This document shows, piece by piece, positions 1-64,000 of a DNA stretch of 64,000 bases (position 1 is the stretch's first letter; the number at the start of each line of letters is the position of its first letter). The translations under genes were made by a program, and so were the position numbers. The stretch is from Herminiimonas sp. (GTDB taxonomy: Bacteria; Pseudomonadota; Gammaproteobacteria; Burkholderiales; Burkholderiaceae_D). The notes below the pieces were generated by a model. The model saw only the letters and a program-made list of their open reading frames with translations, did not search any database and was not told the DNA's origin. The DNA lies in the NCBI GenBank assembly GCA_028292665.1, contig JAQGLW010000007.1, positions 1-64,000 of the forward strand. Reading direction: 5' to 3'.

Positions 1-88
1 AAGGTGTCGCGTTCAGTTCTGGTGCTCATGCTGTTGCTCCGCTATTGAATGATTCGATTGCGATCTGTTCCCGTTGTCATGGAACTGC

Positions 89-1165
89 CTACTTTCGAAC
101 AGCCGCGATGATGGCGGCAGTCATGTCAGCGGTGCGCCCGGTGCCGCGGATATCGCCGGTGCGCGCCGCCGGATCGGCGAGCGTGGCCGTGATCGCGCTC
201 TCCATCGCCTGCGCGGCATCGATCGCTTGCGGAATGCCGCGCCTTCTGCCGAGCCATTCGAGCAGCATGCGGGTCGAATCGATCATCGCATAGGGATTGG
301 CGATGCCCTTGCCGGCGATGTCGGGAGCGGAACCGTGCGTGGCCTGCGCCATCGCAAAATCGCCGTCGCCGATGCAAAGGCCCGGCGCCATTCCCAGCCC
401 GCCGACCAGCCCGGCCGCCTCGTCGGTCAGGATATCGCCGAACATGTTGGTCGTCACCACGACGTCGAAGTTTTGCGGATCGCGCACCAGGCGCATCGCC
501 ATCGTATCGACAATGACCTCGTTGACGGTCACATCCGGAAAATCCTTCGCGACCCGATAGCACTCTTCGACGAACATGCCGCAGCCGAGCTTGAAAACAG
601 TGTTCTTGTGGACCACGGTCAGCAGCTTGCGGCGGTGCCGCGCCAGGTTGAACGCGACCCGCGCGACCCGCTCGCTGCCGACACGCGTGATCACCCGCAC
701 CGAGATCGTCATGTCCTCGGTCGGCCGGAATTCGCCCGAGCCGGCGACGACGTTGCGGTCCGGCTGAAAGCCTTCGTTGTTTTCGCGGACGATCACCAGG
801 TCGACATTGTCGTACAGGCATCCGATATCCGGATAGGACCGGGTCGGCCTGACGTTGGCGAACAGGTTGAATTGCTTGCGCATGATCGGATGCGGATTGA
901 TCGCGCCGGGACCGCGCGGATATTCGCGATGTCCGATCGGACCGAGAATGAAGCCGTTCATTTTGGACAGCGTCTCGAGGGTCCCGTCCGGCAGCGTCGA
1001 GCCATGCGTGTCGAGCGCACGGCGTCCGATCGGCATCGGCCGCCAGTCGATGCGCAAGCCGTATCGTTCGGCGGCCGCCGATGCAACCGCAACCGCGGCC
1101 GGAACGACTTCGTGGCCGATGTCGTCGCCGTCCAGAACGCCTAGGACAAGATGAGGGTCATTCAT
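89..1165 (-). CDS. Isocitrate/isopropylmalate dehydrogenase-family enzyme, tartrate dehydrogenase-like
   Basis: The 358-residue protein belongs to the NAD(P)-dependent beta-decarboxylating dehydrogenases (isocitrate, isopropylmalate and tartrate dehydrogenases). These oxidise a 2-hydroxy acid and decarboxylate it with Mg2+ or Mn2+. Visible signs are the N-terminal LGVLDGDDIGHEV, the substrate-loop region around VRENNEGF (residues 126-133), the lysine in VHKNTVFKL, and the metal aspartates in IVDTMAMRLV and FGDILTDEAAGL. The start at 1165 has AAGGA 8 bases upstream. It is the last gene of the minus-strand operon that begins with the binding protein at 7796, behind PdxA-like and MmgE/PrpD genes. 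This favours a catabolic role over leucine synthesis. The exact substrate (tartrate, a malate derivative or other) cannot be read from the sequence. Confidence 0.85.
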   Translation of the reverse strand: MNDPHLVLGVLDGDDIGHEVVPAAVAVASAAAERYGLRIDWRPMPIGRRALDTHGSTLPDGTLETLSKMNGFILGPIGHREYPRGPGAINPHPIMRKQFNLFANVRPTRSYPDIGCLYDNVDLVIVRENNEGFQPDRNVVAGSGEFRPTEDMTISVRVITRVGSERVARVAFNLARHRRKLLTVVHKNTVFKLGCGMFVEECYRVAKDFPDVTVNEVIVDTMAMRLVRDPQNFDVVVTTNMFGDILTDEAAGLVGGLGMAPGLCIGDGDFAMAQATHGSAPDIAGKGIANPYAMIDSTRMLLEWLGRRRGIPQAIDAAQAMESAITATLADPAARTGDIRGTGRTADMTAAIIAAVRK

Positions 1166-1256
1166 GGGTGAATCCTTATGTCATATCTTTAAAATGCTGA
1201 AGATTCCGGAACGGACCGATATGGAAACCGGTTGCCGCCTCCGGATCTTGTCTTGC

Positions 1257-2261
1257 CTAATGCGGGCGTGCGGCGGCCATGCGGGAGGCAATCCGCAATG
1301 CCTGTTCGAGCGCCCCGGTATCGGCCTTGCCCTGGCCGACGATATCGAATGCCGTGCCGTGCGCGGGCGTCGCAAACACCGTTTTGAGGCCTGCGGTCAC
1401 CGTTACGCCCTTGTTGAAACCCAGCAGCTTGGTCGCGATCTGGCCCTGATCGTGATACATCATCACGACGCCGTCGTATTCGCCCTTCAACGCCTTCAGA
1501 AAGATGACGTCGGATGAAATCGGCCCGGTGCAATTCATGCCTTCCGCCTGCAGTTTTTTCACCGTCGGGCGGATGATGCGGATTTCCTCGTCGCCGAACA
1601 AGCCGCCTTCTCCGCTGTGCGGATTGAGCGCCGCGACCGCGATGCGCGGCCGGGCGACGCCGTTCGCGCGCAGCGTGGCGTCGGCGAGCCGGACTGCCGA
1701 TGTAATGCGCTCGGGCGAGATCATGTTGACCGCCTCGCGCAATGCGACGTGGGACGTCACGCGGAACGTCGCGAATTCCTTGATGACGTTCATCTCGCCG
1801 AAGAAACCCGCATGCTGCGTCAGCGCCGCGAACATCTGGTGCTCGTCATGGTATTTCCAGCCGCCGCGATGCAATGCCGCCTTGTTGAGAGGCGCGAAGC
1901 AGATGCCGTCGAGTTCGCCGGCGAGCGCGAGGTCGATCATGTGCTTGAGCGTGTCGCCGGTCAGCCGTCCGGATTCCGGCGAGATTTCACCGCGCTTGAT
2001 CGCCGCCGGGTCGATATTGCCGAGATCGATGACGGGCACTTCATCGCGCGCCCAGTCGATGTCGGACAGCTTCGCGTATTTCCGCCACGCCAGCTCGACG
2101 CCGGCATCTTCGCAACCCAGCGCCAGCACGCGCGCATCGCCGATGACGGCGATCCGCGCATCCGCTTTCATGGTACCGGCGGCCAGCAGTCTTGCGCTGA
2201 TTTCCGGGCCGATGCCGGTCATGTCGCCCAGCATCAGTCCGAGCACGGGTAGATTTTTCAT
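1257..2261 (-). CDS. PdxA-family 4-phospho-hydroxyacid dehydrogenase (PdxA2-like)
   Basis: A 334-residue member of the PdxA family, metal-dependent NAD dehydrogenases. PdxA itself oxidises 4-phosphohydroxy-L-threonine for vitamin B6. Paralogues such as PdxA2 act on 4-phospho-D-threonate or erythronate in sugar-acid catabolism. The family start LGLMLGDMTGIGPE is present. The three histidines expected to bind metal are His171 (VTSHVAL), His215 (NPHSGEGG) and His270 (MYHDQGQ). The C-terminal GTAFDIVGQGKAD is typical. The start at 2261 has GGAGA 7 bases upstream. It sits between MmgE/PrpD and the isopropylmalate-dehydrogenase-like gene in a transporter operon, so a catabolic paralogue is more likely than the biosynthetic pdxA. 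No kinase that would supply a phosphorylated substrate is present in the operon. Confidence 0.85.
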   Translation of the reverse strand: MKNLPVLGLMLGDMTGIGPEISARLLAAGTMKADARIAVIGDARVLALGCEDAGVELAWRKYAKLSDIDWARDEVPVIDLGNIDPAAIKRGEISPESGRLTGDTLKHMIDLALAGELDGICFAPLNKAALHRGGWKYHDEHQMFAALTQHAGFFGEMNVIKEFATFRVTSHVALREAVNMISPERITSAVRLADATLRANGVARPRIAVAALNPHSGEGGLFGDEEIRIIRPTVKKLQAEGMNCTGPISSDVIFLKALKGEYDGVVMMYHDQGQIATKLLGFNKGVTVTAGLKTVFATPAHGTAFDIVGQGKADTGALEQALRIASRMAAARPH

Positions 2262-2282
2262 TTGCCTGTCTCCGGATTCACG

Positions 2283-3701
2283 TTACGCAGCCCGCGTCAG
2301 CAACGCCATCAACCGATCGATGGAAGGAAGCGTTTCGAAATCGCGCACCATCGCGATGACCGTCTCGGCCTGCTGCGCGGGAAAGCGCGCATACTCGGCG
2401 TTTTCACGGAACTTGCCCGCCACCTCGTCGTAGCTCATCGGTTCGGCCGGACTGCCCTTGCCGAAGTCGGCCCTGCCCGATATCGTGCGGCCGTCGGCAA
2501 GCTTGATATCGATGATCGTCGTCATCTTGTGATAGCCGGCCGCTTCCGCGTCCTGGTCGACGACAAAATCGACTTTCTCGATCATTGCCTTGACGTCGGG
2601 GCGCAGCACGACTTCATCGGTGAACTCGCCCAGCCCGGCGCGGCCTTCGAGCAGCAGGATCGCCATGCAGAACTCCATCGAGAACTTGGCTTGCAGCTCG
2701 TTGACCGGACGGTGGTGAATCAGCGCGTTCGGCATGTTGTGATTGGTGCCGACCCGCACCCGGACCACATCCTGCGCGCGGATATTGTTGGCGCGAATGA
2801 GGCGCAGCATTTCCGTCATGCCCGGATGCGTGAGCGAACCCGACGGATGCGGTTTGATCGAGACGCCGGGATCGGCAATCGTCCACGGAGCGCCGAGCCT
2901 GCCGGCGATCGCCTGCGGATCGTAGCCGCCGCCCGCGGCGCTGAAAAATCCGCGCGGCGCTTCGAGAATGCGATCGGTCGCGGTCCAGCCGTAGGAAGCG
3001 AACTGCGCGGCTGCGACGCCGCTCTCGGACGCGCGTCCGGCATGAAACGGCTTGGTCATCGTGCCGAAATTCTCGCGCAGGCCTGCCGACTGGCTGCCGG
3101 CGATCGACAGCGCGCGGGCCGTTGCTTCCACGCTCAAGCCGAGCAGCTTGGCGCTGGCCGCCGCTGCGGCGAAGGTTCCGCAGGTCGCAGTGGCGTGAAA
3201 ACCGGTCTGGTAGTGGCGCGGGTTGATCGCCTCGGCGATCTTGCACTCGACCTCGACGCCGAGATGATATGCCAGCATCGTGGCGCCGCCGTGCGCATGC
3301 GTCAGTTCGCTCATCGCCAGCGCCGCCGGCAATGCGGGCGCAGTCGGATGGGTCAGCAGTCCGTAGACCCGGTCGACCGCTACCGCAAGTTGCGTATCGT
3401 CGTAATCGTCGGCGTGGATGCCGACGCCGTTCGCGAAAGCGGCAAAGCGCGGCGCAACTTTAAGATTCGTTCCGATCACCGTCGCCGGGCCGGTGCCGAG
3501 ATTGAGGTCGGAGAAATGCTGCCGGACCATTCCTCCGCAAGCCGTTGCGCCGCCGGAAAGCGCCAGGCCCAGACCGTCCAGAATCGACTTTTTGCCGAGC
3601 GCCACAACATTCTCGGGCAGATCGCCGAGCTTGGCGTCGCAGATGAATTCCGCGACATATCTGGTCAGGTTTGCGGCAATCGCCTCTTGCTTGTCATTCA
3701 T
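2283..3701 (-). CDS. MmgE/PrpD family protein
   Basis: A 472-residue protein of the MmgE/PrpD fold, which includes 2-methylcitrate dehydratase, cis-aconitate decarboxylase and iminodisuccinate epimerase. Recognisable stretches are the N-terminal SILDGLGLALSGG, the GVGIHADDYDDTQ motif (residues near 95-107) and the central HATATCGTFAAAAA, as in family members. Length fits the family (about 450-480). GGGAGGA lies 4 bases before the ATG at 3701. The gene is followed after 21 bases by the PdxA-like gene on the same strand. In this setting it probably dehydrates, isomerises or decarboxylates the imported acid. The family is too diverse to name the reaction. Confidence 0.88.
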   Translation of the reverse strand: MNDKQEAIAANLTRYVAEFICDAKLGDLPENVVALGKKSILDGLGLALSGGATACGGMVRQHFSDLNLGTGPATVIGTNLKVAPRFAAFANGVGIHADDYDDTQLAVAVDRVYGLLTHPTAPALPAALAMSELTHAHGGATMLAYHLGVEVECKIAEAINPRHYQTGFHATATCGTFAAAAASAKLLGLSVEATARALSIAGSQSAGLRENFGTMTKPFHAGRASESGVAAAQFASYGWTATDRILEAPRGFFSAAGGGYDPQAIAGRLGAPWTIADPGVSIKPHPSGSLTHPGMTEMLRLIRANNIRAQDVVRVRVGTNHNMPNALIHHRPVNELQAKFSMEFCMAILLLEGRAGLGEFTDEVVLRPDVKAMIEKVDFVVDQDAEAAGYHKMTTIIDIKLADGRTISGRADFGKGSPAEPMSYDEVAGKFRENAEYARFPAQQAETVIAMVRDFETLPSIDRLMALLTRAA

Positions 3702-3877
3702 TTCGTCCTCCCGGAAAAACGTGGCGTTGCGGGAAATGCCGGAGCCCCGGCGGCGGCTGGTTTACTCGATAACATGGTTGGTCTCCTCGATTGATTACTG
3801 TGCGAATATTGAATTTTGAATTGCCGATAAATTTGACAGGCGATCGATTGCCGAAGCGGCGGTTTATCGATGCATCG

Positions 3878-4945
3878 CTAATGCGCGAGCGCCCTGCAGT
3901 GTTGCGGCGGGAAATGCAGCCAGACGGTCTGTCCTTCCGTGGCTGCGGCATCGACCGGCGTGATCGTGCGCACCGTTTCGCCGCCGGGCAGCGTGACAAG
4001 ATAATCCCGATGGGAACCGAGATAGACCTGGCGAGTGACGGTTCCGCTGATCCAGTTGTTTTCGATGACATCGGGCCTGGCCGACGCGAAGCGGATATCG
4101 TGATGCCGGATCGACACCGACGTCTCGCCTTTCGGCGCGAAGTCGCCCGATCCGCAGCGCAGAATCAAGCCGTGGCCGCAATCGACCGTATCGGCGCCGT
4201 CCCACTGTCCCTTGAAGATATTGGTGCCGCCGATAAACCGGGCGACGAATTCCGACCGCGGCCTTTGATAGATGTCTTCGGGCGTCCCGGCCTGTTCGAT
4301 CACACCCTGGTTCATCACCACGATCAGATTGGCCGTCGTCATGGCTTCCGCCTGATCGTGCGTGACATACACCGTGGTGTACCGATACTTGTCATGCAGG
4401 CGGCGAATCTCGAACCGCATTTCCTCCCTGAGATTGGCGTCCAGGTTGGACAACGGTTCGTCGAGCAGCAAAGTCTCGGGCTCGATCACCAGCGCGCGCG
4501 CAAGTGACACGCGCTGCTGCTGGCCGCCCGACAATTCGCCCGGATAACGTTGCGCGAGAGCGGTCAGTTTGGTGGCGGCAAGGATCGTATCGGCGCGCTG
4601 CTGAATGTCGCTGCGCGGCAGTCCGCGCAGCCGCAGGCCGTAGGCGATATTCTCGAACACGGTCATGTGCGGCCAAAGCGCGTAGCTTTGGAAGATCATC
4701 GACATGTTGCGCCGTTCCGGCGCCACGCTTTCGCCGGGCGCCGAAATCCGGCGTCCGCCGATCCGGATTTCGCCGGCATCCGGTTCCAGGAAACCTGCGA
4801 TCAGCCGCAGCGTGGTCGTCTTTCCGCATCCGGACGGACCCAGCAGGCAAACGAGCAATCCTTTATCGATCGAAAGCGATAAATTCTTGACGACGGCCAA
4901 AGATCCGTAATTCTTGGTCAGGCCGGTCAGTTCGACAAAACTCAT
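3878..4945 (-). CDS. ABC transporter ATP-binding protein (FbpC/PotA type)
   Basis: The 355-residue ATPase of a binding-protein-dependent importer. Walker A is GPSGCGKTT (residues 36-44), the signature LSGGQQQR begins at residue 138 and Walker B ends in LLLDEP (159-164). About 110 residues follow, forming a C-terminal TOBE-like regulatory domain. This layout is that of ferric-iron, polyamine and 2-aminoethylphosphonate importers. The ATG at 4945 has GAGGAGA 6 bases upstream. It follows the permease (stop at 5028) by 82 bases, and a 176-base gap precedes MmgE/PrpD. Linkage to three catabolic enzymes suggests the cargo is an organic acid or its metal complex, not iron alone. Confidence 0.93.
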   Translation of the reverse strand: MSFVELTGLTKNYGSLAVVKNLSLSIDKGLLVCLLGPSGCGKTTTLRLIAGFLEPDAGEIRIGGRRISAPGESVAPERRNMSMIFQSYALWPHMTVFENIAYGLRLRGLPRSDIQQRADTILAATKLTALAQRYPGELSGGQQQRVSLARALVIEPETLLLDEPLSNLDANLREEMRFEIRRLHDKYRYTTVYVTHDQAEAMTTANLIVVMNQGVIEQAGTPEDIYQRPRSEFVARFIGGTNIFKGQWDGADTVDCGHGLILRCGSGDFAPKGETSVSIRHHDIRFASARPDVIENNWISGTVTRQVYLGSHRDYLVTLPGGETVRTITPVDAAATEGQTVWLHFPPQHCRALAH

Positions 4946-5027
4946 TTATTGTCTCCTCATTATTTTTTTATGGGGCTTGCCGCTCACACCGGAGGATCGA
5001 GGCGCGCCTGCCGGTTCTCTTGTGTCA

Positions 5028-6746
5028 TCATGCATGCGGCAAACGCTGTCCGCCGAGGACGGGAAGACGGTTGGCCAGAAAGACGACCGCGAACGACACT
5101 GCCAGCAGCATCAGCCCGAGGACGGAGATCGCCCCGAGGTCGCCGCTCTCGTTCAAGTCGTAAATGATCACCGACACGAGCTTGGTGTTGGCCGTCGTCA
5201 GAAGGATCGTGGCGGATAATTCGCGTATCGTGCCGATGAAGACGAAACACCAGGTCGCTATCACGCTGGTCCGCAGAAGCGGCGCCGTGATCAGGCGCAG
5301 CGTGTTCAGCCGGCTGGCGCCGAGGATGCGGCTCGCTTCTTCGAGTTCCGGATGGATGCCGTGAAAAGCCGACGACATCTGCTGATATCCGGCCGGCATT
5401 TCGATCGTCAAAAACGCGATCAGCAAAATCCACAGCGTCCCGTACAGCATCAACTGCGGATGCGAATAGGTCAGGAATACGCCGACGCCCAGTACGATTC
5501 CCGGTATGGCGACCGGCGCCGTCGCGAGCATGCCCAGCAACGCCGAACCGCGCACCGTGCGGCGCGAAACCATGTAAGCGGCCATCAGCGCAATCGCGGT
5601 TCCGATGGTCGCCGTGGAAAAGCCGAGCAACAACGTGTTCCACAGCGCCATGCGGGTCGCGGAAAAGTCGAAGAACACGAAGTGGAAATTGTGCAGCGTC
5701 AGCGTGCTCCAGGTCAGCGGCTCCGACACATTGCGCGTCAGCGCGGTTTTGAGCAGCGCCGCATAGGGCAGGATCACCGTCAGCAGGAGCACGATCGCGA
5801 CGAACGCGACGGCCGCCCATTTCCAGCGTCCGAGCCGCGCGATCCGGGGCTCGCCGCTTTTACCGCCCAGCACCGTGTAGCCCTTGCGGCCGAGTATCCA
5901 GCTCTTGCCCTGCAACAGCAGAACCGTGATCAGCAACAGCGGAAGAGCCGCCGCCGCCGCCAGTCCGGGCCGCGGCGGATACTGGAACAAGCTCCAGATT
6001 TTGGTGGTGATCACATGAAAGCCCGCCGGCAGCGCAAGAATGGCCGGAGACCCGAACATGGTCAGCGCCTGCAGAATGGCGATCAGCGATCCGGCCAGCA
6101 TCGCCGGCATCACCAGCGGAATCGTCACGCGCCGCAGCGTCGTCGCCGTGCGGCCGCCGAGTATGGCGGATGCGTCCTCGAGGTCGGACGGCACCCGATC
6201 CAGCCCGTTTGCCACCAGCGTGAAGACATACGGAAAGGTATAGCAGGCGATGGCGAAAACAAGACCTTCGATCGTGTAGATATCGACCAGATGTTCGTAT
6301 GCTTCGGATCCGGTCAGGTAGCGGTGCAGCTGATTGATGAGGCCGCTGTTCGGAGCCGCCAGGATTTCCCAGGCGATCGCGCCCAGAAAAGGCGGCGTGA
6401 CGAATGAAGCCGTCACCAGCGCTCTGACGATACGCCGTCCCGGAAGGTCGGTCCGCGAGACCAGCCACGCCAGCGGCGTGGCGATCGCACAGGACAGAAC
6501 GCCGACGCCGAACGCCATTCCGATGGCGAGCAGGAACGGCCGGCGCATGGTCGCATCCGTTATCAGCGCCGCAAAATTGCCGAGCGTGAAAGCGCCGCTC
6601 TTGTCGATCAGGCTGTAGTAGAGCAGCCAGGACAGCGGCAGCACCACGAGCACACCCAGAACCGCCGCCAGCAGGAAGAAAACCGGCCGGAACAGGTCGA
6701 CGCGCAGCAACGGCTTCGGAACCGGCGCAGCAATGACGGCGGTCAT
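5028..6746 (-). CDS. ABC transporter permease, two fused membrane domains (FbpB type)
   Basis: A 572-residue integral inner-membrane protein with two tandem BPD_transp-type permease domains, roughly residues 50-270 and 330-560. Each carries an EAA-like loop that contacts the ATPase: DASAILGGRTATTLRRVTIP in the first half and EEASRILGASRLNTLR in the second. About twelve hydrophobic segments are visible, as expected for FbpB-like permeases of the ferric-iron/organic substrate subgroup. The ATG at 6746 lies 3 bases after the stop of the binding-protein gene, with GGAACC as a weak ribosome site, so translational coupling is likely. It works with the ATPase encoded next. Confidence 0.93.
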   Translation of the reverse strand: MTAVIAAPVPKPLLRVDLFRPVFFLLAAVLGVLVVLPLSWLLYYSLIDKSGAFTLGNFAALITDATMRRPFLLAIGMAFGVGVLSCAIATPLAWLVSRTDLPGRRIVRALVTASFVTPPFLGAIAWEILAAPNSGLINQLHRYLTGSEAYEHLVDIYTIEGLVFAIACYTFPYVFTLVANGLDRVPSDLEDASAILGGRTATTLRRVTIPLVMPAMLAGSLIAILQALTMFGSPAILALPAGFHVITTKIWSLFQYPPRPGLAAAAALPLLLITVLLLQGKSWILGRKGYTVLGGKSGEPRIARLGRWKWAAVAFVAIVLLLTVILPYAALLKTALTRNVSEPLTWSTLTLHNFHFVFFDFSATRMALWNTLLLGFSTATIGTAIALMAAYMVSRRTVRGSALLGMLATAPVAIPGIVLGVGVFLTYSHPQLMLYGTLWILLIAFLTIEMPAGYQQMSSAFHGIHPELEEASRILGASRLNTLRLITAPLLRTSVIATWCFVFIGTIRELSATILLTTANTKLVSVIIYDLNESGDLGAISVLGLMLLAVSFAVVFLANRLPVLGGQRLPHA

Positions 6747-6749
6747 CGA

Positions 6750-7796
6750 TCAGGTTCCGAAATATTCTTCGTACTTCTTCTTGATCGTTTCGGTCTGGCT
6801 CTCGAGGGCTGCCGCGTCCGGGATCAGCAGCTTGATCTGCGCCAGCGGCGTGCGGCCCGGTTTTTCCTTGACTTCGCGATGGAACGAGCGCAGTCCGCCG
6901 AAGTCGCTATTGGCCTGCTGGGCGTCCTTGGTGAACATGAAGTGATAGAACAGGCGCGCTGCATTCGGATGCGGCGCGTTCTTGAGAAGCGCGGCATTGC
7001 CGACCACCAGAGGCGTTCCTTCGGTTGCATAGACAGGCTCGATCGGGACGCCCGATTCCTTCAACAGGAAGACGTTGTATTCATTGCCGTCCGCCATCAC
7101 CGGGCGTTCGCCCTGCGCCAGTTTTTTCGGCGGCTCGGTCGACGACTGAACCTGCATCACGCGCTGCTTGCCGAGCTTCTCGATGTAACCCCAACCGAGC
7201 GCCTGGCTGAGAGCAAAGGTCCCGGTCATGATAGTGCCGCTGTAGCCGGGGTGCGCCTTGACCATCTTGCCTTTCCACTTCGGATCCAGCAGGTCGGCAT
7301 GGCTCTTGGGCGCGTCTTCCTTCTTGACCAGCTTGGTATTGTAGGCAATCACGGAAAGATGGGCCCGGTAAGCGGCGTACTGGCCGTCGGCGTCCCTTTC
7401 CTCCTTCGGCCAATACTTGGCAACGTCGCTCGGCACTGCCGGCTGAAGCCATCCGCTGCGCTTGAAATGGATAAAGTGCACCGCATCGGAAGTTTCGATC
7501 ACGTCGGCCGCATAGATTTTGCTGCCGTATTCCTGATTGATGCGCTGGAATACGCGCTCCGCCCCGGCGCGCTCTACCTGTACCTTGATGCCGGGATATT
7601 TGGCCTCGAAAGCGGTCGCGAGCTTTTCGGCGACCAGCACATCGGTTGCCGTATAAAACACGATCTTGCCTTCCTTCTTCGCCGCGTCCACGAGTTGCGG
7701 TGTCGCGTCATACGGCGCCGGCGCCTCGGCGCTCGATACGCCCGAATACATTGCACCGGCAATGCATAGCGCGGCAATACTGGATTTGCTCAACAT
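6750..7796 (-). CDS. Periplasmic substrate-binding protein of ABC importer (FbpA-like)
   Basis: A 348-residue extracellular binding protein of the FbpA/AfuA type (SBP_bac family). The start at 7796 is chosen over an in-frame ATG at 7970 because GGAGGAGA sits 6 bases before it. The protein then begins with a normal signal peptide (MLSKSSIAALCIAGAMYSG, cleavage near SSA-EA). Mature sequence shows the family pattern EGKIVFYTATD, then the ligand region AADVIETSDAVHF. It is first in the operon, so it should capture the substrate in the periplasm for the permease and ATPase. Members of this family bind Fe3+, but also organic anions and phosphonates. The neighbouring catabolic genes favour an organic ligand. 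Confidence 0.92.
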   Translation of the reverse strand: MLSKSSIAALCIAGAMYSGVSSAEAPAPYDATPQLVDAAKKEGKIVFYTATDVLVAEKLATAFEAKYPGIKVQVERAGAERVFQRINQEYGSKIYAADVIETSDAVHFIHFKRSGWLQPAVPSDVAKYWPKEERDADGQYAAYRAHLSVIAYNTKLVKKEDAPKSHADLLDPKWKGKMVKAHPGYSGTIMTGTFALSQALGWGYIEKLGKQRVMQVQSSTEPPKKLAQGERPVMADGNEYNVFLLKESGVPIEPVYATEGTPLVVGNAALLKNAPHPNAARLFYHFMFTKDAQQANSDFGGLRSFHREVKEKPGRTPLAQIKLLIPDAAALESQTETIKKKYEEYFGT

Positions 7797-7814
7797 GGTT
7801 TGTCTCCTCCGGAT

Positions 7815-7822
7815 TTGTACAA
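7815..7822. promoter_or_regulatory. Possible operator half of GntR/FCD type (TTGTACAA)
   Basis: The perfect 8-base palindrome TTGTACAA lies 18 bases upstream of the binding-protein start codon. GntR/FCD repressors often bind TTGT-N-ACAA-like palindromes, and a cognate regulator gene is divergent. Such a short palindrome can occur by chance, so this is only a candidate. Confidence 0.3.
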
Positions 7823-8108
7823 CAATATGAATTGCCGACAGGCAGCAGTGACCTGCGCCCTCTTCAAATCTTTTCCGAACGTCCGTTGACCGTCTAATGT
7901 GCGGTTTGTTTTCAACGGAATTTATTGTCTTGAAGCATGGATACGTAAAGCATATGTGACTTGACGACAATGCCGAAACATCATTTCGTCATTGTCGGCT
8001 GTCAGTGAAACCGACAGCATTATTCGCACAGGACATTTGCAGAATGTTCATGTTCGAATGATCAATTATTGTCGCTACATGTCAAAAGTGTCAACAATTT
8101 TATTATTA

Positions 8109-8118
8109 TAGTATACAA
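8109..8118. promoter_or_regulatory. Possible GntR/FCD operator (TAGTATACAA)
   Basis: TAGTATACAA differs by one base from the palindrome TTGTATACAA, a common type of site for FCD-subfamily GntR regulators. It lies 168 bases upstream of the GntR gene in an AT-rich stretch that may also contain a promoter. This is a visual match only. Confidence 0.35.
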
Positions 8119-8286
8119 GTTTGGTATGATTGCTTACATATTACGAGCACTTTACAAGCTGGCAAGCGGAGCGTGAAAAGTCCGGATGTTAAAATATGGC
8201 GACGCGCCTGAATCCCGACGACTTGTGCCGCAACCCCGACTTGAGAACAGTGCAGGCACGTCCTTTCATAAGCAACAGGATTAAAA

Positions 8287-8982
8287 ATGCGTATCACCCA
8301 GCCTACCAAGCCGAAGCCTGACCAAAGCTTGCCGCTGACCATTGCGGAAGAAATCAAGCAGTTGATCTATGCCGGCGAATTCAAACCCGGCGACCGGTTG
8401 AACGAAGCCGGCCTGGCGCTGCGCATGGGCACCAGCCGCGGTCCGATCCGCGAGGCGATCCGCATTCTTGCAGGCATCGGCCTTGTCACCGCGGTAATGA
8501 ACCGCGGCGTTTTCGTACGCAAGATCACGATGCGGGAAATGCTCGAAATTTACGATTTGCGCGCGCTGGTCTTCGGCTTTGCCGCACAGCGCGCAACCGA
8601 GCACATCAATGACGATCATCGAAGGCAATTCGAATATCTGCTGAGCCAAATGGACGTTGCCGCCAAGGCTGAAAACAGCGATCTTTACTACAATCTCAAC
8701 CTCGAATTCCATGCATTGATTCTGACTCTGTCGAACAGCCAGCGCGCACGCCAGGTGTACGACGATTATGTCAAGGAACTGCATTTGTTCCGGCGCCAGA
8801 ATTTCAATACGCCGGGCAACATGCGCACGTCCAATATCGAACATCGCCGGATTTATGAAGCGATTTCAAAAGGGGCCAAGGCCAAGGCGGGATCGCTGGC
8901 GGAAGACCATATTCTTGCGGGCCGTCAGCGTCTGCTCATCATGAACGACGACTCGATTCCAGCGGTGTTTTCCGGCGACTGA
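8287..8982 (+). CDS. GntR family transcriptional regulator, FCD domain
   Basis: A 231-residue regulator. Residues about 12-80 form the winged helix-turn-helix (GDRLNEAGLALRMGTSRGPI, then EAIRILAGIGLV). Residues about 90-215 form the all-helical FCD effector domain. Its likely metal or ligand histidines are in EFHALI, EHRRIY and EDHILA. It is transcribed away from the importer/catabolic operon, so it is the obvious local regulator, probably a repressor released by the imported acid or a breakdown product. The ATG at 8287 is preceded by AACAGGA about 8 bases upstream. The ligand is unknown. Confidence 0.92.
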   Translation: MRITQPTKPKPDQSLPLTIAEEIKQLIYAGEFKPGDRLNEAGLALRMGTSRGPIREAIRILAGIGLVTAVMNRGVFVRKITMREMLEIYDLRALVFGFAAQRATEHINDDHRRQFEYLLSQMDVAAKAENSDLYYNLNLEFHALILTLSNSQRARQVYDDYVKELHLFRRQNFNTPGNMRTSNIEHRRIYEAISKGAKAKAGSLAEDHILAGRQRLLIMNDDSIPAVFSGD

Positions 8983-9259
8983 ACATCGATTTATCTTCCC
9001 ATTGCGATTCAGCGTTTCGATCAGCGCCGCCGCTGCTGTCTCAACGCATGGTTGCTGTTCGAATAATCCCCGTCAAAGACAATAATTTCCCTGGCACCGG
9101 CGTAACGGCGCCTCGATCACCGCCTTGAAACGGCAACGGACCGGATTAAAAAAAGACGGTTCGCATGTTGCCACCAAGTCAACTTTGAATGTTACACTCG
9201 CGCAATAATCCGGGGTTTATAAAACGGAGCAACGCTGCGGGTCGGCTTGGGAAAACACA

Positions 9260-12200
9260 ATGGGCGTTCTTTTCAGTAAGTCTGAAGATGATATATGCGT
9301 GATGCGTCCGGGTATCGCATTGATCGCTCGCCGGCTATTCCCGGCGATTTTTTTTATCCGGCTCAGGCAAAAAATACTGGGCGCAGGTACCGCTTCCCTG
9401 CTGTTGCTCATTCTGGCGCTGACGCTTTGTTCGCAGGCGTCGGCGGCAAACTCCGCCAACGGCAGCACCTTGTACCACGGTGCCACCTATGCCTGCTACA
9501 GCTGCCATTTGGCAACACCCAGACTTCCTCAACTGAATGCGGCGGATGCGCCAAACGTTCTGGATTATGCAATTGCCAATAACTTCGGCGGCGCCATGGG
9601 CGCGCAAGCGGGCCTCACGGCCTCCGATCGCGCCGATATCGCCGCTTATTTTGGAACGCTGCTCTCCACTCCTACTGTCGCCGTCCCATATCATGGGTCG
9701 ACTGCCGCGACTGCGCTCAATCTCAGCCTCGATGCATCGCCGTTGAATGCACTCAATGCGATTGTCTACAGTACACCGACCAACGGCACGGTCGCCAACG
9801 GCACTTTCATCACTACCAACACCTCTGCCCAAGGCAGTGCCTTGAACGAAGCCACCGTGGTGTATACCCATACCGCGAACAGCTGCTCATCCGACAGCTT
9901 TACCTATCATGCGACGGGAGCGGCCGGCAGTTCCAGCACGCGCACCATCAATATCACGGTGACGCCGCCGGCAGCGCCGACGGCGGCCGCTTCGACTGCC
10001 AACAACGTGGCGTTCAACACGTTAACCACAATTCCGTTAACCATTTCAAATGCGACCGGCATCGTGATCGACTCGGGACTCAGTCCCGCCAACGGTACCT
10101 TGAGTGTTTCCGGCACGACCGTCAGCTACACCAGCAGCAGCACCACATACAATTCACAGGTCACGTTCACCTACCATGCAACCGGACCATGCGGCGGATC
10201 GTCCGGCTCGGCGGTGCAGGTGACGATGAATATCACCGCGCCGACACCGGGCACACCCGCGGTGACTGCCAGCGCTCCCTATAATCCGGGACCGGGAACA
10301 CCGGCAGCGACGGCAATCTCGCTTGCCGGGCCGGTTGTCAACGCGGTCACCGGCGTTACCGTGACAACGGCTCCGACACTGGGAAGCTATACGGTTACCG
10401 GAACCACGGTCAATTACATTCCTGCAGCCGGAAATCTGGCTGCGGATTCGTTCCAGTACTCGACCACCGGGCCCGGCGGAAACTCGGCCGGCAGCGGTAC
10501 TGTCACCGTCAATATCACGCCGCCGGGCGCACCGACGATTACGCAACCGATTACCGTCAGCGTGCCCTATAACGCGGGTGGGGCTGCGGCGACAACGATC
10601 CCGCTTGCAGGTTATATCACCGGCCCGGTCAACAACATCACCGTGACGAGCGCGCCGTCATTGGGAACGGCAACCGTGTCGGGAGCGACATCCGTCAACT
10701 ACACGCCGGCCGCCGCCGATCTGACTTCAACCACCTTCAACTTTACCGCAACCGCGCCGCCGGGATTGCCGACAGGACTGACCTCGGCAGTCGCCACCGT
10801 CACGATCAACATCACGCCGCCCGGCGCGCCGACGATCCAGAACAAAAGCGTTTCGACCGCATTCAACACACCGGTCACGTTCAGCATGGCGTCGTCGATC
10901 AGCGGCACGTACAGCAGCATTACAACAGGAGCGGCCACTGCGGGCGGCAACGCATCGGTGTCGGGCGCCAATATCACCTATACGCCGCTGAACGGATTTT
11001 CCGGCACGGACACGTTCAGTTATACCGTGACGGCTCCGGGCGGCGCGAGTTCATCGGCGAACGTGACCGTCACGGTCGCAGCCCTTCCGACCGTGGCGAA
11101 CATGAATGTCGCGGTGCCTTACAACACGGCGACCACCTTCAACCTTCCCGTGAGCGGATTCACCCAGATCACCGTGATGAGCGCCCCTTCCCATGGCGCT
11201 GCGCCGACGCCGGCCGCAAACAGTACGAGCATCACCTATACGCCCGCGTCAGGCTATACCGGCACCGACAGCTTCAGCTACACGGCGACCGGCCCGGGCG
11301 GCATTTCGGCTGCGGCTACGGTCAGTATCGCCGTCAGCACGCTGCCGCCTGCGGCCGGCGCCGCCGCAATGACAGTCCAGCTCAACACGCCGGCGACGCT
11401 GGACCTGGCGCCCTTCATCACGGGCTCCGCCATTTCCGGCGTTTCCGTCGCCGCCGCGCCCGGACACGGCGCAGTCACGGTGAACGGCACCAAGGTTACC
11501 TTCACGCCGGTCAATAATTATTTCGGCGCCGATGCGTTTTCATACCTGGCGTACGGCAGCGGCGGCACGTCGGCCGCCGCTGCCGTCAGCGTGACCGTGG
11601 TCGGGCGGCCCGATCCGTCAAAGGATCCTGGCGTCATCGCGCTGATCGGTTCGCAGGTGGAAACGGCCAGACGTTTTTCGCGCGCGCAGATTTCCAATTT
11701 CCAGGCCAGGCTGGAAACGCTGCACCGCAGTCCCGGCGGCGCCGAAAACAATGACGCTGCCGCCGATCCCGCTATCGGCTCCGGCGCGGAAGCCGGCGCA
11801 AGCCGCGATGCCGGCGCAGACAAGCGGTACTTCAATAGCCAAAACGTCACGCGGCAGGACAACGGCAGACCGGCCGGCGCCGCTTATCAGCCGGCGGCGT
11901 CGCTGTCCGCCAATTCCGTGCCGGTCCCGGCCGCGGTTGCGCCGCGCAGCGTGCTGGCGACCGTCGTGTCGGCGATCTCGACTTCGTCCGGCGGCGCATC
12001 CCAGCCGGACCAGGCGGCCAGATTCGGCAACGCACTGATGTTAGCTACGACTGCGTGGCAGAGTTCGTCGCTCAATCTGTCGTCCAGCACCGGGAAGGCC
12101 GACGGCTCGTCCGCTCTGCCGGGCGGGATCGACGTATGGACCGGAGGCGGCGTGAAGTTCGGAACCCGCGACCAGACGGCCGCCGGCAACGACGGCATCG

Positions 12201-13813
12201 ACTTCAGCACCGACGGCATCAGCGTCGGCGCAGACCGCCGCTTCGGCGATCAACTGGCGCTGGGCATCGGTTTCGGCTATGCGCGCGACAGGACCGATAT
12301 CGGCAACGACGGCACCAGCAGCAAATCGAAAAGTTACACCATCGCCGCTTACGGCAGTTACCAGCCGACCGGCAATACATTCATCGACGGCGTCGTCGGC
12401 TACGGCTCGCTGGATTACCGGACGGATCGCTATGTGGCTCCGATGAACGACTTTGCGCGCAGCCGGCGCTCCGGCGACTATCTGTTCGGCTCGCTTGCCG
12501 CAGGTTATGAGCATCGGATGAAAGGATTGCTGCTGTCGCCATACGGACGGCTCGATCTTGCGACGCACCGGCTGCATCAGGGCACGGAAACAGGCGCCGG
12601 CCTGTACGCGTTGACCTATGCCGGCCAGAATGTGCCGTCGGTCCAGCTGGCGGCGGGCATGCGCGCCGAGTCGTCGCACGAGACGGATTTCGGATGGGTA
12701 TCGCCGCGGCTGCGCGTGGAGTTTCAGCATGACTTCAAGGGCGAGCAGCAGGCGTCTGTTTCATATGCCGATCAGATCAACGGGCCGAGCTACGTGATTC
12801 CGTCATCGTCCGACAATCGCAATTCGCTTGTCCTCGGAGTCGGCAGCGATTTCGTGCTTCGCCGCGGACTGACATTGAGTTTCGACTATCAGGCGCAACG
12901 CTCGTCCGGACAGGAACGCAGCCAGTCGCTGTTCTTCAAGCTGATAAAGGATCTGGACGGCCACGGCCCTTCGCCGTCGTTGCTCGCGTCGTCGGCATTT
13001 GGCGCGGGATCGCCCGGCATCCGCGTCGATGCGGGCTATCTGTTCGACGACAACGTGAGCCGGGCCGGCAGCGCTTCGGACATATTGATGGACAGCGCTT
13101 ACAGCCTGAACCTGAGCAAGAGCATGACCGTTCCGCTTAATGAGCATACGCGCCTGCTGCTCAACGGATTCCTGGGAGGCGAAAAATTCCGCACCTACAC
13201 CGGCCTCGGGCGCATCTATGCCGGAGGCGAGGCCGAGCTGCAGTACCGCACTGCCGGCGAATTCGGCGCGCCTACTTTCGGCCTGTTCGGAAATGCGACC
13301 GTGGAAGAATATGAATCCGACCTGCGCGACGGCTATCGCCTGTCCGCCGGCGTCTCTGCGCGCAAGCCGGTAACCGACCGCATCAGCCTGTTCGGCGCGC
13401 TCGCGAAAAACGTGCGCAACGGCAGAAGCGCCGTATTCGATACCAGCGATTATTCCGCGCGGCTGAATCTCGACTATGCGCTTGTGCCGAAAGGCACGCT
13501 GTATTTCACCGGCGAATATCGCAAAGGCGACATCGTATCTTCGGGAACGCACTCGCTCGCCAATGTCGACATCGCCGAAGTGTTTGTCCGGGACGATGTA
13601 TTCAGCCGCTCGCAGTTCTATGCGTATCGCGCCGACGGCAAGACCGTGTTCCTGACGATCGGCTGGAACCTGCCGCTCGGCCAGAAGGATTCCGTCGATT
13701 TGTCATGGCGGCGGGTGCGCTCGACACCGAGCCTGAAGCCGTCCTTTGCGACAGCGGAAACCATCCGCTATATCGACAACCAGTTTTCCATCCTGTACCT
13801 GACCAGTTTCTAA
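9260..13813 (+). CDS. Cytochrome c-Ig-repeat autotransporter with two C-terminal beta-barrels
   Basis: A very large (1517-residue) predicted outer-membrane protein. A signal peptide covers about residues 25-48 (ASLLLLILALTLCSQASA). Residues 50-135 look like a small monohaem cytochrome c: CYSCH at 79-83, with GAMG downstream offering a possible Met ligand and a helical end (LTASDRADIAAYFGTLL). Residues 140-780 are seven Ig-like repeats of about 90 residues, each ending in patterns like DSFSYTATGPGG and TVNITPPG. The linker (near 785-950) has the usual autotransporter phrase ARRFSRAQISNFQARLE. Residues about 953-1235 form an autotransporter barrel. About 1250-1517 look like a second barrel ending in phenylalanine, the normal outer-membrane assembly signal. 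An alternative ATG at 9302 gives the same signal peptide. A haem-bearing passenger on an autotransporter is unusual. Confidence 0.85.
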   Translation: MGVLFSKSEDDICVMRPGIALIARRLFPAIFFIRLRQKILGAGTASLLLLILALTLCSQASAANSANGSTLYHGATYACYSCHLATPRLPQLNAADAPNVLDYAIANNFGGAMGAQAGLTASDRADIAAYFGTLLSTPTVAVPYHGSTAATALNLSLDASPLNALNAIVYSTPTNGTVANGTFITTNTSAQGSALNEATVVYTHTANSCSSDSFTYHATGAAGSSSTRTINITVTPPAAPTAAASTANNVAFNTLTTIPLTISNATGIVIDSGLSPANGTLSVSGTTVSYTSSSTTYNSQVTFTYHATGPCGGSSGSAVQVTMNITAPTPGTPAVTASAPYNPGPGTPAATAISLAGPVVNAVTGVTVTTAPTLGSYTVTGTTVNYIPAAGNLAADSFQYSTTGPGGNSAGSGTVTVNITPPGAPTITQPITVSVPYNAGGAAATTIPLAGYITGPVNNITVTSAPSLGTATVSGATSVNYTPAAADLTSTTFNFTATAPPGLPTGLTSAVATVTINITPPGAPTIQNKSVSTAFNTPVTFSMASSISGTYSSITTGAATAGGNASVSGANITYTPLNGFSGTDTFSYTVTAPGGASSSANVTVTVAALPTVANMNVAVPYNTATTFNLPVSGFTQITVMSAPSHGAAPTPAANSTSITYTPASGYTGTDSFSYTATGPGGISAAATVSIAVSTLPPAAGAAAMTVQLNTPATLDLAPFITGSAISGVSVAAAPGHGAVTVNGTKVTFTPVNNYFGADAFSYLAYGSGGTSAAAAVSVTVVGRPDPSKDPGVIALIGSQVETARRFSRAQISNFQARLETLHRSPGGAENNDAAADPAIGSGAEAGASRDAGADKRYFNSQNVTRQDNGRPAGAAYQPAASLSANSVPVPAAVAPRSVLATVVSAISTSSGGASQPDQAARFGNALMLATTAWQSSSLNLSSSTGKADGSSALPGGIDVWTGGGVKFGTRDQTAAGNDGIDFSTDGISVGADRRFGDQLALGIGFGYARDRTDIGNDGTSSKSKSYTIAAYGSYQPTGNTFIDGVVGYGSLDYRTDRYVAPMNDFARSRRSGDYLFGSLAAGYEHRMKGLLLSPYGRLDLATHRLHQGTETGAGLYALTYAGQNVPSVQLAAGMRAESSHETDFGWVSPRLRVEFQHDFKGEQQASVSYADQINGPSYVIPSSSDNRNSLVLGVGSDFVLRRGLTLSFDYQAQRSSGQERSQSLFFKLIKDLDGHGPSPSLLASSAFGAGSPGIRVDAGYLFDDNVSRAGSASDILMDSAYSLNLSKSMTVPLNEHTRLLLNGFLGGEKFRTYTGLGRIYAGGEAELQYRTAGEFGAPTFGLFGNATVEEYESDLRDGYRLSAGVSARKPVTDRISLFGALAKNVRNGRSAVFDTSDYSARLNLDYALVPKGTLYFTGEYRKGDIVSSGTHSLANVDIAEVFVRDDVFSRSQFYAYRADGKTVFLTIGWNLPLGQKDSVDLSWRRVRSTPSLKPSFATAETIRYIDNQFSILYLTSF
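9677..11603 (+). repeat. Seven tandem Ig-like protein repeats inside the autotransporter
   Basis: The encoded segment (residues about 140-781) consists of seven related units of 85-95 residues. Shared landmarks are a 'VPYN'-like start, an 'SAPSHG/TLG' middle, 'VNYTPA' and 'DSFSYTATGPGG'. They resemble the cadherin/Ig-like tandem repeats used as stalks in large surface proteins. The repeats are diverged at DNA level, so recent expansion is not suggested. Confidence 0.75.
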
Positions 13814-13824
13814 AGGATTCAGCC

Positions 13825-15783
13825 GTGAATTACAGATTCTTTCTTGTCCGCGCCGGCGCAATTGCCGCGCTTCTTTTGCTGGCGTCGTGCGGCGGCGGTG
13901 GCGGCGGCTCGTCCGATGTGGTGGTGGGCGCGCCAGTGCCGACGCCCGTGATTACCGGTCCGAACAGTTTCCTGCTGTTCCCCAATCCGCAGATTCAGGC
14001 CGACGGTTCGAGCGAGACCGACTCGATCGCCTATGCCGAAGCGTACTATGCCGCAATCGATCCGGCCAATGCGAAGGATACGCTCGACAAATGGAAGGCG
14101 GCCAACAATTTCGATCCGACGCTCGGCCCGCCCAGGCAGGTTTCGGCGGTGTTCGGCGATGTGCGCGACCTCGGCTACGGACGGCGCATGACGGGCTGGC
14201 AAAACCCGGACGGCACCATCGCCATGATGGTGGAAAATTACCTGGTCACCGCGGGCGCCGGTTATACCTATTCGCCGCTGAACCTGGATGCGGCAGTCAA
14301 GCAAGATGCGCGCTGGCACGTCGGCACCAACGGCATCGAATTCAGTCCCGGGCCGAACGGCACGATGAAATTCGCCAAGTTCTATACCTTCAACCCCGTT
14401 ACCGGCGAGCGGCTGCTGGCCGCGAACCTGGACGGCCGCGGCACCAAAGCGATGCCCGGCATCTGCATCAGTTGCCATGGCGGCCGCGCCGATCCGCTGA
14501 CGCCGCCCGTCCCGGCCACCGGCAAGCCCCTGTTCGCGCTGGTGCAGAATTCGGTGTCGCAGCAGCGCGGCGATACGCAGGCGCGGCTGCAGATGTTCGA
14601 TGTGGACAGCTTCGATTTTTCGCCGCAGTCGGGCTTTACCCGGGCCGAACTGGAAGCTTCGCTGAAGACGCTCAATAAAATGGTGTTGTGCACCTACCCG
14701 CTGCCGGCCGCCTCGGCCGCCCCGGAAGATGCGTGCCGCCCCGCGGCTGGACCGAACGAATGGCAGGGCGCCGCCGATGCGGTGATCAAGGCGGCATACG
14801 GCGGCAGCGGCATGCCCAATGCCGCGTTCTCCGACAGCTATGTTCCGACCGGCTGGTTGAACGCGGGCCAGTCCTCGCTCTACAGAAACGTGCTGCAGCC
14901 GGCCTGCGTGACGTGTCACAGGCTGCGCGGAACCGGCAACCAGTCCGACCTCAGTTTCTCCGAATACCTGACGTTCAAGGATTATTCCGCTCGCATCAAG
15001 GCCCATGTATTCGATCGCGGCAACATGCCGCTCGCAAAAATCGTATCCGAAAGATTCTGGGGTTCGAGCATGGCCGACACGCTGGCCACCTGGCTTGAAG
15101 GTCTCGGACTTGGATACAGCCTGCACGATGGCGCACTCAACCTGCTGCGGCCCGGCCGTCCGGTGGCCGACCCCGGCCCGAACCGCGTGGTCCGGTTCGG
15201 CCCGACCGCGCTGTCGGCAGCCGGCAGCCTGTACGCCACTTCCTTTAGCTGGTCGATCACGTCGAATCCGGGCGGCGCCGGCACGCTGGCCAACCCCAAT
15301 TCGTCTGCGCCGACATTCACCGCGACCGCCGACGGCACCTACGTGCTGCAGCTCATCGCGAGCAGCGACACCGCTCAAAGCGCTCCTGCGTCGCTGACGC
15401 TTGTCGTGAAGAACGCGCTGACGCCGGACCCTGCGGCAATCCGCTTTTCGGATATCAAGAATGTCGTGCAGACCGCCGGATGCACCACCTGCCACACGCC
15501 TACCGTCGTCGGCGGCGGCCGTCCGCCGATCTATTACATCGATACCGATCGGAACGGCGACGGCGTAATCGACGCCACCGATACCGCATGGTTTTACAAG
15601 GAGCTGCGCGGACGCATCAATTTCACCGATGTGGTGGCCAGTCCATTGTTGCGCAAGCCTTCGAACAACCATCATTACGGGCTGCTGCAGCCGGGATTCG
15701 ACACCAGCCTGCCGGTCGGGGATCCGGGCCGCGCCAATTACGATTTGTTTGTGAACTGGATCATGAACGGCGCACCGCAGTAA
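13825..15783 (+). CDS. Three-haem c-type cytochrome lipoprotein
   Basis: A 652-residue protein starting at GTG 13825, 11 bases after the autotransporter stop, with AAAGGA 8 bases upstream. The start gives a lipoprotein signal peptide with lipobox LLAS-Cys22 followed by a glycine run. Three CXXCH haem sites are present: CISCH (214-218), CVTCH (361-365) and CTTCH (553-557). Between the second and third, residues about 455-535 resemble a PKD/Ig-like domain. It should be a periplasmic or outer-membrane-anchored multihaem cytochrome. Close coupling to the haem-containing autotransporter suggests the two exchange electrons or form one surface complex. No close functional homologue is recognised. 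Confidence 0.85.
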   Translation: MNYRFFLVRAGAIAALLLLASCGGGGGGSSDVVVGAPVPTPVITGPNSFLLFPNPQIQADGSSETDSIAYAEAYYAAIDPANAKDTLDKWKAANNFDPTLGPPRQVSAVFGDVRDLGYGRRMTGWQNPDGTIAMMVENYLVTAGAGYTYSPLNLDAAVKQDARWHVGTNGIEFSPGPNGTMKFAKFYTFNPVTGERLLAANLDGRGTKAMPGICISCHGGRADPLTPPVPATGKPLFALVQNSVSQQRGDTQARLQMFDVDSFDFSPQSGFTRAELEASLKTLNKMVLCTYPLPAASAAPEDACRPAAGPNEWQGAADAVIKAAYGGSGMPNAAFSDSYVPTGWLNAGQSSLYRNVLQPACVTCHRLRGTGNQSDLSFSEYLTFKDYSARIKAHVFDRGNMPLAKIVSERFWGSSMADTLATWLEGLGLGYSLHDGALNLLRPGRPVADPGPNRVVRFGPTALSAAGSLYATSFSWSITSNPGGAGTLANPNSSAPTFTATADGTYVLQLIASSDTAQSAPASLTLVVKNALTPDPAAIRFSDIKNVVQTAGCTTCHTPTVVGGGRPPIYYIDTDRNGDGVIDATDTAWFYKELRGRINFTDVVASPLLRKPSNNHHYGLLQPGFDTSLPVGDPGRANYDLFVNWIMNGAPQ

Positions 15784-15848
15784 GCGGGCCGTTCACGCAT
15801 CCGTCCTGCAATTTCATTATCTTTTGCCGGGCGGATCGCGCTGCGGGA

Positions 15849-16586
15849 TCAATAGCCGCGGCGCGGCGCTTCGTAACTGTTTAGCGGAAATACGAAGGGC
15901 GTGCTGCGTCCGACCAATGTTTCGATCAGCATCAGTTCCTGATCGGTGTGATTCTTGAAGCCGGCCAGCCGGATATTTTTTCCGGGCTGCTCGTCCGCGG
16001 TGATGTACACCGGTTTGTCATGATGCGTGGCGACCACGACATCGGTGCTTTCGGGATCCTTGGCAGCCATGACGTCGGTGGTGCCGTAACAGGTGCAGAA
16101 GTAAGTCAGTTCCGGGTCGGCCTCGACATACAGACCGGTGCCGCGTATGCCGAGGGTGGCGGTCGGCGTATTGATGCTCATCGGCTGATTGCGCGATACG
16201 GAAAGTAATTTTCCGGAAAGCATCCGCAGGCCGGAAATAATCAATGATCCGGATTCCTTTTTCTCCCCCTTGAGATCGAGATGCGTGTCGCTGCGCAGGA
16301 TCATTGCGTGGCCGCCGACGACGAAAACGATTTCGCTGTTGCTGCCGGTTTCGATCGTATCGTTGGGACCGATCGGCGTGTCCAGGGTTGCATCCTTGCC
16401 GTTGACCCTCACTTTGCCGACCAGGCGATAGATCGATTGGCCGGGGGGAAGCTTCGATGGCGGCGTGCCGAATATGCCGTCGGCCCGCGCGCTTCGGCCC
16501 GGCAGCACGGTGGCAAACAATCCGGCCGCGAGTCCGTTGATCAACAACCTGCGGCGCGGGTCTTCAGCCTTTCCAAAGCCATCCAT
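15849..16586 (-). CDS. FecR-domain exported protein
   Basis: A 245-residue protein with a FecR domain. The start at 16586 is chosen because AAGGA precedes it by 7 bases; an in-frame ATG at 16613 lacks this. The N-terminus has a twin-arginine-like signal (PRRRLLINGLAAGLFA, cleavage near ARA). The FecR core runs about residues 40-150 and includes NGKDATLDTPIGPNDTIETG and the ending SINTPTATLGIRGTGLYVE. FecR domains sense or transmit periplasmic signals, but stand-alone exported versions are often of unknown role. Here it lies tail-to-tail with the three-haem lipoprotein. No sigma factor gene is adjacent, so a classical FecIR system is not supported. Confidence 0.85.
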   Translation of the reverse strand: MDGFGKAEDPRRRLLINGLAAGLFATVLPGRSARADGIFGTPPSKLPPGQSIYRLVGKVRVNGKDATLDTPIGPNDTIETGSNSEIVFVVGGHAMILRSDTHLDLKGEKKESGSLIISGLRMLSGKLLSVSRNQPMSINTPTATLGIRGTGLYVEADPELTYFCTCYGTTDVMAAKDPESTDVVVATHHDKPVYITADEQPGKNIRLAGFKNHTDQELMLIETLVGRSTPFVFPLNSYEAPRRGY

Positions 16587-16787
16587 ACCTGTTCCTTTAG
16601 GGGTGTATTGCATTCAGTCAATCTTGCAAGGCTAAAGCCTAGCATAAGTCCGCATGGACCTATCACGGTAAATTTTCCTGGAAGAACGATTGGAGATTGA
16701 ATGACGATGCAGGAATCAAGGACGGCACAGGCCGGCGGATTGCCCGGGAACCGGCAGCCGGTCCCTAGCCTGCTTGCCCAGCCAGTC

Positions 16788-18074
16788 TCAATCCAGCGGC
16801 ACAGTCCGGTAACGGCTGACTTCGACCGAAGACACCTGTTCAGCGCGATTGCCCCATGAACTGCGGATATAAGACACCACGGCGGCCACTTCGCTATCGC
16901 TCAAAAAGGGGCCGTACGGCGGCATGCCGTATGGACGCGGGTTGCCGTCGGTGCTCGGCGGATAGCCGCCGTTCAACACCATGCGAATCGGATTGATCGC
17001 CGAAGGCATCGTGATCGCACGGTTTCCTGCCAGCGGCGGATAAGCCGGCGGGATGCCTGTCCCGTTTGCCTTGTGGCATTCGGCGCAATGCTTTTCATAA
17101 AGCGTCGCGCCGAGCCGGTGCGTGCTTTCGGAATCCTGGCTGGACATCCGCATCGCTCCGGAGCCGGATGGCGCGCTTGTTTGCGGCAGCGATTTCAGAT
17201 AACCGGCCATTGCGCGGATATCGGTATCCGACAGATACTGCAGGCTTTCGCGCACCACCTCGGCCATCGGACCGAACACCGTGCTGCGGGGAGACACGCC
17301 GCTCTTGAGCAGATCCGCGATATGCTGCACCTGCCAATCCCCGAGACCGGCTTCGGCATCCGATGTCAGCGAAGGCGCATACCAGTTCAGGATCGGTATC
17401 ATGCCGCCGGCCAGATTCGCCGCGGTCTCGGTGCCGCCGAGCACGTTGCGGTTGGTATGGCATGCGCTGCAATGACCCAGGCCCTGCACCAGGTAGGCGC
17501 CGCGATTCCATTCGAGAGTCTGGCCGGTGTCGGGCTGATAGACGCCGGGACTGAAATACAGTGCGCGCCAGCCGGCCAGCAGGATGCGCTGGTTATAGGG
17601 AAACCGCAGCTCGTGCTGCTGGTTGGTCCGATGCGCCGGCTGCAGCGTTCGAAAATAGGCAAACATCGCGTCCGAATCGGCACGCGTCACCTTGGTGTAA
17701 TCAGGATACGGAAACGCCGGATACAGGAAACTCCCGTCCTTCGATTTTCCGTTGTGAAGCGCGCGCCAGAAATCGTCCGAGGTCCAGCTGCCGATACCGG
17801 TTGCGACGTCGGGCGTGATGTTGGGCGAAAATATATTGCCGAACGGCGTCGGAATCGACCGCCCGCCTGCATACGGCGTGCCGCCGCGCGTCGTATGGCA
17901 TGCGATGCAATCGCCGGCGCGCGCCAGGTAAGCGCCTCGCGCCACTTGTTCGGCTGCATTCGCGACCGGAACGCTCGCTTCGTTGCTGCCGGAATCGTGC
18001 AGGAATTGGAATCCGATTACGGCCGCAGGAATCAGGACGATTGCGGCAAGAATGATAAACAGGATGCGTTTCAT
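16788..18074 (-). CDS. Membrane-anchored three-haem cytochrome c (AdhB/gluconate dehydrogenase subunit type)
   Basis: A 428-residue protein with an N-terminal membrane anchor (residues 4-24) and three cytochrome c domains with haem sites CIACH (56-60), CSACH (202-206) and CAECH (330-334). This is the architecture of the cytochrome subunit of membrane-bound alcohol, aldehyde or gluconate dehydrogenases. That subunit passes electrons from a periplasmic dehydrogenase to ubiquinone. It is 12 bases downstream of the diheme cytochrome gene, so the two form an operon. No dehydrogenase subunit (PQQ, flavin or molybdenum) is present nearby, so its electron donor is unknown. It could serve the neighbouring surface cytochromes. 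Confidence 0.9.
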   Translation of the reverse strand: MKRILFIILAAIVLIPAAVIGFQFLHDSGSNEASVPVANAAEQVARGAYLARAGDCIACHTTRGGTPYAGGRSIPTPFGNIFSPNITPDVATGIGSWTSDDFWRALHNGKSKDGSFLYPAFPYPDYTKVTRADSDAMFAYFRTLQPAHRTNQQHELRFPYNQRILLAGWRALYFSPGVYQPDTGQTLEWNRGAYLVQGLGHCSACHTNRNVLGGTETAANLAGGMIPILNWYAPSLTSDAEAGLGDWQVQHIADLLKSGVSPRSTVFGPMAEVVRESLQYLSDTDIRAMAGYLKSLPQTSAPSGSGAMRMSSQDSESTHRLGATLYEKHCAECHKANGTGIPPAYPPLAGNRAITMPSAINPIRMVLNGGYPPSTDGNPRPYGMPPYGPFLSDSEVAAVVSYIRSSWGNRAEQVSSVEVSRYRTVPLD

Positions 18075-18086
18075 CGGCTGCTCCTG

Positions 18087-18833
18087 TTATTGCGGCGCAC
18101 TGCCGCAGGTCATCGGCCGTTTTTCCGGTGCGGACGGCAACGGTGCGGTGTCGGCGGGAATCGGCTGCGACGCGAGCCATACGGATGCCGCGCTGATATC
18201 TTCCACGTTGAGCCGGGCCGCAATCTGCGCCATGCAATCCGGCGCCGCGGTGCGCCGCGCGCCGTTTTTCCATGCGCCGAATTGCGCATTCAGGTAATCG
18301 CGCGGCAAGCCTAGCAATCCGGGAACAAACGGCGCAACGCCGGTCAAGGTCTTTCCATGGCATGCAATGCAGGCGGGAACGTCTTTCGACGCATCGCCCG
18401 ACGTCACCAGCATGCGTCCCCGTTCGAGCACCGCGGGCGTCACATTGATCGATTGCGGCGCCGGATAAGGCGGATGCTGCGCGGAAAAATATTCGGCGAA
18501 CTCGCGCAGGTACGCATCCGACAAATGCTCGACCATGTAGATCATCAACGGATACTGGCGGCGTCCTTCGCGGAAATTGACAAGCTGATTGTAAAGATAG
18601 CCTGACGGCTTGCCTGCGATGCGCGGATAATAACCGTCGCTCGCGGCCCTTCCCTCCTTGCCGTGGCATGCGGTGCAGGCGACCGCGCGTTGCGCGATCG
18701 TATCGGGAAGAACGGATTGTGCGCCGGCGGCGCCGGCCATCGTCAGACACATCGTGAACAGCCAGAATACGCGGCCCGGCCGCAAGCAAGCCGCGGCCAT
18801 GCCATTACCGCAAGCCTCAATTATTTTTTTCAT
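18087..18833 (-). CDS. Diheme cytochrome c (c4-like)
   Basis: Counted from the ATG at 18833, the protein has 248 residues, with a signal peptide ending near AGAAGAQS and two haem sites, CTACH (53-57) and CIACH (155-159). The two-domain pattern (RIAGKPSGYLYNQLVNF, then LLGLPRDYLNAQFGAWKNG) is that of cytochrome c4-like periplasmic carriers. The start is uncertain: in-frame ATGs exist at 18935 and 18860, and no strong ribosome site distinguishes them. It is the first gene of the pair with the three-haem cytochrome and probably shuttles electrons to or from it. Function beyond electron transfer cannot be stated. Confidence 0.87.
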   Translation of the reverse strand: MKKIIEACGNGMAAACLRPGRVFWLFTMCLTMAGAAGAQSVLPDTIAQRAVACTACHGKEGRAASDGYYPRIAGKPSGYLYNQLVNFREGRRQYPLMIYMVEHLSDAYLREFAEYFSAQHPPYPAPQSINVTPAVLERGRMLVTSGDASKDVPACIACHGKTLTGVAPFVPGLLGLPRDYLNAQFGAWKNGARRTAAPDCMAQIAARLNVEDISAASVWLASQPIPADTAPLPSAPEKRPMTCGSAPQ

Positions 18834-18882
18834 GCCGATAGCATAACGGAATCGCTGCATTTCCGTATTTTCAGAGCTCCGC

Positions 18883-18907
18883 AAAAACCTGGCGAAGTGC
18901 GGTTTTT
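18883..18907 (-). terminator. Possible terminator after EF-G
   Basis: AAAAACC (18883-18889) pairs with GGTTTTT (18901-18907) around an 11-base loop, about 33 bases past the EF-G stop on the minus strand. On that strand the right arm ends in a T run. The stem is short and AT-rich, so the call is modest. Confidence 0.4.
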
Positions 18908-18939
18908 CTCCAGTTCGGAGGCGGATATTTTTCAAGGAA

Positions 18940-21045
18940 TCAGGCGTGATATTCCTTGGTCAAAACGATCGTATCCGCCACATTCCTCGGCGTTTCCGCA
19001 TAGTGCTTGAACTCCATCGTGTAGGTCGCCCGTCCTTGCGTCAGCGATCGCAGCGACGTCGAATAGCCGAACATTTCCGATAACGGCACTTCGGCGCGGA
19101 TGACCTTGACGCCGGCGATATCGTCCATGCCGTGGATCGTGCCGCGGCGCGACGACAGATCGCCGATCACATGGCCCATGAATTCTTCCGGCGTTTCCAC
19201 CTCGACCGCCATGACCGGCTCGAGCAATACCGGATTGGCGCGCCGCATGCCTTCCTTGAAGGCAATCGATGCTGCGATCCGGTAGGCATTTTCACTCGAA
19301 TCGACTTCATGGTGCGAGCCGAATATCAGCGTGCTCTTGATGTCGACCACAGGATAGCCGGCCAGCACGCCGGCATGCATCGTTTCCCTTATTCCCTTGT
19401 CGATCGCCGGAATGAATTCGCGCGGCACCACGCCGCCCTTGATCGCATCGACAAATTCGTAACCCTTGCCCGGCTCCTGCGGTTCAAGCTTCAGGACAAC
19501 GTGGCCGTACTGGCCGTGCCCGCCCGACTGCTTGATGAACTTGCCTTCGGCTTCGTCGCACACGTTGCGGATGGTTTCACGGTAAGCCACCTGCGGCTTG
19601 CCGACGGCCGCGTCCACGCCGAATTCGCGCTTCATGCGGTCGACCAGGATTTCCAGGTGCAGTTCGCCCATGCCGGCAATGATCGTCTGGCCCGATTCTT
19701 CATCGGTGCGCACGCGGAACGATGGATCCTCCTGCGCCAGGCGATTCAGCGCGACGCCCATTTTTTCCTGATCGGCCCTGGTTTTCGGCTCGACCGCCTG
19801 GGAAATCACCGGTTCCGGAAAAACCATCCGTTCCAGCGTAATCACCGCTTCCGGATCGCACAGCGTGTCGCCGGTCGTCGCTTCCTTCAGGCCGACGGCG
19901 GCGGCAATGTCGCCGGCACGCACTTCCTTGATTTCATCGCGCTGATTCGCATGCATCTGCAACAGACGGCCGATGCGATCCTTCTTCGCCTTCACCGGGT
20001 TATAGACCATATCGCCGGAGCGGATCAGGCCGGAATAAACCCGAAAGAAAATCAACTGGCCGACGAACGGATCGGTCATGATCTTGAATGCCAGCGCGGA
20101 AAATTTTTCATCGTCGGAAGCATGGCGCTCGGCCATCCGGCCGTTTTCGAGTTCGCCCTTGACCGGCGGAATATCGAGCGGCGAAGGCAGATAATCGAGC
20201 ACCGCATCCAGCACCGCCTGCACGCCCTTGTTCTTGAAGGCCGCGCCGCACAGCATCGGAACGATTTCACCGGCGATCGTGCGCTGCCGCAGCGCCTGCC
20301 TGATTTCGGCTTCGGAAAACGGGTCGCCGCCGAGATATTTTTCCATCATCCGATTCGACGATTCGGCGACCGCTTCCAGCATTTTTCCCCGCCATTCCTC
20401 TGCAAGGCCTGCCAGATGAGCGGGAATTCCGGCAAAGCCGAACTTCACGCCCTGCGTTGCATCGTCCCAGGTAATCGCCTGCATGCTGACCAGGTCCACC
20501 ACACCGGTAAAATCCGCCTCGGCGCCGAGCGGAATCTGAACCGGCACCGGATTGGCGCCGAGGCGTTCGCGCATATGGCGGTACACGCGAAAAAAATCGG
20601 CGCCGACGCGATCCATCTTGTTGACGAATGCGAGCCGCGGCACATGATATTTATTTGCCTGGCGCCAAACGGTTTCGGATTGCGGCTGCACGCCGCCCAC
20701 CGCGTCGTACACCATCAGCGCGCCATCCAGCACCCGCATCGAACGCTCGACTTCAATGGTGAAATCGACGTGGCCCGGCGTATCGATGATATTGATGCGG
20801 TGCTCGGGATAGCCGCCGCGCATGCCTTTCCAGAAAACGGTGGTCGCAGCGGAAGTGATCGTGATGCCGCGTTCCTGCTCCTGTTCCATCCAGTCCATGG
20901 TGGCTGCGCCCTCATGCACCTCGCCGAGCTTGTAATTGACGCCCGCATAGAACAGGATGCGTTCGGTCGTCGTCGTTTTCCCTGCGTCAATATGCGCCGA
21001 TATCCCGATATTGCGGTAGCGTTCGATGGGTGTTTTACGAGCCAT
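18940..21045 (-). CDS. fusA: Elongation factor G, stand-alone copy
   Basis: A 701-residue ribosomal translocase of the EF-G family. GTP-binding motifs are [10 protein letters not shown] (G1), DTPGHVDF (G3) and NKMDRVG (G4). All five domains appear present, to the C-terminal EFKHYAETP. The start at 21045 is preferred because GGAG lies 9 bases upstream; a further in-frame start exists at 21063. It is not beside rpsL, rpsG or tuf, so it is probably a second copy (fusA2 type), as found in many Burkholderiales. Its upstream neighbour, 79 bases away on the same strand, encodes a Cys-rich copper-storage-like protein that carries a sigma-54-type promoter. Co-expression under stress is therefore possible. 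Confidence 0.93.
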
Positions 21046-21124
21046 TTTCAGTTGCTCCAACATGCTGCCGATACATGCCCGGCGCTATCCGCCGGCAGCA
21101 CGCTCAGGTACTGTGCGCCTGCAT

Positions 21125-21469
21125 TCAAATCATTGCAAATGCCATTTGATGACAGCTGTCGGCACACTCGCGGCAGGCTTCCGCACAGTCGCTCATGTCT
21201 CCCAGCTCCTTGCAGCTTTGCGCGCAGTAATCGCACAGCGTCGCGCAGTCGAGACAGAACTGGTCGTTGAAGTTCGAATTTCTCAGCAGGAAATTCGCCG
21301 TCGACTGACACACTTCAGCGCAATCCGTCATCAGGCGAAAATGCGCAGGATCCATTTTTTCCCCGCCGGCTTCGAGGCAATGGTTCATCGCAGTGCTTAA
21401 GCATATATTGTGACATTTCTGGCAAATATCAATGCAAGCCTGTATCTCTGGAATCGGGGTTTGTCGCAT
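21125..21469 (-). CDS. Four-helix-bundle copper-storage-like protein (Csp/DUF326)
   Basis: A 114-residue protein with 16 cysteines, mostly spaced as CxxxC or CxxC along predicted helices (Cys12, 16, 19, 23, 31, 50, 54, 72, 75, 79, 82, 86, 95, 99, 102, 106). This is the pattern of the Csp/DUF326 family, whose members store many Cu(I) ions inside a four-helix bundle. The start at 21469 has GGAG 6 bases upstream. A longer open frame continues upstream but lacks a ribosome site. No signal peptide is seen, so it should be cytosolic (Csp3-like). A near-perfect sigma-54 promoter lies about 110 bases upstream, and the EF-G copy follows on the same strand. Confidence 0.88.
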   Translation of the reverse strand: MRQTPIPEIQACIDICQKCHNICLSTAMNHCLEAGGEKMDPAHFRLMTDCAEVCQSTANFLLRNSNFNDQFCLDCATLCDYCAQSCKELGDMSDCAEACRECADSCHQMAFAMI

Positions 21470-21575
21470 TGCGGTCTCCGTTTCCGCGTCGCGCAATCGG
21501 TTTGCCGGACACGGCTGGTTCAGGGGAATCCTCATGTCGGATCCCGTCATGGACATCCGATGCTGTGCACTCGAA

Positions 21576-21592
21576 CGCAATGACTGTGCCAA
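21576..21592 (-). promoter_or_regulatory. Sigma-54 promoter upstream of the copper-storage gene
   Basis: Read on the minus strand: TTGGCACA-GTCA-TTGCG. It matches the -24/-12 consensus TTGGCACG-N4-TTGCA at all key positions. Expected transcription start is near 21565, leaving about 95 bases of leader before the ATG at 21469. This is one of the best matches in the window. Confidence 0.75.
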
Positions 21593-22212
21593 TGGCAAGC
21601 CGGCTGACAGTCGAATGCGAGCCGGTCGAATCAGCTCTTCCCGAGTGGCCAGAGCCGGTTCCAGAGCCGCATCGAAGGAAGCGCCTCCGGGAATATTCCG
21701 GTCGACCGTTCCGCTTCGATGCACACCGATGCCATTGATACGCTTGTCGCAAACCATTCGCGGCAATCGACATTTTCTTTCATGCGTTCGCGGCCTTCCC
21801 CGCTTCGCTCGTCAGTCCGGCTTGCATTCGGCGACACCATATTCCCGAGGGCCGGCCGACTTGTTGCAAACAGCCTTGTTCAGGCCTCGCGCCGGATCTG
21901 CATGCTTCAAAAATAATCATCGGTGCCGGCTTCATGTACCGCAGTCCGCGATTGAAAATGAAGTATGGATCAAGCCGGTAAACGGCTCGCTATTTGCATC
22001 AAAATAAATCCGGAATGTGCAAATGCCTGATAACGCGACGGCATTCATCAAACGGGTTTCCGGTCTTTTCCGCACATCGTTTCTCGGCTGCAAATGGCTG
22101 CCTGCAAAATTTACGCGTAACTTCTGCAAAAATGAATGGATGAATTTTCCGCATTCCGCAGGCCGGCCTTGCTTTTCTTTCAATATCAAGCATTTATTCC
22201 CCGTTGTCAGCC

Positions 22213-22228
22213 TGGCATATCCCTTGCA
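22213..22228 (+). promoter_or_regulatory. Sigma-54 promoter upstream of the DUF883-YqjE-YqjK operon
   Basis: TGGCATA-TCCC-TTGCA has the GG at -24 and GC at -12 in exact spacing, preceded by C as in the consensus. The expected start near 22240 gives a leader of about 97 bases to the ATG at 22337. Confidence 0.72.
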
Positions 22229-22336
22229 CTGACTGGTTTGCATATTTCGTTCCCTTGCAAAAAGGTAAGTCCGGTACCCCTAGTGATCTGATCGCGATTT
22301 GACCGCATTTTGGCAAACGCTAAAAAGGAGAAATTC

Positions 22337-22744
22337 ATGGCTACAGATTTTTCATCCGGCATGTCGGATAACGACCCCAATCCAGTCAACGCAAGCGCCG
22401 CCGGCAGCCCGGGCCCAGGCATATACGATGATGCGGCAGGCACGGCTCAACAATCGAGTTCGAAGCTGCGCGAGGAACTTGCCAATCTCAAAAGCGATCT
22501 CGATGCGCTGATGGCGCACGCATCGACATTGACCGACCGCGAACTGGGCGAAGCGCGCGATCGCATCATGGCCAAGTTCAGCTCGATGCGCCAATCGGCA
22601 AAGGGAATGGCGGCCGAAGCAGGCAAGCAGATCAACCATGGCGTCGATCTCACCAGCGAATATGTCAAGGAACGTCCGTTGCAGTCGGTGGCAATCGCTA
22701 CCGGCGTCGGACTGGTTCTGGGGGCGGTATTGCGCCGGCATTGA
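22337..22744 (+). CDS. DUF883 family membrane protein (YqjD/ElaB-like)
   Basis: A 135-residue protein. The start at 22337 has AAAGGAG 6 bases upstream, better than the in-frame start at 22310. Residues about 35-110 form amphipathic helices (LREELANLKSDLDALMAH). The C-terminus is a single membrane segment followed by arginines (VAIATGVGLVLGAVLRRH), as in YqjD, ElaB and YgaM. In E. coli these tail-anchored inner-membrane proteins bind ribosomes and are made in stationary phase. It is followed by YqjE-like and YqjK-like genes, the same order as E. coli yqjD-yqjE-yqjK. A sigma-54-type promoter precedes it. Confidence 0.88.
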   Translation: MATDFSSGMSDNDPNPVNASAAGSPGPGIYDDAAGTAQQSSSKLREELANLKSDLDALMAHASTLTDRELGEARDRIMAKFSSMRQSAKGMAAEAGKQINHGVDLTSEYVKERPLQSVAIATGVGLVLGAVLRRH

Positions 22745-22798
22745 CAGGTCCGGCGCATGCGTGCTTTTTCGATTCAATTTCGATAGAGGAATGCCGCG

Positions 22799-23167
22799 GT
22801 GTTTGAAACTTTACATAAATCCAAACAGATATCCGTAATCGCACTCGATCGGCTCGGCGATTACATCGAATTATTGCGCATCGAGTTGAAGCTGCAAGGC
22901 CGCGAGCTCGGCATGCAACTGCTGGGCTATGTGGTCGCGGCGTTCTTCGGGATACTGACCGCGATCTTCATCGGCGTCGCAATCATCGTGACGTTTTGGG
23001 ATTCGCCGAACCGCGCAATTGCCGCATGGGGCGTCGTCGTGCTGTATGTTGCGGCCGCCGGCGGCGGCATCTTTCTCAGCCTCAAGCATAAGTACGATGG
23101 CTCGGCATTCAGTACATTGCGCAATGAATTGAAACGGGATGTTGACTTGGTGAAAGAAAGCATATGA
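22799..23167 (+). CDS. YqjE-like inner-membrane protein (phage holin 3_6 superfamily)
   Basis: A 122-residue protein with a GTG start and AGAGGA 8 bases upstream. Two strong membrane segments are visible at about residues 44-68 (VVAAFFGILTAIFIGVAIIV) and 78-100, flanked by charged ends. This is the pattern of YqjE/DUF1469, a family grouped with phage holins but usually chromosomal and of unknown function. Its stop overlaps the next start by 4 bases (ATGA), so translation is coupled. Confidence 0.82.
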   Translation: MFETLHKSKQISVIALDRLGDYIELLRIELKLQGRELGMQLLGYVVAAFFGILTAIFIGVAIIVTFWDSPNRAIAAWGVVVLYVAAAGGGIFLSLKHKYDGSAFSTLRNELKRDVDLVKESI

Positions 23168-23721
23168 AACATTCTCCATCTCTCCGGGACGAAAGAGATG
23201 CACTGCTGGAACAGATACACGCAAGCAGGGCAACTTATCGTCGCATGTTGGCGGAAACTGATGCGTCAGATCAAAACGACACGGAAAGCCATGGGCATAA
23301 TATAAGTATCGTCAACAAATTTCCGCGCAGCATGACAATGCAATGGATCAAGCAGCATCCTTACCTGACTGCGTCGGCGGCCGCGGCCGTCCTGCTCATT
23401 GCGCCTCGCGTGGTGCGTGCGGTTGCCAAGCGCACTGCCGCGATGAACCGGAGGAGCCTCGGCGCAAATTTTGCCGGCGCTATCCCTCCGGGTGTCCGGA
23501 TGAATCCGAACGTACCTGCGCAAAATACCGGACTGATGCAGGATGCAGGCGTGAGTCATGGCGGCATCGGCAAAGGCGCGGCGACGGCCAGGGCTGTTCT
23601 GACCAGCCTGGCCGCGATTGCGACGATGATTTTGCGCGACCCGACCAAGATGCGGATGGCCGTCAGGGTTTTTTCGATTGCATCAGGCTTTGTTCAGAGA
23701 CGGCGCGCAAGGCATTTGTAA
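23164..23721 (+). CDS. YqjK-like/hypothetical membrane protein
   Basis: A 185-residue protein overlapping the YqjE-like gene by 4 bases. The first half is polar and contains a short hydrophobic stretch (YLTASAAAAVLLIAPRVVRAVA, about residues 67-88). The second half has another (TARAVLTSLAAIATMIL) and a basic C-terminus (QRRRARHL). Position after DUF883 and YqjE genes suggests a YqjK-like role, but sequence similarity is weak and it is longer than E. coli YqjK. A role in envelope stress is inferred only from the operon. Confidence 0.7.
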   Translation: MKHSPSLRDERDALLEQIHASRATYRRMLAETDASDQNDTESHGHNISIVNKFPRSMTMQWIKQHPYLTASAAAAVLLIAPRVVRAVAKRTAAMNRRSLGANFAGAIPPGVRMNPNVPAQNTGLMQDAGVSHGGIGKGAATARAVLTSLAAIATMILRDPTKMRMAVRVFSIASGFVQRRRARHL

Positions 23722-23831
23722 GGTGTTATACGAGCCATGGCAAGTCTTTGCCTTGTCGCGGCTCGGTGGTGGTACTGCAATAAAGAGGGAAGGATGTTTA
23801 CTTTTATACGTTACCTGAAAGGAAAAAAATC

Positions 23832-23975
23832 ATGAAGAAACTGATCGCGGTATTGGGCATATTGGTCTTTACGGCCGGACTGACGGCCTGCAATACTTTT
23901 AGAGGCATGGGACAAGACGTCGAACGCGGCGGCGAAAAAGTGCAGGACGCTGCGACCGGCGCGCAGAAAAAGTAA
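23832..23975 (+). CDS. Entericidin-like small lipoprotein
   Basis: A 47-residue protein with the EcnA/EcnB layout. A short signal peptide is followed by the lipobox LTA-Cys19, then a polar helix with a repeated pattern (NTFRGMGQDVERGGEK) and a lysine-rich end. AAAGGA precedes the ATG by 8 bases. Entericidins are stationary-phase toxin/antidote-like lipoproteins in enterobacteria; in proteobacteria generally their role is unclear. It lies 110 bases after the YqjK-like gene and is followed by a hairpin. Confidence 0.87.
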   Translation: MKKLIAVLGILVFTAGLTACNTFRGMGQDVERGGEKVQDAATGAQKK

Positions 23976-23998
23976 ACAAGCAAACGGCATATTCGTCG

Positions 23999-24029
23999 GT
24001 CGGCTTCCTTTGCTGCGGAGGAAGCCGAC
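23999..24029 (+). terminator. Hairpin after the entericidin gene
   Basis: GTCGGCTTCCT (23999-24009) and AGGAAGCCGAC (24019-24029) form a perfect 11-bp stem with a 9-base loop, 23 bases after the stop codon. No clear T run follows, so it may be a terminator needing other factors or an RNA-stabilising hairpin. Confidence 0.5.
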
Positions 24030-24217
24030 AATTACAGGACGCCGCAGCTTCACTGCATTTTCGATATACCGGACTGATAACGGCGATACATGCAACGGGA
24101 GACAAAAACAACTGTTACGCATAGTGCTGCCGAGCCGCCGGAAAGTCTTTCAATTCATACCTTCGATACGATTTCTTGAAATACCCTGACGGATCGGCAG
24201 CTTGATATCCTGCCCGT

Positions 24218-24850
24218 CTAGCGCGCACTCTTTTCATTGCCATGCGGCGTCTGATCGGCCGATTCGACATCGGCTATCTCCTTCGGCCAAACCATGACAA
24301 CCGCCTTGCCGTGGTGCTTGGCCGATACCTGGGCGGTTTGCGTCACCGTGTACCCGCCTTTTTCCGCACGCACGCGATAAGTGCCGCTGCGGGGCAGATC
24401 GAGCAGCATGATCGGCCCGTCGCAACTGGTTTTCAATAGCGACTTGCCGCGCGCATCCGCAAGTTCCACGTTGACGTCGGCCAGAAAGCTGCCGTTACGC
24501 GCCGCAAATGTCAGCATCAAGTCATGATCGCGGGCCGACCGCTTCATCCAGGCGGCCTCATCGGCGCCGACGCCGCCGCACAGATAGGTTATTCCATTTT
24601 CGGTTTTGGGCGACAGTTGCGTCATCGGAGCCGGCGGCGGCATCCTGTCGGATTGCGTCTGCGACCGCACTTCGGATTGCGGTGGCGACTGATCCCCGCT
24701 GCCGGATCGGGTTTGCGCCCGATATCCGCCCGACGAATCGTTCCGCATTTGCGGAGCCGCCGGATTTTCCGGTGGCGTCTGAACTTGCGCGTGCGCCATT
24801 ACCGCGGCAGACACGGCACTCAATATCAGTAAATTCCTGGTCATGTCCAT
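24218..24850 (-). CDS. Exported protein of unknown function, possible carboxypeptidase-regulatory-like fold
   Basis: A 210-residue protein with a near-perfect ribosome site (AGGAGGT, 7 bases before the ATG at 24850) and a signal peptide ending MAHA-QVQ. Residues 22-85 are low-complexity, rich in Pro, Gln and Ser. Residues about 85-195 form the conserved-looking part: ITYLCGGVGADEAAWM, then LLKTSCDGPIMLLDLP and GTYRVRAEKGGYT. The latter resembles the beta-sandwich of carboxypeptidase-regulatory-like domains. Two cysteines there may pair. A sigma-54-type promoter lies about 60 bases upstream. I do not recognise a specific family. Confidence 0.75.
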   Translation of the reverse strand: MDMTRNLLILSAVSAAVMAHAQVQTPPENPAAPQMRNDSSGGYRAQTRSGSGDQSPPQSEVRSQTQSDRMPPPAPMTQLSPKTENGITYLCGGVGADEAAWMKRSARDHDLMLTFAARNGSFLADVNVELADARGKSLLKTSCDGPIMLLDLPRSGTYRVRAEKGGYTVTQTAQVSAKHHGKAVVMVWPKEIADVESADQTPHGNEKSAR

Positions 24851-24908
24851 TGCTTGTACCTCCTAGACATTCTGACTGTAAGAATTTAATTTATGCATCG
24901 TTCATGCC

Positions 24909-24924
24909 TGCAAAAACGTTGCCT
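24909..24924 (-). promoter_or_regulatory. Sigma-54-type promoter upstream of the exported protein
   Basis: Minus-strand sequence AGGCAAC-GTTT-TTGCA keeps GGCA at -24 and a perfect TTGCA at -12 with correct spacing. Expected start is near 24897, about 47 bases before the ATG at 24850. Confidence 0.5.
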
Positions 24925-25134
24925 GGGCAGGGCGCCGGCAAGTGCAAGTCCTAAAAACATTTCCCATATTAAATACTCTTGAAACGATATTGCAGAAAAT
25001 CCGGGGCAATCATCTGCCGGCTGGAATTTTTACAGATATGCAAAGTCTATAACGAGCACATCGACATCGAAGTCGGCTGCCGGAATCGTCTTGCAGAACC
25101 GCGAATCAACGGCGCATATTTTGTTTTCAGTCTC

Positions 25135-25150
25135 TGGCATCAAAAATGCA
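25135..25150 (+). promoter_or_regulatory. Sigma-54-type promoter upstream of the peptidase-amidoligase operon
   Basis: TGGCATC-AAAA-ATGCA has exact -24/-12 spacing, with one mismatch in the -12 box (A for T). Expected start is near 25162, giving a leader of about 37 bases to the ATG at 25199. Confidence 0.55.
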
Positions 25151-25198
25151 ATGTGCGCATTATTGTGTCGACGGCCGAATCTCAGCACGCAAGCATCA

Positions 25199-25972
25199 AT
25201 GAAAAAAAGCGTTATCCAAAAACCGGACAAGGCGATTGCCGTGATTCCAGACACGCTGCGTCTGCCCGTCAGGATTCTGCCGCAACCGGATGAAACCACA
25301 TGCGGTCCCACTTGCCTGCATGCCGTCTACCGCTATTGGGCCGACGAGGAGCCGCTGGAACAGGTAGTCGAGCGTACCGGACGGCTTGAAATGGGCGGCA
25401 CCTTTGCCGTCTTCCTCGCATGCGACGCGCTGCGCAAAGGTTACCGCGCCACCATTTACACATACAACCTCAATGTGTTCGACCCCACATGGTTTGTTCC
25501 CGGAGTGAACATTGCCGAACGCCTGGAGAGGCAACGCGAGTTCAAACCGGATTATCGGCTGCAACAGGCGACCACCGGTTATCTCGAGTTTCTCGAACTC
25601 GGCGGCCGGCTGCGCCAGATGGATCTTTCGCGCAGCTTGATTCACGGCATGCTGCGGCGCAAGCAGCCTATTCTTACCGGATTGAGTTCAACCTATCTTT
25701 ACCGCACGCCGCGCGAATACGGACCGCCCGACATGCCGGACGACGTACGCGGCCTGCCGGCAGGACATTTTGTCGTCATCGCCGGCTATGACATCGGGCG
25801 GCGCAAAGTGCTGGTGATGGACCCTTATCAACAGAATCCCTACGGCCGGTCGCATGAATACTGGATTGGAATCGATCGTGTCATGGGCGCGGTGCTGCTC
25901 GGCATCGTGACGCATGACGCCAACTTGCTGGTTATCCACCCGCGGCATCGACCGCAACAGGCTCTTCCATGA
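25199..25972 (+). CDS. C39-like (papain-fold) peptidase-family protein
   Basis: A 257-residue protein from the ATG at 25199; an in-frame ATG at 25151 and the frame start at 25091 lie too close to or before the predicted promoter. It has a bacteriocin-processing (C39-like) papain-fold pattern: Cys35 in DETTCGPTCL, His190 in PAGHFVVIAGYD and Asp208 in VMDPY could form the catalytic triad. No signal peptide or ABC domain is present, so it is a soluble stand-alone enzyme. Its stop overlaps the ATP-grasp gene by 4 bases. In such operons this protein is thought to cleave or cyclise the peptide made by the ligases; this is inference from context. Confidence 0.82.
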   Translation: MKKSVIQKPDKAIAVIPDTLRLPVRILPQPDETTCGPTCLHAVYRYWADEEPLEQVVERTGRLEMGGTFAVFLACDALRKGYRATIYTYNLNVFDPTWFVPGVNIAERLERQREFKPDYRLQQATTGYLEFLELGGRLRQMDLSRSLIHGMLRRKQPILTGLSSTYLYRTPREYGPPDMPDDVRGLPAGHFVVIAGYDIGRRKVLVMDPYQQNPYGRSHEYWIGIDRVMGAVLLGIVTHDANLLVIHPRHRPQQALP

Positions 25973-27435
25973 ATATTCTTTTTGTCGTCAGTCATTTGCG
26001 TGACTGGCCATTCGACATCCCCGGCGTGAAAGTCGTACCGGCGCGCCTTTACCTGACGGATCCAGCTTATATCGATTGCACTGCCACCAAAGTTTTCAAT
26101 CTATGCCAGTCTTATCGCTACCAGAGCCGCGGATATTATGTCTCGCTGCTGGCGGAAGCGCGCGGCCATCAACCGCTGCCCGATATCAAGGCGATCGAAG
26201 ACCTGCAATCGGAAAGCGTTATTCCGATGCTTGCCGAAAGTCTCGATGAACTGATTCAATCCGCGTTGTCCGAAGTCGATTCGGACGCATTCGAGCTGAC
26301 CGGTTATTTCGGACGCACCGCCGACCGGTACCACGAACACCTGAGCGAGCAGTTATTCAATCTGCTGCGCGTGCCGCTGCTGCAGGTCCGGTTCGAACGC
26401 GACAATGGGCGCTGGCATCTGCACAGCGCGCACGCGCTGATGCTGGCCGACATTCCTCCCGGCCGGCTGCGGATGGCCGCACAGGCCGCTGCCGATTGCC
26501 TGAAAGGGCATGCGCTGCGGGTGCGCGAGCCGGCTGCGCAAAAACCCACGCTGGCGATTTTGCGCACACCGGATTGCCAGTCGCTGCCGTCGAATTCCGC
26601 GGCGATACAAAAATTTCAGGAAGCGGCGGAATCGCTGGGCATACGCTCCGAAGTGATTACCCAGGCCGACGCCGGCCGGGTGACCCAATTCGACGCGCTC
26701 TTCATTCGCGACACCACCAACGTCAATCATTACACCTACCAGATGGCGCGCCAGGCCGCTGTTGCGGGCATGGTGGTGATAGATGACCCTGACTCCATTC
26801 TGAAATGCAACAACAAGGTTTACATGACCGAACTGTTGAGCAAGAACCATATTCCGATCCCGAAAACCATGATGGTCCATCGCGACAATGTGCATCAGGT
26901 GATCCCCGCATTGGGGCTGCCCTGCATCCTGAAGCAGCCGGACGGCGCCTTCTCGATCGGCGTCGAAAAAATCGAATCCGAAGAGGAATTGCTGGCGAAG
27001 GTCGATGCGCTGTTTGAAACATCGGAACTGATTCTGGCGCAGGAATATCTGCCGACCGAGTTCGACTGGCGCATCGGGGTTCTGGACCGGCGGCCTCTGT
27101 TCGTCTGCAAGTATTTCATGGCGCCCGGCCACTGGCAGATCATCAAGCATGAGGAAAACCGGCAATCCTCCGAAGGCATGGCTGAAGCGCTGGCGCTCAG
27201 TCAGGCGCCGGACGAAGTGATCGATATCGCGATGCGGGCCGCCAACCTGATCGGCGACGGATTCTACGGCGTCGATCTGAAGCAGCGCGGGCATCAGTGC
27301 TATATCATCGAAATCAACGATAACCCGAATGTGGATGCCGGAAACGAAGACGGCGTGCTGAAGGATGCGCTGTACCGCGAAGTAATGAGCGTGTTCAGAA
27401 AGCGGATCGAAGCGCGCAAGGGAAGCATCGCATGA
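25969..27435 (+). CDS. RimK-like ATP-grasp ligase
   Basis: A 488-residue protein. Residues 1-200 match the N-terminal domain found in front of some RimK-like ATP-grasp enzymes (VVSHLRDWPFDIPGVKVV at residues 5-22). Residues about 265-480 form the ATP-grasp fold: KCNNKVYMTELL at the entry, PCILKQPDGAFSIGV (ATP lysine), EFDWRIGVLD and the Mg2+ motif IEINDNPN. ATP-grasp ligases join a carboxylate to an amine through an acyl-phosphate. RimK adds glutamate residues. It overlaps both neighbours by 4 bases, so it acts with the peptidase and the GCS2-type ligase. The substrate is unknown. Confidence 0.88.
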   Translation: MNILFVVSHLRDWPFDIPGVKVVPARLYLTDPAYIDCTATKVFNLCQSYRYQSRGYYVSLLAEARGHQPLPDIKAIEDLQSESVIPMLAESLDELIQSALSEVDSDAFELTGYFGRTADRYHEHLSEQLFNLLRVPLLQVRFERDNGRWHLHSAHALMLADIPPGRLRMAAQAAADCLKGHALRVREPAAQKPTLAILRTPDCQSLPSNSAAIQKFQEAAESLGIRSEVITQADAGRVTQFDALFIRDTTNVNHYTYQMARQAAVAGMVVIDDPDSILKCNNKVYMTELLSKNHIPIPKTMMVHRDNVHQVIPALGLPCILKQPDGAFSIGVEKIESEEELLAKVDALFETSELILAQEYLPTEFDWRIGVLDRRPLFVCKYFMAPGHWQIIKHEENRQSSEGMAEALALSQAPDEVIDIAMRAANLIGDGFYGVDLKQRGHQCYIIEINDNPNVDAGNEDGVLKDALYREVMSVFRKRIEARKGSIA

Positions 27436-28682
27436 CGGGCAACTCATCTTCGCTGGCCGCTTTCGCGGGTTTCGGCATCGAGCTCGAATACATGATCGTC
27501 GAGCGCGAACATCTATCTCCGTTGCCGCTTGCCGACCAGTTGCTGCGCGCCGCAACCGACGACAAGGTATCCGAGGTGGACCGCGGCATGCTGGGGTGGT
27601 CCAACGAGATGGTGCTGCACGTCATCGAGATCAAGAACCAGCGTCCGACGGCGGCGTTTGCCGATTTGCCGACGGCCTTTCACACCGAAGTACGGTACAT
27701 CAACCGGATTCTCGAATTATTCGGCGCGCGGCTGATGCCGACCGCGATGCATCCATGGATGGACCCGCGGCGCGAAACGCATTTCTGGCCTCACGGCAAC
27801 GCAGAAATTTATCAAAGCTACAGCCGCATCTTCGACTGCGACACCCACGGCTGGGCCAATCTGCAAAGCATGCATATCAATCTGCCGTTCGCCGACGACG
27901 AACAATTCGCACGCCTGCATGCCGCAATCCGGCTGATGCTGCCGATCCTGCCGGCGCTGGCCGCGAGTTCGCCGATCGCGGAAGGCGGCCGTACCGGCTT
28001 TGCCGACTTCCGGATGGAAGCCTATCGCACCAATGCGCAGGCGATTGCATCGATTGCCGGGCAGGTGATTCCGGAAACCGTATCGAGCCGCGCCGAATAC
28101 GAACAAACGATCCTGGCGCCGATGTACCTGGATATCGCGCAACACGATCCGCAACGCATTTTGCGGCATGAATGGCTCAATTCGCGCGGCGCGATCGCGC
28201 GCTTCGATCGCAATGCAATCGAGATCCGGGTAATCGATACGCAGGAATGCCCGCAGGCGGATCTGGCAATAGCGGCAGCCGCCGTTGCCGTTGTCAAAAT
28301 GCTCTACGATGCCGGGACAGCCCCGCTTGCAGCGCAACAGGCGATCGATACCGATGCGTTGGCGGCGATATTTCTCGATTGCATCCGCGACGCCGAACAG
28401 GCCGCGATCGGCGATGCCGGCTATCTGGCGCTGCTGGGCTTTCCAGGCAATCGATGCACGGCGCAGCAATTGTGGCGCCACCTGATCGAACAACTGCAAT
28501 ACAGCGGCCGGCGGCTGGCGGATCTCTGGCTGCAACCGTTGCAGGTCATGCTGCAACGCGGGCCGCTGGCGCGGCGCATTTTGCAGGCGGCCGGCGGGGA
28601 CGATTCAAAAGAGCATATTGAAGCAATCTACCGGCAGTTGTGCGATTGCCTCAACGGCGGACGAATGTTCATACCGTCGTGA
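27432..28682 (+). CDS. GCS2-family carboxylate-amine ligase (glutamate-cysteine ligase-like)
   Basis: A 416-residue member of the glutamate-cysteine ligase 2 (YbdK-like) group. Signs are FGIELEYMIVERE at residues 14-26, the central FWPHGNAEIYQSYSRIFD and LQSMHINLPFADD, and SRGAIARFDRNAIEIRVIDTQE towards the C-terminal half, as in the glutamine-synthetase-like active site. These enzymes form an amide between a gamma-carboxylate and an amine using ATP. It overlaps the ATP-grasp gene by 4 bases. Two different ligases in one operon imply a product with at least two amide bonds, or one ligase priming the other. Confidence 0.87.
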   Translation: MTGNSSSLAAFAGFGIELEYMIVEREHLSPLPLADQLLRAATDDKVSEVDRGMLGWSNEMVLHVIEIKNQRPTAAFADLPTAFHTEVRYINRILELFGARLMPTAMHPWMDPRRETHFWPHGNAEIYQSYSRIFDCDTHGWANLQSMHINLPFADDEQFARLHAAIRLMLPILPALAASSPIAEGGRTGFADFRMEAYRTNAQAIASIAGQVIPETVSSRAEYEQTILAPMYLDIAQHDPQRILRHEWLNSRGAIARFDRNAIEIRVIDTQECPQADLAIAAAAVAVVKMLYDAGTAPLAAQQAIDTDALAAIFLDCIRDAEQAAIGDAGYLALLGFPGNRCTAQQLWRHLIEQLQYSGRRLADLWLQPLQVMLQRGPLARRILQAAGGDDSKEHIEAIYRQLCDCLNGGRMFIPS

Positions 28683-29392
28683 AAAACGATTCCTTCATCA
28701 TTACCTGCGAACATGGGGGAAACCGCATTCCTTCCCGCTACCGCTCGCTGTTCGACGGTCATGAAGCGCTGCTGCCGACGCATCGCGGCTACGATGCCGG
28801 TGCGTTGCGGCTGGCGCGGGAAATGGCCGGTGCGCTGCATGCGCCTTTGTATGTTTCCACCGTAAGCCGCCTGCTGATCGACCTGAACCGCTCGCTTATT
28901 CACCCCCAGTTGTATTCCGAAGCGACCCGCAAGGCATCCAAAGCGGTTCAACAGGAAATCTGGCAACGCTACTATCTGCCCTATCGAACCAAGATCGAAA
29001 CGCAGATCAGGCAGGCGATCGGTTGCAGCGATCGCGTCATTCATGTTTCCTGCCACAGCTTCACGCCTGAGCTCGACGGCAAGGTGCGCGATGCGGACAT
29101 CGGCCTGCTGTACGATCCGGGGCGGCCGCATGAACGCGATGCATGCCACCGCTGGCGTGCCTCGCTCAAAGAGCTGGACGGTTCGCTCAGGGTCCGTCTG
29201 AATTATCCGTATGCGGGCAAGAGCGACGGCATCACCAGCGCAATGCGCCGCCGCTTTTCGGCTGACCGTTACGTCGGCATCGAAGTGGAGATCAACCAGC
29301 GCCATGTGCTGGAAAGCGCGCGGCACTGGCGCGATGTGCGGCGCATCGTCATCGACGGTTTTGAGCTGGCAATGGCGCCTGAATATGCATGA
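28679..29392 (+). CDS. N-formylglutamate amidohydrolase-family protein
   Basis: From GTG 28679 the protein has 237 residues and overlaps the ligase stop by 4 bases (GTGA), repeating the overlaps seen between the other genes of this operon. An ATG at 28640 is possible but overlaps by 43 bases. Family motifs are ITCEHGGNRIPSRY, the zinc/active-site region THRGYDAGALRLA, VSRLLIDLNRS and CHSFTPEL. N-formylglutamate amidohydrolases cleave an N-acyl group from glutamate. Here the enzyme may trim or deprotect a glutamate-containing peptide made by the two ligases. The zinc site appears complete. Confidence 0.85.
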   Translation: MKNDSFIITCEHGGNRIPSRYRSLFDGHEALLPTHRGYDAGALRLAREMAGALHAPLYVSTVSRLLIDLNRSLIHPQLYSEATRKASKAVQQEIWQRYYLPYRTKIETQIRQAIGCSDRVIHVSCHSFTPELDGKVRDADIGLLYDPGRPHERDACHRWRASLKELDGSLRVRLNYPYAGKSDGITSAMRRRFSADRYVGIEVEINQRHVLESARHWRDVRRIVIDGFELAMAPEYA

Positions 29393-29626
29393 GAACCGTC
29401 GGCTGGTTTCCCGCAATGAACGGTTCGAAGGGGCGAAGCCCGGCTGACATCGAGCCGCGCCTGAAGAAATTTCTGTCCTGCACTAAAAACCTGGCAGTAA
29501 ATTCGGCATCTGAATGCACAAACCTGATGCAATGACAAAATGCGGAGAAGCATGCAGTCGTACACTTCGGATATCAGAGAAACAGCAGCAATCCACGGGA
29601 ACAATAATCACGAAGGTTTTGATCCG

Positions 29627-30085
29627 ATGCATTACACGACGACAGAACAGGAAACGCTGAAAGACGAAATGCGCAACGTTATCGAAGAGGCGCGCATGGT
29701 CCTTCCCGGCATACAGGCATTATTCGGGTTTCAAACCATAGCGGTTTTCAACAACGCCTTCGAACGGCTGCCCGATTCCGGCATCTGGTCTCATCTGATT
29801 GCGCTCGGGCTGGTTGCACTGTCGATTGCGCTGGTCATGACGCCGGCTGCATATAACCGCCTGGCCGAACCGGGACAGGTATCGCGCAGGATGATCGTGC
29901 TGTCTTCCCGTCTGATCTCGACGGCGATGGCGCCTTTGATGTGCGCATTTTCACTCGACGTTTATGTAGTTCTGCTGGCTGCCACGGGCAAGCCGCTATT
30001 CGGCATTTACAGCGCCGCGCTGACGTTCTGCGTCTTTGCCGCGCTGTGGTTCGTCTTTCCATTGCAAGCGCGCAAAAAGCGGTAG
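29627..30085 (+). CDS. DUF6328 family membrane protein
   Basis: A 152-residue protein, taking the ATG at 29627 (AAGG 11 bases upstream; longer starts at 29540 and 29552 are possible). The N-terminal DEMRNVIEEARMVLPGIQALFGFQ is typical of DUF6328. Four hydrophobic segments follow, at about residues 30-48, 56-76, 95-115 and 125-145, and the protein ends in lysines. The function of the family is unknown. The preceding operon ends 234 bases upstream, and no sigma-54 promoter with correct spacing was seen. Confidence 0.75.
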   Translation: MHYTTTEQETLKDEMRNVIEEARMVLPGIQALFGFQTIAVFNNAFERLPDSGIWSHLIALGLVALSIALVMTPAAYNRLAEPGQVSRRMIVLSSRLISTAMAPLMCAFSLDVYVVLLAATGKPLFGIYSAALTFCVFAALWFVFPLQARKKR

Positions 30086-30147
30086 CCTGGATGCGGGTCA
30101 AGCAAAGGCGCTGTTGAAGCCGGCCCGGACAGGTCCGTCCGTCCCGC

Positions 30148-31485
30148 TCATCCCCCAAGCATTTCCGCATCCGTGCTTTCCTTCGGATACACCCTGACCA
30201 GCACGATGCGCGGCCCGTTCATTTTCTTGACCACGATATCGAATTGATCGAATGCGATTTTCTGCCCCTCTTCCGGAATATCGCCGAGCTTTGCCATCAC
30301 CAGCCCGCCGACCGAATCGATTTCTTCCAGATCGACTTCTTCGTTTTCGATGTCGATGCCCAATATCCGCTCCAGTGAAAAAATCGGCAGGCTTCCCTTT
30401 CCGATCAGCGTGCCGTCATCCAGCCTGGTCCAGTCGTTTTCGTTCTGGCGAAATTCGTCGCGTATTTCGCCGACCAGCGCTCCCAGCAGATTGTCGAGCG
30501 TGAGGAAGCCTTGCGGTTTTTGTCCCTTGCGGCCCACGATCGCAAAGTGCGGCGCACCCTTGCGGAACCGGCGGAACAATTCGAGGGCAGGCATGCGCGG
30601 CGGCGCATACTGGATCGGCCGCAGGTAATCGGTCATATTTTCAATCGCCTTGCCTTCATGCTGCGCAAGGAACAAGTCCTTCAAATGAATCATGCCGAGC
30701 ACGTCCTTGCCGTCGATGTCGAACAGCGGATAACGGCTGAACCGGGTCCGGTAGACGGTTTCCATGTTTTCCTGGAACGAGCGGTCGCGATGCAACGCGG
30801 CTATTTCGTGGATCGGACGCATCAGGTCCGACACTTCCAGCTCGCTGAAATCGAGCGTCTGCGCCAGCACATTCCATTCATCGCGGTTGAATTTTCCTCC
30901 GGGACGGCTGGTGCGCAATATCAGCTTGAGTTCATCGGCTGAATAATGCGTGTCATGCCCATGCGCGTTGTCCAGGCCCGCCATGCGCAGAATCCAGTTG
31001 GCGCTGCTGTTCAATATCCAGATTACCGGATACATCAGCCAATAAAAACCGTAGAGCGGAATGGCGCTCCATAAACCGACCTTGTCCGGATTGCGGATCG
31101 CGATCGACTTGGGAGCCAGTTCGCCGACCACGATGTGGAGGAAGGAGATGACGAAGAAAGCAAATGCGAACGAGATGCCGTGGATGAGTTCCGCCGAAGT
31201 GATGCCGGCCAGCGCAAACAAGGGCTCCAGCAAGCCGGCAAAGGCCGGTTCCCCGATCCAGCCCAGACCGAGCGATGCGAGCGTGATCCCCAGCTGGCAG
31301 GCCGACAGATACGCGTCGAGCTGCGTGTGCACCGTCGCCAGGATGCGTCCGGGCGTCCCTTTTGTTTTGGCGATCGCACGTATGCGGGTCTGGCGCAATT
31401 TGACCAAACCGAATTCCGCCGCCACAAAAAAGCCGTTGAGCAATACCAGCAGCAAGGCAACGGCGACCAATAGTACATTTTCCAT
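30148..31485 (-). CDS. CNNM/CorC-HlyC family membrane protein with CBS domains
   Basis: A 445-residue protein. Residues 1-190 form a CNNM (DUF21) domain with four membrane segments, starting VALLLVLLNGFFVAAEFGLVK. Residues about 205-330 hold two CBS domains (YPLFDIDGKDVLGMIHLKDL in the first). Residues about 345-440 form the CorC_HlyC domain. Members are linked to Mg2+/Co2+ efflux or resistance; 'hemolysin' names are historical. The start at 31485 is preferred over 31503 because the protein then begins directly with the first membrane segment, although neither has a strong ribosome site. It converges with the DUF6328 gene. Confidence 0.9.
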   Translation of the reverse strand: MENVLLVAVALLLVLLNGFFVAAEFGLVKLRQTRIRAIAKTKGTPGRILATVHTQLDAYLSACQLGITLASLGLGWIGEPAFAGLLEPLFALAGITSAELIHGISFAFAFFVISFLHIVVGELAPKSIAIRNPDKVGLWSAIPLYGFYWLMYPVIWILNSSANWILRMAGLDNAHGHDTHYSADELKLILRTSRPGGKFNRDEWNVLAQTLDFSELEVSDLMRPIHEIAALHRDRSFQENMETVYRTRFSRYPLFDIDGKDVLGMIHLKDLFLAQHEGKAIENMTDYLRPIQYAPPRMPALELFRRFRKGAPHFAIVGRKGQKPQGFLTLDNLLGALVGEIRDEFRQNENDWTRLDDGTLIGKGSLPIFSLERILGIDIENEEVDLEEIDSVGGLVMAKLGDIPEEGQKIAFDQFDIVVKKMNGPRIVLVRVYPKESTDAEMLGG

Positions 31486-31509
31486 GTTAATGACCCGGAG
31501 CATCCGGCA

Positions 31510-31548
31510 TGATGAAACGACGGCGCTGCGCGCCCGGCCGTTTCATCA
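31510..31548. other. Hairpin in the CorC-like leader region
   Basis: TGATGAAACG (31510-31519) and CGTTTCATCA (31539-31548) are perfect 10-base inverted arms, with further partial pairing inside. It lies 25 bases upstream of the CorC-like start and about 170 bases after the preceding gene's stop. It could be a terminator without a T run or a leader structure. Confidence 0.35.
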
Positions 31549-31715
31549 CGTTGCGGTCTCATGATTTTCAAACCTGAATACTAACCTGCCTGGCGGGTAT
31601 TCGATATTGGGAATTGGAAAGCCCGGCGCTGTGGTTGACGCCCGCCGGACTTTGGCAATGCGGTGGAGTTGCATGGAGTGCGCCTGCGCAGCCGTGAATT
31701 GCGCGAGCAAGGCCC

Positions 31716-33281
31716 TTAATGATGCGTCGAATCACCTCGCGCGCCGTCATAAGGCGGCAGAGGCTCGAGCGCGGGTCCTTCGATGACTTTGCCGTCGTAG
31801 TTGAAACGGCTGCCGTGGCATGGGCAGTCCCAGCTTCGTTCGGCGCGGTTCCAGTGAACGATGCATTTCAAGTGCGAGCATACCGGCGACAGTATGAACA
31901 GCTGGCTGTTTTCATCGCGGTACACCGCCATCTTGTTGCCGTCGACATCGATCAGCTCACCCTCCCCGGGCGCCACTTCGGCAAGCTTTTTTGCCGCAGG
32001 TCCGTGCGCATAATCCTTGATATAGAAACTGGCGAGATTCAGATTTTCCTTGAAAAAATTCTTCGCCGATTTCAACGGCGTAAAACGGCGCGGCGAAAAC
32101 AGGTCGGCAAGCCGGTTGCCCTTTCCGGCGATCAGATCGCTCAGAACGATGCCGGCCAGCGTACCGTAAGTCAGGCCATCGGTGGCAAACCCGGATGCGA
32201 GATAAAGACGCGATGCGCCTGCGGCAAGGCCGATATAAGGAAAACCGTCGGCCGCGCGATAATGCTGCGCCGACCAGCGGAATACAGGCGATGCGATATT
32301 GAAGCGGGACCGCATGCTGTTTTCCAGAACCTGATATCGGGCTCCGGTGTCATCCTGCTGTCCGGTCTTGTGTCTCTCGCCGATCATCAATACGTAGGGA
32401 GCACCGCGCAGGTCGACCAGCCGCGTCGACGTCTTCGGCATGCCTGCGCTCCAGAAAATGCCGCCGGGCAGCTGGCGTTCGGCCAGCGCTGCGGCAACCG
32501 CATATTCGCGATAGGCTCCCAGCTCGGTCTGAATCACATTGAACCCTTTAGGCGTGTGAGTCGCCATGATGATCTGCTGTGCCTTGACCGTAAAGTCTTT
32601 GACTCTTGCCTCGCCCTTCTGTTCGTCGATGTCCTGCACCGGAGATCCCTCAAAGATCATGCAATCGTCGGAGCGAATCGCCTTGGCGAGCTGCTGCACG
32701 TATTTAAGCGGGTGGAATTGCGCCTGCCGGTCGACCACCAACGCCTTCCTGACCGCATAAGGCAGCGGAAGATCCTTGGCCAGGTGTGCGCTGAGACCGG
32801 CATCGAGCGCTGCCTTGTATTCATTCTCGATCGCCTCGATTTCGTCGGGCATTGCCTGGCTGCTGTACAACACCCACGGCTGCCGCGAAAAATCGCAATC
32901 GAGCCGGTATTCCGCAATATTCCTTTCAATCAGATCAATCGCGAGCGCGCGCGACTGCACGACTTCCCTGACTGTATCGCCGCCCCATTTTCTGGCCAGC
33001 TTGTGCATGCTTTCATCCACCGGCGCATACAGGTTTCCGGTCGAATGACCGGTCGTGCCGTGTCCGACCTTCATTGCCTCAAGCACCGCGACACGCCGTC
33101 CGGCGCTCGACAGCAGTGCCGCCGCCGTGATACCGGTGATGCCAGCGCCGATGATCACGACATCGACGCTCAGATTCGACGTCAGCGCCGGAAACGCCAC
33201 CGGTTGCTGCGCGGCGCTCCAGATCGAATGCCGCGGCGTACCGCCACTCCAGGCATCCGGCTCTTCGCTGTTTTCGGCCAT
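31716..33281 (-). CDS. FAD-dependent oxidoreductase with C-terminal Rieske domain
   Basis: A 521-residue protein. Residues 35-400 form a DadA/PuuB-type FAD domain (VVIIGAGITGITAA, then GHGTTGHSTGNLYAPVDE). Residues about 425-515 form a Rieske [2Fe-2S] domain with Cys468-x-His470 and Cys486-x-x-His489. This fusion is widespread and annotated as an amine/glycine-oxidase-like Rieske protein of unknown substrate. No signal peptide is seen. It follows the small lipoprotein gene on the same strand by 81 bases, so both may be driven by the sigma-54-type promoter near 33790. Confidence 0.9.
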   Translation of the reverse strand: MAENSEEPDAWSGGTPRHSIWSAAQQPVAFPALTSNLSVDVVIIGAGITGITAAALLSSAGRRVAVLEAMKVGHGTTGHSTGNLYAPVDESMHKLARKWGGDTVREVVQSRALAIDLIERNIAEYRLDCDFSRQPWVLYSSQAMPDEIEAIENEYKAALDAGLSAHLAKDLPLPYAVRKALVVDRQAQFHPLKYVQQLAKAIRSDDCMIFEGSPVQDIDEQKGEARVKDFTVKAQQIIMATHTPKGFNVIQTELGAYREYAVAAALAERQLPGGIFWSAGMPKTSTRLVDLRGAPYVLMIGERHKTGQQDDTGARYQVLENSMRSRFNIASPVFRWSAQHYRAADGFPYIGLAAGASRLYLASGFATDGLTYGTLAGIVLSDLIAGKGNRLADLFSPRRFTPLKSAKNFFKENLNLASFYIKDYAHGPAAKKLAEVAPGEGELIDVDGNKMAVYRDENSQLFILSPVCSHLKCIVHWNRAERSWDCPCHGSRFNYDGKVIEGPALEPLPPYDGARGDSTHH

Positions 33282-33362
33282 GTATGTTTCCCGTGTCGGT
33301 TGCTCTTCAGTTCCTGCGCCGTTTCACCGGGCGGACATGATTTTGAAATCCCTGCACTTCGG

Positions 33363-33641
33363 TCAGGTACGGATTACACGACGTGCGATTTTTATTCCTT
33401 GTTCATTTTGATAATGAATGGACGATGAGGACGAGGAAGAGGATGAATAGGTGAATATCGCCTTCTTCACATCGGAAGATGAAACGACCGGCCCGGCCTG
33501 CGGTTTGGGCGGCGACTGCGGTGGCAAACGGCGGTCGGAGGATTTGCCGCAGCTCGGCAGCGCACAGGCGAGAAGGAGCAGCAACAGCGGACTTTTATAA
33601 CCTATCCTGAAAAGAAAAAATCGTTCATTTCCTCTGTTCAT
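33363..33641 (-). CDS. Small predicted lipoprotein with a serine run
   Basis: A 92-residue open frame. It has a basic start, a leucine-rich signal core (SPLLLLLLACALPSC) with a possible lipobox LPS-Cys31, a proline-rich segment (RRLPPQSPPKPQ) and nine serines in a row near residues 66-74. No homologue is recognised and the ribosome site is weak. Support comes from the signal peptide and a sigma-54-type promoter about 135 bases upstream. It may be an envelope lipoprotein co-transcribed with the FAD/Rieske gene, or not a gene. Confidence 0.45.
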   Translation of the reverse strand: MNRGNERFFLFRIGYKSPLLLLLLACALPSCGKSSDRRLPPQSPPKPQAGPVVSSSDVKKAIFTYSSSSSSSSSIHYQNEQGIKIARRVIRT

Positions 33642-33786
33642 CGCAGCACTTTCAAATCAGGTCTTCACTACGCCAATCCGTGCTTCCATCGCATCGCAAC
33701 GTATCGACGTACTGTAAAACGTCATAACGAAACTTCAGCCAGAAACTTCAACCGATAGTCCGATTGATCGGACGTAGCGGAGAATA

Positions 33787-33802
33787 TGCAAACTGCATGC
33801 CT
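33787..33802 (-). promoter_or_regulatory. Sigma-54-type promoter upstream of the small lipoprotein and FAD/Rieske genes
   Basis: Minus-strand sequence AGGCATG-CAGT-TTGCA: only the first base differs from TGGCAYG-N4-TTGCA. Expected start is near 33775, leaving a leader of about 134 bases to the lipoprotein ATG. Confidence 0.5.
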
Positions 33803-33908
33803 GTTTTCATTACATGCAGAAAGGCATCATGAAAACGGAAACTGCCAGCCGATTCGCCGCATCGATTTCCAATTGGCAATCAACGAGCATCGCTTGCTCG
33901 CGCCGATC

Positions 33909-34970
33909 TCATTTGCTTCCGGTTCTCCCGGATAAATCGGCAAGCGACCGGGCCTCGGGCGGAGCGGCGTGCAGCACATTGCCGATGAACGGCGTGCTTG
34001 CGGATGGGCTCGTATACGCCGCGAAGCGCGGCTGCCTGAAATATTCGACGGTGCGCGTCAAGCCTTCTTCCAATGCCGTCTTCGGCTGCCAGCCCAGCAG
34101 GCTGCCGGCGAGCGTGATATCGGGACGCCGCCGTTCCGGATCGTCGCTCGGGCGCGGCTTGCACATGATGGGCGAACGCGATTCGCAGATTGCGATAATC
34201 GTTTGCGCCAGTTCCAGCATCGTGCATTCCACCGGGTTGCCCAGATTGATCGGACCGGTCACATCGTCGGGGCTTTTCATCAGCCGGTCGAAACCGTCGA
34301 TCAGGTCATCGACATAGCAGAACGACCGCGTCTGCAGGCCATCGCCGTAAATCGTGATCGGTTCGCCGGCCAGTGCCTGAATGATGAAGTTGGAGACCAC
34401 CCGGCCGTCGTTCGGATGCATTCGCGGACCATAAGTATTGAAGATGCGCGCAATCTTGACCCGCAGATCATGCTGGCGGCGGTAATCCATGAACAGGGTT
34501 TCCGCGCAGCGCTTGCCTTCGTCGTAACAGGAACGCAAGCCGATCGGATTGACATGGCCCCAGTATTCTTCGGTTTGCGGATGCTGCAGCGGATCGCCGT
34601 ACACTTCGCTGGTCGACGCCTGCAGAATCCTGGCCTTGACGCGCTTGGCCAGACCCAGCATATTGATCGCGCCGTGCACGCTGGTCTTGGTGGTCTGCAC
34701 CGGGTCGTGCTGATAATGGATCGGCGATGCCGGACACGCAAGGTTGTAGATTTCATCGACTTCGACATACAACGGAAACGTCACGTCGTGCAGCAACAGT
34801 TCGAACTGCGGATGATTGCGCAAGTGCGCGATATTGTGCTTGCTGCCGGTATAGAAATTATCGACGCACAGCACATCATGTCCCTGCGCCAGCAAAAATT
34901 CGCAAAGATGCGAACCGAGAAAACCGGCGCCGCCGGTGACCAGGATGCGTTTGCAGCAGGCTTCTTTCAT
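33909..34970 (-). CDS. uxs: UDP-glucuronate decarboxylase (UDP-xylose synthase)
   Basis: A 353-residue extended short-chain dehydrogenase. The NAD motif is [20 protein letters not shown], and the catalytic Tyr-x-x-x-Lys is [10 protein letters not shown]. The family signatures are [26 protein letters not shown] and [17 protein letters not shown]. These are those of bacterial UDP-glucuronic acid decarboxylase, which makes UDP-xylose for surface glycans. The start at 34970 has GAGGT 6 bases upstream and overlaps the GT9 stop by 4 bases. The C-terminal 40 residues extend past the usual end and look unstructured. It is the last gene of the GT4-carbamoyltransferase-GT9-uxs operon. Confidence 0.92.
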
Positions 34971-36079
34971 GATCGGACCTCTTCGGCCATCGGCGTCCGG
35001 CCGATGCGCCGGCCGGCCTGCAGATCGGCTGCCTCGGCCCACACCATATCGGCCGAAATCTTTTCCGCGCACGGATGCCCTTCCAGCGGACAGTCGAAAT
35101 GCATGCACGGGCGGCACGCAACCGGCTGGTGCAGCAGGCGATGCCGCCGGCCGTCGAGCGGCGCCCAGCGCCGCGGATCGGCGCCGGAACAGATGACGAC
35201 GCTGGGCGTTGCGACTGCCGCCGCGAGGTGCGAAACACCGGTGTCGTTGCATATCACCAGGCGCGCCTGCGCAATCAGAGCGGCCAGTGCGCCGAGGTCG
35301 GTCTTGCCGGTCAGATCGAGTGCCGGCATGCGCATCTCGCGCAATACTGCGCGCGTGACGCCGGCTTCCCCGGCGGCGCCGGTCAGTACGATATGCAAGC
35401 CGCTGCCGGCCAGACGATCCGCGACCTCGGCAAATCGTCGCGGCGGCCAGCGGCGCGACGGCAGGCGTGCGCCGGGATGGATGCAGGCATAGGTGTCCGG
35501 CGCGGGCAGGTTTTCGGCGCAGCGCCGTAAAGACCGGTAATCGGATTCGTATAACGGAAATTCGAGTTGGCTGCCTTGTGCCGCGGCGCCGAAAGAATTC
35601 ATCAACCGCAGGTAGCGCAATACTTCGTGTTCCCGCTCATCCCATGGCAGGAAGCGCTGCGGGTCCGGGCAATAATGACCGGGCTGGTAAAAGCCGCCAT
35701 TGCGCGCCGCGCCGAGCGCGACGGTCAGCGGATTGGTCAACACGCCGCTGCCATGCATCTGCAGCGCCAGATCGAACCGCCGTTGCTGCGCCGCTTCGAT
35801 GAAGCCGGGAATCGCATCGAGCGCGGGCGGCTGTTCCGGCAAGCCGGGGAAGCCCGGAAACGCAAGATGGCCGTCGATATACCGGCCGAAGCGCCGGGCA
35901 AACATGCCGGACCATTCCAGTCCGATCAGCGTGACATGCGCTTGCGGCGCGGCGGCGCGCAATGCGCGCAACGCCGGCACCGCGCACAACATGTCTCCCA
36001 GTTGCAGCGCACGGAATATGGCGATGCTGCGCGATCCCGGGAAAACCGGAACGCTTCCGGCATTGTGCGGTTGGTCCAT
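34967..36079 (-). CDS. Glycosyltransferase family 9 (heptosyltransferase-like)
   Basis: A 370-residue GT9 enzyme. Markers are [20 protein letters not shown] near the start, the mid-region [20 protein letters not shown] and the sugar-nucleotide binding [20 protein letters not shown]9 members add heptose to lipopolysaccharide core or related glycans. The stop overlaps the uxs start (ATGA). It follows the carbamoyltransferase by 115 bases. A second GT9 occurs at 54772, so the window encodes at least two such transfers. Confidence 0.9.
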
Positions 36080-36194
36080 ATATGCGATCGATGTTTACGG
36101 AATTGACGGCGGCCCGGGCAAGTATGCAAAATAAATAATGAAAACCCGATGCAGACTATTCATCCGCGCTGAATAACCGGCATCCGGCTTCTCT

Positions 36195-37910
36195 TCATTT
36201 TTCCAGAATGAACGACCCGATCGCCAGCGCATCGAGCGGCGTCGAGCAAAACGATTCGACCGCATCGCGCGGCGTGCAGACGACCGGTTCGCCGCGCGTG
36301 TTGAACGACGTATTGATCAGTACCGGCACTCCGGTGCGTTGCGCGAAGGCATGCAGCAAATCGTAATAAAGCGCATGTTGCGACCGGTTGATGGTTTGCA
36401 CCCTGGCCGTGCCGTCGACATGCCGCACCGCCGGTATCCGTTCGGCCTTGTCGGGCTTCACATCGTAGACAAACAGCATGAACGGCGCCGTTTCTCCATC
36501 GACGAACCAGCCGGCGGCTTGCTCTTCCAGCACCACCGGGGCGACCGGACGGAAATCTTCGCGGTCCTTGATCTGGTTCAAATGGCTTTGCATCGCGGCA
36601 TCGATCGGCGACGCCAGGATCGAGCGCGCGCCGAGCGCGCGCGGTCCGAATTCCATGCGGCCCTGGAACCATCCGATCACTTTATTCTGCGCCAGCAAAT
36701 CGGCAGCCGTTTCGGCAACGTCGGCTACCCGCCGGTACCGCAATTTAGAATAGCGCAGAAACTGTTCGATTTCACTGTCGTCGTAGGCAGGTCCCAGAAA
36801 CGCATGATCCATCCGCCAGCGCCGTTCCGCGCTATGGCCGCGTTGCGCGGAATCGATCCACAGCGCCGCGCCCAAGGACGTTCCCGCATCGCCCGCGGCA
36901 GGCTGGATCCAGACCTGCGAAAATTTCCTGTCGTTGCGCACTTTCGCATTCATCACGCAATTCAACGCGACGCCGCCGGCCATGCACAGATTTTCTTCTC
37001 CGGTTTCGCGCTGCAGCCAGCCGGTCATTTTCAGCACGGTTTCTTCCAGCACCAACTGCAGGGACCGGGCGATATCCATATGATGCTGCGTCATTTCGGC
37101 GCCGCGCTCGCGCGGCGGGCCGAACAGTTTTTCCCATTCGACCGGCATCACCTCGTATTCCCCCTCGCCCTGGTACTTGACGATGTCGCGCAACAGCGGC
37201 GCATAAATCGGCTGGCCGAACGACGCCAATGCCATCACCTTGTATTCATCGGACGAATGCAGGAAGCCGAGGTAATCGGTCACCGCTTCGTACAGCAGGC
37301 CGAGCGAGTGCGGCAGATCGACCTGCTTGATGCGGCGGTAACGGCGGTCCCGGTAGACGCCGTAACTGGTGGTCGCGCGTTCGCCGCGGCCGTCCATCGT
37401 CAATACCGCGCAGGATTCGAACGGCGCGGCCAGGAATGCGCTCGCCTCGTGCGCCAGATGATGTTCGACGAAATGCCATTGGTACGGCCCGTCATGCCGC
37501 GCGCCGCGAAAGCGCTTTTTCAGATGATGCGGCGCGCCGCCGGCCAGCTGGCGCGGCGCATTGACGATATAGGACAGGAACAGCGGATCCCACGGCGACA
37601 GCCATTCCGATGCGTGCGCCGAAGGTTGCAGCGGCAACCGGATCGATGCGTCGTTCGCAGCCGCTCCGGGCAAAAGATACGGATCGTACGAATAAGCGAT
37701 ATGCGCGACATCGGTCAGCACGATGTCCGCTTCCCGCAAACAATAATCAATCGCATGAAACGGCAGTTGCCAGGTCGTGAAAGGCACCGGGCGCTTGCCA
37801 TGCTTGACCCGCGTGAAACGCTCCTCTTCCGCAGCGGCGATCACTGTGCCGTCGCCGACCAGGCAAGCGGAACAATCGTGATAAGCGGCGTTGATGCCTA
37901 AGGTATACAC
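36195..37910 (-). CDS. Carbamoyltransferase (NodU/CmcH family)
   Basis: A 571-residue enzyme with the two domains of the family. The N-terminal part has GINAAYHDCSACLVGDG and the metal motif HHLAHEASAF. The C-terminal YrdC-like part contains MEFGPRALGARSILASP. These enzymes move a carbamoyl group from carbamoyl phosphate (via carbamoyl-adenylate) to a hydroxyl, for example on Nod-factor sugars or antibiotics. Here, between glycosyltransferases, it probably decorates a surface glycan. The start at 37910 is 39 bases after the GT4 stop, with GGAG about 8 bases upstream. Confidence 0.92.
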   Translation of the reverse strand: MYTLGINAAYHDCSACLVGDGTVIAAAEEERFTRVKHGKRPVPFTTWQLPFHAIDYCLREADIVLTDVAHIAYSYDPYLLPGAAANDASIRLPLQPSAHASEWLSPWDPLFLSYIVNAPRQLAGGAPHHLKKRFRGARHDGPYQWHFVEHHLAHEASAFLAAPFESCAVLTMDGRGERATTSYGVYRDRRYRRIKQVDLPHSLGLLYEAVTDYLGFLHSSDEYKVMALASFGQPIYAPLLRDIVKYQGEGEYEVMPVEWEKLFGPPRERGAEMTQHHMDIARSLQLVLEETVLKMTGWLQRETGEENLCMAGGVALNCVMNAKVRNDRKFSQVWIQPAAGDAGTSLGAALWIDSAQRGHSAERRWRMDHAFLGPAYDDSEIEQFLRYSKLRYRRVADVAETAADLLAQNKVIGWFQGRMEFGPRALGARSILASPIDAAMQSHLNQIKDREDFRPVAPVVLEEQAAGWFVDGETAPFMLFVYDVKPDKAERIPAVRHVDGTARVQTINRSQHALYYDLLHAFAQRTGVPVLINTSFNTRGEPVVCTPRDAVESFCSTPLDALAIGSFILEK

Positions 37911-37949
37911 GGATACTCCGGCTGAAAATCATCTGTCCCGATTGCCGTA

Positions 37950-39248
37950 CTAACCGGCAACCTGCGATTGCGGCGAAGCGGATTGCATCGCCGCGCTGTA
38001 TATGACATCGGTCTCCTGCACCGACTGCATCGCGGCCTCATATACATCGGCGATCTGCGCTGCCACGCTGCGCCAGGTAAAGCTCTGATATGCGCGGCGC
38101 ATTCCGGCCCAGCCGAAACGTTGCGCCATCTGCGGATGCCGGTGCAGCCATGCCAGCTTTTGCGCCAGCACCTCGGGATCTTTCGGCGGCACCAGGTAGC
38201 CGGTCTGGCCATCGAGCACCGTGCTCTTGATGCCGCCCACTGCAGTACCCACCACCGGCGTGCCGCATGCCATCGCCTCGATCGGCGTGATGCCGAACGG
38301 CTCGTACCACGGCGTCGTCACGAACACATTCGCCGCACTGTAGTAATAGCGCAGCTGCGCGCGCGGACGCTGCCCGGTAAAAGTGACGTTGCGTTCCACG
38401 CCGAGCGATTTGGTCAATTCCATCAGATGTCCGATTTCCGGCGTACGGCAGGGGTCGGGCTCGGACGCATTGCCGCCCACTATCAGCAGGCGTGCATGCA
38501 GGCGATGCCTTTTTTTTAACGCCGCGACCGCGTGAATGACGTTGTCGACGCCCTTGCGCGGCACCATCCGGCCCAATTGCAATATGACGAATTCCTCTTC
38601 GCCGATTCCCAGTTCCTGGCGCGCGCCGATCGTCACCGGCCAGAATTCTTCCGGGTCGAAGCCGCACGGCACAATATCGATCCGGCTTGCATCCGCACCG
38701 TACAGCTGCTGCATATCCGCCTTGTCCTGCGGGCACTCGGCGATGATGCGGTCGGCGTCCCGCATCAGCCGCTCTTCGATGGCAAAGCGGATATCGGGAA
38801 ATGCATCCGCTTGTCCCTGGCACAGACGCCGGACCCGGCCGAGTGCGTGGAACGTCATCACGAACGGGATTCCCATCGTCTGCTTGATCTGTTGCGCTAC
38901 CATGCCCGACATGAAAAAATTGGCATGAATGATGTCGTACCGGACTCTTTGCCGGCGTGCAAAACGCAGCACGAAGCGCCCGAATTCTTCCATGAAAGGC
39001 AGCATCATTTCCTTGGCGATGAATCGTGCGGGTCCCGCCGGAACATTGATTACCCGTATCCCCGGCAACCAGTTGACGATCAACTGCTGCGCTTCGGCAT
39101 CGCGCCGGGTAAAGATGTCGACCAGACAGCCCTTGCGTGCAAGCTGTTTGGCAAGATGAGCGACATAGACGTTTTGTCCGCCGCTGTCGGTGCCGCCGAC
39201 CAATGCCAGAGGAGAGGCATGTTCACTGATCAGAGCAATTTTTCTCAT
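37950..39248 (-). CDS. Glycosyltransferase family 4 (sucrose-synthase/MshA-like)
   Basis: A 432-residue GT-B enzyme. The start at 39248 has GAGG 9 bases upstream and begins directly at the first strand (MRKIALISEHASPLALVGG). The loop TDSGGQNVYVAHLA is typical of sucrose-phosphate-synthase and MshA-like GT4 enzymes. The donor-binding half has PFGITPIEAMACGTPVVGT. It is the first gene of a four-gene glycan operon. It is preceded by a sigma-54-type promoter at 39299 and a large palindrome at 39342. Donor and acceptor sugars cannot be deduced. Confidence 0.9.
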   Translation of the reverse strand: MRKIALISEHASPLALVGGTDSGGQNVYVAHLAKQLARKGCLVDIFTRRDAEAQQLIVNWLPGIRVINVPAGPARFIAKEMMLPFMEEFGRFVLRFARRQRVRYDIIHANFFMSGMVAQQIKQTMGIPFVMTFHALGRVRRLCQGQADAFPDIRFAIEERLMRDADRIIAECPQDKADMQQLYGADASRIDIVPCGFDPEEFWPVTIGARQELGIGEEEFVILQLGRMVPRKGVDNVIHAVAALKKRHRLHARLLIVGGNASEPDPCRTPEIGHLMELTKSLGVERNVTFTGQRPRAQLRYYYSAANVFVTTPWYEPFGITPIEAMACGTPVVGTAVGGIKSTVLDGQTGYLVPPKDPEVLAQKLAWLHRHPQMAQRFGWAGMRRAYQSFTWRSVAAQIADVYEAAMQSVQETDVIYSAAMQSASPQSQVAG

Positions 39249-39298
39249 GGTTGTCGCCCTCATTGTTGTTCGCATTGTCAATACAGTTGCTCTGTAAA

Positions 39299-39314
39299 AG
39301 CAAGCGACGTACCC
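39299..39314 (-). promoter_or_regulatory. Sigma-54-type promoter of the GT4-carbamoyltransferase-GT9-uxs operon
   Basis: Minus-strand sequence GGGTACG-TCGC-TTGCT. Spacing is exact and the -12 box perfect, with two mismatches in the -24 box. Expected start is near 39288, about 40 bases before the GT4 ATG. The palindrome just upstream strengthens the call. Confidence 0.5.
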
Positions 39315-39341
39315 ACCGCCGCGATTTTTTCGCGTTCGGTC

Positions 39342-39389
39342 AGAACCGCTTCGAGAACCGCTTCTCGAAGCGGTTCTCGAAGCGGTTCT
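39342..39389. repeat. 48-bp near-perfect palindrome, probable regulator binding site
   Basis: Left arm 39342-39364 and right arm 39367-39389 are exact reverse complements (23 bases each) around a 2-base centre TC. Each arm contains the unit GAACCGCTTC twice, so the unit occurs four times, two in each direction. It lies about 78 bases upstream of the predicted sigma-54 start site of the GT4 operon, a typical place for an enhancer-binding protein. As RNA it would form a very stable hairpin, so a terminator of the upstream antiporter/PQ-loop transcript is an alternative. No T run follows on the minus strand. Confidence 0.8.
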
Positions 39390-39554
39390 CGATATCGCCC
39401 GTATTTACGCAAGGCATTGCACCGCGAGTAATAAATACCGAGCAAGGTAAAAAATTCCCCGTTCCGGGCAGGTCCGCCGGCCTTGAGCGGCCATGAAACA
39501 GTTACCGGCAGTCCGGCGGAAGGAGCAGATGGAAGGAAGTATGCGGAAGTCCTG

Positions 39555-39860
39555 TCACTTGGCTTCCGGCGCGCCGGCGGATTTGCGCGCCGCGATACGT
39601 TTGTTGCGCATGTAAATGCATTGCCCTGCGACAGCAGTCATCAGAATGAAAGCGTTGGCAACGACGAACACCCAGTTTTCGACCAGTGCGCTATAGATGA
39701 CAAAGCCGGTCGAGGCGGCGACCTGTCCGATAAAAAGCCAGTGCGAAACGCCTTCGCTGCTTTTGGTGCGCCACTGCGTATACACCTGGCGCGAGATCGT
39801 CAGCACCAATATCGCGGCGCTGATCCATCCCACCACATCTGTCATCATGTCCATTTTCAT
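39555..39860 (-). CDS. PQ-loop/SemiSWEET-like small membrane protein
   Basis: A 101-residue protein with three hydrophobic segments: VGWISAAILVLTISRQVY, HWLFIGQVAASTGFVIYSAL and VFVVANAFILMTAVAGQCIY. The PQ-loop-like helix matches single-unit SWEET/MtN3 sugar transporters (SemiSWEET), which work as dimers. The start at 39860 is the first of two close ATGs (39860, 39854), with AGGG upstream suiting the second. It follows the antiporter gene by 28 bases. The sugar role is inferred from the family and the glycan genes downstream. Confidence 0.7.
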   Translation of the reverse strand: MKMDMMTDVVGWISAAILVLTISRQVYTQWRTKSSEGVSHWLFIGQVAASTGFVIYSALVENWVFVVANAFILMTAVAGQCIYMRNKRIAARKSAGAPEAK

Positions 39861-39888
39861 CGACCCTGTTCGATGCGATGCCGGTACG

Positions 39889-41202
39889 TCACGAAATTTT
39901 CCGGCCGGCACGCTTGTAATACAGCTCCATCAACGGCGTCGATGAAATGCCGTGAACCACAATCGAAACGGCGACTACGGTTACCACCAGCGAAACAAAA
40001 CGTTGCGTCATGTCCGGCAGCCATCGATATTGCAACGCGAACATCAGGTAATAAAGCGAGCCGATGCCCCGAATGCCGAACCATGCCATCAGCCCGCGCT
40101 GCAACGGATAGTGCCGTGCGCCGATCAGCGCCACGCCTACCGCTACAGGGCGCACCACAAGAAACAGCAGGGCGGCGATGACGAAGCCTTCGCCGGAAAA
40201 CCCGCTTTCGGACAAGATGACGCCGAGCAAAAGCACCATCGCAAATTCGGCAATATGTTCGAGCTGCTGGTTAAATCCAAGCACCATTTCGGTCATGTAG
40301 GCCGGCGCCTTGTCAGGATCGGTCGCGACCGCGTCTTCTTCGCCGTTCGCCACCGCGCCGATCACGGCTTTCGGATCTCTCGCACCGCTTGCCTTGTATT
40401 CGATCCGCCGCACCGCAACGCCGGTCGCAAACACGGCAATGAATCCGATGCCGTGCGCCAGTTGGGCCAATCCGTACGACAGCGCAATCAGGCCCAGCGT
40501 CAGAAATTCCTCCATGCCGAGGGCCGACTGATAATGATGGCGCAGATAGACCACCAGACGCCCGACGCCCCATCCCATCAGCCAGCCGCAGCCCAGGCCG
40601 GCGGCAATTCCCCATAACGCCTGCAGCACCGACCAGCCGCTCAGGTAAGAGCCGGCCTCGGGCACCGCGAGCAGGCCCAGTCCCAGCATCACGAATGGAT
40701 AAGTGGTGCCGTCGTTCAAGCCGCCTTCGCCCGATAGACTGAATCTGATCCGGTCGCGGTCGCCGGCATCCTTTATCTGTACGTCCGATGCCAGAATCGG
40801 ATCGGTCGGCGCCAGAATCGCAGCCAGCAGAATCGCCGCACCCAGCGGCAAATGCAGCACGAACACGCCGATCAGCGCCAGCAGTCCGATCGTGAGCAGC
40901 ATCGCGACGACGCCGAGCCGTATCGGCAACCACCATAACTTGTCCGACAGCGGCACGCGCAGCTTGAGCCCTACTGTAAACAAGGAAATCAATAACGCGA
41001 TTTCCGTTACGGCGGTCAACAGCGGCGCATGCGCGGTGTAATTGATCGAAACCAGTCCCGCACCGCTGGAGCCCAATATGAATCCGATCGGCAGGTAAAA
41101 CATGGCCGGGCTCAGAGGCAGCCGCCGCAATACCGATTCCATCAAGCCCATCGATATCAATAACGCGCCTACGATCAGGTACCAGGTCGTTGCAGTGTCG
41201 AT
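39889..41202 (-). CDS. Cation:proton antiporter (CPA1/NhaP-like), probable ATC start
   Basis: A multi-pass Na+(K+)/H+ exchanger with about 12 membrane segments. The conserved core has LLAAILAPTDPILASDVQ and GLNDGTTYPFVMLGLG, where the Asp residues take part in exchange. The first available normal start codons are TTG 41160 or ATG 41151, but these would cut the first membrane helix. The same frame is open upstream. AGGAG at 41212-41208 is followed after 5 bases by ATC (41202), which would give (M)DTATTWYLIVGALLISMGL, a complete first helix of the kind seen in homologues. I therefore propose 41202 (437 residues). An ATG-to-ATC mutation or base error is possible. Confidence 0.82.
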   Translation of the reverse strand: MDTATTWYLIVGALLISMGLMESVLRRLPLSPAMFYLPIGFILGSSGAGLVSINYTAHAPLLTAVTEIALLISLFTVGLKLRVPLSDKLWWLPIRLGVVAMLLTIGLLALIGVFVLHLPLGAAILLAAILAPTDPILASDVQIKDAGDRDRIRFSLSGEGGLNDGTTYPFVMLGLGLLAVPEAGSYLSGWSVLQALWGIAAGLGCGWLMGWGVGRLVVYLRHHYQSALGMEEFLTLGLIALSYGLAQLAHGIGFIAVFATGVAVRRIEYKASGARDPKAVIGAVANGEEDAVATDPDKAPAYMTEMVLGFNQQLEHIAEFAMVLLLGVILSESGFSGEGFVIAALLFLVVRPVAVGVALIGARHYPLQRGLMAWFGIRGIGSLYYLMFALQYRWLPDMTQRFVSLVVTVVAVSIVVHGISSTPLMELYYKRAGRKIS

Positions 41203-41420
41203 AGAAGCTCCTGTTTTTATGCTGAAAATAGAGGCAATAAAAATCGCACGAAGACCGGTGTCTGCGTGCGCCGCTTACAAACGGTTGCTGCAGGAAATTT
41301 TTAGAGCGTTTGCATAGCGATGAAAGACATGGCCGCATTCATCGGGTTGCGCCAAGCCGCCTCTCCCCCGCAGCCGTCCGGATGCAAGAGGGAGAGGCAG
41401 GCGGCTTTCCGGAACCGATG

Positions 41421-42629
41421 TCAGGGCGGCGGCTGGATATCGATACGCTTTCCGCGCCGGGCGGTCTGGGCCGATATCGGAATCGTGATTTCGAGCACGC
41501 CGTCGCGCATCGACGCCTGCACCGAATTCGGGTCGACTCCTTCCGGCAACGGGATCATCCGGTAGAAACGTCCATACGAACGCTCCGAACGCTGGTAGCC
41601 TTGCGCGGCGGTTTGCCGGTTTTCTTCGCGGCGTTCGCCTTCGATGGTCAGTTTGTCGTTGTTGATTTCAATCTGCACGTCTTCTTTCCTGATCCCCGGC
41701 AAATCGGCGCAGATCACCAGCCGGTTGTCGCGTTGGCTGATTTCCACCGGCGGCATCCATTTTCCGGCCAGTCCGCCCTGCCCGCCGAATCTGGTCGACA
41801 TCGGCCGTCCGATGAATCGTTCGAACAGCTGATCCATTTCATCCGTCATCTTGCGCATCATCACCATCGGCTCTTCCCAGCCTTGCAGCAGATTGGGAAG
41901 CCACGCTTGCGGGCCGCTCGACTTGGGCGCCGCACCGGATTCCTGATTGTCGATATCGATCCTGCTGCCGGCTTGCCGGGCGTCCTGGCCTCCGCCGCCC
42001 TGTCCCGTACCGCCATGGGCCTGTTGCGTATTGCTCATCGTAGCGGAAGCGCCGCTGGCCGCAGCCGGCTGACCGGATTGCAGCGCATCCTGCCGTTCGC
42101 GCCCGGTCTGCCCCACGGCTTTGCCGATGCCGCCATCGCTTGCATCGCCTGCAATATTTCCCTGCGGCGACGCCGGCCGGCTGCCGTGAATCTCACCGCG
42201 CCATGCGCCGGATTCGCCGCCCTGCGCCTCGAGCAGCTTTTTAAAGCGGGCCAGATCCTGTTCGACCCGATGCGCGGTTTTCTGTTCATCGGCAGTGTCG
42301 GACGAAACGTTTGCCGGCTCCCACTCCATTATGATTTGCACTCTGGTCTTGTCCGCTTGCATCGGTTGAAACTCGAGGCTGCCGATATGTTTCGGTCCGC
42401 TGGTATCGCGCCACGCGATGCGCTGATCGGGCACCTGATCGGTGATTTCGGAATCCCACTCGACTTCCTGGCCGTTCCTGTCGGCGCGCCAGTGCAAATG
42501 CGCATCATCGAGCTGACGCACTTCGCGGACGCCTTCCATGAAGCGGGGGAATTCCGTAAACTGCGTCCATTGGTTATAGACGGCATGTAATGGGACATTG
42601 ACTTCGATTGACTGCTGAATCCTTGCCAT
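41421..42629 (-). CDS. SRPBCC-Hsp20 fusion protein
   Basis: A 402-residue two-domain protein. The start at 42629 has AAGGAG 7 bases upstream. Residues 2-150 resemble an SRPBCC/polyketide-cyclase-like lipid-binding domain (QQSIEVNVPLHAVYNQWTQF, then FMEGVREVRQLDD). Residues 150-270 are a glycine- and glutamine-rich linker. Residues about 293-395 form an alpha-crystallin domain (RLVICADLPGIRKEDVQIEI, ending GVLEITIPI), as in small heat-shock proteins. Small Hsp20 chaperones hold unfolding proteins. The fused SRPBCC domain may tether it to a hydrophobic ligand or membrane. No frame break separates the parts, though an internal Met (MSNTQQ) exists in the linker. A sigma-54-type promoter lies about 85 bases upstream. 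Confidence 0.88.
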   Translation of the reverse strand: MARIQQSIEVNVPLHAVYNQWTQFTEFPRFMEGVREVRQLDDAHLHWRADRNGQEVEWDSEITDQVPDQRIAWRDTSGPKHIGSLEFQPMQADKTRVQIIMEWEPANVSSDTADEQKTAHRVEQDLARFKKLLEAQGGESGAWRGEIHGSRPASPQGNIAGDASDGGIGKAVGQTGRERQDALQSGQPAAASGASATMSNTQQAHGGTGQGGGGQDARQAGSRIDIDNQESGAAPKSSGPQAWLPNLLQGWEEPMVMMRKMTDEMDQLFERFIGRPMSTRFGGQGGLAGKWMPPVEISQRDNRLVICADLPGIRKEDVQIEINNDKLTIEGERREENRQTAAQGYQRSERSYGRFYRMIPLPEGVDPNSVQASMRDGVLEITIPISAQTARRGKRIDIQPPP

Positions 42630-42711
42630 CGCACAACTCCTTTCACTGCAACAGCCGTTGAACGACACGGCTTTTTCAACGTTATCGGCATAGGCATTAT
42701 CGATAGTGCCG

Positions 42712-42727
42712 TGCAATTTCCATACCA
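42712..42727 (-). promoter_or_regulatory. Sigma-54-type promoter upstream of the SRPBCC-Hsp20 gene
   Basis: Minus-strand sequence TGGTATG-GAAA-TTGCA has exact spacing, a perfect -12 box and two pyrimidine changes in the -24 box. Expected start is near 42700, about 70 bases before the ATG at 42629. Confidence 0.5.
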
Positions 42728-42865
42728 TCAACAGTGTCGCCGGAACCGGAATACATCGTCTCCGATTCCTTGTCATGAAGCAGCGCAGTGTGCCGCCATA
42801 TGCGTTCACGCTTCATTGCACCGGATTGAATCGCGGCAATATTTGGACAACCGTTTCTGTAAAAT

Positions 42866-43051
42866 TTACAGCACTCGCGTAGCGCTTACAGCGGGAATTT
42901 TCATGCCTTCGCCATCAGCATGGTTCTTGCTGTACCGGACAATGGCATCGCTGCGCGAACCCGTGCCTGAAGGCGTCGCGGGCGCGAACCAAATTTCATG
43001 CATGTGGTCGATAACGCTGGTTATATCGAGCGGATAATTAAAGTCTTCCAT
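42866..43051 (-). CDS. Small hypothetical protein
   Basis: A 61-residue frame from the ATG at 43051, with AGG 8 bases upstream (MEDFNYPLDITSVIDHMHEI at the start). There is no signal peptide, membrane segment or recognisable family. It lies alone in a 515-base gap between the Hsp20-fusion and Atm1-type genes. The rest of that gap contains only the Hsp20-fusion promoter. It may not be a gene. Confidence 0.3.
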   Translation of the reverse strand: MEDFNYPLDITSVIDHMHEIWFAPATPSGTGSRSDAIVRYSKNHADGEGMKIPAVSATRVL

Positions 43052-43144
43052 CGTCGCTGCCTGATGTGCAGCTGCATCACGGTTCGGCCGAAATACGCAT
43101 CGTTCGAACCGCAACGATTTTCAATCGGAGATAAGTGAATCAGC

Positions 43145-44932
43145 ATGTCGCAGCCGCATCGCCATCAGCACGACGACCATATAATACGTAACCTGTGGCA
43201 GGTAATGTCGGCCTACCGCTGGCGTGTCGTCGGCGCGCTGGTTTTCCTGATCCTGGCTAAAGTCGCGAGCGTGTCTGTGCCGTTGGTGCTGAAGCGCATC
43301 GTCGACGCATTGTCGCGTCCCGAGCAGGTCGCGGCGCTGCCTGTCTTTCTTCTGGCCGGTTATGCGCTGCTGCGATTTTCCAGCACGCTGTTCAACGAAT
43401 TGCGCGACCTGCTGTTTTCCCGCGTCACGCAACGCACGGTCGCAAGCTATGCATTGGACGTGTTCATCCATCTGCATGCGCTGGGCGCGCGCTTCCACTC
43501 GCAACGCCGGATCGGCGGATTATTGCCGGATATCGACCGCGGCACCAACGGTATTGGATTTTTGCTCGGCATCGGATTGTTCACGCTGGTGCCGACGCTG
43601 ATCGAAATCGGCCTGGTGCTCGCCATCCTCGGTACGCGCTACAGCGGCTGGTATACCGGCATCATCAGCGTCACGTTCGTGATGTACACCGGATTCACGA
43701 TCCTGTTCACATCGCGCCGCACGATTTTCCAGCGCCGGGTCAACCGTCTCGACAGCAGCGCCAAGAGCCGTCTGGCCGACAGCCTGATCAACTACGACGC
43801 CGTCAAATATTTCACCAACGAGGCGCTGGAGGCGAATCGCTTTCACGACATCATGGAGCGCTGGACCGGCGCCGCGATCGATAACCAGAAGGCGCTGTTC
43901 ATTCTGCATGTCGGTCAAAGCGCAATCATCGCAATCGGCGTCGCATCCGTGATGCTGCTGGCCGGCCAGGACGTGATCGCGCATCAGATGACGGTCGGCG
44001 ATCTGGTGCTGATCAATGCTTTCATGCTGCAGATATGCCTGCCGCTGAACGCGTTGGGTTTTGTGTACCGCGAAGCGAAGGATGCATTGGTCAATGCGGA
44101 AAAGCTGTTTCAGCTGCTGCGCGAGCGGCCCGAAATCGATGAGCCGGACGATCTGCCGCCGCTTCAGGTCAGCCGGGCGGAAGTCGTATTCGAGCATGTC
44201 AGCTTCCACTACGATCCGGCCCGGCCGATCCTGTCGGATGTCAGTTTCCGGATTCCGCCCGGCCACACCGTGGCGGTGGTCGGCGGCAGCGGTTCCGGCA
44301 AATCGACGCTGGCGCGGCTGCTGCTGCGATTTTACGATGTCAGCGACGGCCGCATCATGATCGACGGCCAGGATATCCGCGGCGTCAGCACGGCCAGCCT
44401 GCGCAAGGCGATCGGCGTGGTGCCGCAGGATACCGTGTTGTTCAACGACACGATCGCCTACAACATCGCCTACGGCCGCAACGGCGCGTCGCCGGAGGAC
44501 ATCGCCGCGGCCGCCAAGGCAGCGCATGTCCATGACTTCATCAAGTCGCTGCCGCAACAATATGAAACGCCGGTGGGCGAGCGCGGCGTCAAATTATCCG
44601 GCGGCGAAAAGCAGCGCATCGCACTGGCGCGCGCGATGCTCAAGAATCCGCCGATCCTGATTTTCGATGAGGCGACTTCCGCGCTCGATTCGCGGTCGGA
44701 ACGCGCGATCCAGATCGAATTGGACCGCCTGTCTGCCGATCGGACCACGCTCGTCATTGCACACCGGCTATCGACCATTATCGGCGCCGATGAAATCCTG
44801 GTGCTGGAACGCGGCCGCATCGTCGAGCGCGGCACGCATGCCCAACTGCTGCTGCAAGGCGGCGTCTATGCCAACCTCTGGCAGCTGCAGCGGCGCGCAG
44901 AAAAACTCGAACAATCCGATCTGACGACCTGA
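43145..44932 (+). CDS. Atm1-type ABC exporter (membrane domain fused to ATPase)
   Basis: A 595-residue half-transporter. Residues about 20-310 hold six membrane segments. Residues about 345-580 hold the ATPase: Walker A VVGGSGSGKST, signature LSGGEKQRIALARAML and Walker B ILIFDEATSALD. The motif LADSLINYDAVKYFTNE in the membrane domain is typical of Atm1/HMT1-like exporters, which move glutathione-linked or iron-sulfur-related compounds and help metal tolerance. It works as a homodimer. The ATG at 43145 has only a distant GGAG. Another copper-linked protein (21125) is in the same window. Confidence 0.92.
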   Translation: MSQPHRHQHDDHIIRNLWQVMSAYRWRVVGALVFLILAKVASVSVPLVLKRIVDALSRPEQVAALPVFLLAGYALLRFSSTLFNELRDLLFSRVTQRTVASYALDVFIHLHALGARFHSQRRIGGLLPDIDRGTNGIGFLLGIGLFTLVPTLIEIGLVLAILGTRYSGWYTGIISVTFVMYTGFTILFTSRRTIFQRRVNRLDSSAKSRLADSLINYDAVKYFTNEALEANRFHDIMERWTGAAIDNQKALFILHVGQSAIIAIGVASVMLLAGQDVIAHQMTVGDLVLINAFMLQICLPLNALGFVYREAKDALVNAEKLFQLLRERPEIDEPDDLPPLQVSRAEVVFEHVSFHYDPARPILSDVSFRIPPGHTVAVVGGSGSGKSTLARLLLRFYDVSDGRIMIDGQDIRGVSTASLRKAIGVVPQDTVLFNDTIAYNIAYGRNGASPEDIAAAAKAAHVHDFIKSLPQQYETPVGERGVKLSGGEKQRIALARAMLKNPPILIFDEATSALDSRSERAIQIELDRLSADRTTLVIAHRLSTIIGADEILVLERGRIVERGTHAQLLLQGGVYANLWQLQRRAEKLEQSDLTT

Positions 44933-44964
44933 ACCAGGCCGTGCGGCGCCGCGGCGACAAACGA

Positions 44965-44980
44965 TGGAACAGGATTTGCA
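44965..44980 (+). promoter_or_regulatory. Sigma-54-type promoter of the GT2-radical SAM-GT4 operon
   Basis: TGGAACA-GGAT-TTGCA has exact spacing, a perfect -12 box and one key mismatch in the -24 box (A for C). Expected start is near 44992, leaving about 118 bases before the GT2 ATG at 45110. Confidence 0.5.
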
Positions 44981-45109
44981 TTCTCTGCTGCCGTTTTGCG
45001 AAAACGCGGTTTGGCCGTGCTTGATGCAACGCAAACATGCATGTACGGCATTGTTTCCCGCGCGATGCCGAAACGGATGAACAGGACCAATTGAGGCAGG
45101 ATAGTTCCC

Positions 45110-46228
45110 ATGTCAAATGTCATTGCATTCAACAGGAACCGGCGCCGCTCTTCCGCCGACGAAGACGGCAACGCGCATGACCGGCGCCTGCTGCCGGCTG
45201 ACGACCGCACCGACAGCAGCATGCAAGAAGCGGCATCGTCCGGAGCGGACGTTCTGGTGTCGGTTGTCGTGCCTACATACGGCCGCCCGCATCTTTTAAG
45301 CCATTGCCTGGCAAGCCTGCTGGCGCAGCGCTTCGAACCTTCCCGCTTTGAAATAATTGTCGTCGATGACGGTCCCAGCCCCGCCACGCTGGATGTCGTC
45401 GCCGACTGGTCGGCCCATACCGCACCGGACGGACCTGCGATTACTTATATTGCATCCGATGGACCGCACGGTCCTGCGGCCGCGCGCAATCGCGGCTGGC
45501 GTGCGGCGCGCGGTCCGATTATCGCTTTTACCGACGACGATACGGTGGCCGGACCAGACTGGCTGAAAAACGGATTGAACGCTTTCGATATGGATGTGCA
45601 GGCAGTGTGGGGGCGCATCGTGATGCCGCTGCCGCGGCCCGCAGCGCCGACCGATTATGAACGCGACGCAAAAAATCTGGAGCGGGCCGAATTCGTGACC
45701 GCCAACTGCTTCTGCCCAAAGCATGTGCTGGAAGAACTGGGAGGTTTCGACGAGCGTTTCCGTTTTGCGTGGCGCGAAGACGCCGATCTTTATTTCCGGC
45801 TGCTCGGCCGCCCCGGCCGGGTCGTGCATGAACCGTCGGCGGTAATCACGCATCCGATCCGTCCCGCGTCCTGGGGCGTCAGCCTGAGCCAGCAGAAAAA
45901 AATCCTGTTCGATGCGCTGCTGTACAAGAAACATCCGGCGCTGTACCGGCAAAAAATCCGCGCGAAGCCGCGCTGGGATTATTACCTGGTCGTTGCGGCA
46001 TTGCTGGTTTGTGTCGTCGCGCTCGGTCTCGGCCGGTTCGGCGCAGCCGCCGCCGCCGGCGGCGCATGGCTGTTTTTGACGGCCCGCTTTTGCCTGGAAC
46101 GGCTTGCTCCCACCGCCAAAACACCGGCGCATATTGCGGAGATGATGGTGACTTCGGCGCTGATTCCGCCGCTGGCCGTGTTCTGGCGCCTGATCGGCGC
46201 CATCAAGTTCCGCGTGAGGTTCGTTTGA
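45110..46228 (+). CDS. Glycosyltransferase family 2, membrane-associated
   Basis: A 372-residue protein. Residues 48-270 form a GT-A fold (VSVVVPTYGRPHLLSHCLAS; DDG at the nucleotide site; AFTDDDTVAGPDWL with the DxD-like metal motif; FRFAWREDADLYFRL). Residues about 290-345 contain two membrane segments (YYLVVAALLVCVVALGLG). It should add sugars at the cytoplasmic face of the inner membrane. The stop overlaps the possible TTG start of the radical SAM gene. The first 45 residues are polar and not part of the catalytic domain. Confidence 0.9.
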   Translation: MSNVIAFNRNRRRSSADEDGNAHDRRLLPADDRTDSSMQEAASSGADVLVSVVVPTYGRPHLLSHCLASLLAQRFEPSRFEIIVVDDGPSPATLDVVADWSAHTAPDGPAITYIASDGPHGPAAARNRGWRAARGPIIAFTDDDTVAGPDWLKNGLNAFDMDVQAVWGRIVMPLPRPAAPTDYERDAKNLERAEFVTANCFCPKHVLEELGGFDERFRFAWREDADLYFRLLGRPGRVVHEPSAVITHPIRPASWGVSLSQQKKILFDALLYKKHPALYRQKIRAKPRWDYYLVVAALLVCVVALGLGRFGAAAAAGGAWLFLTARFCLERLAPTAKTPAHIAEMMVTSALIPPLAVFWRLIGAIKFRVRFV

Positions 46229-46248
46229 AAGTCCGCGGGGAACAGGAT

Positions 46249-47247
46249 ATGGACTTGCCGCATTTTGTGCAGATCGAACCGGTCGGACAATGCAATCTGC
46301 GCTGCCGCATGTGTCCGATACAGTTCCGTCCCGACGGCGCGCCGGGCGGCCCGCCCGCCTTCATGAACTACAACGTGTTTTGCCGGCTGATCGACCAGTT
46401 TCCGCAGATGACGGAATTGCATTTGCAGGGATTGGGAGAGCCGCTGCTGCATCTGCATTTTTTCGACATGGTGCGTTATGCGGTGGAACGCGGCATCCGG
46501 GTATCGACCAATACCAACCTTACCGTCCTGACCGAACAGCGGGCCGAAGAATGCGTTCGCAGCGGACTGCATGCGATGCATGTGTCGATCGACGGCGCCA
46601 GCGCCGAAGTGTATGAAGCGATTCGTGTGCGCTCCCGGTTTTCGAAAGTATTGCGCAACCTGCGCCGGCTGATGCAAGCCAGGAAAAATCTGCACGGCAT
46701 GTCGCCCGAGGTGCGGCTGGTCGCCGTCGTCATGCGCAGCAATCTGGCGGAGATGCCGGCGCTGGTGCAGCTGGCGCACGATGAAGGCGTCGATACGCTG
46801 TCGGTCCAGCAGCTGTGCCATGACTTCGGCGAATCCAGCCTGCCCGAGAGATACCGTCCGATGCGCACTTTCATCGATGGCGAGACTTTGCAGCACGAGG
46901 ATCCGGAACGCGTCGGCCATTATTTCAACCGGGCGCGCGCGCTGGCTGATGCGCTGGGCGTGACATTGCGGCTGCCGGCTATCGAACCGCGCCGGCATGC
47001 TGCCGCCGTATCGGGGCGCAAGCGTTGCGACTGGCCATGGCGCGGCAGCTACATCAGTTACGATGGCCAGGCGATGCCCTGCTGCATGGTCGCTACGCCG
47101 GATCGCATCAATTTCGGCAACATGGCGGATGACGGCGTCGCGCCGGTCTGGAACAACCACGCATACAGCATGTTCCGCGAACGGCTGGCGGACGGGCCGC
47201 CGCCGGAAGTGTGCCGCAGCTGCGCTGTCTATACCGGAAAATTTTGA
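46249..47247 (+). CDS. Radical SAM/SPASM-like protein
   Basis: A 332-residue protein from the ATG at 46249 (GGGG 8 bases upstream); a TTG at 46225 overlapping the GT2 stop is an alternative. The [4Fe-4S]/SAM motif is CNLRCRMC (Cys15, Cys19, Cys22), preceded by EPVGQ. The C-terminus carries SPASM-type cysteines (MPCCMV, then VCRSCAVYTGKF) that would hold a further cluster. Such enzymes modify peptides or sugars by radical chemistry. Between GT2 and GT4 genes a sugar or glycan substrate is plausible, but this is inference. The adjacent GT4 start is 28 bases downstream. Confidence 0.88.
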   Translation: MDLPHFVQIEPVGQCNLRCRMCPIQFRPDGAPGGPPAFMNYNVFCRLIDQFPQMTELHLQGLGEPLLHLHFFDMVRYAVERGIRVSTNTNLTVLTEQRAEECVRSGLHAMHVSIDGASAEVYEAIRVRSRFSKVLRNLRRLMQARKNLHGMSPEVRLVAVVMRSNLAEMPALVQLAHDEGVDTLSVQQLCHDFGESSLPERYRPMRTFIDGETLQHEDPERVGHYFNRARALADALGVTLRLPAIEPRRHAAAVSGRKRCDWPWRGSYISYDGQAMPCCMVATPDRINFGNMADDGVAPVWNNHAYSMFRERLADGPPPEVCRSCAVYTGKF

Positions 47248-47275
47248 TGCGCATGCCGACACCGCTGGAGCGATC

Positions 47276-48220
47276 ATGCGCCGATTGAAAATCCTGACCT
47301 GGCATACGCACGGCAGTTATCTGTATTACCTGACCCAGGCGCCGCATGACTTTTACGTGCTGTCGCGGCCGGGCCGGCCGCCCGGCTACGGCGGGCGCTC
47401 CGGCCACATTCCGTGGGGCGATAATGTATTCGACCTGCCTGCCGATGAAGCGCGGCATCGCGAATTCGATTGCATCCTGTTCCAGGACGATCCGCAGTAT
47501 CTGAAAGATCAGTATCTGTATCTGAGCCCGGCGCAACGCCGCCTTCCCCGCATTTATCTCGAACATGATCCGCCGCGGGATCATCCTACCGACATGCCGC
47601 ATCCGGTCGACGATCCCTCCGTGCTGCTGGTGCATGTGACGCCGTTCAATGCATTGATGTGGAACAGCGGCCGCACGCCGACTTGCATCGTCGAACACGG
47701 CGTCATGGTTCCTGACGATGTGCGCTACAGCGGCGAACTTGCGCGCGGCCTGGCGGCGATCAATCATCTGGCGCGGCGCGGACGCCGGCTGGGCGGCGAT
47801 ATTTTTTCGGCGGTGCGCAGGCAGGTGCCGCTCGACCTGGTCGGCATGGGTGCGGACGAGCTCGACGGCATCGGCGAAATCGAGCATGCGCAGTTGCCGG
47901 CATTCGCCGCGCATTACCGGTTTTTTTTCAATCCGATCCGTTATACCAGCATGGGACTGGCGGTGATCGAAGCAATGATGATCGGCATGCCGATCGTCGG
48001 CCTGGCCACCACCGAGATGGCGACCGCGATCGAGAACGGCGTGTCCGGCTATGTCGATACCGATATTCCAAAGCTGGTGCTGCAGATCCGGCAGTTGCTG
48101 AACGACCCCGAACACGCGCGCCGGCTGGGCGAAGGGGCGCGGCGCAGTGCGCTGGAACGATTCCACATCAGCCGCTTCGTCGCCGACTGGAATTCGGCGC
48201 TGAAATTGGTCGCCGGATGA
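47276..48220 (+). CDS. Glycosyltransferase family 4-like protein
   Basis: A 314-residue protein. The start at 47276 has GGAG 5 bases upstream. The N-terminal half is short and unusual (ILTWHTHGSYLYYLTQAPHD, then IYLEHDPPRDHP). The C-terminal half has the GT4 donor region (GLAVIEAMMIGMPIVGLATT, then ENGVSGYVDTD). It is likely a retaining GT-B transferase in the GT2-radical SAM operon. A full N-terminal Rossmann domain seems reduced compared with typical 370-400-residue GT4 proteins. Confidence 0.85.
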   Translation: MRRLKILTWHTHGSYLYYLTQAPHDFYVLSRPGRPPGYGGRSGHIPWGDNVFDLPADEARHREFDCILFQDDPQYLKDQYLYLSPAQRRLPRIYLEHDPPRDHPTDMPHPVDDPSVLLVHVTPFNALMWNSGRTPTCIVEHGVMVPDDVRYSGELARGLAAINHLARRGRRLGGDIFSAVRRQVPLDLVGMGADELDGIGEIEHAQLPAFAAHYRFFFNPIRYTSMGLAVIEAMMIGMPIVGLATTEMATAIENGVSGYVDTDIPKLVLQIRQLLNDPEHARRLGEGARRSALERFHISRFVADWNSALKLVAG

Positions 48221-48283
48221 ATTTCCGGCGCAAGACGCTTCGACGGAATTTTCAAATGACGGAACTCAACCTCAGGAGAATAT

Positions 48284-48781
48284 ATGCCAGCATCGGGTAG
48301 CTATCTTATCGACCGCCGCGCAGCCGAAGCGGCCGTGCAAATGAGTTTGCCGCTGATTATCGAAGCGATGAAAAAACGCGAAGTCGGAGAAAGCGGATTT
48401 CTGTACATCGTCATCATGAATCCCGCGCTGGCGCCGGGCTGCTCTTCTTTCGAAGACGCCGTGCTGTACGAACATGCCGTCGGCGACAGGACGCAATGGG
48501 ATGCCGATTATGCGGCGTTCGCGCTGGCCAAGGCGCGTGTCGCATGGCGCACCGGCTTCGACGGCCATACGGTGCAGGAACTGCGCCCCTACCTGTTGAC
48601 GGCGAAAGATACGGTGCTGTGGGGCAGCGTCGTGCTGGATGGACTGGTGGTCAGCGCAAGCGGCGCCAATCCCTGGTACGACGAAGCATTTGCCGGCACG
48701 ATCGCGATGTGCCTGCGCGCGATCGCAAAATCCGGAATCCGGGAGCGGCGCGACAAAGGATTGTTTTTGCCCGACAAGTAA
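48284..48781 (+). CDS. GlcG/HbpS-like (DUF336) protein
   Basis: A 165-residue protein with AGGAGA 4 bases before the ATG. The helical start (AAEAAVQMSLPLIIEAMKKRE) and the later GSVVLDGLVVSASGANPWYDE resemble the HbpS/GlcG fold, members of which bind haem or form octamers with unclear roles. It follows the GT4 gene by 63 bases and may be the end of that operon. Family assignment is moderate because several key glycine motifs differ. Confidence 0.65.
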   Translation: MPASGSYLIDRRAAEAAVQMSLPLIIEAMKKREVGESGFLYIVIMNPALAPGCSSFEDAVLYEHAVGDRTQWDADYAAFALAKARVAWRTGFDGHTVQELRPYLLTAKDTVLWGSVVLDGLVVSASGANPWYDEAFAGTIAMCLRAIAKSGIRERRDKGLFLPDK

Positions 48782-48841
48782 TGAGAGCGCCTGACAAACA
48801 TAGAGCCGCCTTCCGGGGACTTCCTCCGGCCGCAGGCCGGA

Positions 48842-49141
48842 TCAATGATACGTATAGAACACGAGGCGCGCGAGCGCCGAATCGAAATACAACGCATGCC
48901 ACGGGATCGCAACCGACGCGCTCGCCAGGCGGGGAGACAGCATGACGTAACGCAGCTGGCGCGTCTTCACATCGACCAGGATCGACTCCACCTTGCCTAT
49001 GATCTCGCCGCTTGCGGTCACTACCGGGCAACCGTGCAGCAGTTGGGTGGCAGTCGAATCCCGCGCAAAAATGCAGGAAAATCGTCTTGCGCCGGCCCGT
49101 GGCGGACCGTCACGCGATCCGCCGTTAAAAGTTTGAGACAT
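48842..49141 (-). CDS. PRC-barrel domain protein
   Basis: A 99-residue protein. Residues about 38-98 form a PRC-barrel-like beta domain (TASGEIIGKVESILVDVKTR, then IPWHALYFDSALARLVFYTY). The first 35 residues are polar. PRC-barrel proteins occur in photosynthetic reaction centres and RNA processing, and as small stress-linked proteins. The gene is 22 bases downstream of the membrane-protein gene at 50030, on the same strand, so they form an operon. Confidence 0.75.
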   Translation of the reverse strand: MSQTFNGGSRDGPPRAGARRFSCIFARDSTATQLLHGCPVVTASGEIIGKVESILVDVKTRQLRYVMLSPRLASASVAIPWHALYFDSALARLVFYTYH

Positions 49142-49163
49142 GCTTCATTTCATTTTCGGTTGA

Positions 49164-50030
49164 TCATTCGACTGGCCGGGCAGCGGCGGCGCTCGGCGGC
49201 GACGACTTGTGCGACGTGGCGGCGGTATCGGTCCACGTTGTACGGCGTGCGCCGACCGCACCCATTACTCCGCCGCCGATCCCGAGCGCCAATGACAGCG
49301 CGACCGCCAGGAAAATCGTCCATGCCGCGGCGCTGGCCGCGCCGAGGGCGCGATTAGCCGTCTCTCTGGCTTGCGGCGATGCCTGCTCCGGCGATCCGGA
49401 CAGAATCAGCGCCTGGTCGACAATGGTCGCCGCACGCGCCTGATCCACTCCCATCGAGCTGGACATATACTGAACCGCATCGTCGCGCCGGCCGCCCTGT
49501 ATATATTGCTGCAAGGTTTTCAAGGCGGCAGGACTGACGTTGCCGCCGGTCTGGCTTTTGAGCATGCCGGCCAGGCCGCTCGGTCCTCCGGCGCTCGAGA
49601 TACTGCTGTTTGCCATGCCGGACATGCCGTTGAAGACGCCGCTCAGCATCGAGCCGCCGGCCGATGTCGCCAAGGTTGCAAACAGCAGCGTGGTGACAGC
49701 CCACGACACAACGCCGTGCAATACCCCGTCGACTTTCCGTTTGAGTCCCGTCATGCGCGCCGCGACATAGCCGCCGACGAATGCCGCAATCAGCATGCTG
49801 ACACCGGCCCATAGCAATGGCCCCGTGCCGACTGTTTCGCCTTGCGTCACATCGGTAGCCGATAGCCCGGTAGCGATGCCGAGCAGGGTCAGCGCAAGTT
49901 GAACGGACACACCGACCGCAACGCCGGCCAGTATCGCGCCCCAGCGGATAGCTGGAAACAGCGGCCGCCGCATGATGCTGCCGGTATGGTCGGTATAGGT
50001 GGTTCCGGTATCTAGATGGACTGTCGCCAT
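49164..50030 (-). CDS. Multi-pass membrane protein of unknown function
   Basis: A 288-residue protein. The start at 50030 has AAGGAG 7 bases upstream. Hydrophobic segments lie at about residues 26-52 (AIRWGAILAGVAVGVSVQLA), 70-92, 104-124 and 232-255. Between the third and fourth there is a helical, Gln- and Ala-rich domain (about 125-225). No family is recognised with certainty. It resembles inner-membrane proteins found with PRC-barrel partners, as here. A sigma-54-type promoter lies about 75 bases upstream. Confidence 0.78.
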   Translation of the reverse strand: MATVHLDTGTTYTDHTGSIMRRPLFPAIRWGAILAGVAVGVSVQLALTLLGIATGLSATDVTQGETVGTGPLLWAGVSMLIAAFVGGYVAARMTGLKRKVDGVLHGVVSWAVTTLLFATLATSAGGSMLSGVFNGMSGMANSSISSAGGPSGLAGMLKSQTGGNVSPAALKTLQQYIQGGRRDDAVQYMSSSMGVDQARAATIVDQALILSGSPEQASPQARETANRALGAASAAAWTIFLAVALSLALGIGGGVMGAVGARRTTWTDTAATSHKSSPPSAAAARPVE

Positions 50031-50105
50031 TTGATTGCTCCTTGCAAAATCGGTTGAATTGAATAAAGACGGTTGCAGCCGATCGACTGCTCGATAAATG
50101 AAGAA

Positions 50106-50121
50106 GGCAACATCCATGCCC
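50106..50121 (-). promoter_or_regulatory. Sigma-54-type promoter upstream of the membrane protein/PRC-barrel operon
   Basis: Minus-strand sequence GGGCATG-GATG-TTGCC: the GGCATG and TTGC boxes are intact with correct spacing. Expected start is near 50095, about 65 bases before the ATG at 50030. A poorer match exists at 50182-50197. Confidence 0.5.
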
Positions 50122-50330
50122 ATGGCCATGCGAATCGGCCGGACAGGAATCCGGTGCGGAAATTCATACCGCATGCGCGTTTGCATTTCCTGTGCCGAAA
50201 GCCGGCCGTCGATACGCACGCTGTCGTAAAGATTGCGGGCAAACGCGGTAAAGATTGCAGCGCGCGGCATGCATGCAAGCAAGGCCCGGCGCCGGGAAGA
50301 CGTGAACCGGATGGAAGCGTCCGGCGCCAA

Positions 50331-51122
50331 TCATTCCTGCGGAGAATCGATGTCCGCAGTCCGTTCGGCCGGCAAGGCATCGAGCGCGGATTGCACGCGC
50401 CTTAAAAATTCGCGCCGCACCGGTCCCTGCTTCAACGGCATGACCTTCAGCCGGCACCGGACCGTTACCGATGCGTCGTCCACCTTTTCAACGCCGGCGA
50501 TATCGATATCGTCCAATATGTCGGGCCCGAACAGCGGATCCTTTCGCATGCCGTTGCCTACATCGCGCATGACGGCAAAGGCGCGGTCCAGATTTTCACG
50601 GCGGCGGACATTGATATCGATGACCGCGAATGCATATTCGCGGCTCCTGTTGGTTACCGTGGTGATGATGCCGTTCGGAATGAAATGCACGCTTCCATCG
50701 TCGTCCCGCATGCGGATATGGCGCAGCGTGACTTCTTCGACATAGCCTGTCTTGCCCGCCGCTTCGATCATTTCTCCTTCGCTCACCTGGTTCTCGATCA
50801 GCAGGAACAGGCCGCTGAAAAAATCCCTGACCAGGCTTTGCGCGCCGAAGCCAACCGCGATTCCGGCTACCCCGGCGGTTGCGAGCATCGGCGTGATCGA
50901 GATGCCGATTTCCGTCAGCGACAGCATCAGCGCCACGCCGATAATAATGAAAACAGCCGCGTGCCGGAACACTCCGCTCAGGGTATCGATCCTTCTGTAG
51001 TCGGACGGATTGGCAATCCTGCCGACGACGTACCGCCTGAATACCTGCAACGCATTATTGGTAACCAGCAGCAATATCCCCGCCAGCAGCCAGATCAATA
51101 TGATGTGCAATACGGATGCCAT
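50331..51122 (-). CDS. MscS-type mechanosensitive channel
   Basis: A 263-residue small-conductance mechanosensitive channel. The start at 51122 has GGGGAG 8 bases upstream. Three membrane segments cover residues 2-22, 48-70 and 75-100. The third is the pore helix, rich in Gly and Ala (GVAGIAVGFGAQSLVRDFFS). The cytoplasmic beta domain follows (VEEVTLRHIRMRDDDGSVHF, then IPNGIITTVTNRSR). Such channels release solutes on osmotic downshock. A weak sigma-54-like match (TGGGAAA-AACA-TTGC, 51313-51327) lies upstream, too degenerate to call alone. Confidence 0.9.
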   Translation of the reverse strand: MASVLHIILIWLLAGILLLVTNNALQVFRRYVVGRIANPSDYRRIDTLSGVFRHAAVFIIIGVALMLSLTEIGISITPMLATAGVAGIAVGFGAQSLVRDFFSGLFLLIENQVSEGEMIEAAGKTGYVEEVTLRHIRMRDDDGSVHFIPNGIITTVTNRSREYAFAVIDINVRRRENLDRAFAVMRDVGNGMRKDPLFGPDILDDIDIAGVEKVDDASVTVRCRLKVMPLKQGPVRREFLRRVQSALDALPAERTADIDSPQE

Positions 51123-51377
51123 TTCCCGTTCTCCCCTGTCTGTACAGCCAAACGGTTCATGCCGGCTGCATCCATGCAGCAGCGGCATAACCGTCAATGC
51201 ACATCTTGAATGAAAAACGTTGCGGCGGAACTGATAATTCCCTTGAATCGAGCGAATGCCTTTGCGTGTTTTCGATGCCGAAACGCAATTCACCGGCAGC
51301 GACGGAATGCGGGCAATGTTTTTCCCATCGCCGATGCCGGGCCGGGCCGCATCGGATCGGCCGGCCGCCGTCTTCGG

Positions 51378-52961
51378 TCAACGCACGTCCGGCGGCACTT
51401 CGAACGTATGGAACGGCGCCGGGCTGGGTACGGTCCATTCCAGTCCGGTTGCCCCTTCCCAGGGTTTATCCGGCGCTTTTTTATCGCCCTTGAGCATGGG
51501 AACCACGACGGCGAACAGAAAATAGACCTGCGCCAGGCCGAAGCCGAATGCGCCTATCGTCGACAGCATATTGAAATCGGTAAATTGCCCCGGATAGTCG
51601 GCATAGCGGCGCGGCATTCCTGCCAGGCCGAGAAAATGCATCGGGAAAAACGCGATATTGAATGCGATGATCGAACTCCAGAAGTGAATCTGGCCGCGTG
51701 TTTCCTCGTACATTTTTCCTGTCCACTTCGGCGCCCAATAGTAAAACGCCGAAAACATCGCGAACAGCGATCCGCCCACCAGCACATAATGGAAATGCGC
51801 CACAACATAATAAGTATCGGTCACTTCGATATCGATCGGCACGACCGCCAGAATCAATCCGGTCAAACCGCCGATCGTGAAAACGAAGATAAAGCCGATC
51901 GAAAACAGCATCGGCGTTTCAAAGCTCAACGAGCCTCTCCACATCGTCGCGATCCAGTTGAATACTTTCACGCCGGTCGGCACCGCGACCAGCATCGTCG
52001 CGTACATGAAAAACAACTGGCCGGTCACCGGCATGCCGGTGGCGAACATGTGATGCGCCCAAACGATGAACGATATGATCGCAATCGACGCCGCCGCATA
52101 CACCATCGAGCTGTAGCCGAACAGCGGTTTGCGGGAAAATGCCGGAATGACCTGCGACACCATGCCGAATGCCGGCAAGATCATGATGTACACCTCGGGG
52201 TGCCCGAAGAACCAGAACAGATGCTGAAACATGACCGGATCGCCGCCGCCGGCGGCATTGAAAAACGTCGTGCCGAAGTGGCGGTCCGTCAATATCATCG
52301 TGACTGTCGCCGCCAGCACCGGCATCACCGCGATCAGCAGATAGGCGGTGATCAGCCACATCCAGCAAAACAGCGGCATCTTCATCAGCGTCATGCCGGG
52401 CGCGCGCATGTTCAGGATGGTGGTGATGATATTGATTGCGCCCATGATCGAAGAGGCGCCCATCAGATGCACCGCGAAAATGATGTAATCCATGCCTGGC
52501 CCCATCTGCTCCGACAGCGGCGGATACATGGTCCAGCCGGTGCCGGCGGCACCGCCGGGCATAAAAAAAGCCGCCGTCAGAAGCAGGCCGGCAGGCGGCA
52601 GCAGCCAGAAGGAAAAATTATTGAGCCGGGCAAACGCCATGTCCGCCGCGCCGATTTGCAGCGGAATCATCCAGTTGGCAAAGCCGACGAAGGCAGGCAT
52701 GATCGCGCCGAATATCATCATCAGCCCGTGCATCGTCGTCAACTGGTTGAAGAATTGCGGCTGGAAAAATTGCAGGCCGGGCTGGAACAGTTCGGCCCGT
52801 ATCAGCAGCGCCAATACCCCGCCCTCCATCAGCATGACGAACGCAAACCACAGGTACAGCGTGCCGATGTCCTTGTGATTGGTCGCATACAGCCAGCGCC
52901 GCCACCCGTATGGATGGTCATGAGAATAATCATGTGCATGATCGATTGCGGTTGCGCTCAT
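51378..52961 (-). CDS. ctaD: Cytochrome c oxidase subunit I, orphan copy
   Basis: A 527-residue haem-copper oxidase subunit I of type A1 (FGHPEVYIMILPAFG, VWAHHMFATG, VPTGVKVFNW, AHFHYVLVGG). The copper and haem ligands and the proton-channel markers (DMAFARLNNFSFW, the Lys in PTGVK) are present. Oddly, the position that is usually the Mg2+-binding His in HDTYY is Thr381 (VTDTYYVVAH). The start at 52961 has GAGG 6 bases upstream. No subunit II, III or assembly genes are adjacent, so this is a lone copy. It needs partners from elsewhere or forms an alternative oxidase. A strong sigma-54-type promoter lies about 60 bases upstream. Confidence 0.93.
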   Translation of the reverse strand: MSATAIDHAHDYSHDHPYGWRRWLYATNHKDIGTLYLWFAFVMLMEGGVLALLIRAELFQPGLQFFQPQFFNQLTTMHGLMMIFGAIMPAFVGFANWMIPLQIGAADMAFARLNNFSFWLLPPAGLLLTAAFFMPGGAAGTGWTMYPPLSEQMGPGMDYIIFAVHLMGASSIMGAINIITTILNMRAPGMTLMKMPLFCWMWLITAYLLIAVMPVLAATVTMILTDRHFGTTFFNAAGGGDPVMFQHLFWFFGHPEVYIMILPAFGMVSQVIPAFSRKPLFGYSSMVYAAASIAIISFIVWAHHMFATGMPVTGQLFFMYATMLVAVPTGVKVFNWIATMWRGSLSFETPMLFSIGFIFVFTIGGLTGLILAVVPIDIEVTDTYYVVAHFHYVLVGGSLFAMFSAFYYWAPKWTGKMYEETRGQIHFWSSIIAFNIAFFPMHFLGLAGMPRRYADYPGQFTDFNMLSTIGAFGFGLAQVYFLFAVVVPMLKGDKKAPDKPWEGATGLEWTVPSPAPFHTFEVPPDVR

Positions 52962-53016
52962 TTCATTCCTCAACAGGCAAGGATGACCCGGAAATTTTCA
53001 ATACGGCGATCGTCGA

Positions 53017-53032
53017 TGCAGTAAATATGCCA
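53017..53032 (-). promoter_or_regulatory. Sigma-54 promoter of the orphan ctaD
   Basis: Minus-strand sequence TGGCATA-TTTA-CTGCA, preceded by T as in the consensus. Only one -12 base differs. Expected start is near 53006, about 45 bases before the ATG at 52961. Confidence 0.65.
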
Positions 53033-53315
53033 ATAAATCCAGCCCGGGCCGCCGCATTCCCGGCCCGGCGCTGCATCGACGGCGAATTGCGCCGGCACTC
53101 ATCCGGTTTCTACCGGGTGCCTGTATTTATTACGCATGTGTCCGTGTCGCTGCGGCAAGCCTTCACTGCTGAAACCGGCAAATGCTGCGCGTATTCCGGC
53201 GCATGAGACCGGATGCATCGGCGCACGATTTTTCGGGTACATCGTTTGCTTGGATAAATGCCGGCTGCATGAATCTGCCAGGCGCGGCGACGTTGGTAAC
53301 GACGTCTCGATCGTT

Positions 53316-53331
53316 CGGCATGCCGAATGCA
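53316..53331 (+). promoter_or_regulatory. Sigma-54-type promoter of the SDR-GmhB-GT9 operon
   Basis: CGGCATG-CCGA-ATGCA keeps GGCATG and TGCA in correct spacing, with mismatches at the first base of each box. Expected start is near 53343, which fits the TTG start at 53367 but would exclude the ATG at 53331. The 405-base gap between ctaD and this gene (52962-53366) holds only this and the ctaD promoter. Confidence 0.42.
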
Positions 53332-53366
53332 TGATTAACGGCGAACAAACATTACTGGAGGCTGGA

Positions 53367-54140
53367 TTGATTAATCAAAACATTGCTGCGGATACTCCGA
53401 GCCCGGTGCAGGAAAGCGGCATGCTGGCCGGAAAAACAATTCTCGTCACCGGCGGCGCCAGCGGCCTGGGCACCGCCCTGTGCAACGTCCTGTGCGGCGC
53501 CGGAGCCGAGGTCATGATCGGCGACATCAACCGGGACAAGGCGCAGGCGGTAGCCGAATCGGCGCATGGCGCGCAAGCGCGTGCACAAGCTACCTACTGC
53601 GATGTCGGCGATCCGGTTTCCGCCGAAAATGCGGTCAATGAAACTGTCCGGACATTCGGCAAGCTCGACGTGCTGATCAATAATGCAGGCACCGATGTGA
53701 CCTGCTCGCTCGACGAGCTATCCTTTTCGGATTGGGACCGGGTGATCCGTACCAATCTGTACGGGCCGTTCCTTTTATCGAAATATGCGGCGCAGTACAT
53801 GAAGCGAAACCGTGGCGGGCATATCGTCAATATCGCATCGACCGCCGCCAAGCGCGCATGGCCGAATGCGTCCGCTTATCATGCCAGCAAATGGGGATTG
53901 CTCGGACTATCGCATTCGTTGCATGCCGAATTACGTCCGTACAACATCAAGGTAACCGCCGTGATCGCCGGCGGCATGCGTACGCCTTTTCTGCTCGACC
54001 GCTTTCCCGACATCGATGTGAGCACGCTGCAGGATCCGGCCAGCGTGGCAAAAACCGTCAAGGCGGTTTTGCTGCTGCCCGACGAAACGGTGATTTCCGA
54101 AATAATGGTATTGCCGATGCGCGAAACGTCCTGGCCCTGA
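53367..54140 (+). CDS. Short-chain dehydrogenase/reductase
   Basis: A 257-residue classical SDR. From TTG 53367 (GGAGG 5 bases upstream) the NAD(P) motif is TGGASGLG (28-35), NNAG is at 105-108 and the catalytic Ser158, Tyr171 and Lys175 are present. An ATG at 53331 is in frame but has no ribosome site. It is followed after 32 bases by a GmhB-like phosphatase and then a GT9 gene, so it may act on a sugar or sugar precursor. Substrate unknown. Confidence 0.88.
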   Translation: MINQNIAADTPSPVQESGMLAGKTILVTGGASGLGTALCNVLCGAGAEVMIGDINRDKAQAVAESAHGAQARAQATYCDVGDPVSAENAVNETVRTFGKLDVLINNAGTDVTCSLDELSFSDWDRVIRTNLYGPFLLSKYAAQYMKRNRGGHIVNIASTAAKRAWPNASAYHASKWGLLGLSHSLHAELRPYNIKVTAVIAGGMRTPFLLDRFPDIDVSTLQDPASVAKTVKAVLLLPDETVISEIMVLPMRETSWP

Positions 54141-54172
54141 CGCCTGTCTCACCGGCATCTCGAAGGAGCGGC

Positions 54173-54775
54173 ATGCGAGCGATTTTTCTGGACAAGGACG
54201 GCACGCTGGTGGAAGACGTTCCGTACAACGTCGATCCCGGCCTTGTCCGGTTGTCGCCCGGCGCCGGCGATGCATTACGCTCTTTTCGGCGGCAGGGATA
54301 TGCGCTGTTCGTGATAACCAATCAGACAGGCATTGCCAAGGGGTTTTTCTCCGAATCGGCTTTGCAGCCCATGCAGCGCCGCTTGTCCGAATTGCTGTTG
54401 AAAGAAGGAACTGCGCTCGATGGTTTTTATTATTGCCCGCACCATCCCGACGGCAATGTCGGACGGTATACGCGCCAATGCGTCTGCCGCAAGCCGATGC
54501 CCGGCCTGATTTTACGCGCCGCATGCCGGCATCGCATCGATCTGCCGCAATCGTGGATGATCGGCGATATTCTTGACGACGTGGAAGCCGGCCGCCGGGC
54601 CGGTTGCAAAACGGTACTGATCAATAACGGCAATGAAACCGAATGGGCGCTTTCCGGATTGCGCATGCCCGATCTGATCGCCCCCGGCTTATCCGATGCC
54701 GCCGACATCATCGAGTTTATCGATCGCATGCCGGCTTTCCCGTTTCATCAGACAACAGGCACGAACCATTCATGA
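54173..54775 (+). CDS. HAD-IIIA phosphatase, GmhB-like
   Basis: A 200-residue HAD phosphatase with AAGGAG 4-5 bases before the ATG. Nucleophile Asp7 and Asp9 lie in FLDKDGTLVED; VITNQTGIAKG is motif II; CVCRKPMPGL is the zinc-binding and lysine motif III region; and MIGDILDDVEAG is motif IV. This pattern is that of GmhB (D-glycero-D-manno-heptose 1,7-bisphosphate 7-phosphatase) and histidinol-phosphatase relatives. With the GT9 gene overlapping its end by 4 bases, a role in making an activated heptose is likely, but gmhA and hldE are not in the window. Confidence 0.87.
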   Translation: MRAIFLDKDGTLVEDVPYNVDPGLVRLSPGAGDALRSFRRQGYALFVITNQTGIAKGFFSESALQPMQRRLSELLLKEGTALDGFYYCPHHPDGNVGRYTRQCVCRKPMPGLILRAACRHRIDLPQSWMIGDILDDVEAGRRAGCKTVLINNGNETEWALSGLRMPDLIAPGLSDAADIIEFIDRMPAFPFHQTTGTNHS

Positions 54776-56034
54776 ATGAAAAAGCATGGTACAAGGCGCG
54801 CAACATATTGTGCATCCGGCTCGATTATCTGGGCGATGTGCTGATGTGCACGCCGGCGATCCGCGCGCTCAGGGAGTCGGCGCCCCGGCGCCGCACGACT
54901 CTGCTGACTTCCGGCAGCGGCGCCGCTGCAGCGGCGATGATTCCCGAACTTGACGCAGTGATCGAATATGCCGCGCCATGGATGAAGAACAGCGCGGCGC
55001 ATGCGCCGGCAGCGGATCAGGCGATGATCGAAACATTGCGGCGGCATCGATTCGACGCGGCAGTCATTTTCACGACATACAGCCAGAGTCCGTTGCCGGC
55101 GGCGATGCTGTGTTATCTGGCCGGCATCCCGCTGCGGCTTGCGCATTGCCATGAAAATCCGTATCAATTGCTGACGCACTGGATACGCGATCCGGAACCG
55201 CACGAACGCATCCGGCATGAAGTCCGGCGCCAGCTGGATCTGGCGGCGGCCGTCGGATGCCGTACCGAAAATGAACGTCTTTCTTTTCAGGTGCCGGCGC
55301 AGGATGCCGCCTGGGCAATACGCCGGCTGCAGTCGATCGGCATCGACTCGGCCCGGCCGTGGATACTGCTGCATCCCGGCGCCAGCGCGGCATCGCGCCG
55401 CTATCCGCCCGAACAATGGGCGCAGGCGGCCGGCGCGCTTGCCTTGCAGCTCGATTGCCCGCTGGTGTTTACCGGCGGCGCACAGGAAATTGCATTGGTT
55501 GAAGGCATCCGGCGCGACATACCGGCGGTAACGCATTCGCTTGCCGGCGAACTGGACATCGGCAAACTGGGAGCCGTGATTGCGCAGGCGCCGGTCCTGT
55601 TGTCGAACAATACCGGACCGGTTCATCTGGCCGCCGCTGTCGGCACGCCTGTAGTGGATTTGTATGCGCTGACCAATCCGCAGCATACGCCGTGGCAAGT
55701 ACCGAGCCGGGTTCTATATCATATGGTGCCGTGCCGAAATTGCTATCAAAGCATTTGTCCGCAAGGCCATCATGCCTGTCTGACCCGGATTGCGCCTGAG
55801 CGCGTGGCGGCGGCGGTCATCGATCTCCTGCATGCGCGCAATGCAAGGCCGGGGCCGCCGGATGCATGCCGTTCCTGCGGCCAACAATCGCCGGCAGCCC
55901 TGCTGTCGATTCCCGCTGCGTCGATCAGCCGTGAAGCGGCGGACGGGCAGGACGTTGCCGATACCGACAGCGATTCCGGCGCGGCGGAATCGGCCGATGC
56001 GCGTTCGCTGGAAGAGCCGATACCGGATCGTTAA
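54772..56034 (+). CDS. Glycosyltransferase family 9 (heptosyltransferase-like)
   Basis: A 420-residue GT9 enzyme overlapping the phosphatase stop by 4 bases. Signs are ILCIRLDYLGDVLMCTPAIR, ILLHPGASAASRRYPPEQWA and the donor site LSNNTGPVHLAAAVGTPVV. A cysteine-rich patch (VPCRNCYQSICPQGHHAC) is common in GT9 members of stress/exopolysaccharide clusters. The last 60 residues are acidic and look disordered. Together with the SDR and phosphatase it forms a three-gene sugar module. Confidence 0.9.
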   Translation: MNEKAWYKARNILCIRLDYLGDVLMCTPAIRALRESAPRRRTTLLTSGSGAAAAAMIPELDAVIEYAAPWMKNSAAHAPAADQAMIETLRRHRFDAAVIFTTYSQSPLPAAMLCYLAGIPLRLAHCHENPYQLLTHWIRDPEPHERIRHEVRRQLDLAAAVGCRTENERLSFQVPAQDAAWAIRRLQSIGIDSARPWILLHPGASAASRRYPPEQWAQAAGALALQLDCPLVFTGGAQEIALVEGIRRDIPAVTHSLAGELDIGKLGAVIAQAPVLLSNNTGPVHLAAAVGTPVVDLYALTNPQHTPWQVPSRVLYHMVPCRNCYQSICPQGHHACLTRIAPERVAAAVIDLLHARNARPGPPDACRSCGQQSPAALLSIPAASISREAADGQDVADTDSDSGAAESADARSLEEPIPDR

Positions 56035-56203
56035 GCGACGACGCATCGGCAACAGTATCATAGTGCCGGGTTGTAAGACTTACCATCCATTTTGCAAAAA
56101 ATAGGCGGTCGCCGCAATGGCCGCATCGACCGGCATGAGATTGACCGCGTCTGCCGCGAGTGGCACCGTTTTCGCTTTGCTCTTCGATGCGGCGCCGGAT
56201 TAC

Positions 56204-56218
56204 TGGCATGGAGTTTGC
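56204..56218 (+). promoter_or_regulatory. Sigma-54 promoter of the hemerythrin gene
   Basis: CTGGCATG-GAGT-TTGC matches YTGGCAYG-N4-TTGC at every key position. Expected start is near 56230, about 25 bases before the ATG at 56255. One of the strongest matches in the window. Confidence 0.75.
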
Positions 56219-56254
56219 GGGGGTCTGCTCGTTATTTCCCGATAGGAGAAGATC

Positions 56255-56812
56255 ATGCCTCGACAGGCTGATGCCGATTCATCTGCGTCCGACATCATCG
56301 ATATCCTGATTGAAGACCATAAAAAAGTCAGCCAGCTTTTTGCGGAATTTCAGACGATCAAGGATCGGGCAGACGATGCGGCAAAACAAACGCTCGTCGA
56401 AATCACCTGCACGGAACTCGTCATTCATAGCCAGGTGGAAGAGGAATTCCTGTATCCCGCCCTGCGCGATGCGTTCGATGAAACCGATTTGATCGACGAA
56501 GCCCAGGTCGAGCACACGATGGCCAGGCAGCTCATCAGCGAACTCGAATCGATGCAGGCGGGCGATGAGTTGTACGACGCCAAGTTCAAGGTGCTCGGCG
56601 AATACGTGAAGCACCACATCGAGGAAGAGCAGAACAGGATTTTCCCGAAACTGAAAAGCACGGCACTGGACCTGGAAACCCTGGGAAAGGATATCCGTCA
56701 GCGCAGAGACGAACTACGCAGCGAATTCGGCATGCCGGACGAAGAATTCGAGGAAGACGAAGACGATGAAAAAAACCGGCAGGCGCCCAGGCAACCGCAT
56801 CATCATCATTGA
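56255..56812 (+). CDS. Hemerythrin-domain protein
   Basis: A 185-residue protein. AGGAG is 6 bases before the ATG. Residues about 15-145 form the four-helix hemerythrin bundle, with likely di-iron ligands in LIEDHKKVSQLF, VIHSQVEEEFLYPAL, QVEHTMARQL and YVKHHIEEEQNRIFPKL. The C-terminus is acidic and ends in four histidines. Bacterial hemerythrins bind oxygen or nitric oxide, or act in iron and oxidative-stress repair. It stands alone with its own sigma-54-type promoter and a strong hairpin after it. Confidence 0.9.
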   Translation: MPRQADADSSASDIIDILIEDHKKVSQLFAEFQTIKDRADDAAKQTLVEITCTELVIHSQVEEEFLYPALRDAFDETDLIDEAQVEHTMARQLISELESMQAGDELYDAKFKVLGEYVKHHIEEEQNRIFPKLKSTALDLETLGKDIRQRRDELRSEFGMPDEEFEEDEDDEKNRQAPRQPHHHH

Positions 56813-56819
56813 CGCCTTG

Positions 56820-56854
56820 AACGGGTAGTGCGGATTCAATCCGCACTACCCGTT
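56820..56854. terminator. Strong bidirectional hairpin terminator
   Basis: AACGGGTAGTGCGGAT (56820-56835) and its exact reverse complement (56839-56854) enclose the loop TCA: a perfect 16-bp stem. It starts 8 bases after the hemerythrin stop and lies 24 bases before the end of the convergent fusion gene, so it could end both transcripts. The T run is short. Confidence 0.75.
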
Positions 56855-56877
56855 TGCAACCGATTACCGGTGCCCCC

Positions 56878-59800
56878 CTACTCCGCCAGCGCGCTCTTTT
56901 GCGGCTGCAGCCATTTGACCGTTTCAGCCGCTTTTTTGCCCGCTAAAAATGCATGGTCCGAGTTGTAATATTCCCATTCGCTGTAGCGGCCCGACAGAAC
57001 GATATCGTGCTCCGACAGCCAGGCCTTGACGGTTTCCACATTCCTGGCCCGGGCATGGTCATACACGACGTAAGCATAGGGCATGTCGACCAGGTTGGCC
57101 GTGATCAATTTATCGTCCGCATTCATCAGGCCGACCTTGATGCAGTCTGCCACGCAACGGTCGATCAGCTGCTGTCCATCGACCGGCAGCGGCTTCCACG
57201 GCGAATAGGATATCTCGCAAGTCAATCCGAAGCCGCCGGGCGGATTGCAACCGGGACTCGCGTTGCCCTGGACGAAAATGCGATGGAAGATCGTATCTTC
57301 AGGATAGTAAATCCAGTGCTTGTCGGTGATGTTTTCACGCGCCACCCCCAGGTTCACGCAGCGTACCGAAATATGCCGCAGACCGTTGGCCGCTTCCCTG
57401 ATTTCGCCGGGCGCTTCATCGCCGATCAGTCTGATCAATTCCGGCAACGGCATCGTACTGATCAAACTGTCATAGTGAAAGCGCCGGCCGTCGGCCAGGG
57501 CAACGATCCGCTGGGCCGGTGAAAGCTGCACCACGTCGGCATTGAGTTCCAGCGTGCCCTTGATATGGGGCAGGAAACCGGACATCAATGCCTGAAAGCC
57601 GCCGCGCAACGGATATCCGAATCGCGCATTCGGCCCCATCGGCTTGCCGACCGGTTCCAGCGCGCCTTCGATGATCTCTTCGAGATCGGGAAGCGGCACC
57701 CGGCCGCCGAGCCATGAGGTTTCCATTTCCGTCAATGGAACCGTCCACAGCTTTTTGTTGTAAGGTATCGCGAAATGTTTTGCAATGCCGCTGCCCCACA
57801 TCTTGTAAATGAATTCCTCGAAATTTCCCGGCACCGGCTTTCCGAGCGGCACGGCATTGACGGATGACGGCGCCGATGCCGGAACCGTGACCGTTCCGTC
57901 CGCGCAGCAGTCCGCGATTTCCCTGGACCCAGCATTGTCCTGCACGTTCGCGGCAACGCATTCCGTATCCGGCCTTTTCGCGCTGCCGAAGCGCGCTTCC
58001 ATTGCGCCGACGATGCATTCGGTGATCACTTTCGGCGGCAGGCCGTACAGCGCGCCCTGGAACGGATAACGCGTATGCACGCCCTTGCTGTATACCCATG
58101 CCTCGCGATTCTGCCAATGCACGTTATCGCCCAGCAGCACCTGGTACAGTTTCTGTACGTAGGCATCGTTGGAAAACATGATATGGCCCGCATAATCGAA
58201 CGTGAATCCCTTGTCCTCGATCGAACGGCACCACCCGCCGACCTGTGCGTTCCTGTCGAGCACCAGCGTGTCTTTGTCCAGATGGTAGGCGGCGCTGAGT
58301 CCGGTGGGCCCGGCGCCGATGATCACGCATTTCACGCTCGGCATGCCGGTCGATGTGCGCAGCGGATTGATATTCGACCCCCCTTCAACGGGTTCCTGCG
58401 CCACTTTGGCGACCGGCTTCTGCACGTTGCGCGCGGCATCGAGCAGAGCATGCATTTTCTCGGCAGTGCCGTCCCATGATGTCGACGCGACGATGGCCCG
58501 CATCTTCTCCATTTTTTCGATGCGTTTCTCCGTGGTTTCCAGCAATGCCGCTTCGCATGCCGCAATGAACTGCTTCGCATCGTTTGCGATGTAGACGACA
58601 TCCCCGTACAGATCCACCACGTCCGTCACCGGCGTACTGACGATCGGAAGCTCGGCCGCCATGTATTCGAGCGTTTTTGTCGGGCTGATGAAGCGGGTCG
58701 ATTCATTGAGCGCAAACGGCAGCAGGCAAACGTCCCAGCCTGCCAGAAAATGCGGCAATGCCTTGTACGGCTGCTGGCCCAGGTAATGGATATTGGGCCG
58801 CCGCGGCAATGAAGCCGGGTCCACCTTGACCACCGGGCCCACCAGCACGATCTGCCATTGCGGATGGGCATCGGCAACCCGGCCGATCAATTCCGCATCG
58901 AACCGCTCGTCGATGACGCCGTAAAAACCGAGGCGCGGTCCCGGAATATCCTTGTGCGCAGGATGAGAGTTGGTTCGATCGAGCGCCTGAATGAAATGAA
59001 CCACATCGACGCTGCTGGGAAAGCAGTGCACATTGGGGTGGCGCTCGCGCTTGGCGCGATACAGGCTGGGCCCGCCGGTAAAGACGACATCGGCGACCTT
59101 CAGCACCGCGTTCTCGCGTTGAAGCAGTTGCTTCGGCGCGTTTTTGAATGACGCCAGTTCATCCATGCAATCGTATACGACCAGGCGCGGATGCAGTTCC
59201 TGCAACAGCGGCAACGCCATCGGCGTATAAAACCAGACGATATGATCATCGTAATCGGCAACCAGCTGACGCATCAACTTGCGCAGCTGCGGCAAATGAT
59301 CGTCATGGAAACCCGGCATCGCAATAGTGGTGTGCGGCTTGCATACGAATACACCAGGCTGCGGACTGGAAATCTCCCAGCGGCTTTCCTGTTCGTCGTA
59401 AACCGGTTCTTCTACGAAGACGATCGGATAATTCCCGGCGAGCCGCGACAATAAATGCTGGGGACGCTGCAAGACAAAATCCCAACGCAGATGTGAAAAA
59501 ACAATAATTGCAGGCATGCGATCTCCTTGCCGTATTGACGGCGTATAAGTAAGACAAAATTGTCCGGTCAAACATTGCGCCTGGCGCAATGCCGCGGCGT
59601 ACGGTTCCGATAGAACGCGCTGGAATTTTTCATCTCCATGTTTTTTCACGTCCCACAGACCGCTGTAATGCCAATGTCCGGCATCATCCCAGTCAGGCCG
59701 GTCGATGATGGGATAAAGGCAGATTCCTGATAGTTCGACGTCATGGATTCCGGCTATCGCGGCTTCCTGCGCAATTTCTCTGATCCATGCGCCGCGCGCG

Positions 59801-60705
59801 CTGCCGACATGGCTGGTTTCCGATATCAGGATCGGGCGCCGATAACGCTGATGCAGTTCGATCAGGAGCCGATGCAGCGGCAAACGCCGCGGATCGTCCA
59901 GATGCCAATCCAGTTCCTTGCTGGTGCCGACCTCCCATTGACTGTTGTGGTAATAATTCACGCCGACCAAATCAAGGTAATGCGGCGCACCGCCCAATTC
60001 GGGTTCGATGCGGCCGCTCAGCATGTCCCATGCATCAAATTGGCATTGCCTTGCCGCGGCTGCATCGCTTTCGAGTTCGGGTCGCCCGGCCGGCGCGACG
60101 ACATGAACCAGAGGGTCGCAATGCAGGATGCGCGCGAGCGGATTGATCTGCCGGATCGCATCGCAAGCGGCCAGCGTGGCGCGTACCAGCTGCCGCTTCA
60201 ATGCCTGCCGGTCGCCCTGATCGGATTCGTCCGGGCGGGCGAATCCATCTTCAGCGGCAGCCAGGCAGGCAAATGAAATTCCACTGAAAAGGCAAAAAAC
60301 CGGCGATGCATCCGAATACGGCGCCAGAAAGCGCACCGCATTGCTGCAGTAATGCGTGAAGCGCCCGACGAATTGCGGCGAATGGACATCGACATCGGAC
60401 GGCCAGCCGTACCGGCATAGCGTCCAGACGATCTGCAAATCCATGTCGCGAGCCGCGCGTGCGCGCGACTCAAGCGCCGAAAAATCAAATTGTCCGTCTT
60501 TATCTATCAGGCGCCATTCAACGCTTTCACGCACGGTGCGAATGCCGAATTCGCGCAGCAATGCATAATCTTCGCGCACCCTTTGCAGGTGCTGCATTGA
60601 ATCATCCGGCGACAGAGGTTCACCTGCTCCGTTATCATGGTTCACGTCCTCATACCCGGCCAACCAGTATGAGCGGAACGGTTCAGAGGATGCAGGTGGT
60701 GTCAT
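56878..60705 (-). CDS. Three-domain fusion: glycosidase-like, glycosyltransferase, UDP-galactopyranose-mutase-like
   Basis: A 1275-residue cytosolic protein with no signal peptide. Residues 1-390 resemble a GH1/GH5-like TIM barrel (SVEWRLIDKDGQFDFSALES, LVGVNYYHNSQWEVG, likely nucleophile Glu296 in ISETSHVG). The usual acid/base Glu before ISF appears to be Gly142. Residues 397-770 are a GT-B glycosyltransferase (FSHLRWDFVLQRPQHLLSRL, then FISPTKTLEYMAAELPIVST). Residues 788-1275 are an FAD domain (VIIGAGPTGLSAAYHL) like UDP-galactopyranose mutase (FAIPYNKKLWTVP, SGRYSEWEYYNSDHAF). The frame is unbroken, but an internal ATG at 59517 has a perfect AAGGAG. It probably converts a sugar nucleotide and transfers it. 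A sigma-54-type promoter lies about 180 bases upstream. Confidence 0.88.
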   Translation of the reverse strand: MTPPASSEPFRSYWLAGYEDVNHDNGAGEPLSPDDSMQHLQRVREDYALLREFGIRTVRESVEWRLIDKDGQFDFSALESRARAARDMDLQIVWTLCRYGWPSDVDVHSPQFVGRFTHYCSNAVRFLAPYSDASPVFCLFSGISFACLAAAEDGFARPDESDQGDRQALKRQLVRATLAACDAIRQINPLARILHCDPLVHVVAPAGRPELESDAAAARQCQFDAWDMLSGRIEPELGGAPHYLDLVGVNYYHNSQWEVGTSKELDWHLDDPRRLPLHRLLIELHQRYRRPILISETSHVGSARGAWIREIAQEAAIAGIHDVELSGICLYPIIDRPDWDDAGHWHYSGLWDVKKHGDEKFQRVLSEPYAAALRQAQCLTGQFCLTYTPSIRQGDRMPAIIVFSHLRWDFVLQRPQHLLSRLAGNYPIVFVEEPVYDEQESRWEISSPQPGVFVCKPHTTIAMPGFHDDHLPQLRKLMRQLVADYDDHIVWFYTPMALPLLQELHPRLVVYDCMDELASFKNAPKQLLQRENAVLKVADVVFTGGPSLYRAKRERHPNVHCFPSSVDVVHFIQALDRTNSHPAHKDIPGPRLGFYGVIDERFDAELIGRVADAHPQWQIVLVGPVVKVDPASLPRRPNIHYLGQQPYKALPHFLAGWDVCLLPFALNESTRFISPTKTLEYMAAELPIVSTPVTDVVDLYGDVVYIANDAKQFIAACEAALLETTEKRIEKMEKMRAIVASTSWDGTAEKMHALLDAARNVQKPVAKVAQEPVEGGSNINPLRTSTGMPSVKCVIIGAGPTGLSAAYHLDKDTLVLDRNAQVGGWCRSIEDKGFTFDYAGHIMFSNDAYVQKLYQVLLGDNVHWQNREAWVYSKGVHTRYPFQGALYGLPPKVITECIVGAMEARFGSAKRPDTECVAANVQDNAGSREIADCCADGTVTVPASAPSSVNAVPLGKPVPGNFEEFIYKMWGSGIAKHFAIPYNKKLWTVPLTEMETSWLGGRVPLPDLEEIIEGALEPVGKPMGPNARFGYPLRGGFQALMSGFLPHIKGTLELNADVVQLSPAQRIVALADGRRFHYDSLISTMPLPELIRLIGDEAPGEIREAANGLRHISVRCVNLGVARENITDKHWIYYPEDTIFHRIFVQGNASPGCNPPGGFGLTCEISYSPWKPLPVDGQQLIDRCVADCIKVGLMNADDKLITANLVDMPYAYVVYDHARARNVETVKAWLSEHDIVLSGRYSEWEYYNSDHAFLAGKKAAETVKWLQPQKSALAE

Positions 60706-62024
60706 GTCGCATAAAAGTTAAGTTGCCGTAGTCCTTGAACCTGATAAAAATTATTTTTGAAATACCTGCCTTTCAAATACGCATTCACCTTTGACTTCAT
60801 TTATCCAAAATTGATCAACCGTTGCCTGCCTTTGAAATTCGATAATGCTCAATTCAAAAACAAGCCTCACTATCAATTCTCTACTAGGCAAGAGATATGC
60901 CGGTAATGCCTTTTTAAAACCATCCGGACGGAAAGTGCATGAACGACTGCATGGTTTGCGTAAGTTTTACAGCATGGAGTAAAAACTACATTTACCTATG
61001 GAATTCTTCGCTGATCGAAATCAGGAAGCTTGATTTCCATGCCTCCGCCATGAAAAATAATTTATATTTTCAAATACGTCGGCCCTGTATTATTTTCTCC
61101 GCACTAGCGGCCCGGCGCATTGAAATAGCGCAAAGGGAACAGGATAAGCGTCTCTCTTTTGCCGATGCGTCACTCGTAATCCGCTTGGCGCAATGTGCGG
61201 ATTTCGATGGACGCAACTATCGCAATCCGGTTTACGCCTCATCACGCCATGCAGTTGCCAAATGCGATCGCTTCCCCAAATGCATTACGCCGTTATTCCT
61301 GCCGGGATCGGCGCAAACCCGTACAGATGAAATTTTCGGAGGCTTCTGAAAAGGCAGCCAAGTCACGCATGCTGCTCCGGCAACATAATCAAACAAGCAC
61401 CGGTTTGGAATGCATGAATTCCGATGATCAGGCCGGCTCGCTTCAAGCCGCATTGGATATGACGAAGGCAATCGCTTTTCCGGAAACTTTATGTAATGCC
61501 GGTACATTTTCTGCTTATACGAAAATTGCAGCTTGCGTTTCGTAATCATGCGTTGACGACTCACAGTGTCCGATCCATGAAAAAATGACAGGCCGCATGT
61601 AATCGTTACGTCATTGGGCATTAGTGAATAGCTTCGCATCAAGTCTTGGACGAAAGCCGATGCCGATTTCATTTTCAATTGTGCAGATTTCTGAGCTTCG
61701 ACTATGAATTTTGTTGCGCATTGCAAAAGAAAGCTTGGCTGACGACTTTAAATGCATGCTTGCAACAAGTTTTTGAATAAAGTCGATAAAGATGATTTTC
61801 GAAATGTTCTATCGGAGAGCAGGCTGCGATATGTGAAGTTCTGAAATATCAAGGCGAGTCGATCGAAAGAGAGCTAAAACAGAGCTGAAACCGTATGCGC
61901 CATACCGGCTGCGTTGCATGGCAGGACGCGTCTCCGGAATTCAAACGGAATTGCCGCAACTGCGGGACCCATGCAGCAGGAACGAGTTTCAGCATGGGGA
62001 AATCCGTATAAGGAGTATTTCGTC
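60706..62024. other. Gene-poor AT-richer stretch
   Basis: These 1319 bases hold no open frame I can support. The longest (minus strand 61232-61726) shows no family, membrane segment or ribosome site. Base composition is clearly lower in GC than the flanks. It includes the sigma-54-type promoter at 60887-60902 and the ribosome site of the histidine kinase gene. It may be regulatory, carry decayed genes or hide a small RNA. Confidence 0.55.
60887..60902 (-). promoter_or_regulatory. Sigma-54-type promoter of the three-domain fusion gene
   Basis: Minus-strand sequence CGGCATA-TCTC-TTGCC: spacing is exact, and only the first and last bases differ from the consensus. Expected start is near 60876, leaving about 170 bases before the ATG at 60705. 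Confidence 0.55.
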
Positions 62025-64000
62025 ATGCCTGCTTCAACGAATTTCTTTCCTGCGTTCGGTGATGGCAGCAAGGCATTGCATACGGCATTGGATTGCATGG
62101 CGGACAATCAAACAACGAACGTGACGGAGCAAAAGCTGAGTGCAAGCGAACAGCGCTATCGTGAGTTGGCCGGGTTATGTCAAGGCGGAATATTCCTGAC
62201 TGTTCACGGCCGGATCACGTATGCCAATCAGGCCGCCGTAGACTTGCTCGGCGGTTCGGATGCCGATCAGGTGATCGGACGGCCATTGCATGAGTTCCTG
62301 CCTGATGATGCTGTGCCCGCGGAGCCGCCGGAAATAAAATCGCTGTTTATCGAAGTCAATGAAGCCGCGCGTCCCGTCGGGCATGAACTGCATCGGCTGG
62401 ATGGAAAAGTGAGCAGCGTCGAAGTCGTTACGACGGCTTGCCGGGACGGCGATGAACCGGGCTGTCTGGTGATTGTGCAGGATATGTCTGGACGAGGGCA
62501 ATTCGCCGAACAGCTGAAGACGTGCGATCGGTACATGCGGCTGATTGCCGATACCGTTCCCGCCCTGATTGCCTATATCGATAAAGACCAGCGCTACCGC
62601 TTCGTCAATGCCGCCTATGAAATCTGGTTCCAGCGTCCACGCGAGGACATCATCGGGCGCACGATCGGCGAAGTGCCGGGCGCTGTCCATGCGGACATGC
62701 GGCCGTATATCGCCAGGGCGCTTTGCGGCGAGCGTGTCGGCTACGAACATATCATGCATACCCGGCAAGGCGACCGCCATGTCATGGCGATCTACGCGCC
62801 CGATACGGCAGCCGACGGCACGGTACGCGGCTATTCCTCCATGGTGATGGATATCACCGAGCGCAGACGCCGGGAACGGATATTGCGCGAACAGGAAATG
62901 CAACTGCGGCTGATCACCGATGCCGTTCCTGTCCTGATTGCCCAATGCGACAAGGATTACCGCCTCCGCTTCATCAATAAAACATATGCCGATCGTTTCG
63001 GATTCCGCCCGGAAGACATGATCGGCCGACGCATCCCGGACATCGTGGGCGACGAAGCATTCGCGCTGTCCCGCCGTTACGCCGATGCCGCACTGGCCGG
63101 CAAACCCCAGGAGCATGAAATAAGAATAGCGCTCCCCGGAACCGGCGACCGCTACATGCACATGATGTATGTCCCTGAACTCGACGAACGCGGCAATGTG
63201 CATGGGTTGATTGCCGCAATCAGCGATATCACGCGGCTGCGGCACACCGAGGAACAACTTCATCGCCGCGAACAGGAATTCAAGACCCTGGTGGAAAATT
63301 CTCCGGACGGGATATCGCGCATCGATCGCGGCATGCGCCATATTTATGTCAATCCCGCAGTCGAGGCGGCCACAGGCTTGCGTGCGGCAGAGTGTCTCGG
63401 CAAGACGAAAACCGAGCTTGGCTTGCCTGCGGATGTGGTCCATGCCTGGGACAGCGCGGCTGATGCCGCATTCAAGACCGGCAAGGAACAACGATTCGAC
63501 TTTGCATTCGCCGAAGGCGCCCGGACGCGATATTTTTCTGCACGCGTGATCCCGGAAGCGGACCGCGACGGGCGCATCGAGTCGGTATTGGGGATTACCT
63601 ACGACGTGACCGAGCGCACGAAAATGGAAAGGGAAAACGAGGTGCTGCTGGCGCGCGAACGCGCCGCGCGCATTCAGGCGGAAACCGCGGCCCGTGCGCG
63701 CGATGAATTCCTGGCAATCGTGTCGCATGAATTGCGCGCGCCGCTGAACGGCATTCAAAGCTGGGCTCACATACTCGAAAATTTCGTAAAGGATTCCGGT
63801 TCGAGCCCGCTTGCGCAACGTGCATTGAACGGCATCAAGACCGGAGTCGCGCAGCAGGTGCGCCTGATCGAGGATTTGCTCGACGTCACCCGGATGATGA
63901 GCGGCAAGTTAAGGCTGGTGAAGCAGCCGTTCATGTTGCTGCCGGTGATCCAGGCGGCGGTCGAAAGCGTACGCGACGCCGCTGCGGCAAAGCATATCGG
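62025..64000 (+). CDS. Multi-PAS sensor histidine kinase, 3' end outside window
   Basis: The frame is open from the ATG at 62025 (AAGGAG 9 bases upstream) to the window end, giving at least 658 residues. Four PAS domains are visible at about residues 42-155, 168-280, 293-405 and 418-532; several are followed by short PAC-like ends (VMDITERRR, AISDITRLR, TYDVTERTK). The dimerisation domain starts near 560, with phospho-acceptor His568 in IVSHELRAPLNG. The ATPase domain lies beyond the window. No membrane segments are seen, so it senses a cytosolic signal such as redox or small ligands. It could belong to the circuit controlling the sigma-54 genes, but no response regulator is in view. Confidence 0.92.
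   Translation, partial: MPASTNFFPAFGDGSKALHTALDCMADNQTTNVTEQKLSASEQRYRELAGLCQGGIFLTVHGRITYANQAAVDLLGGSDADQVIGRPLHEFLPDDAVPAEPPEIKSLFIEVNEAARPVGHELHRLDGKVSSVEVVTTACRDGDEPGCLVIVQDMSGRGQFAEQLKTCDRYMRLIADTVPALIAYIDKDQRYRFVNAAYEIWFQRPREDIIGRTIGEVPGAVHADMRPYIARALCGERVGYEHIMHTRQGDRHVMAIYAPDTAADGTVRGYSSMVMDITERRRRERILREQEMQLRLITDAVPVLIAQCDKDYRLRFINKTYADRFGFRPEDMIGRRIPDIVGDEAFALSRRYADAALAGKPQEHEIRIALPGTGDRYMHMMYVPELDERGNVHGLIAAISDITRLRHTEEQLHRREQEFKTLVENSPDGISRIDRGMRHIYVNPAVEAATGLRAAECLGKTKTELGLPADVVHAWDSAADAAFKTGKEQRFDFAFAEGARTRYFSARVIPEADRDGRIESVLGITYDVTERTKMERENEVLLARERAARIQAETAARARDEFLAIVSHELRAPLNGIQSWAHILENFVKDSGSSPLAQRALNGIKTGVAQQVRLIEDLLDVTRMMSGKLRLVKQPFMLLPVIQAAVESVRDAAAAKHI

Follow-up and report, generated by a model that had tools for sequence, protein, structure and literature searches.

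A cytochrome c domain at the tip of a predicted tandem-barrel autotransporter encoded beside a triheme lipoprotein in Herminiimonas sp.

The autotransporter gene and its neighbours

The stretch of DNA analysed here (the window, 64,000 nucleotides of contig JAQGLW010000007.1 from Herminiimonas sp.) carries an open reading frame at 9260-13813 (+), which encodes a protein of 1517 amino acids and is followed by the genes of a predicted outer-membrane lipoprotein of the triheme c-type, referred to as TRI, and of a FecR-domain protein. The order of the domains within the protein and the TRI and FecR-like neighbourhood are shown from sequence (Table 1), while the roles given there to the helix and the linker of residues 782-958 are inferred. 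It is possible that the real start codon lies later than the one listed, for example at the ATG at 9302. The protein is the only one with a PF03797 domain found in its 4.33 Mb genome. It has the sequence architecture of a type Va autotransporter, possessing a signal peptide, an N-terminal passenger, and a 12-strand PF03797 translocator, but a second barrel, B2, follows the translocator. The seven Ig-like repeats and the autotransporter barrel described in the initial annotation were both confirmed by family searches; B2, TRI, and the FecR-like gene, which is convergent with TRI, had been missed.

Table 1. Features of the autotransporter gene and of the two genes that follow it in the window.
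Feature	Position	Strand	Residues or length	Basis and remarks
Signal peptide region	9260..9445	+	residues 1-62	cleavage probably SQASA/ANSA; read by eye from sequence
Class-I cytochrome c domain	9446..9670	+	residues 63-137	family profile against PDB; PF13442/PF00034
CYSCH haem c attachment motif	9494..9508	+	residues 79-83	shuffles, conservation, alignments
Met113, candidate sixth ligand	9596-9598	+		alignments
Seven Big_9 Ig-like repeats (stalk)	9674..11602	+	~residues 139-781	PF17963, 7 stretches, E 1.1e-36
Conserved likely helix (GRPDPSKD...RFSRAQISNFQARLETLH) and low-complexity linker	11603..12133	+	residues 782-958	alignment; ahead of the barrel
Autotransporter beta-domain, 12 strands	12134..12892	+	residues 959-1211	PF03797, E 2e-50; strands continue to ~1231
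Second C-terminal barrel B2, 12 predicted strands	12995..13810	+	~residues 1246-1517	AlphaFold2; stand-alone copies
TRI, triheme c-type lipoprotein with PKD domain	13825..15783	+	652 aa	lipobox; CXXCH at ~14464, 14905, 15481
FecR-domain protein	15849..16613	-		PF04773, E 5e-5; twin-arginine-like N-terminus; FCTCYG and HHD motifs

The gene for TRI starts with GTG, which is preceded by AAAGGA and lies only 11 bases past the stop codon of the autotransporter gene, and the two genes are inferred to be co-transcribed. A Foldseek search of TRI returned only PKD- and Ig-type proteins as top matches. No terminator-like site was found between TRI and the FecR gene, and no Rfam family matched anywhere in the window. 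Longer versions of TRI (~1,055-1,089 aa), with a fourth CXXCH near the C-terminus, are present at three other loci (L080, L083, and L139).

Among 49 relatives of the FecR-domain protein, FCxCYG is present in 46, HH[DNE] in 41, and a twin-arginine-like N-terminus in 38. The two motifs might provide a Tat substrate with a binding site for a metal or cofactor.

Several further genes surround these three. Two more c-type cytochrome genes lie just past the FecR gene at 16788-18935 (-), the first with three PF00034 stretches and the second, which is PdsA-like, with two cytochrome stretches. Upstream, an ABC transporter set at 3878-7970 (-), consisting of an ATPase, a 572-aa permease, and a solute-binding protein, resembles ferric-iron or similar uptake systems, and a GntR/FCD regulator (8287-8982) is located between this set and the autotransporter gene. 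The additional cytochromes and the transporter were not counted as part of the module, because they are absent beside it, as judged by eye, in L032 and other relatives.

The N-terminal cytochrome domain and the second barrel

Searched alone, the N-terminal domain matched cytochrome families only weakly, both in Pfam (PF13442, E 0.003, and PF00034, E 0.012, both under the Pfam cut-offs) and in the PDB (best match 1gks, E 0.069). A family profile built from nine relatives matched 147 PDB sequences (E up to 10) with cytochromes c on top, the best of them being a cytochrome c6 (E 1.2e-7, positions 2-72 of 76), and all nine family members matched PF13442 as well as PF00034. Matches of the profile to the X183 structures 8q1w (E 0.003) and 7b21 (E 0.0045) were weaker than that to cytochrome c6. 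The cytochrome profile search that had been proposed as a check in the initial annotation therefore supports the fold rather than rejecting it, and the cytochrome-like flanks claimed there held for the family, though the lone domain is weak. The CXXCH claimed for the N-terminal passenger held as well. It is the single CXXCH of the protein (C79-Y-S-C-H83), is located near the N-terminus of the domain, and is kept in relatives. Met113, the candidate sixth ligand, lies in the second half of the domain and is in register with a Met of most aligned relatives, and the genome encodes two PF01578 cytochrome c assembly genes.

A CXXCH that arose by chance, in a domain without haem, is the simplest alternative, and the single-sequence Pfam scores under the curated cut-offs would speak for it. 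This alternative is all but excluded by the family profile, by the rarity of the motif in shuffles of the whole protein (5 in 20,000), by the haem motif kept in 15 of 16 relatives, and by the haem-rich neighbour. The cytochrome assignment is settled at the sequence level and the conserved haem site is shown; haem binding itself is inferred, as there are no haem data.

Related short cytochrome c domains also occur in other, probably exported, proteins (L003, L004, L010, L015, and L018), which carry Ig, choice-of-anchor-like, or other repeats and have the domain at either the N- or the C-terminus.

The ~285 residues past the autotransporter barrel, which form B2, matched no Pfam family. An AlphaFold2 model of the barrels, made from a 28-member alignment (mean pLDDT 80, pTM 0.66, with B2 mostly at 75-97), placed 12 main strands in the autotransporter barrel and another 12 in B2. 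B2 is also found alone in many genomes, with its own signal-peptide-like N-terminus, while autotransporter relatives without B2 terminate at the first barrel. Two separate barrels were assigned on three grounds, namely the number of strands, the existence of B2 on its own, and the relatives that lack it, and the product of the gene is most likely a tandem-barrel autotransporter. One large barrel of 24 strands was considered and rejected, since matches to TonB receptors had an rmsd of ~15-22 Å, B2 exists in lone copies, and B2-less autotransporters stop at the first barrel. Some stand-alone relatives of B2 adjoin large sensor-like proteins and have no TRI (L042:8488-9477, L043:9316-10206, and L039:10728-11681).

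Recurrence of the module and its counterpart in other Gammaproteobacteria

A scan of genome contigs with the whole reading frame as a single protein found no relative, and relatives were recovered instead by family-level searches and by alignment of TRI. The TRI-alignment scan, which covered one genome each for 84,980 species, identified 45 loci, in nearly all of which B2 adjoins TRI, and FecR is usually next to them. The module recurs across Betaproteobacteria, Gallionellaceae included, in two layouts, one with B2 fused to the autotransporter (29 non-duplicate loci altogether) and one with B2 alone. On the TRI tree these layouts are interspersed, and at least five changes between them are forced, suggesting that the autotransporter part was acquired or lost on repeated occasions. 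The isolate Paucimonas lemoignei DSM 7445 and the complete genome GR16-43 carry the fused gene as well, and an assembly chimera or binning artefact in the metagenome-assembled genome was rejected because the gene order is the same in both.

The haem motif tracks TRI. Complete fused genes adjoining TRI number 16, and 15 of them carry an N-terminal haem-c motif, which is CXXCH in 14 and CX4CH in one (L050), and the exception is a short gene without any motif (L059). In autotransporter relatives not beside TRI (L125-L133), such a motif was found in none of nine, and eight of them lack B2. The association of haem motif and TRI adjacency has a Fisher p of 4.9e-6, which is not corrected for relatedness and rests on groups chosen post hoc. 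Many loci possess B2, TRI, and FecR without any autotransporter; together with L059, which lacks the motif, they indicate that the module does not need the cytochrome in every case. Among the conserved neighbours of the module, no multihaem gene other than TRI was found.

The protein might instead serve chiefly in adhesion or in sensing at the surface, in which case its haem is structural or acts as a redox or gas signal read through the FecR-like protein, without any electron conduit. Adhesins are common among Ig-repeat autotransporters, and a FecR-domain gene does accompany the module. This explanation is unlikely, however, because the triheme lipoprotein is the constant neighbour that the haem motif follows, and because neither a sigma factor nor a TonB receptor was seen next to the FecR gene at the loci that were inspected by eye.

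A class-wide search with TRI gave good matches beyond the order to which the window belongs. In these genomes, the gene that immediately precedes those of the small barrel and TRI usually encodes a separate Ig/cadherin-repeat protein of ~980-2600 aa, referred to here as the stalk protein. All six complete stalk proteins (L158, L159, L160, L162, L164, and L165) have an N-terminal haem-c-like motif, which is CXXCH in four, CX3CH in one, and CX4CH in one; the stalk gene of L161 is incomplete at a sequence edge and was left out, and L163 has no upstream stalk gene. The genes in the barrel slot were scored by the B2 profile in L159, L163, and L164, while those of L158 (476 aa), L160, L161, L162, and L165 have no listed B2 score and were identified through position, size, and sequence appearance. 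One stalk protein (L165:12617-15565) also has a clear second cytochrome domain within the stalk (PF13442, E 2.9e-10, residues 608-682).

Five stalk proteins were scanned against NCBIfam, which assigned choice-of-anchor V to the N-terminus of three and choice-of-anchor U, in one case weakly, to the region near the C-terminus of all five. Their C-terminal tails, judged by eye, run from Gly/Ser-rich through hydrophobic to basic and are GlyGly-CTERM-like; no match of the GlyGly-CTERM model to these tails was returned. According to a previous study, GlyGly-CTERM proteins reach the cell surface through type II secretion and rhombosortase (PMC6219818). Rhombosortase above the family cut-off is encoded in eight of eight counterpart genomes versus none of 14 controls, and the genome of the window encodes one too. 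The case for a haem destined for the cell exterior rests chiefly on the filling of one slot of the module by two haem-stalk proteins that are exported in different ways. This suggests a cell-surface destination, with the reservation that the two versions have not been shown to be homologous in their N-terminal domains.

Proposed function and relation to known systems

We propose that the product of the gene is a type Va autotransporter with a cytochrome-tipped passenger of seven Ig domains and that the module acts as an outer-membrane electron-relay unit, and we hold this reading with a probability of about 0.6. In this reading, haem would be attached to the cytochrome domain in the periplasm, and the C-terminal barrels would insert into the outer membrane through BAM. 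The Ig passenger would exit with its C-terminal part first, leaving the cytochrome to come out last and to form the distal end, where it may exchange electrons between TRI and some extracellular partner, and B2 perhaps holds TRI in place. The direction of electron flow and the identity of the outside partner are left unspecified. Haem loading, translocation of the holo-cytochrome through a type V barrel, surface exposure, redox partners, and electron direction are all inferred, and it speaks against an electron relay that no haem chain across the membrane was identified.

The hard point of the proposal is the translocation of a folded haem domain. A calmodulin domain folded by calcium and hairpins locked by disulfides were reported to impair or stall autotransporter secretion (PMC8419823). 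It is therefore possible, though less likely, that the cytochrome folds around its haem, blocks the final step of translocation, and stays on the periplasmic side to transfer electrons there, so that the protein spans the outer membrane with the Ig domains outside. Attachment of haem c takes place in the periplasm, the folded or locked domains that hampered secretion were placed at the passenger N-terminus, and the cytochrome, being N-terminal, is the last part to cross. Against this, the gammaproteobacterial counterparts have their haem motif on stalk proteins whose tails are of the surface type, and an N-terminus retained inside with the Ig part outside would require two strands in the pore. 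Of the two locations offered in the initial annotation, a surface-displayed or tethered electron-transfer protein is supported by the TRI neighbour and the gammaproteobacterial stalk tails, without experimental data on haem or location, while a domain held on the periplasmic side is not excluded.

The window protein has the PF03797 barrel and the N-terminal passenger in common with type Va autotransporters such as EstA (PDB 3kvn) and with autotransporters annotated as 'putative Ig domain-containing protein', and the Ig-repeat ones also share the Ig repeats and the region of helix and linker. Compared with these, the window protein adds a cytochrome c at the tip and a second barrel behind the translocator.

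Cyc2 likewise joins a single haem c to an outer-membrane barrel within one polypeptide, with an AXPXFAR[Q/K][T/Y] motif upstream of its CXXCH and a 16-strand porin directly after the cytochrome (PMC8406198). This likeness, and the presence of the module in Gallionellaceae, would allow a Cyc2-like device, in which the cytochrome plugs one barrel from the periplasm and oxidises a soluble metal ion entering the pore. Such a device is very unlikely, because the barrels have 12 strands and lie ~800-1100 residues from the cytochrome, because B2 exists alone without a cytochrome, and because the AXPXFAR motif is missing from the window protein, which also led us to reject its identity with Cyc2. Unlike Cyc2, the window protein has two 12-strand barrels after ~820 residues of stalk and linker, as well as a triheme partner gene.

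The X183 domains of Teredinibacter TERTU_2913 and Cellvibrio Cbp2D are small His/Met cytochromes c in large secreted multidomain proteins (PMC10916295), to which the window protein is alike in these respects; the profile matches to them given above are weak. They differ in having several redox domains tied to polysaccharide degradation and no autotransporter barrel. The porin-cytochrome conduits (MtrCAB/MtoAB and PCC3; PMC10734462) resemble the module in that an outer-membrane barrel and a multihaem protein are encoded together. However, the module has a small 12-strand barrel, 3+1 haems rather than at least ten, and no periplasmic multihaem subunit, and the MtrCAB criterion, a large barrel enclosing a periplasmic multihaem cytochrome, is not met with 12-strand barrels. 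The gammaproteobacterial haem stalk is similar to GlyGly-CTERM/rhombosortase proteins in its tail and in the rhombosortase-bearing genomes (PMC6219818), whereas the window protein would be displayed by an autotransporter barrel instead.

No description of a cytochrome-bearing autotransporter was found in the open-access literature searched, as the initial annotation had anticipated in calling the combination unfamiliar among characterised autotransporters. In a review of what type V passengers do, neither cytochromes nor redox nor electron transfer is mentioned, and the main text of a pangenome study on Gallionellaceae is silent on autotransporters and on FecR. Within that literature, the module is apparently undescribed, and the gene represents a variant on the type Va autotransporter.

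A bolder reading, which we hold to be somewhat less likely than not, is that the module is an undescribed outer-membrane electron-transfer system of Beta- and other Gammaproteobacteria. It would hold a single-haem cytochrome tens of nanometres off the cell on an Ig stalk, coupled to TRI and a small barrel. In one lineage, display would rely on an autotransporter with two barrels, which exports the cytochrome together with its cofactor, and in the other on type II secretion with a rhombosortase anchor.

Autotransporters are mainly known as adhesins, proteases, and toxins, and they are prone to being jammed by folded domains. With a conserved autotransporter tipped by a haem-c domain, the type V export of a cofactor-loaded domain becomes directly testable. 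The module of haem stalk, small barrel, TRI, and FecR-like protein is unlike the outer-membrane electron conduits with which it was compared. Since it occurs in lineages that cycle iron, Gallionellaceae among them, it may have been overlooked as a path by which electrons cross the cell surface or travel along it.
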